A DNA stretch of 42,621 nucleotides from Clostridia bacterium. GTDB taxonomy: Bacteria > Bacillota > Clostridia > Christensenellales > CAG-314. Where the stretch lies: contig JAGBWW010000066.1 in assembly GCA_017629595.1 (NCBI GenBank), positions 1 to 42,621 on the forward strand, in the 5' to 3' direction. Shown here in pieces: positions 1-42,621 of this stretch. Below the pieces are notes generated by a model that saw only the letters and a program-made list of their open reading frames with translations, was not told the DNA's origin and searched no databases. The first letter of the stretch is position 1. Each line of letters starts with the position of its first letter. The position numbers and the translations under genes were made by a program.

Positions 1-876
1 GGCCCTACGGGCAGTGGCAAAACGCTCCTTGCAAAAACCTTGTCGCAAATATTAAACGTACCTTTTGCCGTTGCAGATGCAACCACCTTGACGGAAGCCG
101 GTTACGTTGGCGACGACGTAGAAAACATTTTGCTCAAACTCATACAAAACGCTGACTATGACTTGGAAAGAGCTTCGCAAGGCATCATCTATTTGGACGA
201 AGTAGATAAAATTGCCAAGCGTGGACAAAACGCATCAATAACTCGTGACGTATCGGGCGAAGGGGTGCAACAAGCCTTGCTCAAAATTTTCGAAGGCACC
301 GTGGCAAGCGTACCTCCACAAGGTGGTCGCAAACATCCTCAAGGGGAAAATCTCAAAATTGATACCACCAACATTTTGTTCATTTGTGGTGGTGCTTTCG
401 TCGGTTTGGACAAAGTGATAGAAAAGCGACTTAACACAAGAAGTTTGGGTTTTGGCAACCAAATTGAAGGCAACGCCGACAAAACGGCAAGTCAATGTAT
501 TCCCCAAGACTTTGTCAATTTTGGGCTTATTCCCGAGTTTGTGGGACGCCTTCCCATTGTTGTTGGACTTTCTCCTTTGGACGAAGAAGCATTGATAAAG
601 ATACTTACAGAGCCCAAAAACGCCCTTGTAAAACAATACGAAAAACTGCTTAAAATGGACGGTGTAACGTTGACCTTTGAACAAGAAGCCTTGCGTGCCG
701 TTGCCAAAAAGACTTTGGAATTGGACACGGGCGCCAGGGGTTTAAGAGCCGTGTTGGAAAAGGTTATGTCAAACGTTATGTACGAAGCGCCGGAAGGCAA
801 AGGAGAAAAGAAAGTCAACATTGATGCAAAATGCATTGAAGGTCGTGCAAAACCCAACCTTGTTATGAGCAGTTAA
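1..876 (+). CDS. clpX: ATP-dependent Clp protease ATP-binding subunit ClpX (5' truncated)
   Basis: This is the C-terminal two thirds of ClpX, the AAA+ unfoldase that feeds substrates to the ClpP peptidase in the cytoplasm. The window opens in frame on the Walker A motif GPTGSGKT. Next come [11 protein letters not shown], the Walker B segment [12 protein letters not shown], the [12 protein letters not shown] stretch, the GR-containing [11 protein letters not shown] region, and the sensor-2 motif [14 protein letters not shown]. The N-terminal zinc-binding domain and the start codon lie outside the window, so upstream clpP cannot be checked. The open frame is intact to its TAA. lon follows with its own promoter, giving the common Firmicutes order clpX-lon-engB. 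Identity is very secure. Confidence 0.97.
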
Positions 877-890
877 TATTAAAATATTAG

Positions 891-919
891 TTGCTAAGGA
901 TAAATAAATATATTATAAT
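891..919 (+). promoter_or_regulatory. Predicted housekeeping promoter for lon
   Basis: TTGCTA (891-896) and TATAAT (914-919) are separated by 17 nt, which predicts transcription from about 926. The site lies in the 83-nt gap between clpX and lon. No CIRCE or CtsR-type repeat was recognised around it. Confidence 0.6.
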
Positions 920-959
920 ATACGACAAGATACAAAAATAGATTAAGAGGTACCTTACA

Positions 960-3272
960 TTGGCAGATATTATACGTATACCTTTGTTGGCTTTGCGTGG
1001 AAACATCATTTTCCCCCACGTCAAAAGCCAAATAGAGGTAGCAAGAGACGTTTCTAAAACGGCAATAGAACAAGCAGTCAAAGAAAACAACCTTGTCTTT
1101 TTGGTAAGCCAATTAGACGGAGAAATGGAAAAACCCAAAGGTATGCAAGATTTTCACAAATGCGGTTCTTTGGCACAAATTCTTCAAGTTTTCCCCATTG
1201 ACAAAGACGTTATGTCGGTTATTGCAAAAACCTTTGCAGCAGCAAAGGTGCTTTCCGTTGAATTTGACGAAGCAGGTTGCTGGTATGCCGAAGTAGAAAC
1301 GATTGACTATCAAATAGAAAACGAAACCGAATGTGCTTTGCTTTACAAAAAGGCAACCGAATTGTTGGAACAATACGCTTCTATGAGCAAACGCGCCAAC
1401 AAAGACCTTGTCAAAAAAATTATCAACCAAGCACAAATGGACTATATAACTTTCGTTGACATTATCGGCAACGAAGTTGCTTTGCGTGCAAGCGACAGAC
1501 AAGACATCATTTCTTGCAACAGCGTTGATATGCGTTTGGAAATTCTTTGCAATTTGCTTTTGGCTGAACTTGAAATTGCAAAAGCAGAAAAACGTATTGC
1601 AAACAGAGTTAAAAAGCAAGTGGCAGATGGTCAAAAAGAGTATTATCTCAAAGAACAAATGCGCGCAATTTCGGCTGAATTGGGCGAAGACGAAAATGAA
1701 ATTCAAGAGTACGTAAAACGCATTGAATCGTGCAAAATGCCCAAAGATACCGAGAAAAAAGCCAAAAAAGAAATCAATCGTCTCAGCAAAATGGCACCTA
1801 CGTCACCGGACGCTGCCATCATAAGAAACTACGTTGATTGGCTTTGCGACATTCCTTGGTACAAAGAAACAAAAGACAATAAAAATTTAAATCGTGCAAG
1901 AAAAATTTTGGACGAAGACCACTATGGTTTGGACAAAATAAAAGAAAGAATTATTGAATTTTTGGCAGTAATGCAACTTACGGGCAAACTCAACGGCCCA
2001 ATTTTGTGTTTTGTCGGGCCTCCCGGAGTAGGTAAGACAAGTATCGTTCGTTCCATTGCTCGTTCTTTGAATAGACAATATTTGCGTGTTTCCTTGGGTG
2101 GCGTTTCGGATGAATCGGAAATTAGAGGTCACCGTCGTACTTACGTTGGGGCAATTCCCGGTAAAATTGCTTATATGATGAAACAAGCCGGTTGCGTCAA
2201 CCCCGTCATGTTGTTTGACGAAATTGACAAACTTGGCAAAGACCATCGTGGCGACCCCGCAGCAGCAATGTTGGAAGTTTTGGATCCCGAACAAAACAAA
2301 ACCTTTACCGACCACTTCTTGGAAGTTCCCTACGATTTGTCCAAAGTGTTGTTCGTATGCACGGCAAACACAACGGACGATATTCCTGCACCCTTGTTGG
2401 ACAGAATGGAAATCATTGAATTGTCCGGTTACACCGAAGAAGAAAAGGTGGAAATTGCACAAAAGTTTTTGTTGCCTAAAAACAAAGAAAAGCATGGTAT
2501 TCCCGAAAATGCTTTTGATTTGGACGAAAAAACAATTGCAAAAATCATTGAAAGATACACCCTTGAATCGGGCGTACGCAGTTTGGAAAGACAAATCGCC
2601 GCCGTCTGCCGAAAGGTTGCATTAAAGCTTGTCAGCAAACCCAATGAAGAAATCGTTGTAAATTGCGACAATCTCAACCAATATCTTGGCGTTGAACAAT
2701 ACGAAAAGGACGATCTCAACGTGGTGGACCAAGTCGGTACGGCAACTGGTCTTGCTTGGACAAGAGTTGGTGGCACGACACTCAACGTGGACGTCGCTTT
2801 GTTTGAAGGCAAAGGTGACGTTCAATTGACGGGTATGTTGGGCGACGTAATGAAAGAGTCGGCTCGTACGGCAATTTCATTGGTGCGCAGTTTGGCAAGT
2901 GAATATGGCATTGCTCAAGAAAGATTTGCCAAAACGGATATTCATATTCACGTACCCGAAGGAGCAATCCCCAAAGACGGCCCCAGCGCAGGTATAACGA
3001 TGGCAACGGTGGTGCTTTCAAGTTTTGCAAACGTCCCCGTATCAAGCAAAGTCGCCATGACGGGCGAAGTAACCTTGCGTGGTAAAGTTTTGCCCATCGG
3101 TGGACTTAAAGAAAAAGCAATGGCAGCATACCGTCAAGGCATAACCACCTTGATTGTTCCTAAAGAAAACAAAAAAGACTTACAAAATATTCCCAAAGAA
3201 ATCGTAGAAAAGATAAATTGGGTATTTGCAGACAACATTAAGACGGTGTTTGACAACGCCTTGGTAAAATGA
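960..3272 (+). CDS. lon: ATP-dependent protease Lon
   Basis: Lon is a cytoplasmic AAA+ protease that degrades misfolded and regulatory proteins. The 770-aa length is normal for bacterial LonA. The N-terminal substrate-binding domain begins [15 protein letters not shown]. The ATPase domain has Walker A GPPGVGKT at about residues 353-360 and Walker [11 protein letters not shown]. The proteolytic domain has catalytic Ser676 in KDGPSAGI and Lys719 in GGLKEKAM, so the Ser-Lys dyad is complete. Translation starts on TTG at 960, with AAGAGG at 945-950 as Shine-Dalgarno. The TGA stop overlaps the engB start by 4 nt, so engB is probably translationally coupled. Confidence 0.97.
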
Positions 3273-3862
3273 AAATATTTTCCTCACAATACTTAAAAGG
3301 TGCAGCCAAATTTGAAGATTGCGTGGTGTTTGACGTAGATCAAATTGCCGTATGTGGCAAATCCAACGTTGGCAAAAGCAGTTTTATCAATACCCTTTGC
3401 GGAGATGGAAAACTTGCACGCACAGGCAAATTGCCCGGACGCACAAGATTGATAAACTATTTTATTATAAACGACAAAAAGCCCAACACTTTTGTGTTGT
3501 GCGATTTGCCGGGCTATGGATTTGCAAAAGTTTCTGATGCCGAAAAGCTGAAGTGGAGTGTTTTGATTGAAAAATACTTTGCATCCAACATGGCAAAACA
3601 CATTATGTTTTTGGTGGATATAAGACACTCTCCTACGAAAGAGGACCAACAAATGATGAAATATCTTTACGTCAACAACTGTCCTTTTACCGTGGTGGCA
3701 ACAAAAGCCGACAAAGTTTCCAAAAGCCAAGTCAAAAATCGTCTTCGTTCAATTGCCAACGAATTGGGCGTAGGTTTTGACAATATGATGGCTTTTTCTT
3801 CCTTAAACGGATTTGGCAAAGAACAACTTTTGGATAAAATTGAACAAATTTTGGCAATATAA
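3269..3862 (+). CDS. engB: Ribosome biogenesis GTP-binding protein EngB (YsxC/YihA)
   Basis: EngB is a small essential TrmE-Era-EngA family GTPase used in late large-subunit ribosome assembly. The 197-aa protein has G1 GKSNVGKSS (residues 30-38), a G2-region threonine in GRTRLIN, G3 DLPGYG, and G4 ATKAD (NKxD-like). Its ATG overlaps the lon stop as ATGA, so it is co-transcribed and likely coupled with lon. A strong terminator follows. The lon-engB pair is a conserved Firmicutes neighbourhood. Confidence 0.96.
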   Translation: MKIFSSQYLKGAAKFEDCVVFDVDQIAVCGKSNVGKSSFINTLCGDGKLARTGKLPGRTRLINYFIINDKKPNTFVLCDLPGYGFAKVSDAEKLKWSVLIEKYFASNMAKHIMFLVDIRHSPTKEDQQMMKYLYVNNCPFTVVATKADKVSKSQVKNRLRSIANELGVGFDNMMAFSSLNGFGKEQLLDKIEQILAI

Positions 3863-3872
3863 AAGCAGAATT

Positions 3873-3908
3873 AAAGAACGGCAAAATTCTTGCCGTTCTT
3901 TTTTTTTG
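3873..3908 (+). terminator. Intrinsic terminator after lon-engB
   Basis: A perfect 12-bp stem (3873-3884 with 3890-3901; arm AAAGAACGGCAA) with a 5-nt loop runs directly into a T-tract ending at 3907. It separates engB from the next, differently controlled gene. Confidence 0.9.
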
Positions 3909-3910
3909 TA

Positions 3911-3937
3911 ACGTTTTTCTTTTCGTAGCATACAATA
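3911..3937 (+). promoter_or_regulatory. Sigma-K-like (mother-cell) promoter candidate
   Basis: AC at 3911-3912 lies 16 nt before CATACAATA at 3929-3937. This fits the sigma-K pattern AC-N16/17-CATAnnnTA. CATACAAT also matches the sigma-E -10 box, but I see no good sigma-E -35 at the right distance. A vegetative reading is poor: TACAAT is present but without a credible TTGACA-like box 17 nt upstream. The site directly precedes the ribosome binding site of the gene at 3960. Confidence 0.5.
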
Positions 3938-3959
3938 ACTATTGAAAAAGGAGATTATT

Positions 3960-4586
3960 GTGGCCACAAACAATTTTGAACGAACAGGACAATGTCCCGA
4001 AAAAGTATGTATTCAAGCAAAGCGAGTGTTTGACGCGTGTATGAAACAGGTATCCTTGCAACAAATTGCAATTCAAGTAAGCGACGTAACACCTCCCAAT
4101 CCTACAACGCCTTTGCGTTTTGTTTCCAGCAGAAGTTCCTCAACAACGGGTACACTCACAAATTTGGTGGTGGAGCGTTTGCCTGAAAGACACAACTGTG
4201 GCAGAGTTCAAGCCGACTTAAACGTTCCGTTGGAATTTACCTATTTGGACGCCAACAACGTAGAAGGTACAGGTCAAGGCACGTTAGTTTTGCCTATTGA
4301 CGTAGTTATGTACTTGCCTGAACCTTCGGTAATTCCCTATCAAATTGAAGCGACCGTTTCGGCAATCAGCCCCGAAGGTGCGTATACGGGAACGGAAGTG
4401 ATTGATGACATTACCTATTACATATTTACGATTAACGTTTGTCTTACGGTAATTTTGAAGGTGACGATGGACGTTGCGTTGGTCGTATCAACCTTTGGCT
4501 ACGCCCAAATTCCCCCTAGCCAAGATTATACACAAGAAGTATGCTCAGGCTATTTTGAACTGCCATTGTACCCTCAAAACAGCTGA
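3960..4586 (+). CDS. Uncharacterised protein, possible sporulation/coat-associated protein
   Basis: I cannot name a proven function. GTG at 3960 is the best start because AAGGAG (3948-3953) sits 6 nt ahead of it; the TTG at 3942 lies upstream of that ribosome binding site. The product is 208 aa, has no signal peptide, and is rich in Thr, Val and Pro with a beta-strand-like pattern. The N-terminal segment CPEKVCIQAKRVFDACMKQ recalls a group of uncharacterised clostridial proteins that begin with a Cys-containing 'CIEVNKVYDxC' segment; this resemblance is from memory. The gene stands alone between two terminators behind a sigma-K-like promoter. That suggests expression in the mother cell and a coat or spore-envelope role, but this is inference. 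Confidence 0.6.
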   Translation: MATNNFERTGQCPEKVCIQAKRVFDACMKQVSLQQIAIQVSDVTPPNPTTPLRFVSSRSSSTTGTLTNLVVERLPERHNCGRVQADLNVPLEFTYLDANNVEGTGQGTLVLPIDVVMYLPEPSVIPYQIEATVSAISPEGAYTGTEVIDDITYYIFTINVCLTVILKVTMDVALVVSTFGYAQIPPSQDYTQEVCSGYFELPLYPQNS

Positions 4587-4612
4587 AACAATCGAATTCA
4601 ATTTTGCCATTT

Positions 4613-4649
4613 CAACCACAAGCAAGATTTTGCTTGTGGTTGTTTTTTT
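4613..4649 (+). terminator. Intrinsic terminator
   Basis: A 13-bp stem (4613-4625 with 4630-4642, arm CAACCACAAGCAA) with a 4-nt loop is followed by seven T. It ends the transcript of the uncharacterised gene at 3960. Confidence 0.9.
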
Positions 4650-4655
4650 ATGTTA

Positions 4656-4684
4656 TAGACAATGACGAAAAAATGTGTTAAACT
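4656..4684 (+). promoter_or_regulatory. Promoter predicted to give a leaderless mRNA
   Basis: TAGACA (4656-4661) and TAAACT (4679-4684) are separated by 17 nt. Only 6 nt separate the -10 box from the ATG at 4691, so the expected transcription start is the A of ATG. No Shine-Dalgarno sequence is present. Confidence 0.5.
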
Positions 4685-4690
4685 AACAAT

Positions 4691-5395
4691 ATGAAAGTGT
4701 TTGCAATTTCCGATTTGCACCTTTCCACCACGGTAAACAAGCCAATGGACGTTTTTGGTGGAAGTTGGGACAACTATTTGGACGATATTTTTGAAGATTG
4801 GAACAACAAAGTCGCAGATGACGACGTCGTTTTGTTGTGCGGAGATTTTTCTTGGGCAATGCGTTTAGACGAAGTCAAAAGTGATTTTCAACTTATTTCC
4901 AAATTAAAGGGCAAAAAGGTTATTATTCGTGGCAACCACGATTATTGGTGGAATACCTATACGCAAGTAAAAAGTGTTTTGCCAAACAATTTTTACGCTT
5001 TGCAAAACAACGCTTTAAGAATTGGCAATCTTTTGCTTTGTGGCACTCGTGGATGGGTTTGTCCCCAAAACACGAAACTAAGTGAAGAAGACGAAAAAAT
5101 TTACAAACGTGAATTGGAACGTCTTGCTTTGTCATTGGCAGATATGCAAAAACAACGAAAACCAAGCGATACGGTCGTTGCCATGATGCACTTTCCGCCT
5201 TTCAACGCAAGGTACGAAGCAAGCGAATTCGTCACCAAGTTTGTCGAAAACGACGTTACCAAAGTGGTGTACGGGCATCTTCACGGAAAAGATTGCCGAG
5301 CCGAGTTGGAAGTGGAGCGCTATGGCATAACTTTCTATTTGACAAGTTGCGACTTGGCAAAAAATAAACTAGCCCTCATTGCTGAAATTGAATAA
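4691..5395 (+). CDS. Metallophosphoesterase (calcineurin-like)
   Basis: This is a 234-aa cytosolic metal-dependent phosphoesterase. The metal-binding signature is complete and in order: SDLHL near residue 7, GDFSW, RGNHDYWW, a histidine in MMHFPPF, and GHLHG near the C-terminus. The early FGGSWDNY segment and the overall length resemble the stand-alone CT488-type phosphoesterases found widely in Clostridia, whose substrate is unknown. The gene is monocistronic between two terminators. Its promoter lies immediately in front of the ATG and there is no ribosome binding site, so translation probably starts on a leaderless message. Fold assignment is firm; the substrate cannot be read from the sequence. 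Confidence 0.88.
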   Translation: MKVFAISDLHLSTTVNKPMDVFGGSWDNYLDDIFEDWNNKVADDDVVLLCGDFSWAMRLDEVKSDFQLISKLKGKKVIIRGNHDYWWNTYTQVKSVLPNNFYALQNNALRIGNLLLCGTRGWVCPQNTKLSEEDEKIYKRELERLALSLADMQKQRKPSDTVVAMMHFPPFNARYEASEFVTKFVENDVTKVVYGHLHGKDCRAELEVERYGITFYLTSCDLAKNKLALIAEIE

Positions 5396-5407
5396 AAATT
5401 TTCGTTT

Positions 5408-5438
5408 GCCTTTCCCATTTGGGAAAGGCTTTTTTTTA
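5408..5438 (+). terminator. Intrinsic terminator after the metallophosphoesterase
   Basis: GCCTTTCCC (5408-5416) pairs with GGGAAAGGC (5421-5429) across a 4-nt loop and is followed by eight or nine T. It closes the unit before the dcw cluster. Confidence 0.9.
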
Positions 5439-5541
5439 TATAAAAAAATGGCAAAACAAGAGCAAATTTGCTTAAAAAGTGCCAATAAAAATTTAAAAAA
5501 ATATATAAAAAACGGCCAATTTCACGCAGTTTTTCAGCACT

Positions 5542-5565
5542 TTTGTTCTAAATATTTGTTCTAAA
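5542..5565 (+). repeat. Short direct repeat upstream of the mraZ promoter
   Basis: TTTGTTCTAAA occurs at 5542-5552 and again at 5555-5565, with a 13-bp period. It lies in the 255-nt AT-rich gap between the terminator at 5438 and mraZ. The function is unknown and it may be chance in such AT-rich DNA. Confidence 0.4.
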
Positions 5566-5612
5566 AAAGGTATTTTTTAATTATTTTTCAATATTTCTCC
5601 AACTTGAACATA

Positions 5613-5642
5613 AAAATGGTTTAAAAGGGTTGAAAATGGTTA
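5613..5642 (+). promoter_or_regulatory. MraZ-type operator: three tandem 10-bp repeats
   Basis: AAAATGGTTT (5613-5622), AAAAGGGTTG (5623-5632) and AAAATGGTTA (5633-5642) follow one another with an exact 10-bp period, one helical turn. They overlap the -35 box of the mraZ promoter. MraZ proteins are known to autorepress dcw clusters by binding short direct repeats upstream of mraZ (TGGG-type boxes in enterobacteria, AAAGTG-type boxes in mollicutes), and the AAAATGG core is close to the latter. Binding is inferred. Confidence 0.7.
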
Positions 5643-5658
5643 ATTTTTATGTTACAAT
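5630..5658 (+). promoter_or_regulatory. dcw-cluster promoter (Pmra)
   Basis: TTGAAA (5630-5635), a 17-nt spacer and TACAAT (5653-5658) preceded by TG (extended -10) predict a start near 5665. The -35 box lies inside the second and third MraZ-type repeats, so a bound repressor would block RNA polymerase. Confidence 0.75.
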
Positions 5659-5693
5659 GTTTGCACAAAAATAGAAGGAAAGGTGTTTTCCCA

Positions 5694-6137
5694 ATGTTAC
5701 TTTTAGGCACGTCCCAACAAAAGTTGGACGATAAAAACAGAATACGGCTCCCCGCCAAATTCCGTGAGCAAATGGGCGATCAATACGTTTTGACGCAGTT
5801 TGCTGGCGGTTGCATTGCCGTATATAGTCTTGCCGAAGGTAGCAAACTTATTGACCAAATTGTTTCGTGTGAATCTCTTTCTCCCGAAAGTGCCGAAATT
5901 GTAAGACAATTTACTGCAACAAGCGCAATGGTGGATGGCGATTCTCAAGGAAGATTTATGTTACCCGACAATCTTGTTCAATTTGCAAACATCACCAAAG
6001 ACGTGGTTGTTGTTGGAAGTATTTCAAAAGCCGAAATTTGGAGTTTGGAACGCTGGCAAGAAAGACACAGCAAAGTGGACAATTCGGTGGCAGGCTTCAA
6101 CGAAACTTTGAAAAAGTTAAATGAACTTTTGTCATAA
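5694..6137 (+). CDS. mraZ: Transcriptional regulator MraZ
   Basis: MraZ is a DNA-binding SpoVT/AbrB-fold protein that forms ring-shaped oligomers and autoregulates the division and cell-wall cluster. The 147-aa product has the two characteristic repeats: the first has LDDKNRIRLPAKFRE, and the second has VDGDSQGRFMLPDNL, each with the DxxGR-like turn. The start is ATG 5694 with a GGAAAGG Shine-Dalgarno about 10 nt upstream; an in-frame upstream ATG at 5649 lies inside the promoter. It overlaps rsmH by 17 nt. It is the first gene of the dcw operon and is preceded by a probable own operator. Confidence 0.96.
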   Translation: MLLLGTSQQKLDDKNRIRLPAKFREQMGDQYVLTQFAGGCIAVYSLAEGSKLIDQIVSCESLSPESAEIVRQFTATSAMVDGDSQGRFMLPDNLVQFANITKDVVVVGSISKAEIWSLERWQERHSKVDNSVAGFNETLKKLNELLS

Positions 6138-7056
6138 ACCGATTATGTTGCAAGAGTGCATTGAGGCACTTCAAATAAAAAGCAACGGCATTTACGTGGA
6201 TTGTACGGCAGGTGGTGGCGGCCACAGTCAGCACATTCTTGAAAAACTTGGCAAAGACGGTACGTTGATTGATATTGACAAAGACCTAGATGCCATACAC
6301 ACGGTTACAGCAAAATTTAAAGATTTTCCCAACGTAAAAATCGTTCACAGTGATTTCAAACAATTTCAATCGGTTTTAAATCAATTGAACGTAGAAAAGG
6401 TTGACGGTGTTTTGATTGATTTGGGTGTAAGCTCCTATCAACTTGACACAGCCGAAAGAGGTTTCTCCTATATGGCAAGTGATGCGCCACTTGATATGCG
6501 TATGAATCGCCAACAAGAACTTACCGCTTTTGACGTCGTCAATGGATATTCAAAAGAAGACCTTATTTACGTCTTAAGAGAATACGGCGAAGAAAAGTTT
6601 GCATCCATAATTGCTTCAAACATAATTAAAGCAAGGGAAACGGAACCTATCTCCACTTGTGGACAGTTGGTTTCCATAATTGACCGTTCAATTCCCTTTA
6701 AGGCACAAAAACAAGGTAGTCACAACGCCAAAAAGACCTTTCAAGCTTTAAGAATTGAAGTGAACGGTGAACTAAGTGGCTTGAAAGAAGTTTTGCAAAC
6801 AATCATCTCCCATCTCAATCCAAACGGAAGATTGGTGGTGCTTACCTTTCACTCGTTGGAAGACCGAATTGTGAAACATCTTTTCAATTTCAACGCAACC
6901 GACTGCATTTGTGACAAATCGGTACCCATTTGTGTATGTGGTCACAAAGCAGAAATCAAATTGATAAACAAAAAACCCATTACGGCAACAGAAGAAGAAC
7001 AAAAGGAAAATAGTCGCAGTATTTGTGCAAAATTGCGAATTGTAGAAAAATTGTAA
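6121..7056 (+). CDS. rsmH: 16S rRNA (cytosine1402-N4)-methyltransferase RsmH (MraW)
   Basis: RsmH uses S-adenosylmethionine to methylate N4 of C1402 in the 16S rRNA decoding site. The 311-aa length is normal. The protein starts HKPIMLQECIEAL. It has the SAM-binding glycines in DCTAGGGGHS, then DLGVSSYQLD and the substrate segment GFSYMASDAPLDMRMN. The C-terminal half contains LTFHSLEDRIVKHLF. It overlaps the end of mraZ by 17 nt and has no clear ribosome binding site, so coupled translation is likely. Confidence 0.96.
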   Translation: MNFCHKPIMLQECIEALQIKSNGIYVDCTAGGGGHSQHILEKLGKDGTLIDIDKDLDAIHTVTAKFKDFPNVKIVHSDFKQFQSVLNQLNVEKVDGVLIDLGVSSYQLDTAERGFSYMASDAPLDMRMNRQQELTAFDVVNGYSKEDLIYVLREYGEEKFASIIASNIIKARETEPISTCGQLVSIIDRSIPFKAQKQGSHNAKKTFQALRIEVNGELSGLKEVLQTIISHLNPNGRLVVLTFHSLEDRIVKHLFNFNATDCICDKSVPICVCGHKAEIKLINKKPITATEEEQKENSRSICAKLRIVEKL

Positions 7057-7080
7057 TAGCACGAAAAGTAGGTGAATACA

Positions 7081-7662
7081 ATGGAAACAAATACCAATTA
7101 CAATTACAATACCAATAATAACACAGCTTTGTTCAGTGAAGAACTTTCTTTAGAGGAAATGCAAACCAAGTTGTTCGGCAACAACATGACGGTATCTCAA
7201 CAAGAAACCGCTGAAACGGAACTCAACCCTGATTTGATGCCCAGTCAAAGCACAATGACAATGTCTTTCGTAAGAAATTATCAAGACAGCGTTGCTCCTG
7301 CAAAGGTTGAAATGACAAAGACGACGAAAATTGCCATTGCATCATACGTGGCAATCGTTTGTTTGCTCATTGTCGGTATTGCAGTATGTTCTTTCCTTGT
7401 TTCCAATTCTTATGCAGCACTTGTCGTTTCTCAAGGCGAATATGCAAGTCAACAAGAAACGTTGCAAGCAGTAGAAGAATCCATTGCCAATTTGACAGAT
7501 GAACAATTGGTTCAATTGGGTTTGTCCATGGGTTTTGTTCCCGTTGACGCAACAAACAGTTATACCTATGATTTGTTAGAAACCAGACCCGCACAAACTT
7601 TTGAAATTGAAAGTAACTGGTTTGATTCCGTGTGCGATTGGCTCAGCCAAATTTTCGGTTAA
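7081..7662 (+). CDS. ftsL: FtsL-like cell-division membrane protein
   Basis: This is a 193-aa bitopic membrane protein in the position always held by ftsL, between rsmH and the division PBP. FtsL/DivIC proteins act with FtsQ and FtsW-FtsI in the divisome. Visible features are an Asn/Thr-rich cytoplasmic N-terminus, one transmembrane helix at about residues 83-108, and a short extracellular helical segment (SQQETLQAVEESIANL) compatible with a coiled coil. ATG 7081 is preferred over GTG 7072 because the AGTAGGTG ribosome binding site lies 7-8 nt ahead of it. Sequence conservation in this family is low, so the name rests mainly on topology and location. The cytoplasmic tail is longer than usual. 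Confidence 0.75.
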   Translation: METNTNYNYNTNNNTALFSEELSLEEMQTKLFGNNMTVSQQETAETELNPDLMPSQSTMTMSFVRNYQDSVAPAKVEMTKTTKIAIASYVAIVCLLIVGIAVCSFLVSNSYAALVVSQGEYASQQETLQAVEESIANLTDEQLVQLGLSMGFVPVDATNSYTYDLLETRPAQTFEIESNWFDSVCDWLSQIFG

Positions 7663-7668
7663 TGTAAA

Positions 7669-9402
7669 TTGATTCAACAAAATTCCTATTATGTAACTAA
7701 AAAACGAATGTTGTCACTTATGGTGGCAACATTTTTTTTGTTGTTTGTTCTTTTTTGCCGATTATTTTATATACAAATAGTTTGGGGCAAAAATTTACAA
7801 ACAAAGGCAAGCGACCAATGGACGCGTGATTTAAATTTAACTGCTTTGCGTGGCGACGTTGTGGACAGAAACGGAGAGATTTTGGCAACGAGCAGTACCG
7901 TTTTCAACGTTTACGTGCGACCAAATGCAGTTAAAAACAAAGAAAACACGGCAAAAGTCCTTGCCGACGTTTTAGGTTTGAATTTTGACTTGATTTTGCA
8001 AAAGGTTACAAAAAAAGGTGTTTCCGAAGTGCTTATTGCACGAAAAATTCCCACCCTTGTTGTCAACATTTTGAAAGAAAAAGGCTTGACGGGGGTCTAT
8101 TTTGCCGAAGAAAGTTTTCGCGAGTATCCTTTTGGCGATTTTTTGACACAGGTTTTGGGTTACGTTTCGGTTGATGGTATTGGTCAAACGGGGTTGGAAG
8201 CCTATTATGACAAATATTTGCAAGGAATTGACGGAACACTTTTGACACAAACCGATTTGGTAGGTAAAGAATTGGATGGTGTTCAGTACTATTTGCCTAG
8301 TCAAAAGGGATTGACTGTTCAATTGACTATAGACAGTCGCATTCAAATGATTGTGGAAAACGTTTTGGATTTGGCAATGTATCAATATTCTCCCCAAAAG
8401 GCGGAGTGCATTGTTTTGGACGTTACCGACGGATCAATTTTGGCAATGAGTTCCAAACCAAGTTTTGATTTGAACAACGTTCCCCGTGACGACTTGCAAA
8501 AACTTGCAACCTATTCCAAAAACGTTTTATTGACCGACATATACGAGCCGGGGTCAACCTTCAAAGTTGTTACGGCAGCAGCATCATTGGAAGAAAATTT
8601 TTTGGGAAGGGGTGGTTTTGACGAAAACCACGTCTTTCACAACAATTCTCGCACTCGTGTGGTAGATGGCTCAAAAATAAGTTGTTGGTCAACACATGCC
8701 AACGGCAAACACTCCAATCAAAAATTGTCCGACGCATTAAACAACAGTTGCAACCCAATTTTCACTGATATTGCACTTTCTTTGGGAAAAAACACATTTT
8801 ATAAATATTTGGAAGCATTTGGTTTTGGCTCAAAGACAAACGTTGACTTTCAAGGAGAACAAAGTGGGTTGTTGATTGACCAAAGCCTTGTAAAAAACGC
8901 CGATTTAGCACGTATTGGATTTGGACAATCGGTAACCGTCACCCCTTTGCAATTATGTTTGGCAACGGCAGCGGCAGTAAACGGTGGAATTTTGTATCAA
9001 CCAAAATTGCTAAACAGCATTGTTGACCAATATTCAGGTGTGGTTTTGACAAATCCTAGCGTTATGAAAAATCGTGCAATTTCCGAAGATACAAGCAAAA
9101 AACTTGCTCAAATGTTGGAAGGTGTCGTATCAAACGGAAGTGGCAAACAAGCCTACGTAGAAGGATATAAAGTAGGTGGAAAAACAGGTACGGCCCAAAA
9201 ATTTGAAAACGGCAGTTTGGCAGTTGGAAAGTACGTTTCCTCATTTATTGGTTTTTTCCCTTCCAACAGTCCAAAATATTTGGTATTGATGCTTGTTGAC
9301 GAGCCTATTGGCCAAAACTATGGCTCGGTGGTGGCAGCACCTTACGCCAAGATGGTTATTGAAGGAATTATTGACGTTTACGACGTTGCGCCTCAAGAGT
9401 AA
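7669..9402 (+). CDS. ftsI: Division-specific class B penicillin-binding protein (FtsI/PBP2B family)
   Basis: This is a peptidoglycan transpeptidase of the septum, partner of FtsW. The 577-aa protein has a short cytoplasmic N-terminus, one transmembrane anchor at about residues 15-37, the pedestal motif LRGDVVDRNGEILA, and a transpeptidase domain. Its active-site motifs are S296-T-F-K299, S360-C-N362 and K505-T-G. It ends shortly after the catalytic domain without PASTA repeats, unlike SpoVD and many Firmicutes PBP2B proteins, so it resembles plain FtsI. TTG 7669 is the most upstream start after ftsL, but it has no convincing ribosome binding site; ATG 7708 is an alternative. A terminator-like hairpin follows. 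Confidence 0.93.
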   Translation: MIQQNSYYVTKKRMLSLMVATFFLLFVLFCRLFYIQIVWGKNLQTKASDQWTRDLNLTALRGDVVDRNGEILATSSTVFNVYVRPNAVKNKENTAKVLADVLGLNFDLILQKVTKKGVSEVLIARKIPTLVVNILKEKGLTGVYFAEESFREYPFGDFLTQVLGYVSVDGIGQTGLEAYYDKYLQGIDGTLLTQTDLVGKELDGVQYYLPSQKGLTVQLTIDSRIQMIVENVLDLAMYQYSPQKAECIVLDVTDGSILAMSSKPSFDLNNVPRDDLQKLATYSKNVLLTDIYEPGSTFKVVTAAASLEENFLGRGGFDENHVFHNNSRTRVVDGSKISCWSTHANGKHSNQKLSDALNNSCNPIFTDIALSLGKNTFYKYLEAFGFGSKTNVDFQGEQSGLLIDQSLVKNADLARIGFGQSVTVTPLQLCLATAAAVNGGILYQPKLLNSIVDQYSGVVLTNPSVMKNRAISEDTSKKLAQMLEGVVSNGSGKQAYVEGYKVGGKTGTAQKFENGSLAVGKYVSSFIGFFPSNSPKYLVLMLVDEPIGQNYGSVVAAPYAKMVIEGIIDVYDVAPQE

Positions 9403-9429
9403 AACATAATAATTGAATTTGCAAAATAA

Positions 9430-9466
9430 AATAATTTGTACACGTTGTGTACAAGTTATTTTTTTT
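9430..9466 (+). terminator. Terminator-like hairpin inside the dcw cluster, just ahead of murE
   Basis: AATAATTTGTACAC (9430-9443) pairs over 14 bp, with one G-U, with 9447-9460 across a 3-nt GTT loop. An unbroken T-tract to 9466 follows. The murE Shine-Dalgarno GGAG starts at the next base. It has every mark of an intrinsic terminator, yet no promoter is visible between it and murE, so it should attenuate rather than end transcription. Confidence 0.75.
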
Positions 9467-9476
9467 GGAGACAAAA

Positions 9477-10898
9477 ATGTATTTGGATCAACTGTTGGCA
9501 GGACTTCCTTATGAAATTCGGGGCAACGATGAAATTGAAATAACTTCCCTTTGTTGCAACACGGCTTGTGTCAAACAAAACTCAATGTTCTTTTGTCTAA
9601 AAGGGGAAGTGGACGGTCACGATTTTGCCAAAAAAGCCGTCTATGACGGAGCAATTTGTTTGGTCGTATCACGTTGGCTGGACGTTAATGCGACGCAAAT
9701 TTTGGTGCAAGACACACGGCGTTTTATGTCGTTGGTTGCAAAAAACTTTTACAACTCGGCTTGTGACGGTTTGAAAATCGTAGCAATCGTCGGCACAAAC
9801 GGAAAGACGAGTTGCAGTTATATTTTAGACGCAATTTTTTCTTGCGCAGGGTATTCCACGGGGGTAATAGGCACAAATGGAATTGTTTTTAACGGTAAAA
9901 AATATAATTCTTCCCTTACCACTCCCGACCCAATAGATTTGCATTTTTGGCTGGAAAAAATGTATCAAAGTGGCGTAAAAGTGGTGTTTTTGGAGATGTC
10001 GGCACACGCTTTGCACTTTGACAAACACCTTGGTTTGACTTTTGCTTGTACGTTGTTTACCAACTTTACCCAAGACCATTTGGACTTTTTCGGCTCAATG
10101 CAAAAGTATGCCAAGGCAAAACTTAAAGCGTTTACTCATTGCACTCAAAATGCAGTAATAAACGGAGACGACCAACTTTCAAGTGAAATCTTGAAAATTT
10201 TCCCCAACGCAGTCACCTTTGGCAAAAGTGGTGACTGCACTTTCAAAGACGTAACGCTGTTTGATAGTGGGCTTAAATTTTCTTGGACGATGTTGGACGA
10301 GGAGTTTGAGCAAACAAGCAGTTTAAGTGGCTTGTTCAACGTGTACAACTGTCTTGGGTGTATGGTTGTGGCAAGGCTCTTTGGTATATCCAGTCAAACG
10401 ATAAAAGAGGGTGTTGAAAAAATAGACGGCATTGAAGGAAGAAATCAAACTTTTACCACCGTTGGTGGCGTGAGGGTGGTGGTAGACTTTGCCCACACCC
10501 CAGACGGAATTGAGTACATATTGCGATATCTAAAAGAAACAACCAAAGGTAGCCTTTTCGTTGTGTTTGGTTGTGGTGGAAACAGTGACAGTTTCAAACG
10601 GCCTTTGATGGGCGCAATTGTTTGTAAATATTGCGATTGGGCAACAATTACAAACGACAACCCACGCTTTGAAGACCCAATGTCTATTGCCAAAGATATC
10701 CAAAAGGGTATGAACAATCGCCACGACGTCATATTGGATAGGGTTGAAGCCATAAAAAGTGCATTGAAAAAGGCTCAAAAGGGAGATACCGTCGTCCTTT
10801 TGGGCAAAGGTGCAGAAAGTTTTCAGGAGGTAAAAGGTATCAAACGTCCATATTCAGATTTGGATACTGTTTGTGGCTTGTTGTATGATGCCGAATAA
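9477..10898 (+). CDS. murE: UDP-MurNAc-L-Ala-D-Glu:meso-diaminopimelate ligase MurE
   Basis: MurE adds the third residue of the peptidoglycan stem peptide in the cytoplasm using ATP. The 473-aa product has the Mur-ligase P-loop VGTNGKTS, the TTPDP and FTQDHLDFFG motifs of the central domain, and GCGGNSDSFKRP and NDNPRFEDP in the C-terminal domain. DNPR is the signature that selects meso-diaminopimelate rather than lysine. ATG 9477 is chosen because GGAG at 9467-9470 lies 6 nt upstream; an in-frame start at 9447 falls inside the hairpin. mraY follows after 3 nt, with no murF between them, which is unusual. Confidence 0.95.
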   Translation: MYLDQLLAGLPYEIRGNDEIEITSLCCNTACVKQNSMFFCLKGEVDGHDFAKKAVYDGAICLVVSRWLDVNATQILVQDTRRFMSLVAKNFYNSACDGLKIVAIVGTNGKTSCSYILDAIFSCAGYSTGVIGTNGIVFNGKKYNSSLTTPDPIDLHFWLEKMYQSGVKVVFLEMSAHALHFDKHLGLTFACTLFTNFTQDHLDFFGSMQKYAKAKLKAFTHCTQNAVINGDDQLSSEILKIFPNAVTFGKSGDCTFKDVTLFDSGLKFSWTMLDEEFEQTSSLSGLFNVYNCLGCMVVARLFGISSQTIKEGVEKIDGIEGRNQTFTTVGGVRVVVDFAHTPDGIEYILRYLKETTKGSLFVVFGCGGNSDSFKRPLMGAIVCKYCDWATITNDNPRFEDPMSIAKDIQKGMNNRHDVILDRVEAIKSALKKAQKGDTVVLLGKGAESFQEVKGIKRPYSDLDTVCGLLYDAE

Positions 10899-10901
10899 AA
10901 G

Positions 10902-11894
10902 GTGACTTACTTATATTGTTTTTTGATATCGCTCGTTTTGGGATTGATTTTTTGCGCTCTTTTGGTGCCGTATCTAAAAAAAATAAAGGCAGGGCAAAGT
11001 ATATTGAGTTACGTGGTGGAGCATTCTTCAAAGCAAGGAACTCCAACAATGGGTGGTATTGCCTTTTTGCTTTCTATGACGTTGGCACTTTGTTTGTGCC
11101 AAAAAGATTGGCAACAAACCACCTTGACGGCAGTCTTTGTTGTACTTGCCTTTGGCGTTGTGGGTTTTTTGGACGATTTTATCAAACTCAAATACAAACG
11201 TAACGAAGGGCTTAAAGCATATCAAAAAATAATTTTTCAACTTGCAATTGCCGTTGGTGTTGCCCTTTACGTTTACTTAAATCCCATCACAAATCAAATT
11301 AAAATTCCGTTTTTTGGCAACTTTGACGTTAATTGGTGGGTTATTCCCTTGGTTATTTTCGTGTTTTTGGCAACGACCAACGGCGTAAATTTAACCGACG
11401 GATTGGACGGTTTGGCAACGACAACAACCTTCGTTTATTTAGTTGGCATGGCAGTTTTGTTGGGTGTGGAAAGCAACAAATTGCAAAATTTTGGCGAAAC
11501 TCTTTCCGCAACGGCAACAAGTCAACTTTGTTCGCTTTGTTGTGTAGGCGCAGGCAGTTTGTTGGCGTTTTTGCCTTTTAACGCTTTTCCTGCCAAGGTA
11601 TTTATGGGAGACGTTGGTTCTCTTGGTTTGGGAGCATTGGTGGCTTGTGTATCCACCTTTTCGGGATACACTTTGTATATTCCCATTTTGGGAATTATGT
11701 ACGTCGTTTCTTGTTTGTCAGTCATTTTGCAAGTTGCATATTTCAAAGTGACAAATGGTAAACGTATATTTTTGATGGCACCTTTTCATCATCATTTGCA
11801 ACACAAAGGGTGGAGCGAAACACGAATTGCAACCGTCTATTGTCTTGTAACGATTTTTATGTTTTTGGTGCTTTTGTGGGAGGTATTTATATGA
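10902..11894 (+). CDS. mraY: Phospho-N-acetylmuramoyl-pentapeptide transferase MraY
   Basis: MraY is the polytopic membrane enzyme that transfers phospho-MurNAc-pentapeptide to undecaprenyl phosphate, making lipid I. The 330-aa protein has about ten hydrophobic helices and the family motifs: GTPTMGG, LDDFIKLKYKRNEGL, NLTDGLDGLA, FMGDVGSLGLG, and the histidine loop PFHHHLQHKGWSE. The aspartates of the LDD and GDVGS catalytic motifs are present. The GTG start at 10902 is 3 nt after murE and has AAAAGG directly against it, so initiation may depend on coupling. The last 4 nt overlap murD. Confidence 0.95.
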   Translation: MTYLYCFLISLVLGLIFCALLVPYLKKIKAGQSILSYVVEHSSKQGTPTMGGIAFLLSMTLALCLCQKDWQQTTLTAVFVVLAFGVVGFLDDFIKLKYKRNEGLKAYQKIIFQLAIAVGVALYVYLNPITNQIKIPFFGNFDVNWWVIPLVIFVFLATTNGVNLTDGLDGLATTTTFVYLVGMAVLLGVESNKLQNFGETLSATATSQLCSLCCVGAGSLLAFLPFNAFPAKVFMGDVGSLGLGALVACVSTFSGYTLYIPILGIMYVVSCLSVILQVAYFKVTNGKRIFLMAPFHHHLQHKGWSETRIATVYCLVTIFMFLVLLWEVFI

Positions 11895-13159
11895 AAATTC
11901 TAATTTTAGGTAACGGCAAAACGGGAAAATCACTAAAAGGTTGGTTTGAAAAACAAAATTGTACGGTAAAGATTTTTGACGATGACCAGAGCATAAGCCA
12001 AGTGAACTTTGTTGAAGCCGTAGAGTTTTGCCCCGACCGAGTGGTGCTTTCTCCGTCTTTCAAAAAAAGTCATCCGCTTGTGCAGAAACTTAGGCAAACG
12101 TCCGTCGTTCTTTCTCAACTTGACATGTTTGGCAGTTTGCCAATGGTGTCCATAACGGGTACAAACGGAAAAACGACGGTTGTGAGTTTGTGCAATTACA
12201 TATTGACTAACTGCAACAAAAAGTGCTTTGCAGTGGGAAACTTTGGGTTGCCTATTTCCGAAGTGTTGGAAAAACCCTTTGATTGGCTAATTTGTGAAAC
12301 TTCATCTTTTATGTTGGAACAATCTTTTACGCCGTTTGCTCCAAACGTATCAGTTTTGACAAACTTTGATCAAGACCATTTGGATTTTCACGGTTCTTTG
12401 GGACAATACGCATTGGCAAAAAGTTTGAATTTTATCAATCAAAGAGAAGACCAAGTTGCCATTTTCAACGGAGACGATCCATATTTTGATTATTTTTCCA
12501 AACAATGTTGCTCAAAGAAACTTGTAGTCTCTACCAAGAGAAATGCAAATTGTTGTTTGGATGGCAAGGTGGTGTGTTTTGATTTCAACAATATTCGTCA
12601 AACGGCAATTTGTCACTGGTTTGACAATTTGGAAAAGCACGATCAAACAAACTATTTGCTCAGTTTTGCAGTTTGCGTCTTGCTTGGTGCAACGTTGGAA
12701 GAGTGCATAAAGTATGCCGAAACCTTTTCAAAACCCAATCACAGATTGAAAAAGGTGGTTACTATTGACAACGTAACCTTTATCAACGACAGCAAGGCGA
12801 CCAACGTACACGCAACCTTGGCTGCGCTTAAATCTGTGGGTGGAAAGGTGTTTTTGATTGTGGGTGGAAGTGACAAAGGAGAAGATTTTTCTCGCCTATT
12901 TCCGCACGTTAAAAACGTTGTGGTGTGCGCCATTGGACAAACTGCAAATAAGATTGCCAACACAGGCAAAAAGTATCAAAAGGAAGTCATTTGTTGTCAA
13001 ACGCTTGACCAAGCAGTGCATTTAGGTTGGTCGGTCTTGAATAGTTTTGGTGGTGGAACGGTGCTTCTTTCCCCTGCCTCGGCAAGTTTTGATATGTTTG
13101 ATAGCTATGCTCAAAGGGGAGAAAAATTTGAAGAAATTTGCAAAAATATCTCAAAATAA
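11891..13159 (+). CDS. murD: UDP-MurNAc-L-Ala:D-glutamate ligase MurD
   Basis: MurD adds D-glutamate to UDP-MurNAc-L-alanine in the cytoplasm. The 422-aa protein begins with the Rossmann motif LILGNGKTGKS. It has the ATP loop ITGTNGKTT, the ETSSFMLE segment, FDQDHLDFHG, and the C-terminal FSKPNHRLK and INDSKATN motifs typical of MurD. It is slightly shorter than the usual ~450 aa, but all motifs are present. ATG 11891 overlaps the mraY stop (ATGA) and has GGGAGG at 11878-11883. The 3' end overlaps ftsW by 32 nt. Confidence 0.94.
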   Translation: MKILILGNGKTGKSLKGWFEKQNCTVKIFDDDQSISQVNFVEAVEFCPDRVVLSPSFKKSHPLVQKLRQTSVVLSQLDMFGSLPMVSITGTNGKTTVVSLCNYILTNCNKKCFAVGNFGLPISEVLEKPFDWLICETSSFMLEQSFTPFAPNVSVLTNFDQDHLDFHGSLGQYALAKSLNFINQREDQVAIFNGDDPYFDYFSKQCCSKKLVVSTKRNANCCLDGKVVCFDFNNIRQTAICHWFDNLEKHDQTNYLLSFAVCVLLGATLEECIKYAETFSKPNHRLKKVVTIDNVTFINDSKATNVHATLAALKSVGGKVFLIVGGSDKGEDFSRLFPHVKNVVVCAIGQTANKIANTGKKYQKEVICCQTLDQAVHLGWSVLNSFGGGTVLLSPASASFDMFDSYAQRGEKFEEICKNISK

Positions 13160-14249
13160 CGAGTATTTGTTGCTTATTGTGACCATTTTGCTTGTCTCAA
13201 TTGGCTTGGTGTTTGTCTATTCGGCAAGTTTTTACACGGCAGAAGTGGAAGCGGGAAACAAGTATTATTACTTAATCAAGCAAGGCGTTGGCGCATTGGT
13301 GGGCATGGTTGCTTTGGTTTCGGCAAGTTTAATTGACGTAAATTTATTTAAAAAATTTCACTTGCCACTTGCAATCGTCTCCTTGATATTTTTGGCATTG
13401 GTCTTCGTCCCTGGATTGGGCATAAGCAAATATGGCGCAACTCGTTGGATTGGCTTTGGTGGATTTTCCTTTCAGCCGTCGGAAATTTGCAAATTTGCCC
13501 TTGTTTTGGTGGGAGCGCACTCTTTTGGAGATGAAAAGGTTAAAAAAACATTTTTCAAATATGCAAAGGTGATTTTCTTTGGTTTGGCATATTGTGTGTT
13601 GATAATTTTAGAGCCAAATATGTCGGTCACCGTTTGCGTGGGACTTTTACTTTTGGCTTTGCTCTTTTTGGGCGGTATGAAAATAAAGACGTTTTTGCTT
13701 TTTTTGTTGCCTTTTGCAATAGCCTTGCCCCTTTTGATTGTGCTTGAACCATATCGTATGTTGCGACTGATGGCGTTTTTAGATCCGTGGGCATCGCCAA
13801 AAAACGAAGGGTATCAACTAATCCAGTCCTTGTATGCTTTGGGAAGTGGCGGACTGTTTGGCGTTGGCTTGTTTTGTGGTAGGCAAAAATATCGTTTTTT
13901 ACCATTTGCCGAAAGTGACTTTGTGTTTTCCGTCATCGGTGAAGAAACGGGACTTTTTGGGTGTCTATTTGTGTTTTTGTTGTTTGCTCTTTACGTCTAT
14001 TGTGGTGTAAAAATTGCCGTAAACGCAAAGGATAAGTTTTGCTCACTTCTAGCAGGTGGAATAACAAGTGTCGTGGCAATTCAGTCTTTGATAAATTTTG
14101 CCGTCGTCACAGGCAGTATTCCACCAACGGGCTTGCCCTTACCATTTATCAGTTATGGTGGCACGTCATTGGTGGTTTTTATGACGGCTACGGGAATTCT
14201 TTTGGGAATATCACGAAAAAACAATATCAACAATCTTGACATATTGTAA
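13128..14249 (+). CDS. ftsW: Septal peptidoglycan glycosyltransferase FtsW (SEDS family)
   Basis: FtsW polymerises lipid II at the division site together with the class B PBP. The 373-aa product is a ten-helix SEDS membrane protein. It has VYSASFY, the ATRWIGFGGFSFQPSE motif, LEPNMSVT, the extracellular DPWASPKNEGYQLIQS loop, GEETGLFG, and the GLPLPFISYGGTS signature. I place the start at TTG 13128, since AAAGGGGAG lies 6 nt upstream inside murD; the open frame extends further into murD without a better site. The gene usually followed by murG is instead followed by murA. Confidence 0.94.
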   Translation: MKKFAKISQNNEYLLLIVTILLVSIGLVFVYSASFYTAEVEAGNKYYYLIKQGVGALVGMVALVSASLIDVNLFKKFHLPLAIVSLIFLALVFVPGLGISKYGATRWIGFGGFSFQPSEICKFALVLVGAHSFGDEKVKKTFFKYAKVIFFGLAYCVLIILEPNMSVTVCVGLLLLALLFLGGMKIKTFLLFLLPFAIALPLLIVLEPYRMLRLMAFLDPWASPKNEGYQLIQSLYALGSGGLFGVGLFCGRQKYRFLPFAESDFVFSVIGEETGLFGCLFVFLLFALYVYCGVKIAVNAKDKFCSLLAGGITSVVAIQSLINFAVVTGSIPPTGLPLPFISYGGTSLVVFMTATGILLGISRKNNINNLDIL

Positions 14250-14261
14250 AAGGGGAAGGTA

Positions 14262-15509
14262 ATGTATTATCAAATTAACGGTGGTAAAAAACTTTTTGGC
14301 GAAGTGGAAATTGGTGGTGCAAAAAACTGCTTGTTGCCGTTAATTGCTTCGTCGGTTGCCATTGACGGAATTTCCGAAATTGATAAATGTCCACCTATGA
14401 CGGACGTTTTGAATATGATTGAACTTTTGCGACGTCTGGGAGCAAAAGTAGAATATGGCGAAAATCGCGTTCAAATTGATTCGCGAACAATCAACTGTGT
14501 GCAAGTTGATGAAAATTTAAGCAAAAAACTGCGAGGATCGGTTTTATTGTTGGGAGCGTTGCTGGCTCGTTTTAAAAGGGCAGTCGTGCCACTTTCGGGT
14601 GGGTGCGCCATTGGAAAACGTCCCATTGACATACATATTTCAGCACTTAAAAGATTGGGCGTTACCGTTGAAGAGGAAAATGAAAAACTTTATTGTGATG
14701 CCACCAATTCCAAAGGCAACTACGTAAGGCTAACCTATCCAAGCGTGGGCGCAAGTGAAAACTTGATAACTTTTGCCTCTTTGACAAAAGGAACGACCGT
14801 TTTAGACAACGTTGCAATGGAACCGGAAGTGGTTGCATTGGAAAAGTTTTTGGTTTTGGCAGGAGCAAAAATTAGTGGTGTGGGCAGTTCAAGATTGGAA
14901 ATTTGTGGTGTGGAAAAACTTAATTCAATTTTCTTTTCGCCCATACCGGATAGAATTGAAACGGCAACCTATTTGACGGCATGTTTGATGACGCAAGGAA
15001 AAATCACTTTGCGCAACACTTGTCCTTTACACGTTAAGTGTCTTATTGACCTTTTACCTTTTGACGTGGTTACTTGTTGCGACGATTGTATCTGTGTTCA
15101 AACCCAAAGAAAAATTGAAAGTTTTGGCAAGATTGTTACCGGCCCTTATCCAATGTTTGCCACCGACATGCAATCGCTTGTTTTGTCGCTTTCAACCGTT
15201 GCTATGGGGCAAACGCTGATTTTTGAAAAAGTATTTGAAAATCGCTTTTCTAACTGTCAAGAATTAGTCAAAATGGGTGCGAAAATTGACCTTTTTGACG
15301 ATTGCGCCACAATTTTTGGCGTTGACCAACTTTGTGGTGCCGACGTAAAATGTAGTGATTTACGCTCGGGTGCAGGGCTTGTTTTGGCAGGGTTAAACGC
15401 CAAAGGAACAACGCGAATTTTTGACGTTTTTCACATTTTGCGAGGGTATTGCGACTTGGCAAAAAACCTTAACAATTTGGGTTCTGAAATATTTGAAATA
15501 AAGGAGTAA
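14262..15509 (+). CDS. murA: UDP-N-acetylglucosamine 1-carboxyvinyltransferase MurA
   Basis: MurA transfers enolpyruvate from PEP to UDP-GlcNAc, the first committed step of peptidoglycan synthesis, and is the fosfomycin target. The 415-aa length is normal. Catalytic Cys115 is seen in LSGGCAIGKRPIDIH, so a cysteine-type, fosfomycin-sensitive active site is expected. The N-terminal GGAKN motif with its Lys-Asn pair and the later ATDMQSL and FENRF segments are also present. AAGGGGAAGG precedes the ATG by 2-3 nt and extends to a good ribosome binding site. It closes the first dcw transcription unit. Confidence 0.96.
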   Translation: MYYQINGGKKLFGEVEIGGAKNCLLPLIASSVAIDGISEIDKCPPMTDVLNMIELLRRLGAKVEYGENRVQIDSRTINCVQVDENLSKKLRGSVLLLGALLARFKRAVVPLSGGCAIGKRPIDIHISALKRLGVTVEEENEKLYCDATNSKGNYVRLTYPSVGASENLITFASLTKGTTVLDNVAMEPEVVALEKFLVLAGAKISGVGSSRLEICGVEKLNSIFFSPIPDRIETATYLTACLMTQGKITLRNTCPLHVKCLIDLLPFDVVTCCDDCICVQTQRKIESFGKIVTGPYPMFATDMQSLVLSLSTVAMGQTLIFEKVFENRFSNCQELVKMGAKIDLFDDCATIFGVDQLCGADVKCSDLRSGAGLVLAGLNAKGTTRIFDVFHILRGYCDLAKNLNNLGSEIFEIKE

Positions 15510-15514
15510 TTTTG

Positions 15515-15546
15515 TGGTTGCAACAACTTGTTGCAACCATATTTTT
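15515..15546 (+). terminator. Intrinsic terminator after murA
   Basis: TGGTTGCAAC (15515-15524) pairs with GTTGCAACCA (15530-15539) and is followed by A then five T. The stem is strong but the U-tail is short, so some read-through into ftsQ is possible. Confidence 0.7.
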
Positions 15547-15589
15547 GTACAAAAATTAGTGATTTTTTAACTCTATATCTGTCTATATA

Positions 15590-15618
15590 TTGACTAAATT
15601 AGTTAAATATTATATAAT
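15590..15618 (+). promoter_or_regulatory. Promoter of the ftsQ-ftsA-ftsZ-asnS unit
   Basis: TTGACT (15590-15595), a 17-nt spacer and consensus TATAAT (15613-15618) predict a start near 15625, 25 nt ahead of ftsQ. This is one of the strongest promoters in the window and makes ftsQAZ independent of the mraZ promoter. Confidence 0.85.
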
Positions 15619-15649
15619 TAACGCAAATTATAACCTATTTGGACTTAAT

Positions 15650-16435
15650 ATGAAAAACAAGAAGTTATTGATAGTTTGCATAGTATTGGCTACGCTGGTG
15701 GCAATCGTTGTTTTGATGTCTGCATTGACGTCTTTGTCGCAATGCGCCGTTCTTTTGTACGACGAATCGGGTGTGCAAATTGCAGGTGACGACACATTGC
15801 CCAAAGCAGAAGATATTTTGGCAAAATACAAGGGCAAAAACGTCGTTTTTTTGGACAAGCAAGAAGTGTTGGATCAACTCAATTTAGCCTATCCCACTTG
15901 GCACTTTATTGACGTTGTAAAACAATTTCCCAACAAAATTGACGTTTGTGTCACAAAGCGTTTGCCCTTATTCGTTTTCAGCCTTTCCAATAAAACCTAC
16001 TATTTGGACTCCAAAGGTTACGTTGTGGACGAAGAAAGTGCACAAGGTCACACACTCATCAGTTTGGACAACGTTTTTGGTGGCAGTGTAACCAAAGCAC
16101 AAGTAGGCTTGTACATTGATTTTTCTTTGACGGCTGACGATGCAAAATTGACTTACGTTTTGCAAACGGTTTCCACGGTTTGGAGATTGTATTACGACGT
16201 AAGTGAAATAAGTCAACTTGTAAAAGGTTTCCAATTCACAACGGAAAACGGTCAATACAAAATGACAATCATCACAAATGCACAAGCAAAGTTGGTTGTC
16301 ATCTCCCCCGACGAAGACTTGGAAGAAAGAATTTTGAAGGTAGTAAGCGTATATAACAACCCCGAAAAAGATTTTCAAAATTCCAGCACAATCATTACCG
16401 TGGATCAACACGGCAACGTAAAAAGCAACAACTAA
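15650..16435 (+). CDS. ftsQ: Cell-division protein FtsQ/DivIB
   Basis: FtsQ/DivIB is a bitopic divisome protein that links FtsL/DivIC and FtsW-FtsI. The 261-aa product has a very short cytoplasmic tail, one transmembrane helix at about residues 4-28, and a POTRA-like domain. Part of that domain is NVVFLDKQEVLDQLNLAYP, followed by VVKQFPNKIDVCVTKRLPLF. A beta domain comes next, with YYLDSKGYVVDE. ATG 15650 is the only start after the predicted transcription start; an in-frame TTG at 15590 lies in the -35 box. The ribosome binding site is weak. Identity follows from the domain pattern and location directly before ftsA-ftsZ. Confidence 0.9.
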   Translation: MKNKKLLIVCIVLATLVAIVVLMSALTSLSQCAVLLYDESGVQIAGDDTLPKAEDILAKYKGKNVVFLDKQEVLDQLNLAYPTWHFIDVVKQFPNKIDVCVTKRLPLFVFSLSNKTYYLDSKGYVVDEESAQGHTLISLDNVFGGSVTKAQVGLYIDFSLTADDAKLTYVLQTVSTVWRLYYDVSEISQLVKGFQFTTENGQYKMTIITNAQAKLVVISPDEDLEERILKVVSVYNNPEKDFQNSSTIITVDQHGNVKSNN

Positions 16436-16444
16436 GGATTAAAT

Positions 16445-17596
16445 ATGCTATTTAGATCAAAAGAAAAAAGCAAAGAAGTTGCAATATTGGACATTGGCTC
16501 ACGCAAGATAACCTGCATGGTTGCAGAACGTGGTTTTGATGGCGATTTCGTTATCAAAGCAAGTGGTCAAAGTTTGTACAACGGTTTTAGAAACGGCGAG
16601 TTTTTTGAACCGGACAAACTTTCCGACTGCATTTCTTTTGCCATAAAACAAGCACAAGAAAAACTTGGCAAAGCAATCAAGTCTTTGTGTGTTGGTGTTC
16701 CAGGAGAGTTTTGTGTTGTTGCAACAAGTGAGGCATCAACCACTTTTCACTCTAAAAAACGCATTGAAGACCACGATTTGAAAGAACTTGCAACAAAAGC
16801 AAACGTTTTCAAAAACGTTGGCAATAGCAAAAACGTGGAAGTAAGCCCAATTTATTTCGTTGTGGACAACGTTTCCAAAACGTACGAACCAGTAGGCGTT
16901 GTTGCAAACAAAATTTCAGGCTTGTATTCCTTTACCTTTGCCGATAAATATTTTCTTAAAAAGGTAGAAAACAGTTTGAAACAAGCAGGAGTGTACGATT
17001 ACTCTTTTGTAAACGGATGCTCTGCCGAAGCCACTTATTTGGCAAGTGCTTTTAACAAGCAAAACAAGTGCATTTTGTTTGACGTTGGTCACATTTCCAC
17101 AAACGTGATGGTTTCCGAAGGGGAAGGTTTGGTTTTTCAATACACATTTTCCTTGGGCAGTGGATATATTGCAGGCGACTTGTGTCAATTGCTAAATATT
17201 TCCTTTGATAGAGCTATGCAACTTTTGAACAAAGTTAATCTCAATTTGGAATTTGCCGAAAACGACAACTATACCTTGTCCGACGGTGTGATGGTACAAG
17301 CCGAATTGTCCAACAAAGTGGTAAAAGCACGTATTGAACAATTTGCCGAATACATCAAAAAGTCTTTTGCATATTGCGACAAACCCATTGACAGCAACAT
17401 TGCACTTTTGTTGACGGGTGGAGGACTAAGTTATATCAAAGGCGCAGACGAATATCTTTCTGCGTGTTTGGGCAAAACGGTAACGTTGGTAGAAAATTCT
17501 AATCCCCAACACAACAAAAACGAATATTCATCAAGTTATGGTTTGATAGAAAAAGCATTCAAAAAACCTGTGAAAAGAGGTTTTTGGAGGAAGTAA
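16445..17596 (+). CDS. ftsA: Cell-division protein FtsA (divergent)
   Basis: FtsA is an actin-like ATPase that tethers FtsZ filaments to the membrane. The 383-aa product begins, after a short basic tail, with phosphate-1 motif VAILDIGSRKITC. It has LFDVGHISTNVMV as phosphate-2 and LLLTGGGLSYIKG as the adenosine motif. The C-terminal tail KKPVKRGFWRK looks like an amphipathic, basic membrane-targeting helix. It is shorter and more divergent than E. coli FtsA (420 aa), with a shortened 1C-equivalent region, so a loss in that subdomain is possible. It lies 9 nt after ftsQ and 3 nt before ftsZ. Confidence 0.9.
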   Translation: MLFRSKEKSKEVAILDIGSRKITCMVAERGFDGDFVIKASGQSLYNGFRNGEFFEPDKLSDCISFAIKQAQEKLGKAIKSLCVGVPGEFCVVATSEASTTFHSKKRIEDHDLKELATKANVFKNVGNSKNVEVSPIYFVVDNVSKTYEPVGVVANKISGLYSFTFADKYFLKKVENSLKQAGVYDYSFVNGCSAEATYLASAFNKQNKCILFDVGHISTNVMVSEGEGLVFQYTFSLGSGYIAGDLCQLLNISFDRAMQLLNKVNLNLEFAENDNYTLSDGVMVQAELSNKVVKARIEQFAEYIKKSFAYCDKPIDSNIALLLTGGGLSYIKGADEYLSACLGKTVTLVENSNPQHNKNEYSSSYGLIEKAFKKPVKRGFWRK

Positions 17597-17599
17597 AAA

Positions 17600-18787
17600 A
17601 TGGATAATATTGCAAAAATAAAGGTAGTAGGCGTAGGTGGTGGCGGTGGAAACGCCGTTGAATCTATGATAAAAGCCGGTATCAAAGACGTTGATTACAT
17701 CGTAATCAACACCGACCAACAAGCGTTGACTCGCATTTCGGCAAAGAAAATGCCCATTGGCACAAACTTGACGAAGGGTTTGGGTGCAGGCACAGATCCC
17801 GAAATCGGCAGACAAGCAGCAGAAGAAAGTCGTGAACAACTCAAAGAAATTTTGGCAGACACAGACATGTTGTTTATTGCAGCAGGTATGGGTGGTGGCA
17901 CAGGCACAGGCGCAGCCCCCGTCGTTGCTTCCATTGCCAAAGAATTGGGCATTTTAACAATTGCAGTCGTCACAAAACCTTTCTTGTTTGAAGGCGCACG
18001 TCGTATGAAAAATGCCGAATTGGGCATCAACAATCTCAAAGACAACGTTGACGCATTGATTATCGTTCAAAACGAAAAACTCAATAAAGACAAAAACTTC
18101 TCCATTTTGGATGCTTTCAAAAAGGCAGACAGCGTCTTGTTGCAAGGCATTGCAGGTATCACCAACATTATCGTCCAAAAAGGCATCATCAATCTTGACC
18201 TTGCCGACGTAAGACGCGTAATGAAAAATTGTGGTATGGCTCACATGGGCATTGGCGAAGGCACGGGCAAAAACCGTATTATTGACGGTATCAGAAAAGC
18301 AGTGTACTCTCCTTTGTTGGAAACGACAATTCAAGGCGCACGTGCAATCATCATTTACATAACTTGCAGTGCAGACACCAAAATGGACGATATCAAAACG
18401 GGTGTTGAACTTGTCGGTCAAGTCATTGATACCGAAGCGGAAATCATCTTTGGTTTTGGCATTGATCCCGAATTGAAAGAAAGCGTAAAGGTCATTTTGA
18501 TTGCAACAGGTTTTACGGGAGAAAAAATTGTTGTTCCTCAACAAAATCAACCTCAACCCTATTTTGGCGATAGCGCACCTCAACAAACACAACAAACAAA
18601 CTTTTGGGATAAACCTCAACAACCCAAAGAAACGATTTTGACACAACTTAAAAGAGAAAACGATGATTTTGACGATCAACCGGTATCTCACGATAAAAAG
18701 CAAAAGGACGACTTGGGTTCGGGCATTCTTCAAGTGGAAGATGACGAATCAATACCTCCTTTCTTGCGTAAAATTAGGAAGGGCTAG
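17600..18787 (+). CDS. ftsZ: Cell-division GTPase FtsZ
   Basis: FtsZ is the tubulin-like GTPase that forms the division ring. The 395-aa protein has [12 protein letters not shown], the tubulin signature GGGTGTG at residues 98-104, the T7-loop [11 protein letters not shown] needed for GTP hydrolysis, and FEGARRM. A Gln/Pro-rich disordered linker (about residues 310-375) follows, and the conserved tail [10 protein letters not shown] binds FtsA and SepF-type partners. GGAGGAAG gives a strong ribosome binding site overlapping the end of ftsA. sepF and ylmE, common downstream in Firmicutes, are absent; asnS follows after 2 nt. Confidence 0.98.
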
Positions 18788-18789
18788 AA

Positions 18790-20184
18790 ATGAAAACAGT
18801 ATCAATTAAACATATTTTTGCATCCCCCGAACAATATTTTGACAAAAAAATATCCGTTTGTGGATGGGTAAAAACTTTGCGCGATTCCAAAGTCTTTGGC
18901 TTTATTGAACTCAATGACGGCAGTTGCTTCAAAAACTTGCAAATTGTTTTTGAACAAGGCACAATTGACAACTTTGACGAAATTGCAAAACTCAACGTGG
19001 GCAGTTCAATTTTGGTAGAAGGCGTTTGCGTTGCAACACCCAATAACAAACAACCTTTGGAAATTAAGGCAACAAATATTCAAATTGAAGGCAAATCCAC
19101 ACCCGACTATCCTTTGCAAAAGAAACGTCACACTGTGGAATATTTGCGTGAAATTGCCCACTTGCGTCCCAGAACAAACTTGATTTCGGCAGTTATGCGT
19201 GTTCGTTCTGTGGCAGCGTATGCAATTCACAGTTTTTTCAACGAAAACGGCTTCGTTTACGTTCACACGCCTTTGATTACTGCAAGTGACTGCGAAGGTG
19301 TCGGCGAAATGTTTAGAGTTACCACTTTGGACGTTGAAAATCCTCCCAAAACACAAGACGGAAAGGTGGATTTCAAACAAGACTTTTTCGGCAAAAGTTC
19401 CTTCTTGACTGTTTCCGGACAACTTAACGTTGAAACGTATTGCATGGCATTTGGCAAAGTTTACACCTTTGGTCCTACCTTCCGTGCAGAAGTTTCCAAC
19501 ACACAACGTCACGCAGCGGAATTTTGGATGATTGAACCGGAAATTGCATTTGCAGACCTTTGCGACACAATGGATTTGGCAGAAGCAATGACAAAATACG
19601 TTATTAAATACGTTTTGAAACATTGCCCCGACGAAATTGCATTTTTCAACAATTTTGTGGATAAAACTTTGTTGCAAAGACTTTGTGAACTTGCAGATGC
19701 AAAATTTGCTCGTATGAGTTATACGGAAGCCGTTGAAGAACTGTCCAAAAACAACGATGCTTTTGAATATCCTATTAAGTGGGGACAATCTTTGCAAACG
19801 GAACACGAAAAATTCCTTACCGAAAAAGTGGTGGGTGGCCCTGTATTTGTTACCGACTATCCCCAAGACGTCAAAGCATTTTATATGCGCTTAAACGACG
19901 ACGGAAAAACGGTTGCTTGCACAGATATGTTGGTTCCCGGTATTGGCGAATTGATTGGTGGAAGTCAACGTGAAGAACGTTTGGACGTACTCCTTTCCAA
20001 TATCAAAAAGTTTGGTCTTAACGAAGAAGATTATTGGTGGTATCTTGATTTAAGAAAATACGGTGGCACCAAACACGGTGGTTACGGCATTGGTTTTGAA
20101 CGTTTGGTAATGTTCTTGACAGGCGTTTCCAATATTCGTGACGTATTGCCTTTCCCCAGAACAAGCAAAAACGCACAATTCTAA
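18790..20184 (+). CDS. asnS: Asparaginyl-tRNA synthetase
   Basis: AsnRS is a class IIb enzyme that charges tRNA-Asn. The 464-aa length matches AsnS. An N-terminal OB-fold anticodon-binding domain has [14 protein letters not shown]. Class II motif 2 is seen around [19 protein letters not shown], and motif 3 is [14 protein letters not shown]. The ending [13 protein letters not shown] is typical of AsnRS and distinguishes it from AspRS. It starts 2 nt after the ftsZ stop with AGGAAGGG inside the ftsZ end, so it is coupled to the division operon, an uncommon neighbour. No T-box precedes it. Confidence 0.97.
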
Positions 20185-20200
20185 TTTATATAAAAATTTA

Positions 20201-20230
20201 CGCTCAACCGAGGTTGTTGAGCGTTTTTTT
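20201..20230 (+). terminator. Intrinsic terminator after asnS
   Basis: CGCTCAAC (20201-20208) pairs with GTTGAGCG (20216-20223) and is followed by seven T. The stem sequence is almost the same as that of the acpP terminator at 20954. Confidence 0.88.
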
Positions 20231-20266
20231 ATGCATATTTCCAAAAAATCTTACAATACTATTAGT

Positions 20267-20416
20267 ATGAAAAGGACAAGAAAAAGACGTTATCACACAA
20301 CGCGAACACCCATTACGTTTGCAGGTATAGAACAGCAATTTGTCGGCAATCCAATGCTTTTGGGCGGAATTGCATCTTTCCCCAACGACAGCACGCAAAT
20401 CGACAAAAAGCCTTAA
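20267..20416 (+). CDS. Possible small basic protein of unknown function
   Basis: A 49-codon frame starts at ATG 20267 with the very basic N-terminus MKRTRKRRYH and ends in DKKP. I do not recognise it. A TACAAT box (20252-20257) lies 9 nt ahead of the ATG, which would give an almost leaderless message, but the matching -35 region is poor and there is no Shine-Dalgarno. The region between the asnS terminator and the acpP promoter (about 420 nt) otherwise holds only the next small frame. It may be a real micro-protein or chance. Confidence 0.4.
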   Translation: MKRTRKRRYHTTRTPITFAGIEQQFVGNPMLLGGIASFPNDSTQIDKKP

Positions 20417-20419
20417 TTT

Positions 20420-20560
20420 ATGGGTTTGGAGTTATATAAAAAGCAAATTGAAGAAAGGGTGCAGTCGCAAAAGGAAAAGGAGACCGAGCAATCTTTGTTT
20501 TGCAATTTTACCTCCAAAGTGGAATTTTTTGCAATGGGCTTTGGACAAGAATTTTGTTGA
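20420..20560 (+). CDS. Possible 46-aa protein of unknown function
   Basis: The frame begins at ATG 20420, 3 nt after the preceding small frame, and reads MGLELYKKQIEERVQSQKEK and onward to a Cys-terminal end. The first half is charged and could form a helix. There is no ribosome binding site, so it would have to be translated by coupling. It could also be the remnant of a longer gene. Support is weak. Confidence 0.25.
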   Translation: MGLELYKKQIEERVQSQKEKETEQSLFCNFTSKVEFFAMGFGQEFC

Positions 20561-20651
20561 CATTTACGTCTTTCCAAGTTAAATGCTTCTTGGTTTACAA
20601 AATTTAGATGGTTATTCATACAATAATATTAAACAAATGTTTATTAAACAC

Positions 20652-20680
20652 TTGCAAATTTATCCTTACGGTTGTATAAT
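20652..20680 (+). promoter_or_regulatory. acpP promoter
   Basis: TTGCAA (20652-20657), a 17-nt spacer and consensus TATAAT (20675-20680) predict transcription from about 20687, 23 nt before the acpP ATG. Confidence 0.82.
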
Positions 20681-20709
20681 ATGTTCAGTAAACGATGGAG
20701 GACACAATT

Positions 20710-20937
20710 ATGGTATTGGAAAAAGTAAAAAGATTACTTGCCGAACAACTTAACGTCAAACCCGAATCTATTACAAGAGAATCCAACATTGTCGTGGATT
20801 TGCACGCAGACTCCTTGGACGTAGTTGAATTGCTTATGGCATTGGAAGACGAATACGGCGTAACAATTCCTGACGAGGAAGCCAACAACTTTGCAACGGT
20901 AGGCGCATTGGTTGACTTTATTGAATCCATCAAATAA
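20710..20937 (+). CDS. acpP: Acyl carrier protein
   Basis: ACP carries growing acyl chains on a 4'-phosphopantetheine arm during fatty-acid synthesis. The 75-aa acidic protein has the modification site in DLHADSLDVVELLMALE (Ser of DSL), and the second and third helices DEYGVTIPDEEA and TVGALVDFIESI. ATG 20710 is chosen because GGAGG at 20697-20701 is 8 nt upstream; the in-frame ATG at 20695 overlaps that ribosome binding site. The gene stands alone between its own promoter and terminator, not beside fab genes or rnc, as is common in some Clostridia. Confidence 0.95.
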   Translation: MVLEKVKRLLAEQLNVKPESITRESNIVVDLHADSLDVVELLMALEDEYGVTIPDEEANNFATVGALVDFIESIK

Positions 20938-20953
20938 TTTATACAAAAAACTG

Positions 20954-20981
20954 AACGCTCAACTTACGTTGGGCGTTTTTT
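20954..20981 (+). terminator. Intrinsic terminator after acpP
   Basis: AACGCTCAAC (20954-20963) pairs with GTTGGGCGTT (20968-20977) across a 4-nt loop with one G-U pair, then a T-tract. Confidence 0.85.
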
Positions 20982-21070
20982 GTCTTCAAAATTTATTGCT
21001 TTCAACACGTGGTGGACGTTAAGTGTTTTCTCAAAAGAGAATAACGCAAATTCAAAATTTGAAATTAAAC

Positions 21071-21098
21071 AATAGGGCGGTTTGAGTAAAATCAAATC
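21071..21098 (+). repeat. Hairpin repeat, copy 1
   Basis: AATAGGGCGGTTTGAG (21071-21086) runs into a small hairpin, GGTTTGA (21079-21085) with TCAAATC (21092-21098), loop GTAAAA. The same element occurs at 21534-21559. The stem is identical in the two copies while the loop differs in sequence and length. Copy 1 lies just upstream of the promoter of the unknown gene at 21164. Confidence 0.6.
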
Positions 21099-21102
21099 GT
21101 CT

Positions 21103-21132
21103 TTGACTTTTTTTATATCTCTATGATATAAT
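21103..21132 (+). promoter_or_regulatory. Promoter of the unknown gene at 21164
   Basis: TTGACT (21103-21108), an 18-nt spacer and TATAAT (21127-21132) preceded by TGA (extended -10) predict a start near 21139, about 25 nt before the ATG. Confidence 0.8.
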
Positions 21133-21163
21133 GAAATTGCCAATCAATTAAGGAGGCTTACAT

Positions 21164-21514
21164 ATGTTTGTAAAAAGCAAAATCAGATCATATTTGCTAA
21201 AAGTAGGCGAAAACAAAAGTCCTTTTGACGTTTTATTATCCGATTATTTAAACGGCAAACTTAAAAGAGAATTTCAAAATGAAAAAATTAGAGTTATATC
21301 CATCCGCATTGATTGGTCTGATGATAACAAATGTATATTAGTACGTGGCAAATATCAGGCGTATCACATTGATGTAGAGATTTACCCTAGCGAACTCACC
21401 ATTTCGTATGATTCTTGCAACAACGAAAGTATGACGTATCCTCTAGATAGCAGTGAGCAAGTATATAGCAACTTGCTTGGTGTTATCAAGATGATACATA
21501 TCAAATACAGTTGA
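21164..21514 (+). CDS. Hypothetical protein, 116 aa
   Basis: I do not recognise this protein. It has a strong promoter and an excellent ribosome binding site (AGGAGG at 21151-21156) ahead of the ATG, so it is very probably expressed. The sequence is soluble, with no membrane segment or signal peptide. The N-terminal half is basic with helical character (KSKIRSYLLK, LNGKLKREF). The middle alternates like a beta sheet (RVISIRIDW, KCILVRGKYQAYHIDVEIY). The end is acidic then hydrophobic. It is bracketed by two copies of a small hairpin repeat. Its Asp-Val junction at the 'HIDVEI' site uses GAT-GTA, against the strong local preference for GAC-GTN, a faint hint of different origin. Function unknown. 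Confidence 0.75.
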   Translation: MFVKSKIRSYLLKVGENKSPFDVLLSDYLNGKLKREFQNEKIRVISIRIDWSDDNKCILVRGKYQAYHIDVEIYPSELTISYDSCNNESMTYPLDSSEQVYSNLLGVIKMIHIKYS

Positions 21515-21533
21515 TAAAAACTCAAAACTTAAG

Positions 21534-21559
21534 AACAGGGCGGTTTGAGCAGTCAAATC
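21534..21559 (+). repeat. Hairpin repeat, copy 2
   Basis: AACAGGGCGGTTTGAG (21534-21549) differs from copy 1 at one of 16 positions. It forms the same stem, GGTTTGA (21542-21548) with TCAAATC (21553-21559), but with the loop GCAG. It lies 20 nt after the stop of the unknown gene. Confidence 0.6.
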
Positions 21560-21798
21560 CAACTCTTGAAACATAGTTGCAAATCTTAATAGGAAAAGCG
21601 CTGATTTTGCTCTTTGCTCGTTTGGAGGTGCGAAGAGTGCGACGTTGAGATTGAAAATCAAAGGAGAAAAACCATCTCACCATCACGAGTAAAAATATCT
21701 TTGCCTAACAAAATAGGAGAGAAAATGAAGTCTATTATTTGGTAATTGTTCAGACAATTTAAGTTGGCGATAATTAGCCCTTGTTATATTTTCAAGTA

Positions 21799-21826
21799 AA
21801 AACGGAGCAATGTCTCCGTTTTTTTT
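21799..21826 (+). terminator. Intrinsic terminator without an adjacent gene
   Basis: AAAACGGAG (21799-21807) pairs with CTCCGTTTT (21814-21822) and continues into a T-tract to 21826. The nearest upstream coding region ends 285 nt earlier, which implies a long 3' UTR or a separate RNA. Between here and 22045 (about 220 nt) I see only AT-rich DNA and the next promoter. Confidence 0.85.
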
Positions 21827-21990
21827 GTAAAGTTATTGTGTCATTTGATTATAATTACAAAAAACAAATTTTATTAGTACCATATTTTCTGCAATATAGG
21901 TTTGAGAAACAGTGGTGGAATTAAATTTCTGCAAAGAAAGAAATTTGTTGTGGATTAAATATTACTGCAAGTAAATTAGTTTTGCGCAAA

Positions 21991-22020
21991 TTGACAAAAA
22001 AAGTCGCAAGGTAGTATATA
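21991..22020 (+). promoter_or_regulatory. Promoter of the ytxC-like gene
   Basis: Consensus TTGACA (21991-21996) and TATATA (22015-22020) are 18 nt apart, predicting a start near 22028. That leaves a leader of only about 18 nt, in which no Shine-Dalgarno is visible. Confidence 0.6.
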
Positions 22021-22045
22021 AATCCTCTTTGCATAAACTATAATT

Positions 22046-22792
22046 ATGTATGAAATCACCATTTGGACGACCAAAAAGACGCATATAGAATACTTAAAAA
22101 GACAAACCTCTTGCTTTATAAGGAGTATAAACGGCGTATATGCAACCGTTTCAATAAACAAAATACACGGAATAAGTTTTGCAGTATCTAGTTTATTTTC
22201 CGACCAAATTAAAAGGAAACTGACTCCAATTTTAACGGAAATTTTGTGTTTGGGCTTTAAGGCTGACTATTTTATAGAAAGGCTGAAAGTCCCCAAAACG
22301 CCACTCAAAAATTTGTTGATTGGCACTATGAGTTTGTTTGACAATCAGGCAGATTACAATTCCACAAAAGGACTTTTCTCTTGGGACAAACCGATATATT
22401 TGGAAGGTTATTTCAACTTTTTGATGACGTCAATAAAGAGGCGGTGGGAAGAAGTCGCTCAACTGTGCGACAACAACCGATTGCTTTTTTCGGACGTTGA
22501 GGTAGGAAAGGAATTTTTAACCTTTTTGGTGCAATCTATGCCCTTTAAGCATGAAAAATTGTCTTTGGAGTGTTGTCAAAACGATTATCATTTGTTCGAC
22601 GAACACGAACAAATTATGGGCAACCTTTGGCAATATCTAGATGGTGCAACGCCACAAGAAATGGCGCTTTTGGATCTTGTAAAAAACAAGTCAAAAAGGT
22701 TGAAAATATACGAAGCGTGCAGTTTTTTTGACGAACTAACAATGCAACTATTAAATCAAATGTTTGACGTCAAGTTGATTGAAAAGAGTTGA
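22046..22792 (+). CDS. ytxC: YtxC-like protein (putative sporulation-associated)
   Basis: This is a 248-aa soluble protein of unknown biochemical role. The pattern IYLEGYFNFLMTSIKRRWEE, followed by the FLTFLVQSMPFKHEKLSLEC region and then YHLFDEH, matches what I remember of the YtxC family (LEGF..FRL, EFI.LLKYFV, Y.L.DE). Location supports the call, because ytxC sits directly upstream of thrS in Bacillus subtilis and many Clostridia. The family is named for a putative sporulation link, but its activity is not established. The start at ATG 22046 has no ribosome binding site; a second ATG is not available nearby. The thrS T-box begins about 40 nt after its stop. Confidence 0.65.
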   Translation: MYEITIWTTKKTHIEYLKRQTSCFIRSINGVYATVSINKIHGISFAVSSLFSDQIKRKLTPILTEILCLGFKADYFIERLKVPKTPLKNLLIGTMSLFDNQADYNSTKGLFSWDKPIYLEGYFNFLMTSIKRRWEEVAQLCDNNRLLFSDVEVGKEFLTFLVQSMPFKHEKLSLECCQNDYHLFDEHEQIMGNLWQYLDGATPQEMALLDLVKNKSKRLKIYEACSFFDELTMQLLNQMFDVKLIEKS

Positions 22793-22821
22793 CAAAAATG
22801 CAATTTATATTAAAATGTAAG

Positions 22822-23054
22822 TATAATTAAATAAGAGAAAAAGACACGTTTTATGTTTTAGTTTTTCAGAGAAGGGCTGGTTGGTGCAAAGCCTTAGGCG
22901 ATTCATAAAATACCACTTTTTACAAAATCTCTTTCAGTTTGTTCTTTCTGAGTAAAAAAAGTTCAAAGTGGGCGACTTTTGGTCGTCAAGTAAGGTGGAA
23001 CCACGGATTTTATTCGTCCTTATGCAACGGTGTGTTGCGTAAGGACTTTTTTTT
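22822..23054 (+). promoter_or_regulatory. T-box riboswitch (threonine) controlling thrS
   Basis: TATAAT at 22822-22827 gives a start near 22834. Stem I follows, closed by AAGAGA with TCTCTT, with the distal GGCTGGTTGGTGCAAAGCC loops. The specifier loop presents ACC (22912-22914), a threonine codon, followed by A, between the stems AAAAAG/CTTTTT and GTTTTATG/CATAAAAT. The T-box sequence AAGGTGGAACCACG is at 22992-23005. The terminator pairs 23016-23028 with 23034-23046 and has eight T. Uncharged tRNA-Thr should bind the specifier and T-box, favour the antiterminator (T-box AAGG with CCTT) and allow thrS transcription. All diagnostic parts are visible. Confidence 0.95.
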
Positions 23055-23071
23055 GTTTACGGAGGTAAAAA

Positions 23072-24979
23072 ATGATTAAAGTTACGTTGCCTGATGGAAG
23101 TGTAAAAGAATTTGAACAAGGCGTATTTGCCATGGACGTTGTAAAGTCCATTTCCGAAGGTTTGGCTCGTGCAGCCGTTTGTGTTGAAGTTGACGGTCAA
23201 TTAAGAGATTTGTACAGCGTTTTGGATGGCGATTGCAACTTCAAAGTGCTTACTTTCAACGATGAAAAGGGTAAAGAAGTGTTTTGGCACAGTTCTTCCC
23301 ACGTTTTGGCACAAGCAGTTTCCCGCATTTGGCCTGAAGCAAAGTTTGCCATTGGCCCTGCAATTAAAGAAGGTTTCTATTACGATATTGATTTCCCTTG
23401 CACAATTACACAAGAAGATTTGCCCAAGATTGAAGAGGAAATGAAGAAAATCGTAAAAGAAAATATTCAAATCAAACGCGAACCCATCAAAAGGGTTGAT
23501 GCAATTGAGTTGTTTACGAAATTGGGTGACAACTACAAAGTGGAAATTTTGCAAGGTATTGAAGACGAGTGGGTATCTTTGTATCGTCAAGGTGACTATT
23601 TTGATTTGTGCCGTGGTCCTCACTTGCCCAACACAGGCAAAGTAAAGAGTTTCAAATTGACCTCTGTTGCAGGTGCATATTGGCGTGGCGACACAAAAAA
23701 CAAGATGTTGACGCGTATTTACGGAATTTCTTACGAAAAGAAAGCCGACTTGGAACAATATCTTACTTTGATTGAAGAAGCCAAAAAACGCGACCACCGC
23801 AAACTTGGTAGAGAACTTGATTTGTTTGATATTTTTGAAGAAGGTCCCGGCTTTCCTTTCTTCTTCCCCAAAGGTATGACTTTGCGCAATACTTTGGTAG
23901 ATTTTTGGCGTCACGAACATCGCAAAGCAGGTTACGTAGAAGTCAGCTCTCCCATGATTTTGAACAAAGATTTGTGGTTGCGTTCTGGTCACTGGGATCA
24001 CTACAAAGACAATATGTACACCGTAAACATTGACGAAAGCGATTTTGCAATCAAACCAATGAACTGCCCCAGCGGTATGCTTGTTTACAAGCGCAAACCT
24101 TGGAGCTATCGTGATTTGCCTTTGCGTATTGCCGAACTTGGTCAAGTTCACCGTCACGAATTGTCCGGCGCATTGCATGGTTTGATGCGTGTACGTTGCT
24201 TTACGCAAGACGACTCTCACATCTTTATGACACCCGAACAAATTGAAGGCGAAATTGAAGCCGTTGTACGTCTTATTGACAAAGTTTACAGCGTGTTTGG
24301 TTTCAGTTACAATTTGGAATTGTCCACACGTCCCGAAAACTCTATGGGTAGTGACGAGCAATGGGATATGGCAACACAAGCATTGAAAAATGCTTTGAAC
24401 AAGATGGGCAAACAATACCAAATCAACGAAGGCGACGGTGCATTTTACGGCCCCAAAATTGACTTCCACTTGCAAGACAGTCTTGGAAGAACGTGGCAAT
24501 GTGGCACAATTCAATTGGATTTCCAAATGCCCGAACGTTTTGATCTCACCTACGTTGGTGCAGACGGCGAAAAACATCGCCCCGTTATGATTCACCGTGT
24601 TGTCTTTGGCTCTATTGAACGCTTTATTGCAATTTTGACAGAACACTATGCAGGTGCATATCCTACGTGGTTAGCTCCCGTCCAAGCAGTGGTGTTGCCC
24701 ATTTCGGAAAACCACTACGAATACGCTCAACAAGTTTATCAACAATTGTTTGATGCTGGTTTGCGCGTGGATTTGGACATGAGAAATGAAAAAATCGGTT
24801 ATCGCATAAGAGAAGCACAACTCAAAAAAGTGCCTTATATGATTGTTTTGGGTGCAAACGAAAGCCAAAACGGAACCATTGCAGTCCGTCACAGAAAGGG
24901 TGGCGACCTTGGTGCAATGAGCATTGAGCAATTTTTGGCAGACGTCAAAAAACTTTGCGAAAACAAAGAAAATGACTAA
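23072..24979 (+). CDS. thrS: Threonyl-tRNA synthetase
   Basis: ThrRS charges tRNA-Thr and edits Ser-tRNA-Thr. The 635-aa protein has an N-terminal TGS domain (about 1-60). The editing domain keeps its site residues His73, His77, Cys180 and His184. The class II catalytic core has zinc ligand Cys332 in MNCPSGML, motif 2 around GQVHRHELSGALHG, DDSHIF, and motif 3 VFGSIERFIAIL. A C-terminal anticodon-binding domain follows. GGAGG at 23061-23065 serves as ribosome binding site. Expression is governed by the threonine T-box immediately upstream. Confidence 0.98.
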   Translation: MIKVTLPDGSVKEFEQGVFAMDVVKSISEGLARAAVCVEVDGQLRDLYSVLDGDCNFKVLTFNDEKGKEVFWHSSSHVLAQAVSRIWPEAKFAIGPAIKEGFYYDIDFPCTITQEDLPKIEEEMKKIVKENIQIKREPIKRVDAIELFTKLGDNYKVEILQGIEDEWVSLYRQGDYFDLCRGPHLPNTGKVKSFKLTSVAGAYWRGDTKNKMLTRIYGISYEKKADLEQYLTLIEEAKKRDHRKLGRELDLFDIFEEGPGFPFFFPKGMTLRNTLVDFWRHEHRKAGYVEVSSPMILNKDLWLRSGHWDHYKDNMYTVNIDESDFAIKPMNCPSGMLVYKRKPWSYRDLPLRIAELGQVHRHELSGALHGLMRVRCFTQDDSHIFMTPEQIEGEIEAVVRLIDKVYSVFGFSYNLELSTRPENSMGSDEQWDMATQALKNALNKMGKQYQINEGDGAFYGPKIDFHLQDSLGRTWQCGTIQLDFQMPERFDLTYVGADGEKHRPVMIHRVVFGSIERFIAILTEHYAGAYPTWLAPVQAVVLPISENHYEYAQQVYQQLFDAGLRVDLDMRNEKIGYRIREAQLKKVPYMIVLGANESQNGTIAVRHRKGGDLGAMSIEQFLADVKKLCENKEND

Positions 24980-24995
24980 AAACACAAGCAAAATT

Positions 24996-25018
24996 GGTTG
25001 ACATTGTCAACCTTTTTT
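24996..25018 (+). terminator. Intrinsic terminator after thrS
   Basis: GGTTGAC (24996-25002) pairs with GTCAACC (25006-25012) across a 3-nt loop, followed by six T. The left arm also supplies the -35 box of the next promoter. Confidence 0.85.
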
Positions 25019-25026
25019 GCTAATAT
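24998..25026 (+). promoter_or_regulatory. infC promoter embedded in the thrS terminator
   Basis: Consensus TTGACA (24998-25003), a 17-nt spacer and TAATAT (25021-25026) predict a start near 25033. The -35 box lies in the terminator stem and the spacer includes its T-tract. Confidence 0.7.
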
Positions 25027-25032
25027 ATTTGC

Positions 25033-25149
25033 GTATTCAAGCAGAAGTTTACTTCTCGCCAAACGACTCGGGTTTTTTGGCTTATCAATAATTATCTTTT
25101 AGATGACTTTTGATGTGGTGTAAACTTTTGTTTTATACCACATTTTTTA
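25033..25149 (+). promoter_or_regulatory. L20-type attenuator leader of infC-rpmI-rplT
   Basis: The leader holds two exclusive structures. The terminator pairs 25113-25124 with 25132-25143 and has six T. The antiterminator pairs CAGAAGTTTAC (25042-25052) with GTAAACTTTTG (25120-25130), which covers the terminator's left arm. Two small hairpins lie between (AGAAG/CTTCT; GCCAAA/TTTGGC). In Bacillus, ribosomal protein L20 binds the infC leader and promotes premature termination; the position and layout here fit that system. L20 binding itself is inferred. Confidence 0.8.
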
Positions 25150-25164
25150 TTGGAGGACACTACC

Positions 25165-25677
25165 ATAAAAGAGCTTCAAATCAACGAGCAAATTCGTGAC
25201 AAACAAGTTAGACTTATTGGTGCCGAAGGCGAACAAATCGGTATCGTATCCGTTCAGGAAGCACAACGCATTGCCGATGAAGAAGGTTTGGATTTAGTAA
25301 AAATTTCCCCTCAAGCAGTACCCCCTGTATGCAAAATTATGAATTACAGCAAGTATCGCTATGAGCAAAACAAAAAAGAAAAGGAAATTAAGAAAAACCA
25401 AAAAGTTATCAAAATTAAAGAAATCGGCTTGTCTATGACTATTGACATCGGCGACCTCAACACCAAAATGAAACTTACAAAAGGCTTTTTGGCAGAAGGA
25501 AACAAAGTCAAAGTCAACATCCGTATGAGAGGCAGACAACAAGCCTATGTACATCAAGGTGTAGAAGTTATGAACAAGTTTGCCGATATGCTTGATGGCG
25601 AAGGCAAAGTGGAAAAAGCCCCCAACGTTGAAGGACGAAACATTTCTATGATCATCGTCCCTGCAACGAAAAAATAA
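25165..25677 (+). CDS. infC: Translation initiation factor IF-3 (AUA start)
   Basis: IF-3 binds the 30S subunit, keeps 50S away and proofreads start codons. The 170-aa product has the N-domain KELQINEQIRDKQVRLIG, the linker rich in Lys, and the C-domain with KVKVNIRMRGRQQAY. The start is placed at ATA 25165, since GGAGG (25152-25156) is followed by 8 nt and then ATA; the in-frame TTG at 25150 overlaps that ribosome binding site and cannot use it. IF-3 genes classically begin with rare codons (AUU in E. coli), which lets IF-3 repress its own translation. Operon with rpmI and rplT. Confidence 0.93.
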   Translation: MKELQINEQIRDKQVRLIGAEGEQIGIVSVQEAQRIADEEGLDLVKISPQAVPPVCKIMNYSKYRYEQNKKEKEIKKNQKVIKIKEIGLSMTIDIGDLNTKMKLTKGFLAEGNKVKVNIRMRGRQQAYVHQGVEVMNKFADMLDGEGKVEKAPNVEGRNISMIIVPATKK

Positions 25678-25714
25678 TTAAATTGAAAAACACTTATCAA
25701 CGGAGGAAATAAAA

Positions 25715-25909
25715 ATGCCCAAACAAAAAACTCACAGTGCATCTAAAAAAAGATTTACCGTTTTGAAATCGGGTCTTGTAAAAAGAGCACAATGCAACAA
25801 AAACCACAAACTTGGCAAGAAAACGACAAAAAGAACTCGTAATCTTCGCAGCACAGCTTACGTCAACAAAACACAATCCAAGACTGTTAAAAACATGTTG
25901 CCGTACTAA
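25715..25909 (+). CDS. rpmI: Ribosomal protein bL35
   Basis: This is a 64-aa very basic large-subunit protein. It has the family start PKQKTHSASKKRF and the segment KLGKKTTKRTRNLR. GGAGG lies 8 nt before the ATG. It sits between infC and rplT as in most bacteria, under the same L20-type leader. Confidence 0.97.
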   Translation: MPKQKTHSASKKRFTVLKSGLVKRAQCNKNHKLGKKTTKRTRNLRSTAYVNKTQSKTVKNMLPY

Positions 25910-25928
25910 TTGATAGGAGGAGATAGAA

Positions 25929-26282
25929 ATGAGAATTAAAAGAGGCGTAAACGCAGTTAAAAAAAGAAGAAAAATTTTGAAATGTGCTAAAGGTTACTTT
26001 GGTGCAAAATCTACCAACTATCGCATTGCTCGTGAAGCCGTGATGAAATCCGGCAACTACGCATACGTCGGCAGAAGACTTAGAAAAAGAGATATGAGAA
26101 GTCTTTGGATTGCACGTATCAACGCAGCAGCAAGAATCAATGGTCTTTCTTACAGCAAATTTATGCACGGTTTGAAAGTTGCAAACATTGAGCTTGACAG
26201 AAAAGTTTTGGCAGAAATCGCAGTAAGTGATGCAAAATCCTTTGCAAAACTTGCTCAAACAGCAAAAGAAAACCTTAAATAA
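25929..26282 (+). CDS. rplT: Ribosomal protein bL20
   Basis: This is a 117-aa assembly protein of the large subunit and the probable feedback regulator of this operon through the leader at 25033. The sequence is typical, with [32 protein letters not shown], and the C-terminal half [19 protein letters not shown] that binds rRNA and, in relatives, the operon mRNA. AGGAGG precedes the ATG. A hairpin with a short U-tail follows, so downstream genes may receive read-through. Confidence 0.97.
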
Positions 26283-26295
26283 TTAAACTTAACAT

Positions 26296-26323
26296 GAGCC
26301 TTTTAGAAGTAAAAGGCTCTTTT
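26296..26323 (+). terminator. Weak terminator after rplT
   Basis: GAGCCTTTT (26296-26304) pairs perfectly with AAAAGGCTC (26311-26319) but is followed by only four T, 8 nt ahead of the next gene. Partial termination with read-through is likely, because no other promoter is seen for the methyltransferase. Confidence 0.6.
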
Positions 26324-26330
26324 ACTGAAA

Positions 26331-27062
26331 ATGACGATCATCAACTCAACGTCCAACAAGCAGGTGCAATTGTTGAAAAAACTTGCACAAAAAAAGTATC
26401 GCCAACAATACGGCTTGTATCTGGCAGAAGGTACGAGACTTGTATGTGATGCAATTCGCTTGGGTGCAAAAGTGGAGCAAATTTATCAAAGCCAATCGGC
26501 ATACGAAAAAAGTCCAATGGAAAATGCCGTTGTTCTTTCGGACAAGGTGTTTGAAACAATCTGCGACACGGTCAACACGCAAGGTGTTTTAGCAACAATC
26601 AAAGTGGAGCAAAAACCTTTTTCAAATGGAAATTGCCTTATTTTAGATGCCGTTGCAGACCCTGGCAACGTTGGTACTTTGTTGCGTACAGCGGCAGCCA
26701 CAGGATTTTATGACGTATTTTTGTGCAACTGCGCCGACGTCTATTCGTCAAAAGTCGTTCGCTCGGCAATGAGCGCACACTTTTTGTTGAATTTTCACGT
26801 TGTTGATTTGCCCACAGCATTTCAAACGGTAAAAGGTATGTCAGTCTATTGCGCTGATATGAATGGTCAAAATGTCTTTCAAACAACCTTTGTTGAACCT
26901 TTTGCCATTGTGTTGGGAAACGAAGCAAACGGCGTTTCACAATTTTCCAAAGATAACAGTACTGAAATCGTGTCTTTACCTATGGAAAATCAATTTGAAT
27001 CGCTCAACGTATCCGTCGCAGGTGGCGTTTTGATGTATTTGTCTAAAAACAATTGGAGGTAA
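26331..27062 (+). CDS. SpoU-family RNA 2'-O-methyltransferase
   Basis: This is a 243-aa SPOUT (knotted) methyltransferase acting on rRNA or tRNA ribose. An N-terminal substrate-binding domain (QVQLLKKLAQKKYRQQYGLYLAEG, split by its turn) precedes the catalytic domain. That domain has motif 1 VADPGNVGTLLRTAAATG, motif 2 LGNEANGVS, and motif 3 LPMENQFESLNVSVAG. The nearest relatives by motif and place are the YsgA/TsnR-like proteins that often lie near rplT or pheS in Firmicutes. The exact target nucleotide cannot be read. The ATG at 26331 has no strong ribosome binding site. Confidence 0.9.
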   Translation: MTIINSTSNKQVQLLKKLAQKKYRQQYGLYLAEGTRLVCDAIRLGAKVEQIYQSQSAYEKSPMENAVVLSDKVFETICDTVNTQGVLATIKVEQKPFSNGNCLILDAVADPGNVGTLLRTAAATGFYDVFLCNCADVYSSKVVRSAMSAHFLLNFHVVDLPTAFQTVKGMSVYCADMNGQNVFQTTFVEPFAIVLGNEANGVSQFSKDNSTEIVSLPMENQFESLNVSVAGGVLMYLSKNNWR

Positions 27063-27067
27063 CCAAT

Positions 27068-27805
27068 ATGTCCGGTCATAGCAAGTGGAACAATATTAAA
27101 AACAAAAAAGCAAAAGGCGATGCCGCACGCAGTCAAATCTTTACCAAAATTGGTCGTGAAATTGCAGTTGCAGTAAAAGCAGGTGGTGCAGACCCCAACT
27201 CCAACAGCAAACTTTATGACGTAATTCAAAAGGCAAAAGCAGCCAACATGCCCAACGACAACATTACTCGTTCCATCAAAAAGGCAAGTGGCGAACTAAA
27301 CGCAGTCAACTACGAAAACTTGACGTATGAAGGTTATGGCATTGCAGGAAGTGCAGTTATCGTTCAATGTTTGACGGATAACAAAAATCGTTCTGCAGGT
27401 GACGTAAGACACTGCTTCTCCAAATATGGTGGCGAATTGGGTCAAAGCAACTGCGTAAGTTTCATGTTTGAAAAGAAAGGTATCGTCGTTGCAGAAAACA
27501 ATCTCAATTTGGACAATGACGCCATTTTTGAACTTGCCATCAATTCCGGTGCAGACGATTTCCAACTTGACGAGGACGTCATTGAATTTACTTGTGATCC
27601 TTCTGCATTGTCCGACGTTCGTGACGGCATTGTAAGTAGTGGTTTGAATTTGATTTCAGCCGAAACGGAATTGTTGCCTCAAACAACAATCACCTTGGAA
27701 GGCGACAATCTTGTCAAATTTGAAAAAATGTTGGACGACCTCAACGCAAGTGACGACGTTCAAAACGTATATCACAACGTTGAGCTTCCCGAAGACGAAG
27801 ACTAA
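27068..27805 (+). CDS. yebC: YebC/PmpR family protein
   Basis: This is a 245-aa member of the YebC/TACO1 family, long annotated as transcriptional regulators and more recently tied to ribosome function at difficult sequences. The family start SGHSKWNNIKNKKAKGDAAR is intact, followed by FTKIGREIAVAVKAGG, MPNDNITRSIKKASGE, and YEGYGIAG. ATG 27068 is chosen with TGGAGG at 27054-27059; the in-frame TTG at 27053 overlaps the ribosome binding site. It follows the methyltransferase after 5 nt. In many bacteria yebC precedes ruvC, as it does here. Confidence 0.95.
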   Translation: MSGHSKWNNIKNKKAKGDAARSQIFTKIGREIAVAVKAGGADPNSNSKLYDVIQKAKAANMPNDNITRSIKKASGELNAVNYENLTYEGYGIAGSAVIVQCLTDNKNRSAGDVRHCFSKYGGELGQSNCVSFMFEKKGIVVAENNLNLDNDAIFELAINSGADDFQLDEDVIEFTCDPSALSDVRDGIVSSGLNLISAETELLPQTTITLEGDNLVKFEKMLDDLNASDDVQNVYHNVELPEDED

Positions 27806-27812
27806 ATAAATC

Positions 27813-27845
27813 AAGCGTTCAGATAAAAATCTGGACGCTTTTTTA
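27813..27845 (+). terminator. Intrinsic terminator after yebC
   Basis: AAGCGTTCAGAT (27813-27824) pairs over 12 bp, with one G-U, with ATCTGGACGCTT (27829-27840), loop AAAA, then a T-tract. It isolates yebC from ruvC. Confidence 0.9.
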
Positions 27846-27871
27846 TTTGCATTTATAAATTTTCCCAACAC

Positions 27872-27900
27872 TTGACTACTACTAAGAAAAAGTTTATTAT
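27872..27900 (+). promoter_or_regulatory. ruvC promoter, predicted leaderless transcript
   Basis: TTGACT (27872-27877), a 17-nt spacer and TATTAT (27895-27900) are followed by only 7 nt before the ATG at 27908. Transcription should begin at or one base before the start codon. There is no Shine-Dalgarno. Confidence 0.65.
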
Positions 27901-27907
27901 TTATATT

Positions 27908-28408
27908 ATGAAAAGAGTTATTGGCATTGACCCCGGTCTTGCATTGGTTGGATACGGCGTAATTGATTCGGTGGGAAAAACTTACAAAGCAGTTGATTAT
28001 GGCGTTATCAAAACACCCAAAGAAGAGAGTGTTCCCGTTCGTCTTGCGCTTATTTACAAATCCACGATGGAACTTTTTGAAAAGTACAAACCGAGCGAAA
28101 TTGCTTTGGAAGAGTTGTTTTTCAACACAAATACAACAACTGCAATCAACGTTGCGCAAGCAAGAGGCATAATTTTACTTGCTGCAATTCACTATTGCGG
28201 TCGTTTGTATGAATACACTCCCCTGCAAATCAAAATGGCAATGACAGGATACGGTCGTGCAGACAAAAAACAAATTCAAGAAATGGTAAAACGCTATTTG
28301 AATTTGGAAAAAATTCCCAAACCTGACGATGCTGCCGACGGTTTGGCAGTGGCACTTACTCACTTGCAATCGGCAGGTACGTTGAAAGAAGCGTTTGCGA
28401 TAAAATAA
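27908..28408 (+). CDS. ruvC: Holliday-junction endonuclease RuvC
   Basis: RuvC resolves Holliday junctions made during recombination, working with RuvAB. The 166-aa protein has the catalytic aspartate in GIDPGLALVGYG, the glutamate in LEELFFNTNTTTAINV, and the C-terminal DAADGLAVALTH acidic pair. The start is ATG 27908; an in-frame TTG at 27872 is part of the -35 box. It leads a ruvC-ruvA-ruvB-queA-tgt operon whose first gene appears to be read from a leaderless mRNA. Confidence 0.96.
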   Translation: MKRVIGIDPGLALVGYGVIDSVGKTYKAVDYGVIKTPKEESVPVRLALIYKSTMELFEKYKPSEIALEELFFNTNTTTAINVAQARGIILLAAIHYCGRLYEYTPLQIKMAMTGYGRADKKQIQEMVKRYLNLEKIPKPDDAADGLAVALTHLQSAGTLKEAFAIK

Positions 28409-28417
28409 GGAGAAGCA

Positions 28418-28990
28418 ATGTTTGATTTTATTTGCGGAGAAATTGTTGAAATTGGCGAAGGTTACGTTGTATTGAAAAACAACGGCATTGGTTTTTGCCT
28501 TACCGTATCTCAAAACACTTTGGCAAATTGTTCTCGTGGAAAAGAAGTGCAACTATTTTGTTATTTGCAAGTCCGTGAAGACGGTTGGACTTTGTACGGA
28601 TTTTCCACAAAAACGGAAAAAAATATGTTTTTGCAACTTATTTCGGTGTCCGGCGTTGGTTGCAAGGTAGCAATTGCAATTTTGTCGGCAACAACACCCG
28701 AAGTGTTGGCAAACGCAATCGTATCCGGCAATACGACGTCTCTTTGCTCTATCAAAGGTTTGGGCAAAAAGACAAGTGAAAGACTCATTTTGGAATTGCG
28801 CGAAAAAGTTTCTGCCTTTTGCAAAGATATTCAAGCAAAACAACTTTCACCCGAACAAAAAAACGCTTTGGCTGTGCTTGTTTCGTTGGGTTGTTCACAA
28901 GCGGACGCAACCGAGCGTGTGAAAGTTGCTTATGAAAACGGAGCAACAACGGTGCAAGAAATTATAAATGCTTCTTTAAGAATGAACTAA
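28418..28990 (+). CDS. ruvA: Holliday-junction DNA-binding protein RuvA
   Basis: RuvA tetramers hold the four-way junction flat for RuvB-driven branch migration. The 190-aa product has an N-terminal OB fold (FDFICGEIVEIGEGYVVL), two helix-hairpin-helix motifs (LISVSGVGCKVAIAIL and SIKGLGKKTSERLILELR), and a C-terminal RuvB-contact domain (LAVLVSLGCSQADATERV). AAGGAG overlaps the ruvC end. ruvB follows after 1 nt. Confidence 0.96.
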   Translation: MFDFICGEIVEIGEGYVVLKNNGIGFCLTVSQNTLANCSRGKEVQLFCYLQVREDGWTLYGFSTKTEKNMFLQLISVSGVGCKVAIAILSATTPEVLANAIVSGNTTSLCSIKGLGKKTSERLILELREKVSAFCKDIQAKQLSPEQKNALAVLVSLGCSQADATERVKVAYENGATTVQEIINASLRMN

Positions 28991-28991
28991 T

Positions 28992-30038
28992 ATGGACGAT
29001 TTGATTTACAGTACAATGTTGGATGGTGAAAGGGACAGCGAAAACCTTTTGCGTCCTAAATCTATGGATGAATATATTGGTCAAGAAACAATCAAAAACA
29101 ATTTGGCTGTATATATTCAAGCGGCAAAAAGACGTGGCGACAATTTGGACCACGTTTTGCTGTACGGACCTCCCGGATTGGGAAAAACTACGTTGGCACA
29201 CATCATTGCCAACGAGCTTGGCGTACCTATCACGGTAACAAGCGGTACGGCAATTCCTTCCAAGTTTGAAATGTCGGCAATTTTGTCAAAATTGCAACAC
29301 AACGAAGTGCTTTTCATTGATGAAATTCACCGTTTACCTGCATCGTTGGAGGAAATTTTGTATCCGGCGATGGAAGACTTTAAGTTGGATTTTGTTACGG
29401 GAAAAGGTCTTGCTGCAACGTCGGTAAACGTCCCTGTGGAAAAGTTTACGCTTATCGGCGCAACCACCAAGGCAGGCAATTTGGCAGCACCATTAAGAGA
29501 TCGTTTTGGTATGCAAATGCGCCTTGTACCCTATACTGACGACCAATTGAAACAAATTGTAATCAATTCTGCAAAACGATTAAACGTTGAAATTGACCAA
29601 AATGCAGCCCTTGAAATTGCAAAAAGAAGCCGTCAAACTCCTCGTATTGCAAATAGAATTTTGCGTCGTGTCCGTGACTTTGCCGAAGTTTTTTCGGGCG
29701 GTGTAATCAACCTTGAAATTACAAAAATTTCTCTTGAAAGAATGCAAATTGACTGTTTGGGTTTGGACAGTGTTGACAAAAATTTGATTGTAACGCTCAT
29801 TACCAAATTCAACGGTGGACCTGTCGGTCTAAACACGTTGGCAAGTGCAACGGGGGAAGACGCTTTGACCATTGAAGACGTTTACGAACCCTATTTGATG
29901 CAATTGGGCTTTATTGCACGTTCCCCCAGAGGTCGTGTATGTATGCCTAATGCATATAAACATTATGGAATTAAACCTACAAAAGAACAAATGACACAAA
30001 TGTCTTTGTTTGATTTGGAACAAAATGAAAACAAGTGA
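28992..30038 (+). CDS. ruvB: Holliday-junction branch-migration helicase RuvB
   Basis: RuvB is the AAA+ motor of branch migration. The 348-aa protein has LRPKSMDEYIGQE, Walker A GPPGLGKTTLAH, Walker B LFIDEIHRLP, sensor 1 IGATTKAGNL, the arginine finger segment PLRDRFG, and a C-terminal winged helix ending in FIARSPRGRVCMPNAY. Length and motifs are standard. Its last 14 nt overlap queA. Confidence 0.98.
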   Translation: MDDLIYSTMLDGERDSENLLRPKSMDEYIGQETIKNNLAVYIQAAKRRGDNLDHVLLYGPPGLGKTTLAHIIANELGVPITVTSGTAIPSKFEMSAILSKLQHNEVLFIDEIHRLPASLEEILYPAMEDFKLDFVTGKGLAATSVNVPVEKFTLIGATTKAGNLAAPLRDRFGMQMRLVPYTDDQLKQIVINSAKRLNVEIDQNAALEIAKRSRQTPRIANRILRRVRDFAEVFSGGVINLEITKISLERMQIDCLGLDSVDKNLIVTLITKFNGGPVGLNTLASATGEDALTIEDVYEPYLMQLGFIARSPRGRVCMPNAYKHYGIKPTKEQMTQMSLFDLEQNENK

Positions 30039-31044
30039 TTTTTATTACGATTTACCCCAAGAATTAATTGCTCAAACACCAGCAGAACCAAGAGACTCTT
30101 CTCGTTTGTTGGTTTTTGACCGTCAAAACAATACGATTGAGCATAAAAAATTCTTCAATTTGCCCCAATTTTTGCAAAAAGGGGACGTTTTGGTGGTAAA
30201 CAATACAAAAGTTATACCTGCACGAATTTTCGGCAACAAAATTCCAACAGGCGGAAAAATTGAATTTTTATTGCTTAAACGAATTGATTACACCCATTGG
30301 GAAGTGTTGACCAAACCCGGTCGCATTGCAAAAGTGGGCGCACAATTTGCTTTTGGCGACAATTTAAAAGCAACCGTTTGTGATATAATTGACGGTGGCG
30401 TGCGTGTTGTGGAATTTCAATTTGATGGTGTTTTTGAAGACGTATTGGCTTGCGTTGGAGAAATGCCTTTGCCTCCTTATATCAAAGAAAAGTTGCAAAA
30501 TAAAGATCGTTATAACACCGTTTACAGCAAGGTGGACGGCTCTGCTGCGGCACCTACGGCAGGGCTTCACTTTACGCCCGAATTGTTGCAACAAATAAAA
30601 GATATGGGTGTGGAAATCGTTGATGTGTTGCTCAACGTCGGTTTGGGAACTTTCCGTCCTGTCAACGTTGAAGACGTGGAAACCCACAAAATGCACTCGG
30701 AATATTTTTCCGTAAGTCAAAAGTCTGCCGATACAATCAATAAAGCAAAACAAGAAGGTAGAAGAATCGTCGCAGTTGGTACGACGTCGGTAAGAGTTTT
30801 GGAAAGCGCATCACAAAACGGAGTGCTTGTTGCTTCCAGTGGAAATACCGAAATTTTTATCTATCCCCCCTACAAATTCCAAATTGTGGATGCTTTAATT
30901 ACCAACTTCCATTTACCCGAAAGCACTTTGCTTATGTTGGTTTCGGCACTTGCCACAAAAGAACAAATAATGTCCGTATATCAAAAGGCCGTAGAAGAAA
31001 AATATAGATTTTTCTCTTTTGGCGATGCAATGTTTATCAAATAA
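30025..31044 (+). CDS. queA: S-adenosylmethionine:tRNA ribosyltransferase-isomerase QueA
   Basis: QueA transfers and isomerises the ribosyl part of SAM onto preQ1 in tRNA, making epoxyqueuosine. The 339-aa product begins KTSDFYYDLPQELIAQTPAEPR. It has DVLVVNNTKVIPARIFG, the AAPTAGLHFT motif, LNVGLGTFRPV, and the ending FFSFGDAMFI, all typical. ATG 30025 lies inside the end of ruvB; a further in-frame ATG at 30010 would only add five residues. It partners tgt, the next gene, in queuosine synthesis. Confidence 0.97.
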   Translation: MKTSDFYYDLPQELIAQTPAEPRDSSRLLVFDRQNNTIEHKKFFNLPQFLQKGDVLVVNNTKVIPARIFGNKIPTGGKIEFLLLKRIDYTHWEVLTKPGRIAKVGAQFAFGDNLKATVCDIIDGGVRVVEFQFDGVFEDVLACVGEMPLPPYIKEKLQNKDRYNTVYSKVDGSAAAPTAGLHFTPELLQQIKDMGVEIVDVLLNVGLGTFRPVNVEDVETHKMHSEYFSVSQKSADTINKAKQEGRRIVAVGTTSVRVLESASQNGVLVASSGNTEIFIYPPYKFQIVDALITNFHLPESTLLMLVSALATKEQIMSVYQKAVEEKYRFFSFGDAMFIK

Positions 31045-32169
<1,125 letters not shown>

Positions 32170-32189
32170 GCAAACAATGTAAATTTCAA

Positions 32190-32218
32190 TTGATTTTTAA
32201 GTGTTGTATGTGTATAAT
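32190..32218 (+). promoter_or_regulatory. yajC promoter
   Basis: TTGATT (32190-32195), a 17-nt spacer and consensus TATAAT (32213-32218) with TG before it predict a start near 32225. No terminator is visible between tgt and this promoter. Confidence 0.75.
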
Positions 32219-32247
32219 TGAAATATAATTTTAAGGAGCGAACAAAT

Positions 32248-32628
32248 ATGTTGTTAAATTTGATTAGTTTTTTTGAAGAAACACCTCAAGATAACTCCGG
32301 TTGGATTACTTGGATTGTTTTGGGCGTTATGCTCGTTGGCTTGATTTTGCTCACAGTTATTCCTCAAAAGAAACAAAAGAAAAAAACAGAAGAAATGATG
32401 TCAAAAATCGGTGTCGGCAGTGAAATCATCACAATCGGTGGCATTGTCGGTAAAATCGTAGAACTTGACGATTTGTACGTCACAATCAAAACGGGTGAAT
32501 TCGGTCAAGAATCTACAATCAAATTGTTGCGCCAAGGTATCCACTCTTTGGTACCCGATGGAACGGAAGCAGCAGACGTCATCAAATCAGGCAATGGCAA
32601 AAAAGACGAAACGGACGAAATCAAATAA
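32248..32628 (+). CDS. yajC: Sec translocon accessory protein YajC
   Basis: YajC is a small inner-membrane partner of SecDF and SecYEG. The 126-aa product has one transmembrane helix at about residues 16-36 (WITWIVLGVMLVGLILLTVI). A basic KKQKKKTEEMM stretch follows, then the conserved domain VGSEIITIGGIVGKIVELDD. ATG 32248 has AAGGAG at 32233-32238; an in-frame start at 32218 overlaps the -10 box. It is followed by a terminator hairpin that overlaps the next gene's ribosome binding site. Confidence 0.95.
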   Translation: MLLNLISFFEETPQDNSGWITWIVLGVMLVGLILLTVIPQKKQKKKTEEMMSKIGVGSEIITIGGIVGKIVELDDLYVTIKTGEFGQESTIKLLRQGIHSLVPDGTEAADVIKSGNGKKDETDEIK

Positions 32629-32651
32629 TTTTGTTTAATAAAGTCAACCCA

Positions 32652-32691
32652 CTCCGAATAGACTATACCAGTCTGTTCGGAGGTTTTTTTT
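32652..32691 (+). terminator. Terminator hairpin that also contains the next gene's ribosome binding site
   Basis: CTCCGAATAGACT (32652-32664) pairs over 13 bp, with one G-U, with AGTCTGTTCGGAG (32670-32682), loop ATACC, followed by G and an eight-T tract. The GGAGG at 32679-32683 in the right arm is the only Shine-Dalgarno for the TTG start at 32690. Confidence 0.88.
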
Positions 32692-33061
32692 GGAAAAAAC
32701 AATTAAAAACGGCCTTTGGTCGCAATCAATAAAAAGCGCAGTCGTGGCACTTTTAACAAGTGTTATTGCAATTTTAATTTTGTCAGTTTTGGCAAAATAT
32801 CTCACTTTTGGCGTTGACGTAATTCCCATTATCAATCAAATCATAAAAATCGTGGCAGTAGCAGTTGGCGTTGGCTTTGTTGTAAAGGGCGAAAAAAGCC
32901 TTTTCAAAGGCATTTTGGCTGGTGTTTTTTATTCAACTTTGTCACTTGCAATGTATTTGGCAATGGGTGGACAACTTGATTTTAGACACATATTGTTGGA
33001 CTTGGCACAAGCAGTTGCAGTAGGCAGTGTCGTTTCCATTTTAGTATCAAAAAGACGCTAA
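32690..33061 (+). CDS. Small integral membrane protein (TIGR04086/YrzE-like)
   Basis: This is a 123-aa protein with four predicted transmembrane helices (about 14-35, 45-64, 68-88 and 98-117) and a basic end SILVSKRR. Such four-helix proteins (TIGR04086) commonly follow yajC in Clostridia; their function is not established. The start TTG 32690 sits at the end of a terminator T-tract and its GGAGG ribosome binding site lies in the terminator stem. Expression would therefore need both read-through and opening of the hairpin. The six-cysteine peptide genes (scfA/scfB) that often follow this gene in Clostridia are not present here. Confidence 0.75.
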   Translation: MEKTIKNGLWSQSIKSAVVALLTSVIAILILSVLAKYLTFGVDVIPIINQIIKIVAVAVGVGFVVKGEKSLFKGILAGVFYSTLSLAMYLAMGGQLDFRHILLDLAQAVAVGSVVSILVSKRR

Positions 33062-33099
33062 AAAGTGCTATATATATAATATATTATTATAAAAAAATG

Positions 33100-33128
33100 T
33101 TGACAATTGACCTTTCCTAATATATACT
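33100..33128 (+). promoter_or_regulatory. secD promoter
   Basis: Consensus TTGACA (33100-33105), a 17-nt spacer and TATACT (33123-33128) predict a start near 33135, 27 nt before the ATG. Confidence 0.8.
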
Positions 33129-33161
33129 TTATGGGTATGTACCGATTATAGGAGGCATCAT

Positions 33162-34466
33162 ATGTCAAAAAAAGGTTCAATAGTTTTATTGAGTATATTA
33201 GTTGCAGTTTTATTGTTCGTTGGAGTATGTTCTTTGCTCCCCGACGATTTGGCTTACGGCAAATATGAAGAATATCACGCAGCAGTAAATCTCATTACAA
33301 AAGGCACAGATTTAGGCGAAAGCAGATACAGCATTTATACCTTGGATCAAGGTGAATTGTCTGATGCAGATTATGCTACAATTCAAAAAGGCATCATCAA
33401 GACGGCACAAAAACGTCTTGCAAAACTTGGCGTTCATTCTTATTCCTTATCTTGGGAAGGCGAAAACCTTACGGTTGTAATTCCCGATGACGGAACAACA
33501 ACGTTGATTTTCGGTTGCGTTGCTGCAATTGGCGAATTTGAATTTTTCACAGGTAGCTCATACAGTTCAACAGGCGCTTTCGTATCCACGGAAGATATTG
33601 CAAGAGCAACGAAACAACACTATTCTTATCAAGACCAAAGTTTGTGGATTTTGACGTTCCATCTCAAAGCAGATAGCAAAAACGTTCTCAAAAACTACAG
33701 CAAAATCACATCCTTGTACTTGGCAGTTGATAAAGACGGCGATGCAATGCAACAATATTCTTGTTCAATTGGCGACGGCGAATTTAGAATTTATTTGGAC
33801 GAAGCAAGCGAATCCACGGTTGATCGTTTTATCGCAATGATTTCCAGCGGTTCTTATATGCAATACGTTCCCGAAGTTGAAGATGCAGAAGAAGAATATG
33901 AACTTAAACTTATTCAAATTGACAACGACACACTCGCACCTTCCTTTGCAAGTGGTTGGTTGATTTGCTCTATTGTTTTGGCAGTTGTTCTTTTGGCAGT
34001 AGGCGCAATTCTCGTTGTTAAATACGGCGTACTTGGTGGCGCAACAGTTTTGTCCATCGCAACAGTTTTGATTGCAGGTTTGTTGTTCTCTGCATTCGTA
34101 TATTTCAACGCAATCACGATTTGGACGTTTGTCGCATTGATCGTTGTAATTGCAGTTATGGCTTACTTGTCCATTGATTCTTTTGCAAACATTAAAGCAA
34201 ATTATGCAACAGGCAAAACAGTCAGTGCAGCAATTAAAACAGGTTACAACAAGTCCATTGTCAAAAACCTCATTGTCAACGGTGCAATGCTCGTTCTCGG
34301 TGTAATTTTGTGGGTCATCCCTACGGTTACAACGTTTGTAGGTATTGTATTGACATACGGCGCAGTTCTTTCTGTCGCTGCAACGTTGGGTTTGAACCGT
34401 TTGTACACAGCATTGCTTTATCCCATTCACGAAGAAGATAACGCAAAATACGGTTTGTCCAAATAA
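33162..34466 (+). CDS. secD: Divergent SecD-type protein-export membrane protein
   Basis: SecD uses the proton gradient to pull exported proteins through SecYEG. The 434-aa product has an N-terminal helix (7-27), an extracytoplasmic P1-like domain (IQKGIIKTAQKRLAKLGVHS; LTVVIPDDG; GEFEFFTG), and a block of about five C-terminal helices. In that block, YLSIDSFANIKANYATGK aligns with the SecD motif AVDANVLIFERIKEELRxGK and keeps the aspartate needed for proton coupling. AAIKTGYNKS then matches the following region. The usual GPGNDANL-type signatures are degenerate. AGGAGG precedes the ATG. secF, normally fused or next, is missing; recJ follows. Confidence 0.78.
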   Translation: MSKKGSIVLLSILVAVLLFVGVCSLLPDDLAYGKYEEYHAAVNLITKGTDLGESRYSIYTLDQGELSDADYATIQKGIIKTAQKRLAKLGVHSYSLSWEGENLTVVIPDDGTTTLIFGCVAAIGEFEFFTGSSYSSTGAFVSTEDIARATKQHYSYQDQSLWILTFHLKADSKNVLKNYSKITSLYLAVDKDGDAMQQYSCSIGDGEFRIYLDEASESTVDRFIAMISSGSYMQYVPEVEDAEEEYELKLIQIDNDTLAPSFASGWLICSIVLAVVLLAVGAILVVKYGVLGGATVLSIATVLIAGLLFSAFVYFNAITIWTFVALIVVIAVMAYLSIDSFANIKANYATGKTVSAAIKTGYNKSIVKNLIVNGAMLVLGVILWVIPTVTTFVGIVLTYGAVLSVAATLGLNRLYTALLYPIHEEDNAKYGLSK

Positions 34467-34489
34467 TTTCAATAAACGAAACTAACCAA

Positions 34490-34527
34490 CAAACAGCCTT
34501 CTTATATAGAGGGCTGTTTGCTTATTT
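34490..34527 (+). terminator. Probable terminator after secD
   Basis: CAAACAGCCTT (34490-34500) pairs with AGGGCTGTTTG (34510-34520) with one G-U, followed by CTTATTTTT. The U-tail is interrupted, so efficiency is uncertain. Confidence 0.65.
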
Positions 34528-34572
34528 TTAATTGCAACCAAAAATTCAATTTTTTCATAAAAAAGAAGGAAA

Positions 34573-36792
34573 ATGAGTAAGAAATTTAGCAAAATTGACA
34601 ATTTCAATATGCAAGACGTGGCTTTTTTTTGTGAACAAAATTTGCCTTTGTCTTTTGCAAAAGTGCTTTCTCAAAAAGGGTTTACTGCCGAAAACTTTTG
34701 GCAATTTCTTTCAGGAGAAAAATTTCACGACCCTTACGAAATGTACTCAATGAAAGAAGCAGTCGCATTGGTCAAAAGCGCAATGACGGGTACAATCTTG
34801 ATTTGCGGAGATTATGACGCCGACGGCTTGACTGCAACTGCAATTTTGCATAATTATTTCAAAGCAAACGGAGTGGACTGCCACACCTTAATTCCTACAA
34901 GAGAACAAGGTTATGGTTTGCATTTGGAAAGCATTGAACAAAAACTTGCCCAATGCAACTATTCTTTGATTATCACTGTTGACTGTGGCATTTCCGAAAA
35001 AGAAACTATTGAATTTTTGCAACAAAAATACAACGTTTCAATATTGGTTACCGACCACCATGAATTGCCGGAAAATTTGCCTAACTGTGTTTGCTTAAAC
35101 CCCAAGTTGGGTTATCCATATCCTTTATTGTCGGGAGCAGGTGTTGCGTTTAAGTTGGTGGAAGCATTGACCAACTTGCATACTGCAAAACTTTATGCAG
35201 ATTTAGCGTGTGTTGGAACAATTGCCGACCTTATGCCCATTTTAGACGAAAATCGTTCCATTGTTTTGGCAGGATTAAACAATCTTAACAACGTTGGACT
35301 TAAAAAATTGGCACAAGCATCTCGTTGCAACAATCCACTTACGGCAAATGACGTGGCAATGCGAATTGCTCCGAAAATCAATGCGGCAGGCAGAGTGCAA
35401 TCTCCACTTGTTGCTTTGGACCTTTTGTGCAACGACAGTATGGATGCTTTGGAACAACTTTTTGTGCTTAACGACGTAAGAAAAACGTTGAGCGACGAAA
35501 TGTTGGAGTTTGCCAACAAAAATTTTAATTTGGCACAACAAAGTAAAGAAAGACTTATTTTCGTATATGGCACGGGTTTTAAACACGGTGTGATAGGTAT
35601 TGTTGCAAACAATCTAAAAACGCAATACAACGTACCTTGTGTTGCTTTAACTCAAGACGGTGACAATTTCGTTGGCTCTGCTCGGGGGATTGACGGTATA
35701 AATTTGTTTCAACTTTTTGATAATGCAAGTCATTTGTTAGTCAAATTTGGTGGCCACAGCGGAAGCGTTGGCTTTACCGTTTCAAAGGAAAATCTTTTAC
35801 CTTTGCAAAACCATCTAAAAAATCAATTGAAACATGTGAATTCCTCCGTTTTTAAGGGCGTAAATTCTTACGATTTAGAAATGGAGAAAGACGTTGATTT
35901 TCAAGCGTATTGCGCTTTGGCTGACCTTGTTCGTCCGGCATTACCCTCTGACGAAGTTGTTTTTTATCTAAAAACAACGGCAATTTCGGCACGTTTGTTT
36001 GGCAAAGAAAGTGAACACTTAGAAATAATAACTTCATTTGGTTTGCGACTTGTATATTTTTACGGAAAGCAATATTTTGATGCTTTGTCAAGTGGCGCCG
36101 AAGCAGAATTTACCTTCACTTTGGAAAAAGACAATTTCTACAAATCTTATTGTGGTGTAGTAAACGCTGTCAAAATTGACAATTCGTTGCATTTTGATAA
36201 GTTATACAAATTGAACTACATAAACAATTTAAGTCAAGAAAGTCGCCAATTTATTACTGAAAGGCAATTTCTCAATACGATTGCGCAAGAAAACGTCACT
36301 TTGGTGGTGGACACTTTTGATACCTATCAAAATTTGTCAAAACAGTTTGATTTATCGCAATTTGAAGTCAACTATTTCACCGAAGTTTCTTCTTGTGGAA
36401 AGCAAGTGCTTGTTTCTCCCAAAGAAGTAAAATTTGATGCGTTGGAAAACGTCGTCGTCATTGACGGAAACGACCTTTACGCAAAGTGGTGCGACAATGC
36501 AAAATATTTCGCACTAAATTCCAATGATTGGCTTTTGAGTAGCGTATCACTTAATCGTGATTTGTGCGTATTGGTGTTTGGCGTATTAAAGAAAAAATCT
36601 CGCTTTGACAGTCTTGACGATTGTTACGAAAAATATTTACTTTCCAAAATGGACCACGTAACTTTTCGTATGTGCATAAAGGTTTTTGAAGAATTGCACC
36701 TTGTCGAAATTGAAAGTAAATATCAAATAAAAATCAGTTCAATAAAGGTTGATTTGTCCGATTCTTCAATTTTTACTCATTTTACAAAATAA
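34573..36792 (+). CDS. recJ: Single-stranded-DNA-specific exonuclease RecJ
   Basis: RecJ is a 5'-3' single-strand exonuclease in recombination and mismatch repair. The 739-aa protein has the DHH phosphoesterase motifs ICGDYDADGLTATAIL, ITVDCGIS and VTDHHELPENLP. The DHHA1 domain with the nucleic-acid motif FGGHSGSVGF follows. A long C-terminal region typical of Firmicutes RecJ completes it. AGAAGGAA ahead of the ATG is the ribosome binding site. A weak promoter-like pair (TTGCAA 34532, CATAAA 34556) lies upstream. It precedes rel, as in many Firmicutes. Confidence 0.94.
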   Translation: MSKKFSKIDNFNMQDVAFFCEQNLPLSFAKVLSQKGFTAENFWQFLSGEKFHDPYEMYSMKEAVALVKSAMTGTILICGDYDADGLTATAILHNYFKANGVDCHTLIPTREQGYGLHLESIEQKLAQCNYSLIITVDCGISEKETIEFLQQKYNVSILVTDHHELPENLPNCVCLNPKLGYPYPLLSGAGVAFKLVEALTNLHTAKLYADLACVGTIADLMPILDENRSIVLAGLNNLNNVGLKKLAQASRCNNPLTANDVAMRIAPKINAAGRVQSPLVALDLLCNDSMDALEQLFVLNDVRKTLSDEMLEFANKNFNLAQQSKERLIFVYGTGFKHGVIGIVANNLKTQYNVPCVALTQDGDNFVGSARGIDGINLFQLFDNASHLLVKFGGHSGSVGFTVSKENLLPLQNHLKNQLKHVNSSVFKGVNSYDLEMEKDVDFQAYCALADLVRPALPSDEVVFYLKTTAISARLFGKESEHLEIITSFGLRLVYFYGKQYFDALSSGAEAEFTFTLEKDNFYKSYCGVVNAVKIDNSLHFDKLYKLNYINNLSQESRQFITERQFLNTIAQENVTLVVDTFDTYQNLSKQFDLSQFEVNYFTEVSSCGKQVLVSPKEVKFDALENVVVIDGNDLYAKWCDNAKYFALNSNDWLLSSVSLNRDLCVLVFGVLKKKSRFDSLDDCYEKYLLSKMDHVTFRMCIKVFEELHLVEIESKYQIKISSIKVDLSDSSIFTHFTK

Positions 36793-36793
36793 T

Positions 36794-36823
36794 TTGCAAA
36801 TAGCAATAAAAGTGTGGTATAAT
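36794..36823 (+). promoter_or_regulatory. rel promoter, predicted leaderless transcript
   Basis: TTGCAA (36794-36799), an 18-nt spacer and TATAAT (36818-36823) with TGG before it (extended -10) are followed by just 7 nt before the ATG at 36831. The expected start is at or next to the A of ATG. No Shine-Dalgarno is present. Confidence 0.65.
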
Positions 36824-36830
36824 TAACGAT

Positions 36831-38999
36831 ATGGAAATGCAAGAAATTACCATTCCCCAATTTATAAGCCAAGTTAAAGAAAACTATCCCAAACACGAGG
36901 ATATTATTTTGGCTTCGTTGGAGTTGGCTGAAAAAGCACATGGCGATCAACGTCGTGCAAGTGGTCAACCCTACATTTTACACCCTGTCAACACAGCCTC
37001 AATTTTGATAAATTTAGGTATGGATGCGCAGGCAATTTGTGCTGCACTTTTGCACGATACAGTGGAAGATACTGAAGTTACAGACGAAGAACTTCGTCAA
37101 AAATTTGGTGACGTGGTGGCAGATTTGGTTAAAGGCGTTACCAAATTGGACAAAATCACCTTCAACTCTTTGGAAGACGAACAAGCCGAAAACATAAGAA
37201 AAATGTTTTTTGCTATGTCAAAAGATATTCGTGTCGTCATCATCAAACTTGCCGACCGTCTTCACAACATGCGTTCGCTTAAATATCTTTCTCCTGCACG
37301 TCAAATAACCTTCTCCAAAGAATCTTTGGAAATTTTTGCACCTTTGGCAGGTCGTTTGGGTATTTCCCCTATCAAATGCGAGTTGGAAGACTTGGCTTTG
37401 AAACATATGGAGCCGGAAACCTACGATTATCTTTCTCAAAACATTGCCTTAAAACGTAACGAAAGACAAGAGTTGGTTGACAACTTTATGAACAGCGTCA
37501 AAAAAGTTCTCAACGATACGGGCATTGAAAACTACGAAATTTCCGGAAGAACAAAGCACTTTTATTCAATTTATAAAAAGATTAAACGTGGCAAAACTCT
37601 TGAATTGATTTTTGACATGACGGCAATTCGCGTCATTGTGGAATCAATTAAGGACTGTTATGCCGTTTTGGGAGCAATTCACGCAAATTGGAAACCTATT
37701 CCAGGTAGATTCAAAGATTATATTGCCGTACCCAAACCCAACTTGTATCAATCTTTGCATACCACCGTCTATAACGACGATACACCTCACTCAACACCTT
37801 TTGAAGTTCAAATTAGAACGTACGAAATGCACAAAGTTGCCGAATACGGTGTTGCTGCTCACTGGAAATATAAAGAAGGTGTTGTCGGTCAAAACGATTT
37901 GGACCAAAAATTGGAGTGGGTCAAAGAAGTTTTGAAATATGAAAGTGATTTGAAGGATAGTAGCGAATTTTTGGATTTAATTCGCAACGATATTTCCATC
38001 ACCGACAAAGTTTACGTATTTACACCGAAAGGAGACGTTCAACCTTTGACGTCGGGTGCTACTGCGTTGGACTTTGCATATTCAATTCACAGTGCAGTTG
38101 GCAACAAATGTGTCGGAACCAAAGTTAATAATAAAATCGTGCCTTTGAATACGGTACTTAACACAGGCGACATCGTTGAGGTTATGACCAACCCCAACGC
38201 AAAAGGACCTTCTCGTGATTGGTTAAAAATTGTCAAAACTGCCACGGCAAAAGCCAAAATTAGACAATTCTTCAAGCACGAAATGAAGGAAGAAAACATA
38301 AAAACAGGCAAAGCAATGGTGGAAAGAGAAATCAAACGTCGCAACTTCACCTTGGCTCAATTGCTTACAAACGAAGCAATTACTGCCGTTTGTGAAAGAT
38401 ATATGTTCTCTTCCGAAGACGATATGTATGCCTCAGTCGGTTATGGTGGCATTTCCATGAACCAAATCATCACAAAGTTGATTGGTTTCAGCCGTTTGGA
38501 CGAAAAGGTCAAAATGAAGGAAATGGCGCGCAAAAAGAGAGCCAACGCCAGCAAAGAAAACGCAATCGTTATCAAAGGTTTTGATGACTTGCTCATTAGA
38601 TTTGCCCACTGTTGTTCCCCCGTTCCCGGCGACAAGATTGTCGGCTACGTATCTCGTGGCAGAGGTGTTTGCGTCCATCGTGCCGACTGTCAAACGGTAA
38701 AATCAATGGAAAAAGAACGCGTTGTCCCCGCTGAATGGGCATCCACCTCCACCGATGCAACCTTCCCCGTAACTGTGGAAATCAAGTCGGAAGACAAAGG
38801 CGACATTTTTGCCGATATAACAAAGGCAATTGCCAACGAAGGTTTACCTTTGGTGGCAATCAATGCAAGAAAGGACAGACGTGGCAACGCAATTGCAACC
38901 ATTACGATTGAAATCAGCAACCACGAACAAGTAGAAGAGTTGATTGTAAAACTCAAATCCTTGCCTCACGTAATATCAGCATATAGAACGATATCATGA
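36831..38999 (+). CDS. rel: Bifunctional (p)ppGpp synthetase/hydrolase Rel
   Basis: Rel makes and degrades the stringent-response alarmone on the ribosome. The 722-aa protein has the HD hydrolase domain with HPVNTASIL, LLHDTVEDTEV and LADRLHNMRSL, so the hydrolase site is intact. The synthetase domain has GRFKDYIAVPKPNLYQSLHT. A TGS domain (VYVFTPKGDVQPL), a zinc-finger/RIS segment (FAHCCSPVPGDKIVGYVSRG) and a C-terminal ACT domain follow. Length is typical of Gram-positive Rel. It appears to be read from a leaderless mRNA and heads the rel-MBL hydrolase-hemZ-DUF3810 operon, joined by 4-nt overlaps. Confidence 0.97.
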   Translation: MEMQEITIPQFISQVKENYPKHEDIILASLELAEKAHGDQRRASGQPYILHPVNTASILINLGMDAQAICAALLHDTVEDTEVTDEELRQKFGDVVADLVKGVTKLDKITFNSLEDEQAENIRKMFFAMSKDIRVVIIKLADRLHNMRSLKYLSPARQITFSKESLEIFAPLAGRLGISPIKCELEDLALKHMEPETYDYLSQNIALKRNERQELVDNFMNSVKKVLNDTGIENYEISGRTKHFYSIYKKIKRGKTLELIFDMTAIRVIVESIKDCYAVLGAIHANWKPIPGRFKDYIAVPKPNLYQSLHTTVYNDDTPHSTPFEVQIRTYEMHKVAEYGVAAHWKYKEGVVGQNDLDQKLEWVKEVLKYESDLKDSSEFLDLIRNDISITDKVYVFTPKGDVQPLTSGATALDFAYSIHSAVGNKCVGTKVNNKIVPLNTVLNTGDIVEVMTNPNAKGPSRDWLKIVKTATAKAKIRQFFKHEMKEENIKTGKAMVEREIKRRNFTLAQLLTNEAITAVCERYMFSSEDDMYASVGYGGISMNQIITKLIGFSRLDEKVKMKEMARKKRANASKENAIVIKGFDDLLIRFAHCCSPVPGDKIVGYVSRGRGVCVHRADCQTVKSMEKERVVPAEWASTSTDATFPVTVEIKSEDKGDIFADITKAIANEGLPLVAINARKDRRGNAIATITIEISNHEQVEELIVKLKSLPHVISAYRTIS

Positions 39000-39616
39000 T
39001 TAAAATTGAAACACTTAAAATCGGCTGGTTTTTAACCGTATTTACAACAAATTGTTACGTTGTATCACAGGGCAAAGATTGTGTTGTCATTGACCCTCCT
39101 TTGTGTCAAAAAGAGTACGTCTTTGATTATTTGCAAAAAAACAATCTTGTCCCTCAAGCAATTTTGTTGACACACGGACATTGTGACCATTGTGGCGGTG
39201 TAGAGCAACTGCTCAAAAAGTATAACGTTCCCGTATATTGTCACCAAAACGATTTGCAATTAGCAAGCATTGTTGCTTACAATCCTTTCAAAATTCCCGC
39301 CGTCAACTGTTTTCCACAACCTTATCCGTCAATGAGTTTGGACTTTGGCAGTTTGCACTTTGACGTCGTGGAAACTTTTGGACATACTCAAGGCAGTGTG
39401 CTTTTGCTTTTGGAAGACAAAATGTTTTCGGGTGATACGCTTTTTTATAGAAGTATTGGCCGTACGGACTTTCCCGAAAGCGACATAAATTTAATGAATA
39501 ACTCGGTTGAAAAATTGAAAACGTTTACAAAGGATTACGTCGTTTTTCCCGGACACGGCGAAACAACTACGCTTTTTGACGAATTACAAAACAACCCTTA
39601 CTTAATAAAGCAGTGA
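38996..39616 (+). CDS. MBL-fold hydrolase (glyoxalase II-like)
   Basis: This is a 206-aa metallo-beta-lactamase-fold hydrolase. The metal motif is complete: H60-G-H62-C-D64-H65, a later histidine in FGHTQGS, the bridging aspartate in FSGDTLF, and the last histidine in FPGHGETT. The GRTDFPESD segment is typical of the YqgX/GloB-like hydrolases that follow rel in Firmicutes. The substrate (a thioester such as S-lactoyl-thiol, or another) cannot be read. ATG 38996 overlaps the rel stop as ATGA, and its own stop overlaps hemZ as GTGA. Confidence 0.92.
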   Translation: MIKIETLKIGWFLTVFTTNCYVVSQGKDCVVIDPPLCQKEYVFDYLQKNNLVPQAILLTHGHCDHCGGVEQLLKKYNVPVYCHQNDLQLASIVAYNPFKIPAVNCFPQPYPSMSLDFGSLHFDVVETFGHTQGSVLLLLEDKMFSGDTLFYRSIGRTDFPESDINLMNNSVEKLKTFTKDYVVFPGHGETTTLFDELQNNPYLIKQ

Positions 39617-41013
39617 AAATTTATACAAACGGAAAATTTTATACCGAAATTGCAGACGTGGTTCGTGCTTTTGGCTTTGATGCAACCGAATCTACTTTTG
39701 AACAAGCAAATTTGCTCGTCATGGGAAAACTTGACGGGCAAATTTATCATACACGTTGCACGGTTGACGGAATTGAAAAAGAGTATGAAATAAACTGTCC
39801 AATAGACGACGAAATTATGTCGGTACGTTTGCAAAAACGTTATGACAAACTTGCCACCTATTATTGTTTGAAACAGTTGACTGGCCGTCAACTTCCTTGG
39901 GGTTCTCTTACGGGTATTCGTCCCACACGTTTGGCAGAAGAAATTCAACGAAACGAAGGTTTGGACTACGTAAAAACTTTCCGTGACCTCTTGGACGTAA
40001 CTGACGAAAAATTGACGTTGGTCAAAGATATTTTGGACGCGCAAAGTGGGTTAAAAAACAAAGATGCAAGCCTTGTTGATCTTTACGTAGGTATCCCTTT
40101 TTGCATTTCCAAATGCACGTATTGTTCCTTCACGTCGGGTATTATTTCCAAGTTAAAACATCTTGTAGAGCCCTACGTTTCGTCTTTGTGCGATGAAATA
40201 AAACTAACTGTAAACTTAATTGAAAAAAAGGGTTTGCGCCTTAAAAACCTTTACATAGGCGGTGGTACACCCACTTCGTTGGAAGTGGAAGACCTTAGAA
40301 AAATTTTGTCCGTTTTGCCTCGTTGCGACGGAGAATTTACCGTTGAAGCAGGCAGACCAGACACAATTACGGTTGAAAAATTGCAACTTTTTAAAGAGTT
40401 TGGTGTAAACCGAATTTCCATAAATCCCCAAACGTTTAATCAAAGTGTTTTGGACTCAGTAAATCGTTGTCATACCACTCAAGACATTTACGACAAATAC
40501 AATTTGGCAAAAAGTTTTGGTTTTTGCATAAATATGGACTTGATTGCAGGACTTCCCACCGAAAGCTTTGAAATGTTTTGCAATTCCATCAATCAAGTTG
40601 TCGCCCTTGACCCCGAAAACGTAACGGTGCATACCTTGGCATTGAAAAAAGGTAGTTTGCTTAAAGAACAAAATTTTGTTGCATCGGACGCTACCGTTGC
40701 ACAAATGGTAAATTTTGCTCGTCAAAAGTTAAATGAAGCAGGTTATTTACCTTACTATATGTATCGTCAAAAGTATATGACGGAAAACTTGGAAAACGTT
40801 GGTTTTTGCAAGTCGGGTACACAATGCCTTTACAACATAGACAACATGGAAGAAACGACTTCAATTCTTGCTTGCGGTGCAAACGCAATTACCAAACGAA
40901 TATTCCAAAATGGTGGAAGAATTGAGCGTGTTGCCAACCAAAAAGACGTCATAACGTATATTGAAAAATACAAATCTAACTTGGAAAAGAAAAAAGCATT
41001 GTTTGATTTATGA
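39613..41013 (+). CDS. hemZ: HemZ-type radical SAM coproporphyrinogen III dehydrogenase-like protein
   Basis: HemZ is an oxygen-independent radical SAM protein related to HemN. The 466-aa product has the iron-sulfur motif C164-I-S-K-C168-T-Y-C171. The glycine-rich SAM contact LYIGGGTPTSLE and the TVEAGRPDTI segment that marks HemZ rather than HemW follow, as does DLIAGLPTES. The N-terminal 150 residues before the radical SAM domain are also typical of HemZ. GTG 39613 overlaps the preceding stop by 4 nt. Its role in heme synthesis is not certain, because no other heme gene is in the window. Confidence 0.92.
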   Translation: MKIYTNGKFYTEIADVVRAFGFDATESTFEQANLLVMGKLDGQIYHTRCTVDGIEKEYEINCPIDDEIMSVRLQKRYDKLATYYCLKQLTGRQLPWGSLTGIRPTRLAEEIQRNEGLDYVKTFRDLLDVTDEKLTLVKDILDAQSGLKNKDASLVDLYVGIPFCISKCTYCSFTSGIISKLKHLVEPYVSSLCDEIKLTVNLIEKKGLRLKNLYIGGGTPTSLEVEDLRKILSVLPRCDGEFTVEAGRPDTITVEKLQLFKEFGVNRISINPQTFNQSVLDSVNRCHTTQDIYDKYNLAKSFGFCINMDLIAGLPTESFEMFCNSINQVVALDPENVTVHTLALKKGSLLKEQNFVASDATVAQMVNFARQKLNEAGYLPYYMYRQKYMTENLENVGFCKSGTQCLYNIDNMEETTSILACGANAITKRIFQNGGRIERVANQKDVITYIEKYKSNLEKKKALFDL

Positions 41014-42200
41014 AAAGCATTGTAAAAAAATCTATTGCCATAGGCTGTTTGCTTGTTGCATTGATCGTCTTGTTGATACTTAAAGAAAACGTCGTCGTAT
41101 GCGAGTGGTTTGCTACGACGGTTTTTCCTGCTTGGGTATTTTTTGCAGGACACGTTTCTTCTGTTTTTTCCTTTTCAGTATTTGAGTTGCTTTTGTATTT
41201 GGCAGTCCTATTTGCCGTAACTTTTTTGGTTTGGACAATTGTTTTGCTTTGCCAAAGAAAGTGGACGAAAGGTGCAAACAAATTTTTGACTTTGACACTT
41301 GTTGCCCTTTGTATTTTGACGGTATATTTTTCCACAGCAGGAATGGCATATAACAGGGAAAAATTGCCTATTATTTCCTACGACCACAAGACGACTACGG
41401 AAAAAATTGATATAGAAAAAGCAATGGATCTTGCCGTCTTTTACGCCGACAAGTTGGATCAAGTAAACGCACAATTGCAACGTAACCAAGACGGAACGGT
41501 TAAAATGCCTTCTTTTGAAGAAATTTACGACCTTTTGGTGGTGGAATTTGAAAAGTTGGATGATGACTACTTTGCAAAATATTCTCCAAAGGCAAAAACT
41601 CTTTCAAGTCAGTGGATTTTTAGCAATCTCAGCATTGCTGGCGTATCCTTTTCAGTAACAGGCGAGCCAAACGTAAATCTTGGTTGTGCTAATTTTTATA
41701 ATTTGCCAAGCGTGCTTGCTCACGAAATGGCTCACTCCAAGGGTGTAATGCGCGAAAGCGACGCCAATTCTGTGGCTTATTACCTTTTGTTGAACAGCGA
41801 CAATCCATATTTGCAATATTCCGTGTTGGCAGACGTATCAAGCGCAATCAGCAAGTTAGTGCGCAGTTTGCAACGTCAAGAAAATCCCAATGCCGAGGTA
41901 AACTTTACGTTTAGTTCCCTTCTTCAACCTCAAACGAGTGTTGAAGTTGTTGCTGACAAAATTGCATACAGCGCCTATTGGAAGGATTATCAAATTTTGG
42001 ACAAATTTGGTACTTGGTTAAACGATACCTATCTAAAACTTATGGGGCAAAAAGACGGTGTAGGCAGTTACGTGGACGACGGCTCAACCCAAATACAAGA
42101 TGAGACGGACGAAAACGGCAATCAAGTGCAGGTGCAAGTGGTGGTTTCCTTCTCCAATTTGCAAAATATACTTATTGACCATTATTTGTCGGAAAATTAA
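41010..42200 (+). CDS. DUF3810 predicted membrane metalloprotease
   Basis: This is a 396-aa protein of the DUF3810 family. Three transmembrane helices lie in the first 115 residues (about 9-27, 54-80 and 91-110). A large domain follows with a zinc-protease motif H238-E-M-A-H242 in VLAHEMAHSKGVMRE, with ESDAN supplying a likely third ligand region. An acidic, Asp/Gln-rich tail precedes the end. The motif argues for peptidase activity, but no substrate or role is established for the family. ATG 41010 overlaps the hemZ stop (ATGA), which places it last in the rel operon. Confidence 0.85.
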   Translation: MKSIVKKSIAIGCLLVALIVLLILKENVVVCEWFATTVFPAWVFFAGHVSSVFSFSVFELLLYLAVLFAVTFLVWTIVLLCQRKWTKGANKFLTLTLVALCILTVYFSTAGMAYNREKLPIISYDHKTTTEKIDIEKAMDLAVFYADKLDQVNAQLQRNQDGTVKMPSFEEIYDLLVVEFEKLDDDYFAKYSPKAKTLSSQWIFSNLSIAGVSFSVTGEPNVNLGCANFYNLPSVLAHEMAHSKGVMRESDANSVAYYLLLNSDNPYLQYSVLADVSSAISKLVRSLQRQENPNAEVNFTFSSLLQPQTSVEVVADKIAYSAYWKDYQILDKFGTWLNDTYLKLMGQKDGVGSYVDDGSTQIQDETDENGNQVQVQVVVSFSNLQNILIDHYLSEN

Positions 42201-42233
42201 CAAACTTTTGCTTTCAAAAATTGTTCGTTTTTG

Positions 42234-42262
42234 TTGACAATAAAATTGGCTTAATATATAAT
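42234..42262 (+). promoter_or_regulatory. tRNA cluster promoter
   Basis: Consensus TTGACA (42234-42239), a 17-nt spacer and consensus TATAAT (42257-42262) make the best promoter in the window, with a start near 42269 and tRNA-Gly beginning at 42280. No terminator separates it from the DUF3810 gene. Confidence 0.88.
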
Positions 42263-42279
42263 AATTAGGCTGTCGTTGT

Positions 42280-42353
42280 GCGGGTGTAGTTCATTGGTAG
42301 AATACCAGCCTTCCAAGCTGGCTAGGTGGGTTCGATTCCCATCACCCGCTCCA
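42280..42353 (+). tRNA. tRNA-Gly (anticodon TCC)
   Basis: The acceptor stem GCGGGTG pairs with CACCCGC. The anticodon arm CCAGC-CTTCCAA-GCTGG gives TCC, which reads GGA/GGG. The T-arm has GTTCGATTCC. The CCA end is encoded (42351-42353). The cloverleaf is complete. Confidence 0.95.
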
Positions 42354-42404
42354 ACTTGTTTACTCTGGTATGCTACGGCACAATGTACAGTCGTCACACA
42401 ACAT

Positions 42405-42481
42405 GTGCCTGTAGCTCAGCAGGATAGAGCAACGGCCTTCTAAGCCGTGTGTCGGGGGTTCGAATCCCTTCAGGCACGCCA
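42405..42481 (+). tRNA. tRNA-Arg (anticodon TCT)
   Basis: The acceptor stem GTGCCTG pairs with CAGGCAC. The anticodon arm ACGGC-CTTCTAA-GCCGT gives TCT, which reads AGA/AGG. The T-loop has GTTCGAATCC. CCA is encoded at 42479-42481. The 51-nt spacer before it shows no promoter. Confidence 0.95.
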
Positions 42482-42487
42482 TTACGT

Positions 42488-42565
42488 GGTGGGTATAGCG
42501 CAGCTGGTTAGCGTGTCAGATTGTGACTCTGAAGGTCGTGGGTTCAAATCCCACTACTCACCCCA
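42488..42565 (+). tRNA. tRNA-His (anticodon GTG)
   Basis: The acceptor stem GTGGGTA pairs with TACTCAC. An extra G at 42488 faces discriminator C at 42562, the G-1:C73 pair specific to tRNA-His. The anticodon loop TTGTGAC gives GTG. CCA is encoded at 42563-42565. It is a likely substrate for the queuosine enzymes Tgt and QueA encoded at 30-32 kb. Confidence 0.95.
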
Positions 42566-42590
42566 TTACCCTTTTTACAACTTAATATCG

Positions 42591-42621
42591 TAGGGGTATA
42601 GCCAAGCGGTAAGGCATCAGA
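42591..42621 (+). tRNA. Partial tRNA, probably tRNA-Gln
   Basis: The first 31 nt of a tRNA run to the window edge: acceptor strand TAGGGGT, then the D-arm AGCCAAGCGGTAAGGCA, which is typical of bacterial tRNA-Gln. The anticodon lies outside the window, so the identity is a guess from the D-arm and the U at position 1. Confidence 0.65.

Follow-up and report, generated by a model that had tools for sequence, protein, structure and literature searches.

A 116-residue protein gene between twin hairpins lies in a variable acpP–ytxC slot whose DNA appears to have been exchanged recently between two Clostridia species

The interval between an acpP-like and a ytxC-like gene in the window (the whole 42,621-nucleotide stretch of a Clostridia bacterium genome analysed here) is, as read from sequence, a variable accessory slot, and its DNA appears to have been exchanged recently between two species of the genus. 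We consider it probable that a gene for a 116-aa protein is cargo of this slot, that the slot was swapped by recombination, and that the two similar hairpins around the gene stem from a local duplication. The features on which the argument rests are the following:

20710–20937, + strand: acpP-like acyl carrier protein gene, the left core flank; conserved beside lysS in the bacterial family and named from sequence and position.
20918–22026, no strand assigned: low-divergence, putatively recently exchanged tract common to the congener G001; from a maximum-likelihood two-breakpoint fit.
20953–20980, + strand: predicted intrinsic terminator of acpP transcription; a stem of 11 bp with a T run behind it (z −5.3).
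21074–21103, + strand: hairpin copy 1, which resembles a terminator and abuts the −35 box with its 3′ end.
21103–21132, + strand: promoter TTGACT-18-TATAAT; 11 of 12 consensus bases, with TG before the −10 box.
21150–21156, + strand: Shine-Dalgarno AAGGAGG, read from sequence.
21164–21514, + strand: gene of the 116-aa protein, a member of a Clostridia family that has no name; homologues of 29–47% identity in six other genomes, AlphaFold2 pLDDT 90.
21515–21829, + strand: probable 3′ UTR of ~315 nt, ending in a hairpin with a T run (about 21803–21828); from sequence and fold.
21537–21559, + strand: hairpin copy 2, in the 3′ UTR, without a T run and absent from the terminator listing.
22046–22792, + strand: ytxC-like gene, the right core flank; 25–31% identical to its counterparts in the bacterial family, the window copy without a Pfam match.

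Throughout the bacterial family, lysS-acpP and the ytxC-like gene (with thrS) are conserved neighbours, and what lies between them differs. Two ytxC-like counterparts have a match to Pfam YtxC (PF08812), which passes the cut-off in one and falls short of it in the other. The slot is nearly empty in three genomes (G010, G011 and G015; about 110–150 bp), measures about 280 bp in G004, and holds a gene for an AlkD-like DNA-alkylation-repair protein in five (G002, G003, G006, G007 and G023; Pfam confirms one of these calls, and the other four rest on the translated sequence). In G020 a Pfam-confirmed IS200-like transposase gene sits directly 3′ of acpP (L053, 1725–2210, at the contig end). The 116-aa gene occupies the slot in two genomes. 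The first-pass annotation asked whether the segment 21071–21559 is present or cleanly absent in relatives. Slots without the gene do occur; however, no clean absence at the hairpin boundaries was found, as the near-empty slots are missing the DNA beyond the hairpins too.

The promoter, the Shine-Dalgarno sequence and the presence of homologues in six genomes besides the congener indicate that the 116-aa frame is a real gene, and the strong expression signals described in the first-pass annotation are indeed there. Its remark that the protein matches no familiar family was also borne out, since searches of Pfam, NCBIfam and PDB sequences gave no match. Homologues of the protein yielded only sub-threshold matches, each by a single homologue, in Pfam, PHROGs and PADLOC; one of these, a PADLOC DUF3800 match (E 0.0017), was taken as chance. 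The protein family found here has 8 members, distributed patchily across Clostridia: clear homologues are present in 3 of 41 genomes of the bacterial family and in 7 of 396 genomes of the order, and the class and phylum samples contained none besides the window's own genome. The congener copy is 97% identical. Elsewhere, the neighbourhoods of the homologues are unrelated to one another (TldE/PmbA, RhaA, Lgt and others), and the hairpins are absent. Association with a TldD/PmbA gene was rejected, as it occurs in only 2 of 6 homologue contexts. A phage or plasmid origin was likewise discarded: no convincing protein or DNA match was obtained, and the one phage match had an E of 1.

Evidence for a recent exchange comes from alignment with G001, the sole congener available; both genomes are draft assemblies, and that of the congener is metagenome-assembled. 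Over a 5.7-kb aligned contig, 27 differences fall within the 1109 positions of the tract versus 748 in the 4564 positions outside (log-likelihood gain 99). Identity is 97.6% in the tract, while the flanking DNA differs at ~16% of sites, and the change is abrupt at both edges. The synonymous divergence (dS) of the 116-aa gene from G001 is 0.031, compared with 0.52 for lysS, 0.64 for acpP, 1.49 for the ytxC-like gene and 0.59 for thrS; ten more window genes range from 0.13 to 2.6, the lowest being rplT. In the rest of the window, as far as it was aligned, 300-nt stretches at least 96% identical were found only at tRNAs and around rplT. The 116-aa gene has accumulated 2 synonymous and 4 non-synonymous changes (dN/dS about 0.45), a count that points to recent common origin, not purifying selection, as the cause of its low divergence. 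The fitted edges lie within ~20 bp of where the flanking coding regions end, so that the tract takes in the acpP terminator and nearly all the DNA upstream of the ytxC-like gene. It overshoots the hairpin-bracketed unit by ~155 bp on the left and ~470 bp on the right; because it extends well beyond both hairpins, these would not be the ends of the recently moved unit. Edges near coding ends also fit two insertions of one larger element. A more diverged patch at 21852–21879, where about eight substitutions and an indel of 3 nt interrupt a tract otherwise ~98% identical, counts against the exchange.

A probable scheme can be proposed. The 116-aa gene would be accessory cargo in a variable slot between two core blocks, lysS-acpP and ytxC-thrS, and the whole segment 20918–22026, rather than the hairpin-bracketed unit, would have moved recently between two species. 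The exchange itself is read from the sequence; as its route we infer homologous recombination through the flanking core genes, which is the most parsimonious mechanism. That accessory slots change by recombination in the core genes next to them is well documented (PMC5635113). The acpP–ytxC locus shares with such slots the conserved core flanks, the changing contents, the lack of an adjoining mobility gene and a recombination tract between genomes; it differs in that the exchange is between species and involves one small slot and one gene. Within the slot, the gene would be transcribed from its own promoter to the terminator near 21828. Hairpin 1 would most likely serve as a second terminator, or insulator, before the promoter, shielding it from readthrough, hairpin 2 would most likely be a 3′-UTR structure, and both would probably derive from a short local duplication.

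The hairpins themselves are as the first-pass annotation described them: a duplicated element in which the stem is kept and the loop varies. The repeat, which flanks the gene, is AGGGCGGTTTGAGTAAAATCAAATC in copy 1 (21074–21098) and AGGGCGGTTTGAGCAGTCAAATC in copy 2 (21537–21559). The 13-mer AGGGCGGTTTGAG is identical in both, the wider 33 nt are 79% alike, and both copies can form the 7-bp stem GGTTTGA/TCAAATC, with one G-U pair, around loops of 6 nt in copy 1 and 4 nt in copy 2. The two copies differ in strength: copy 1 extends to 11–12 bp (−14.1 kcal/mol, z −4.9 against shuffles), while copy 2 is weaker (−8.2 kcal/mol, z −0.9) and folds no better than shuffled sequence. Hairpin 1 looks like a terminator and hairpin 2 does not, as far as sequence can tell. 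A XerCD/dif-like site was considered and set aside by eye, as the 11-6-11 layout of copy 1 does not recur in copy 2, whose spacer is 4 nt.

Further copies, which would be anticipated for a mobile element, were not found. When the pattern was written as AGGGCGGTTTGA-N4-6-TCAAATC, the 1.08-Mb genome contained exactly 2 occurrences, both at the 116-aa gene. Variants with up to 2 mismatches numbered 13, compared with 27 for a reversed-pattern control, and thus showed no excess. G001 carries the same pair, only at the matching locus, and a search of viral contigs gave two matches. The twin hairpins are probably a lone, short, local duplication.

An alternative that we regard as less probable, yet deserving consideration, is that the repeat arose by chance, or serves as a DNA operator, without a structural function common to its copies, a possibility compatible with exchange of the slot. 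The existence of just two copies and the unremarkable fold of copy 2 are in its favour. On the other hand, it is unlikely by chance that a G+C-rich 13-mer and also the 3′ arm recur within 463 bp. Local alignment of the two ~100-nt hairpin regions, which were chosen after the fact, scored 22.5, compared with a mean of 10.9 and a maximum of 19 in 1000 shuffles. When the 1.1-kb segment is shuffled, an exact repeat of 13 nt, whatever its sequence, appears in 5.6% of cases, and one as G+C-rich as AGGGCGGTTTGAG should be rarer. As for an operator, the two-nt difference in loop length would displace the half-sites of a DNA-binding dimer.

An unlikely explanation for the similarity to G001 is that the segment is kept by functional constraint, as a structured RNA plus a protein, including the case of an RNA-protein pair whose 3′ UTR controls the gene. 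The non-coding parts are conserved as well as the gene, and positions 21601–21611 of the 3′ UTR are complementary to codons 5–8 (21176–21186), with a predicted pairing of ~0.94; 5 of 300 shuffles gave a duplex of at least this strength. A comparable plan is known from icaR, in which the 5′ and 3′ UTRs pair (PMC3868564). However, synonymous sites are nearly unchanged and the non-synonymous rate is typical of weak constraint, so that recency explains the pattern better. Constraint does not require such an abrupt start and end at the flanks either, the 3′-UTR fold itself is unremarkable (z −1.6), and the two copies, near-identical by recent exchange, offer no covariation for the predicted pairing. 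A self-contained unit, in which the 3′ UTR pairs with its own coding start to control a horizontally spreading protein and the hairpins act as matched processing or control sites, seems more doubtful still. Rfam gave only the thrS T-box and tRNAs as credible matches. A short peptide in the 3′ UTR, MKSIIW, was discarded because G001 lacks its start codon. In type III toxin-antitoxin systems, tandem RNA repeats precede the toxin gene; this class was rejected, as only two copies are present, and they lie on opposite sides of the gene instead of in tandem before it.

Least credible is a reading in which the hairpins mark both ends of a small non-autonomous single-strand transposon (a PATE of the IS200/IS605 type) with the 116-aa gene as passenger. 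Same-orientation hairpins with a common 5′ foot are seen at the ends of IS200/IS605 elements (PMC7290912), and the hairpins on both sides of our gene share that arrangement, although copy 2 is weak. In addition, an IS200-like transposase occupies the same slot in G020, whose genome has a homologue of the 116-aa protein elsewhere. Unlike such elements, ours is present in a single copy in the genome, at one site only in both the window's genome (G000) and G001, and no matching transposase ends were found: the hairpin upstream of the G020 transposase, the one such element compared, is unrelated (ACCACCGG...CCGGTGGT), and a link to that element was therefore rejected. A cassette bounded by the hairpins, the mobile unit suggested in the first-pass annotation, is also countered by a moved tract larger than the bracketed part, by homologues that lack hairpins and by the lack of a linked transposase or recombinase. 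What survives of that suggestion is that the gene is accessory and horizontally moved, as indicated by the varying slot contents and the recent exchange with G001. The hairpins could be the ends of an older insertion, which nothing found here supports.

Turning to the putative cargo, AlphaFold2 models were confident (pLDDT 90 for the 116-aa protein, and 91) and predict three helices, a five-stranded sheet and a C-terminal helix. As modelled, it is a small alpha/beta protein, and most plausibly it would function as a binding protein on its own. The best structural match, obtained with the model of one homologue only, was the immunity protein TriTu (7zhm_C; probability 0.98, TM 0.50/0.65, with a weak E of 0.22); the window protein's own model had no useful match, and TriTu was not among its top 50. 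The weak resemblance to TriTu and the patchy, stand-alone and mobile distribution make an orphan immunity protein a reasonable guess, which we offer as a speculation with rather low odds. Neither the protein nor its homologues matched a known immunity family by sequence. Orphan immunity genes of gut bacteria, described for type VI secretion between Gram-negative bacteria (PMC12247911), are likewise small, stand-alone, patchy and horizontally moved, and the weak TriTu likeness of one homologue adds to the resemblance; however, the host here belongs to Clostridia, and no toxin-immunity context was seen.

Altogether, the locus records what appears to be a recent swap of an entire intergenic slot between species of uncultured gut Clostridia with small genomes, and it defines an unnamed protein family whose members seem to move horizontally. 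The acpP–ytxC slot of relatives is a place to mine further cargo genes. A caution applies as well: the duplicated hairpin seen here should not be taken for the end of a mobile element.

Additional observations concern the flanks. A putative 92-aa frame (20138–20416) overlaps the end of lysS; the congener has a 54% identical frame, and no family was found. The ytxC-like gene (22046–22792) diverges very fast from its congener counterpart (57% protein identity, dS 1.49, dN 0.33) and directly adjoins the near-identical tract. Just before its start, CATAAACTA (22030–22045) is kept in relatives and resembles the −10 element recognised by sporulation sigma factors E/K. Before thrS, a T-box leader was detected at 22826–23024 (E 1.6e-18, below the Rfam gathering score).
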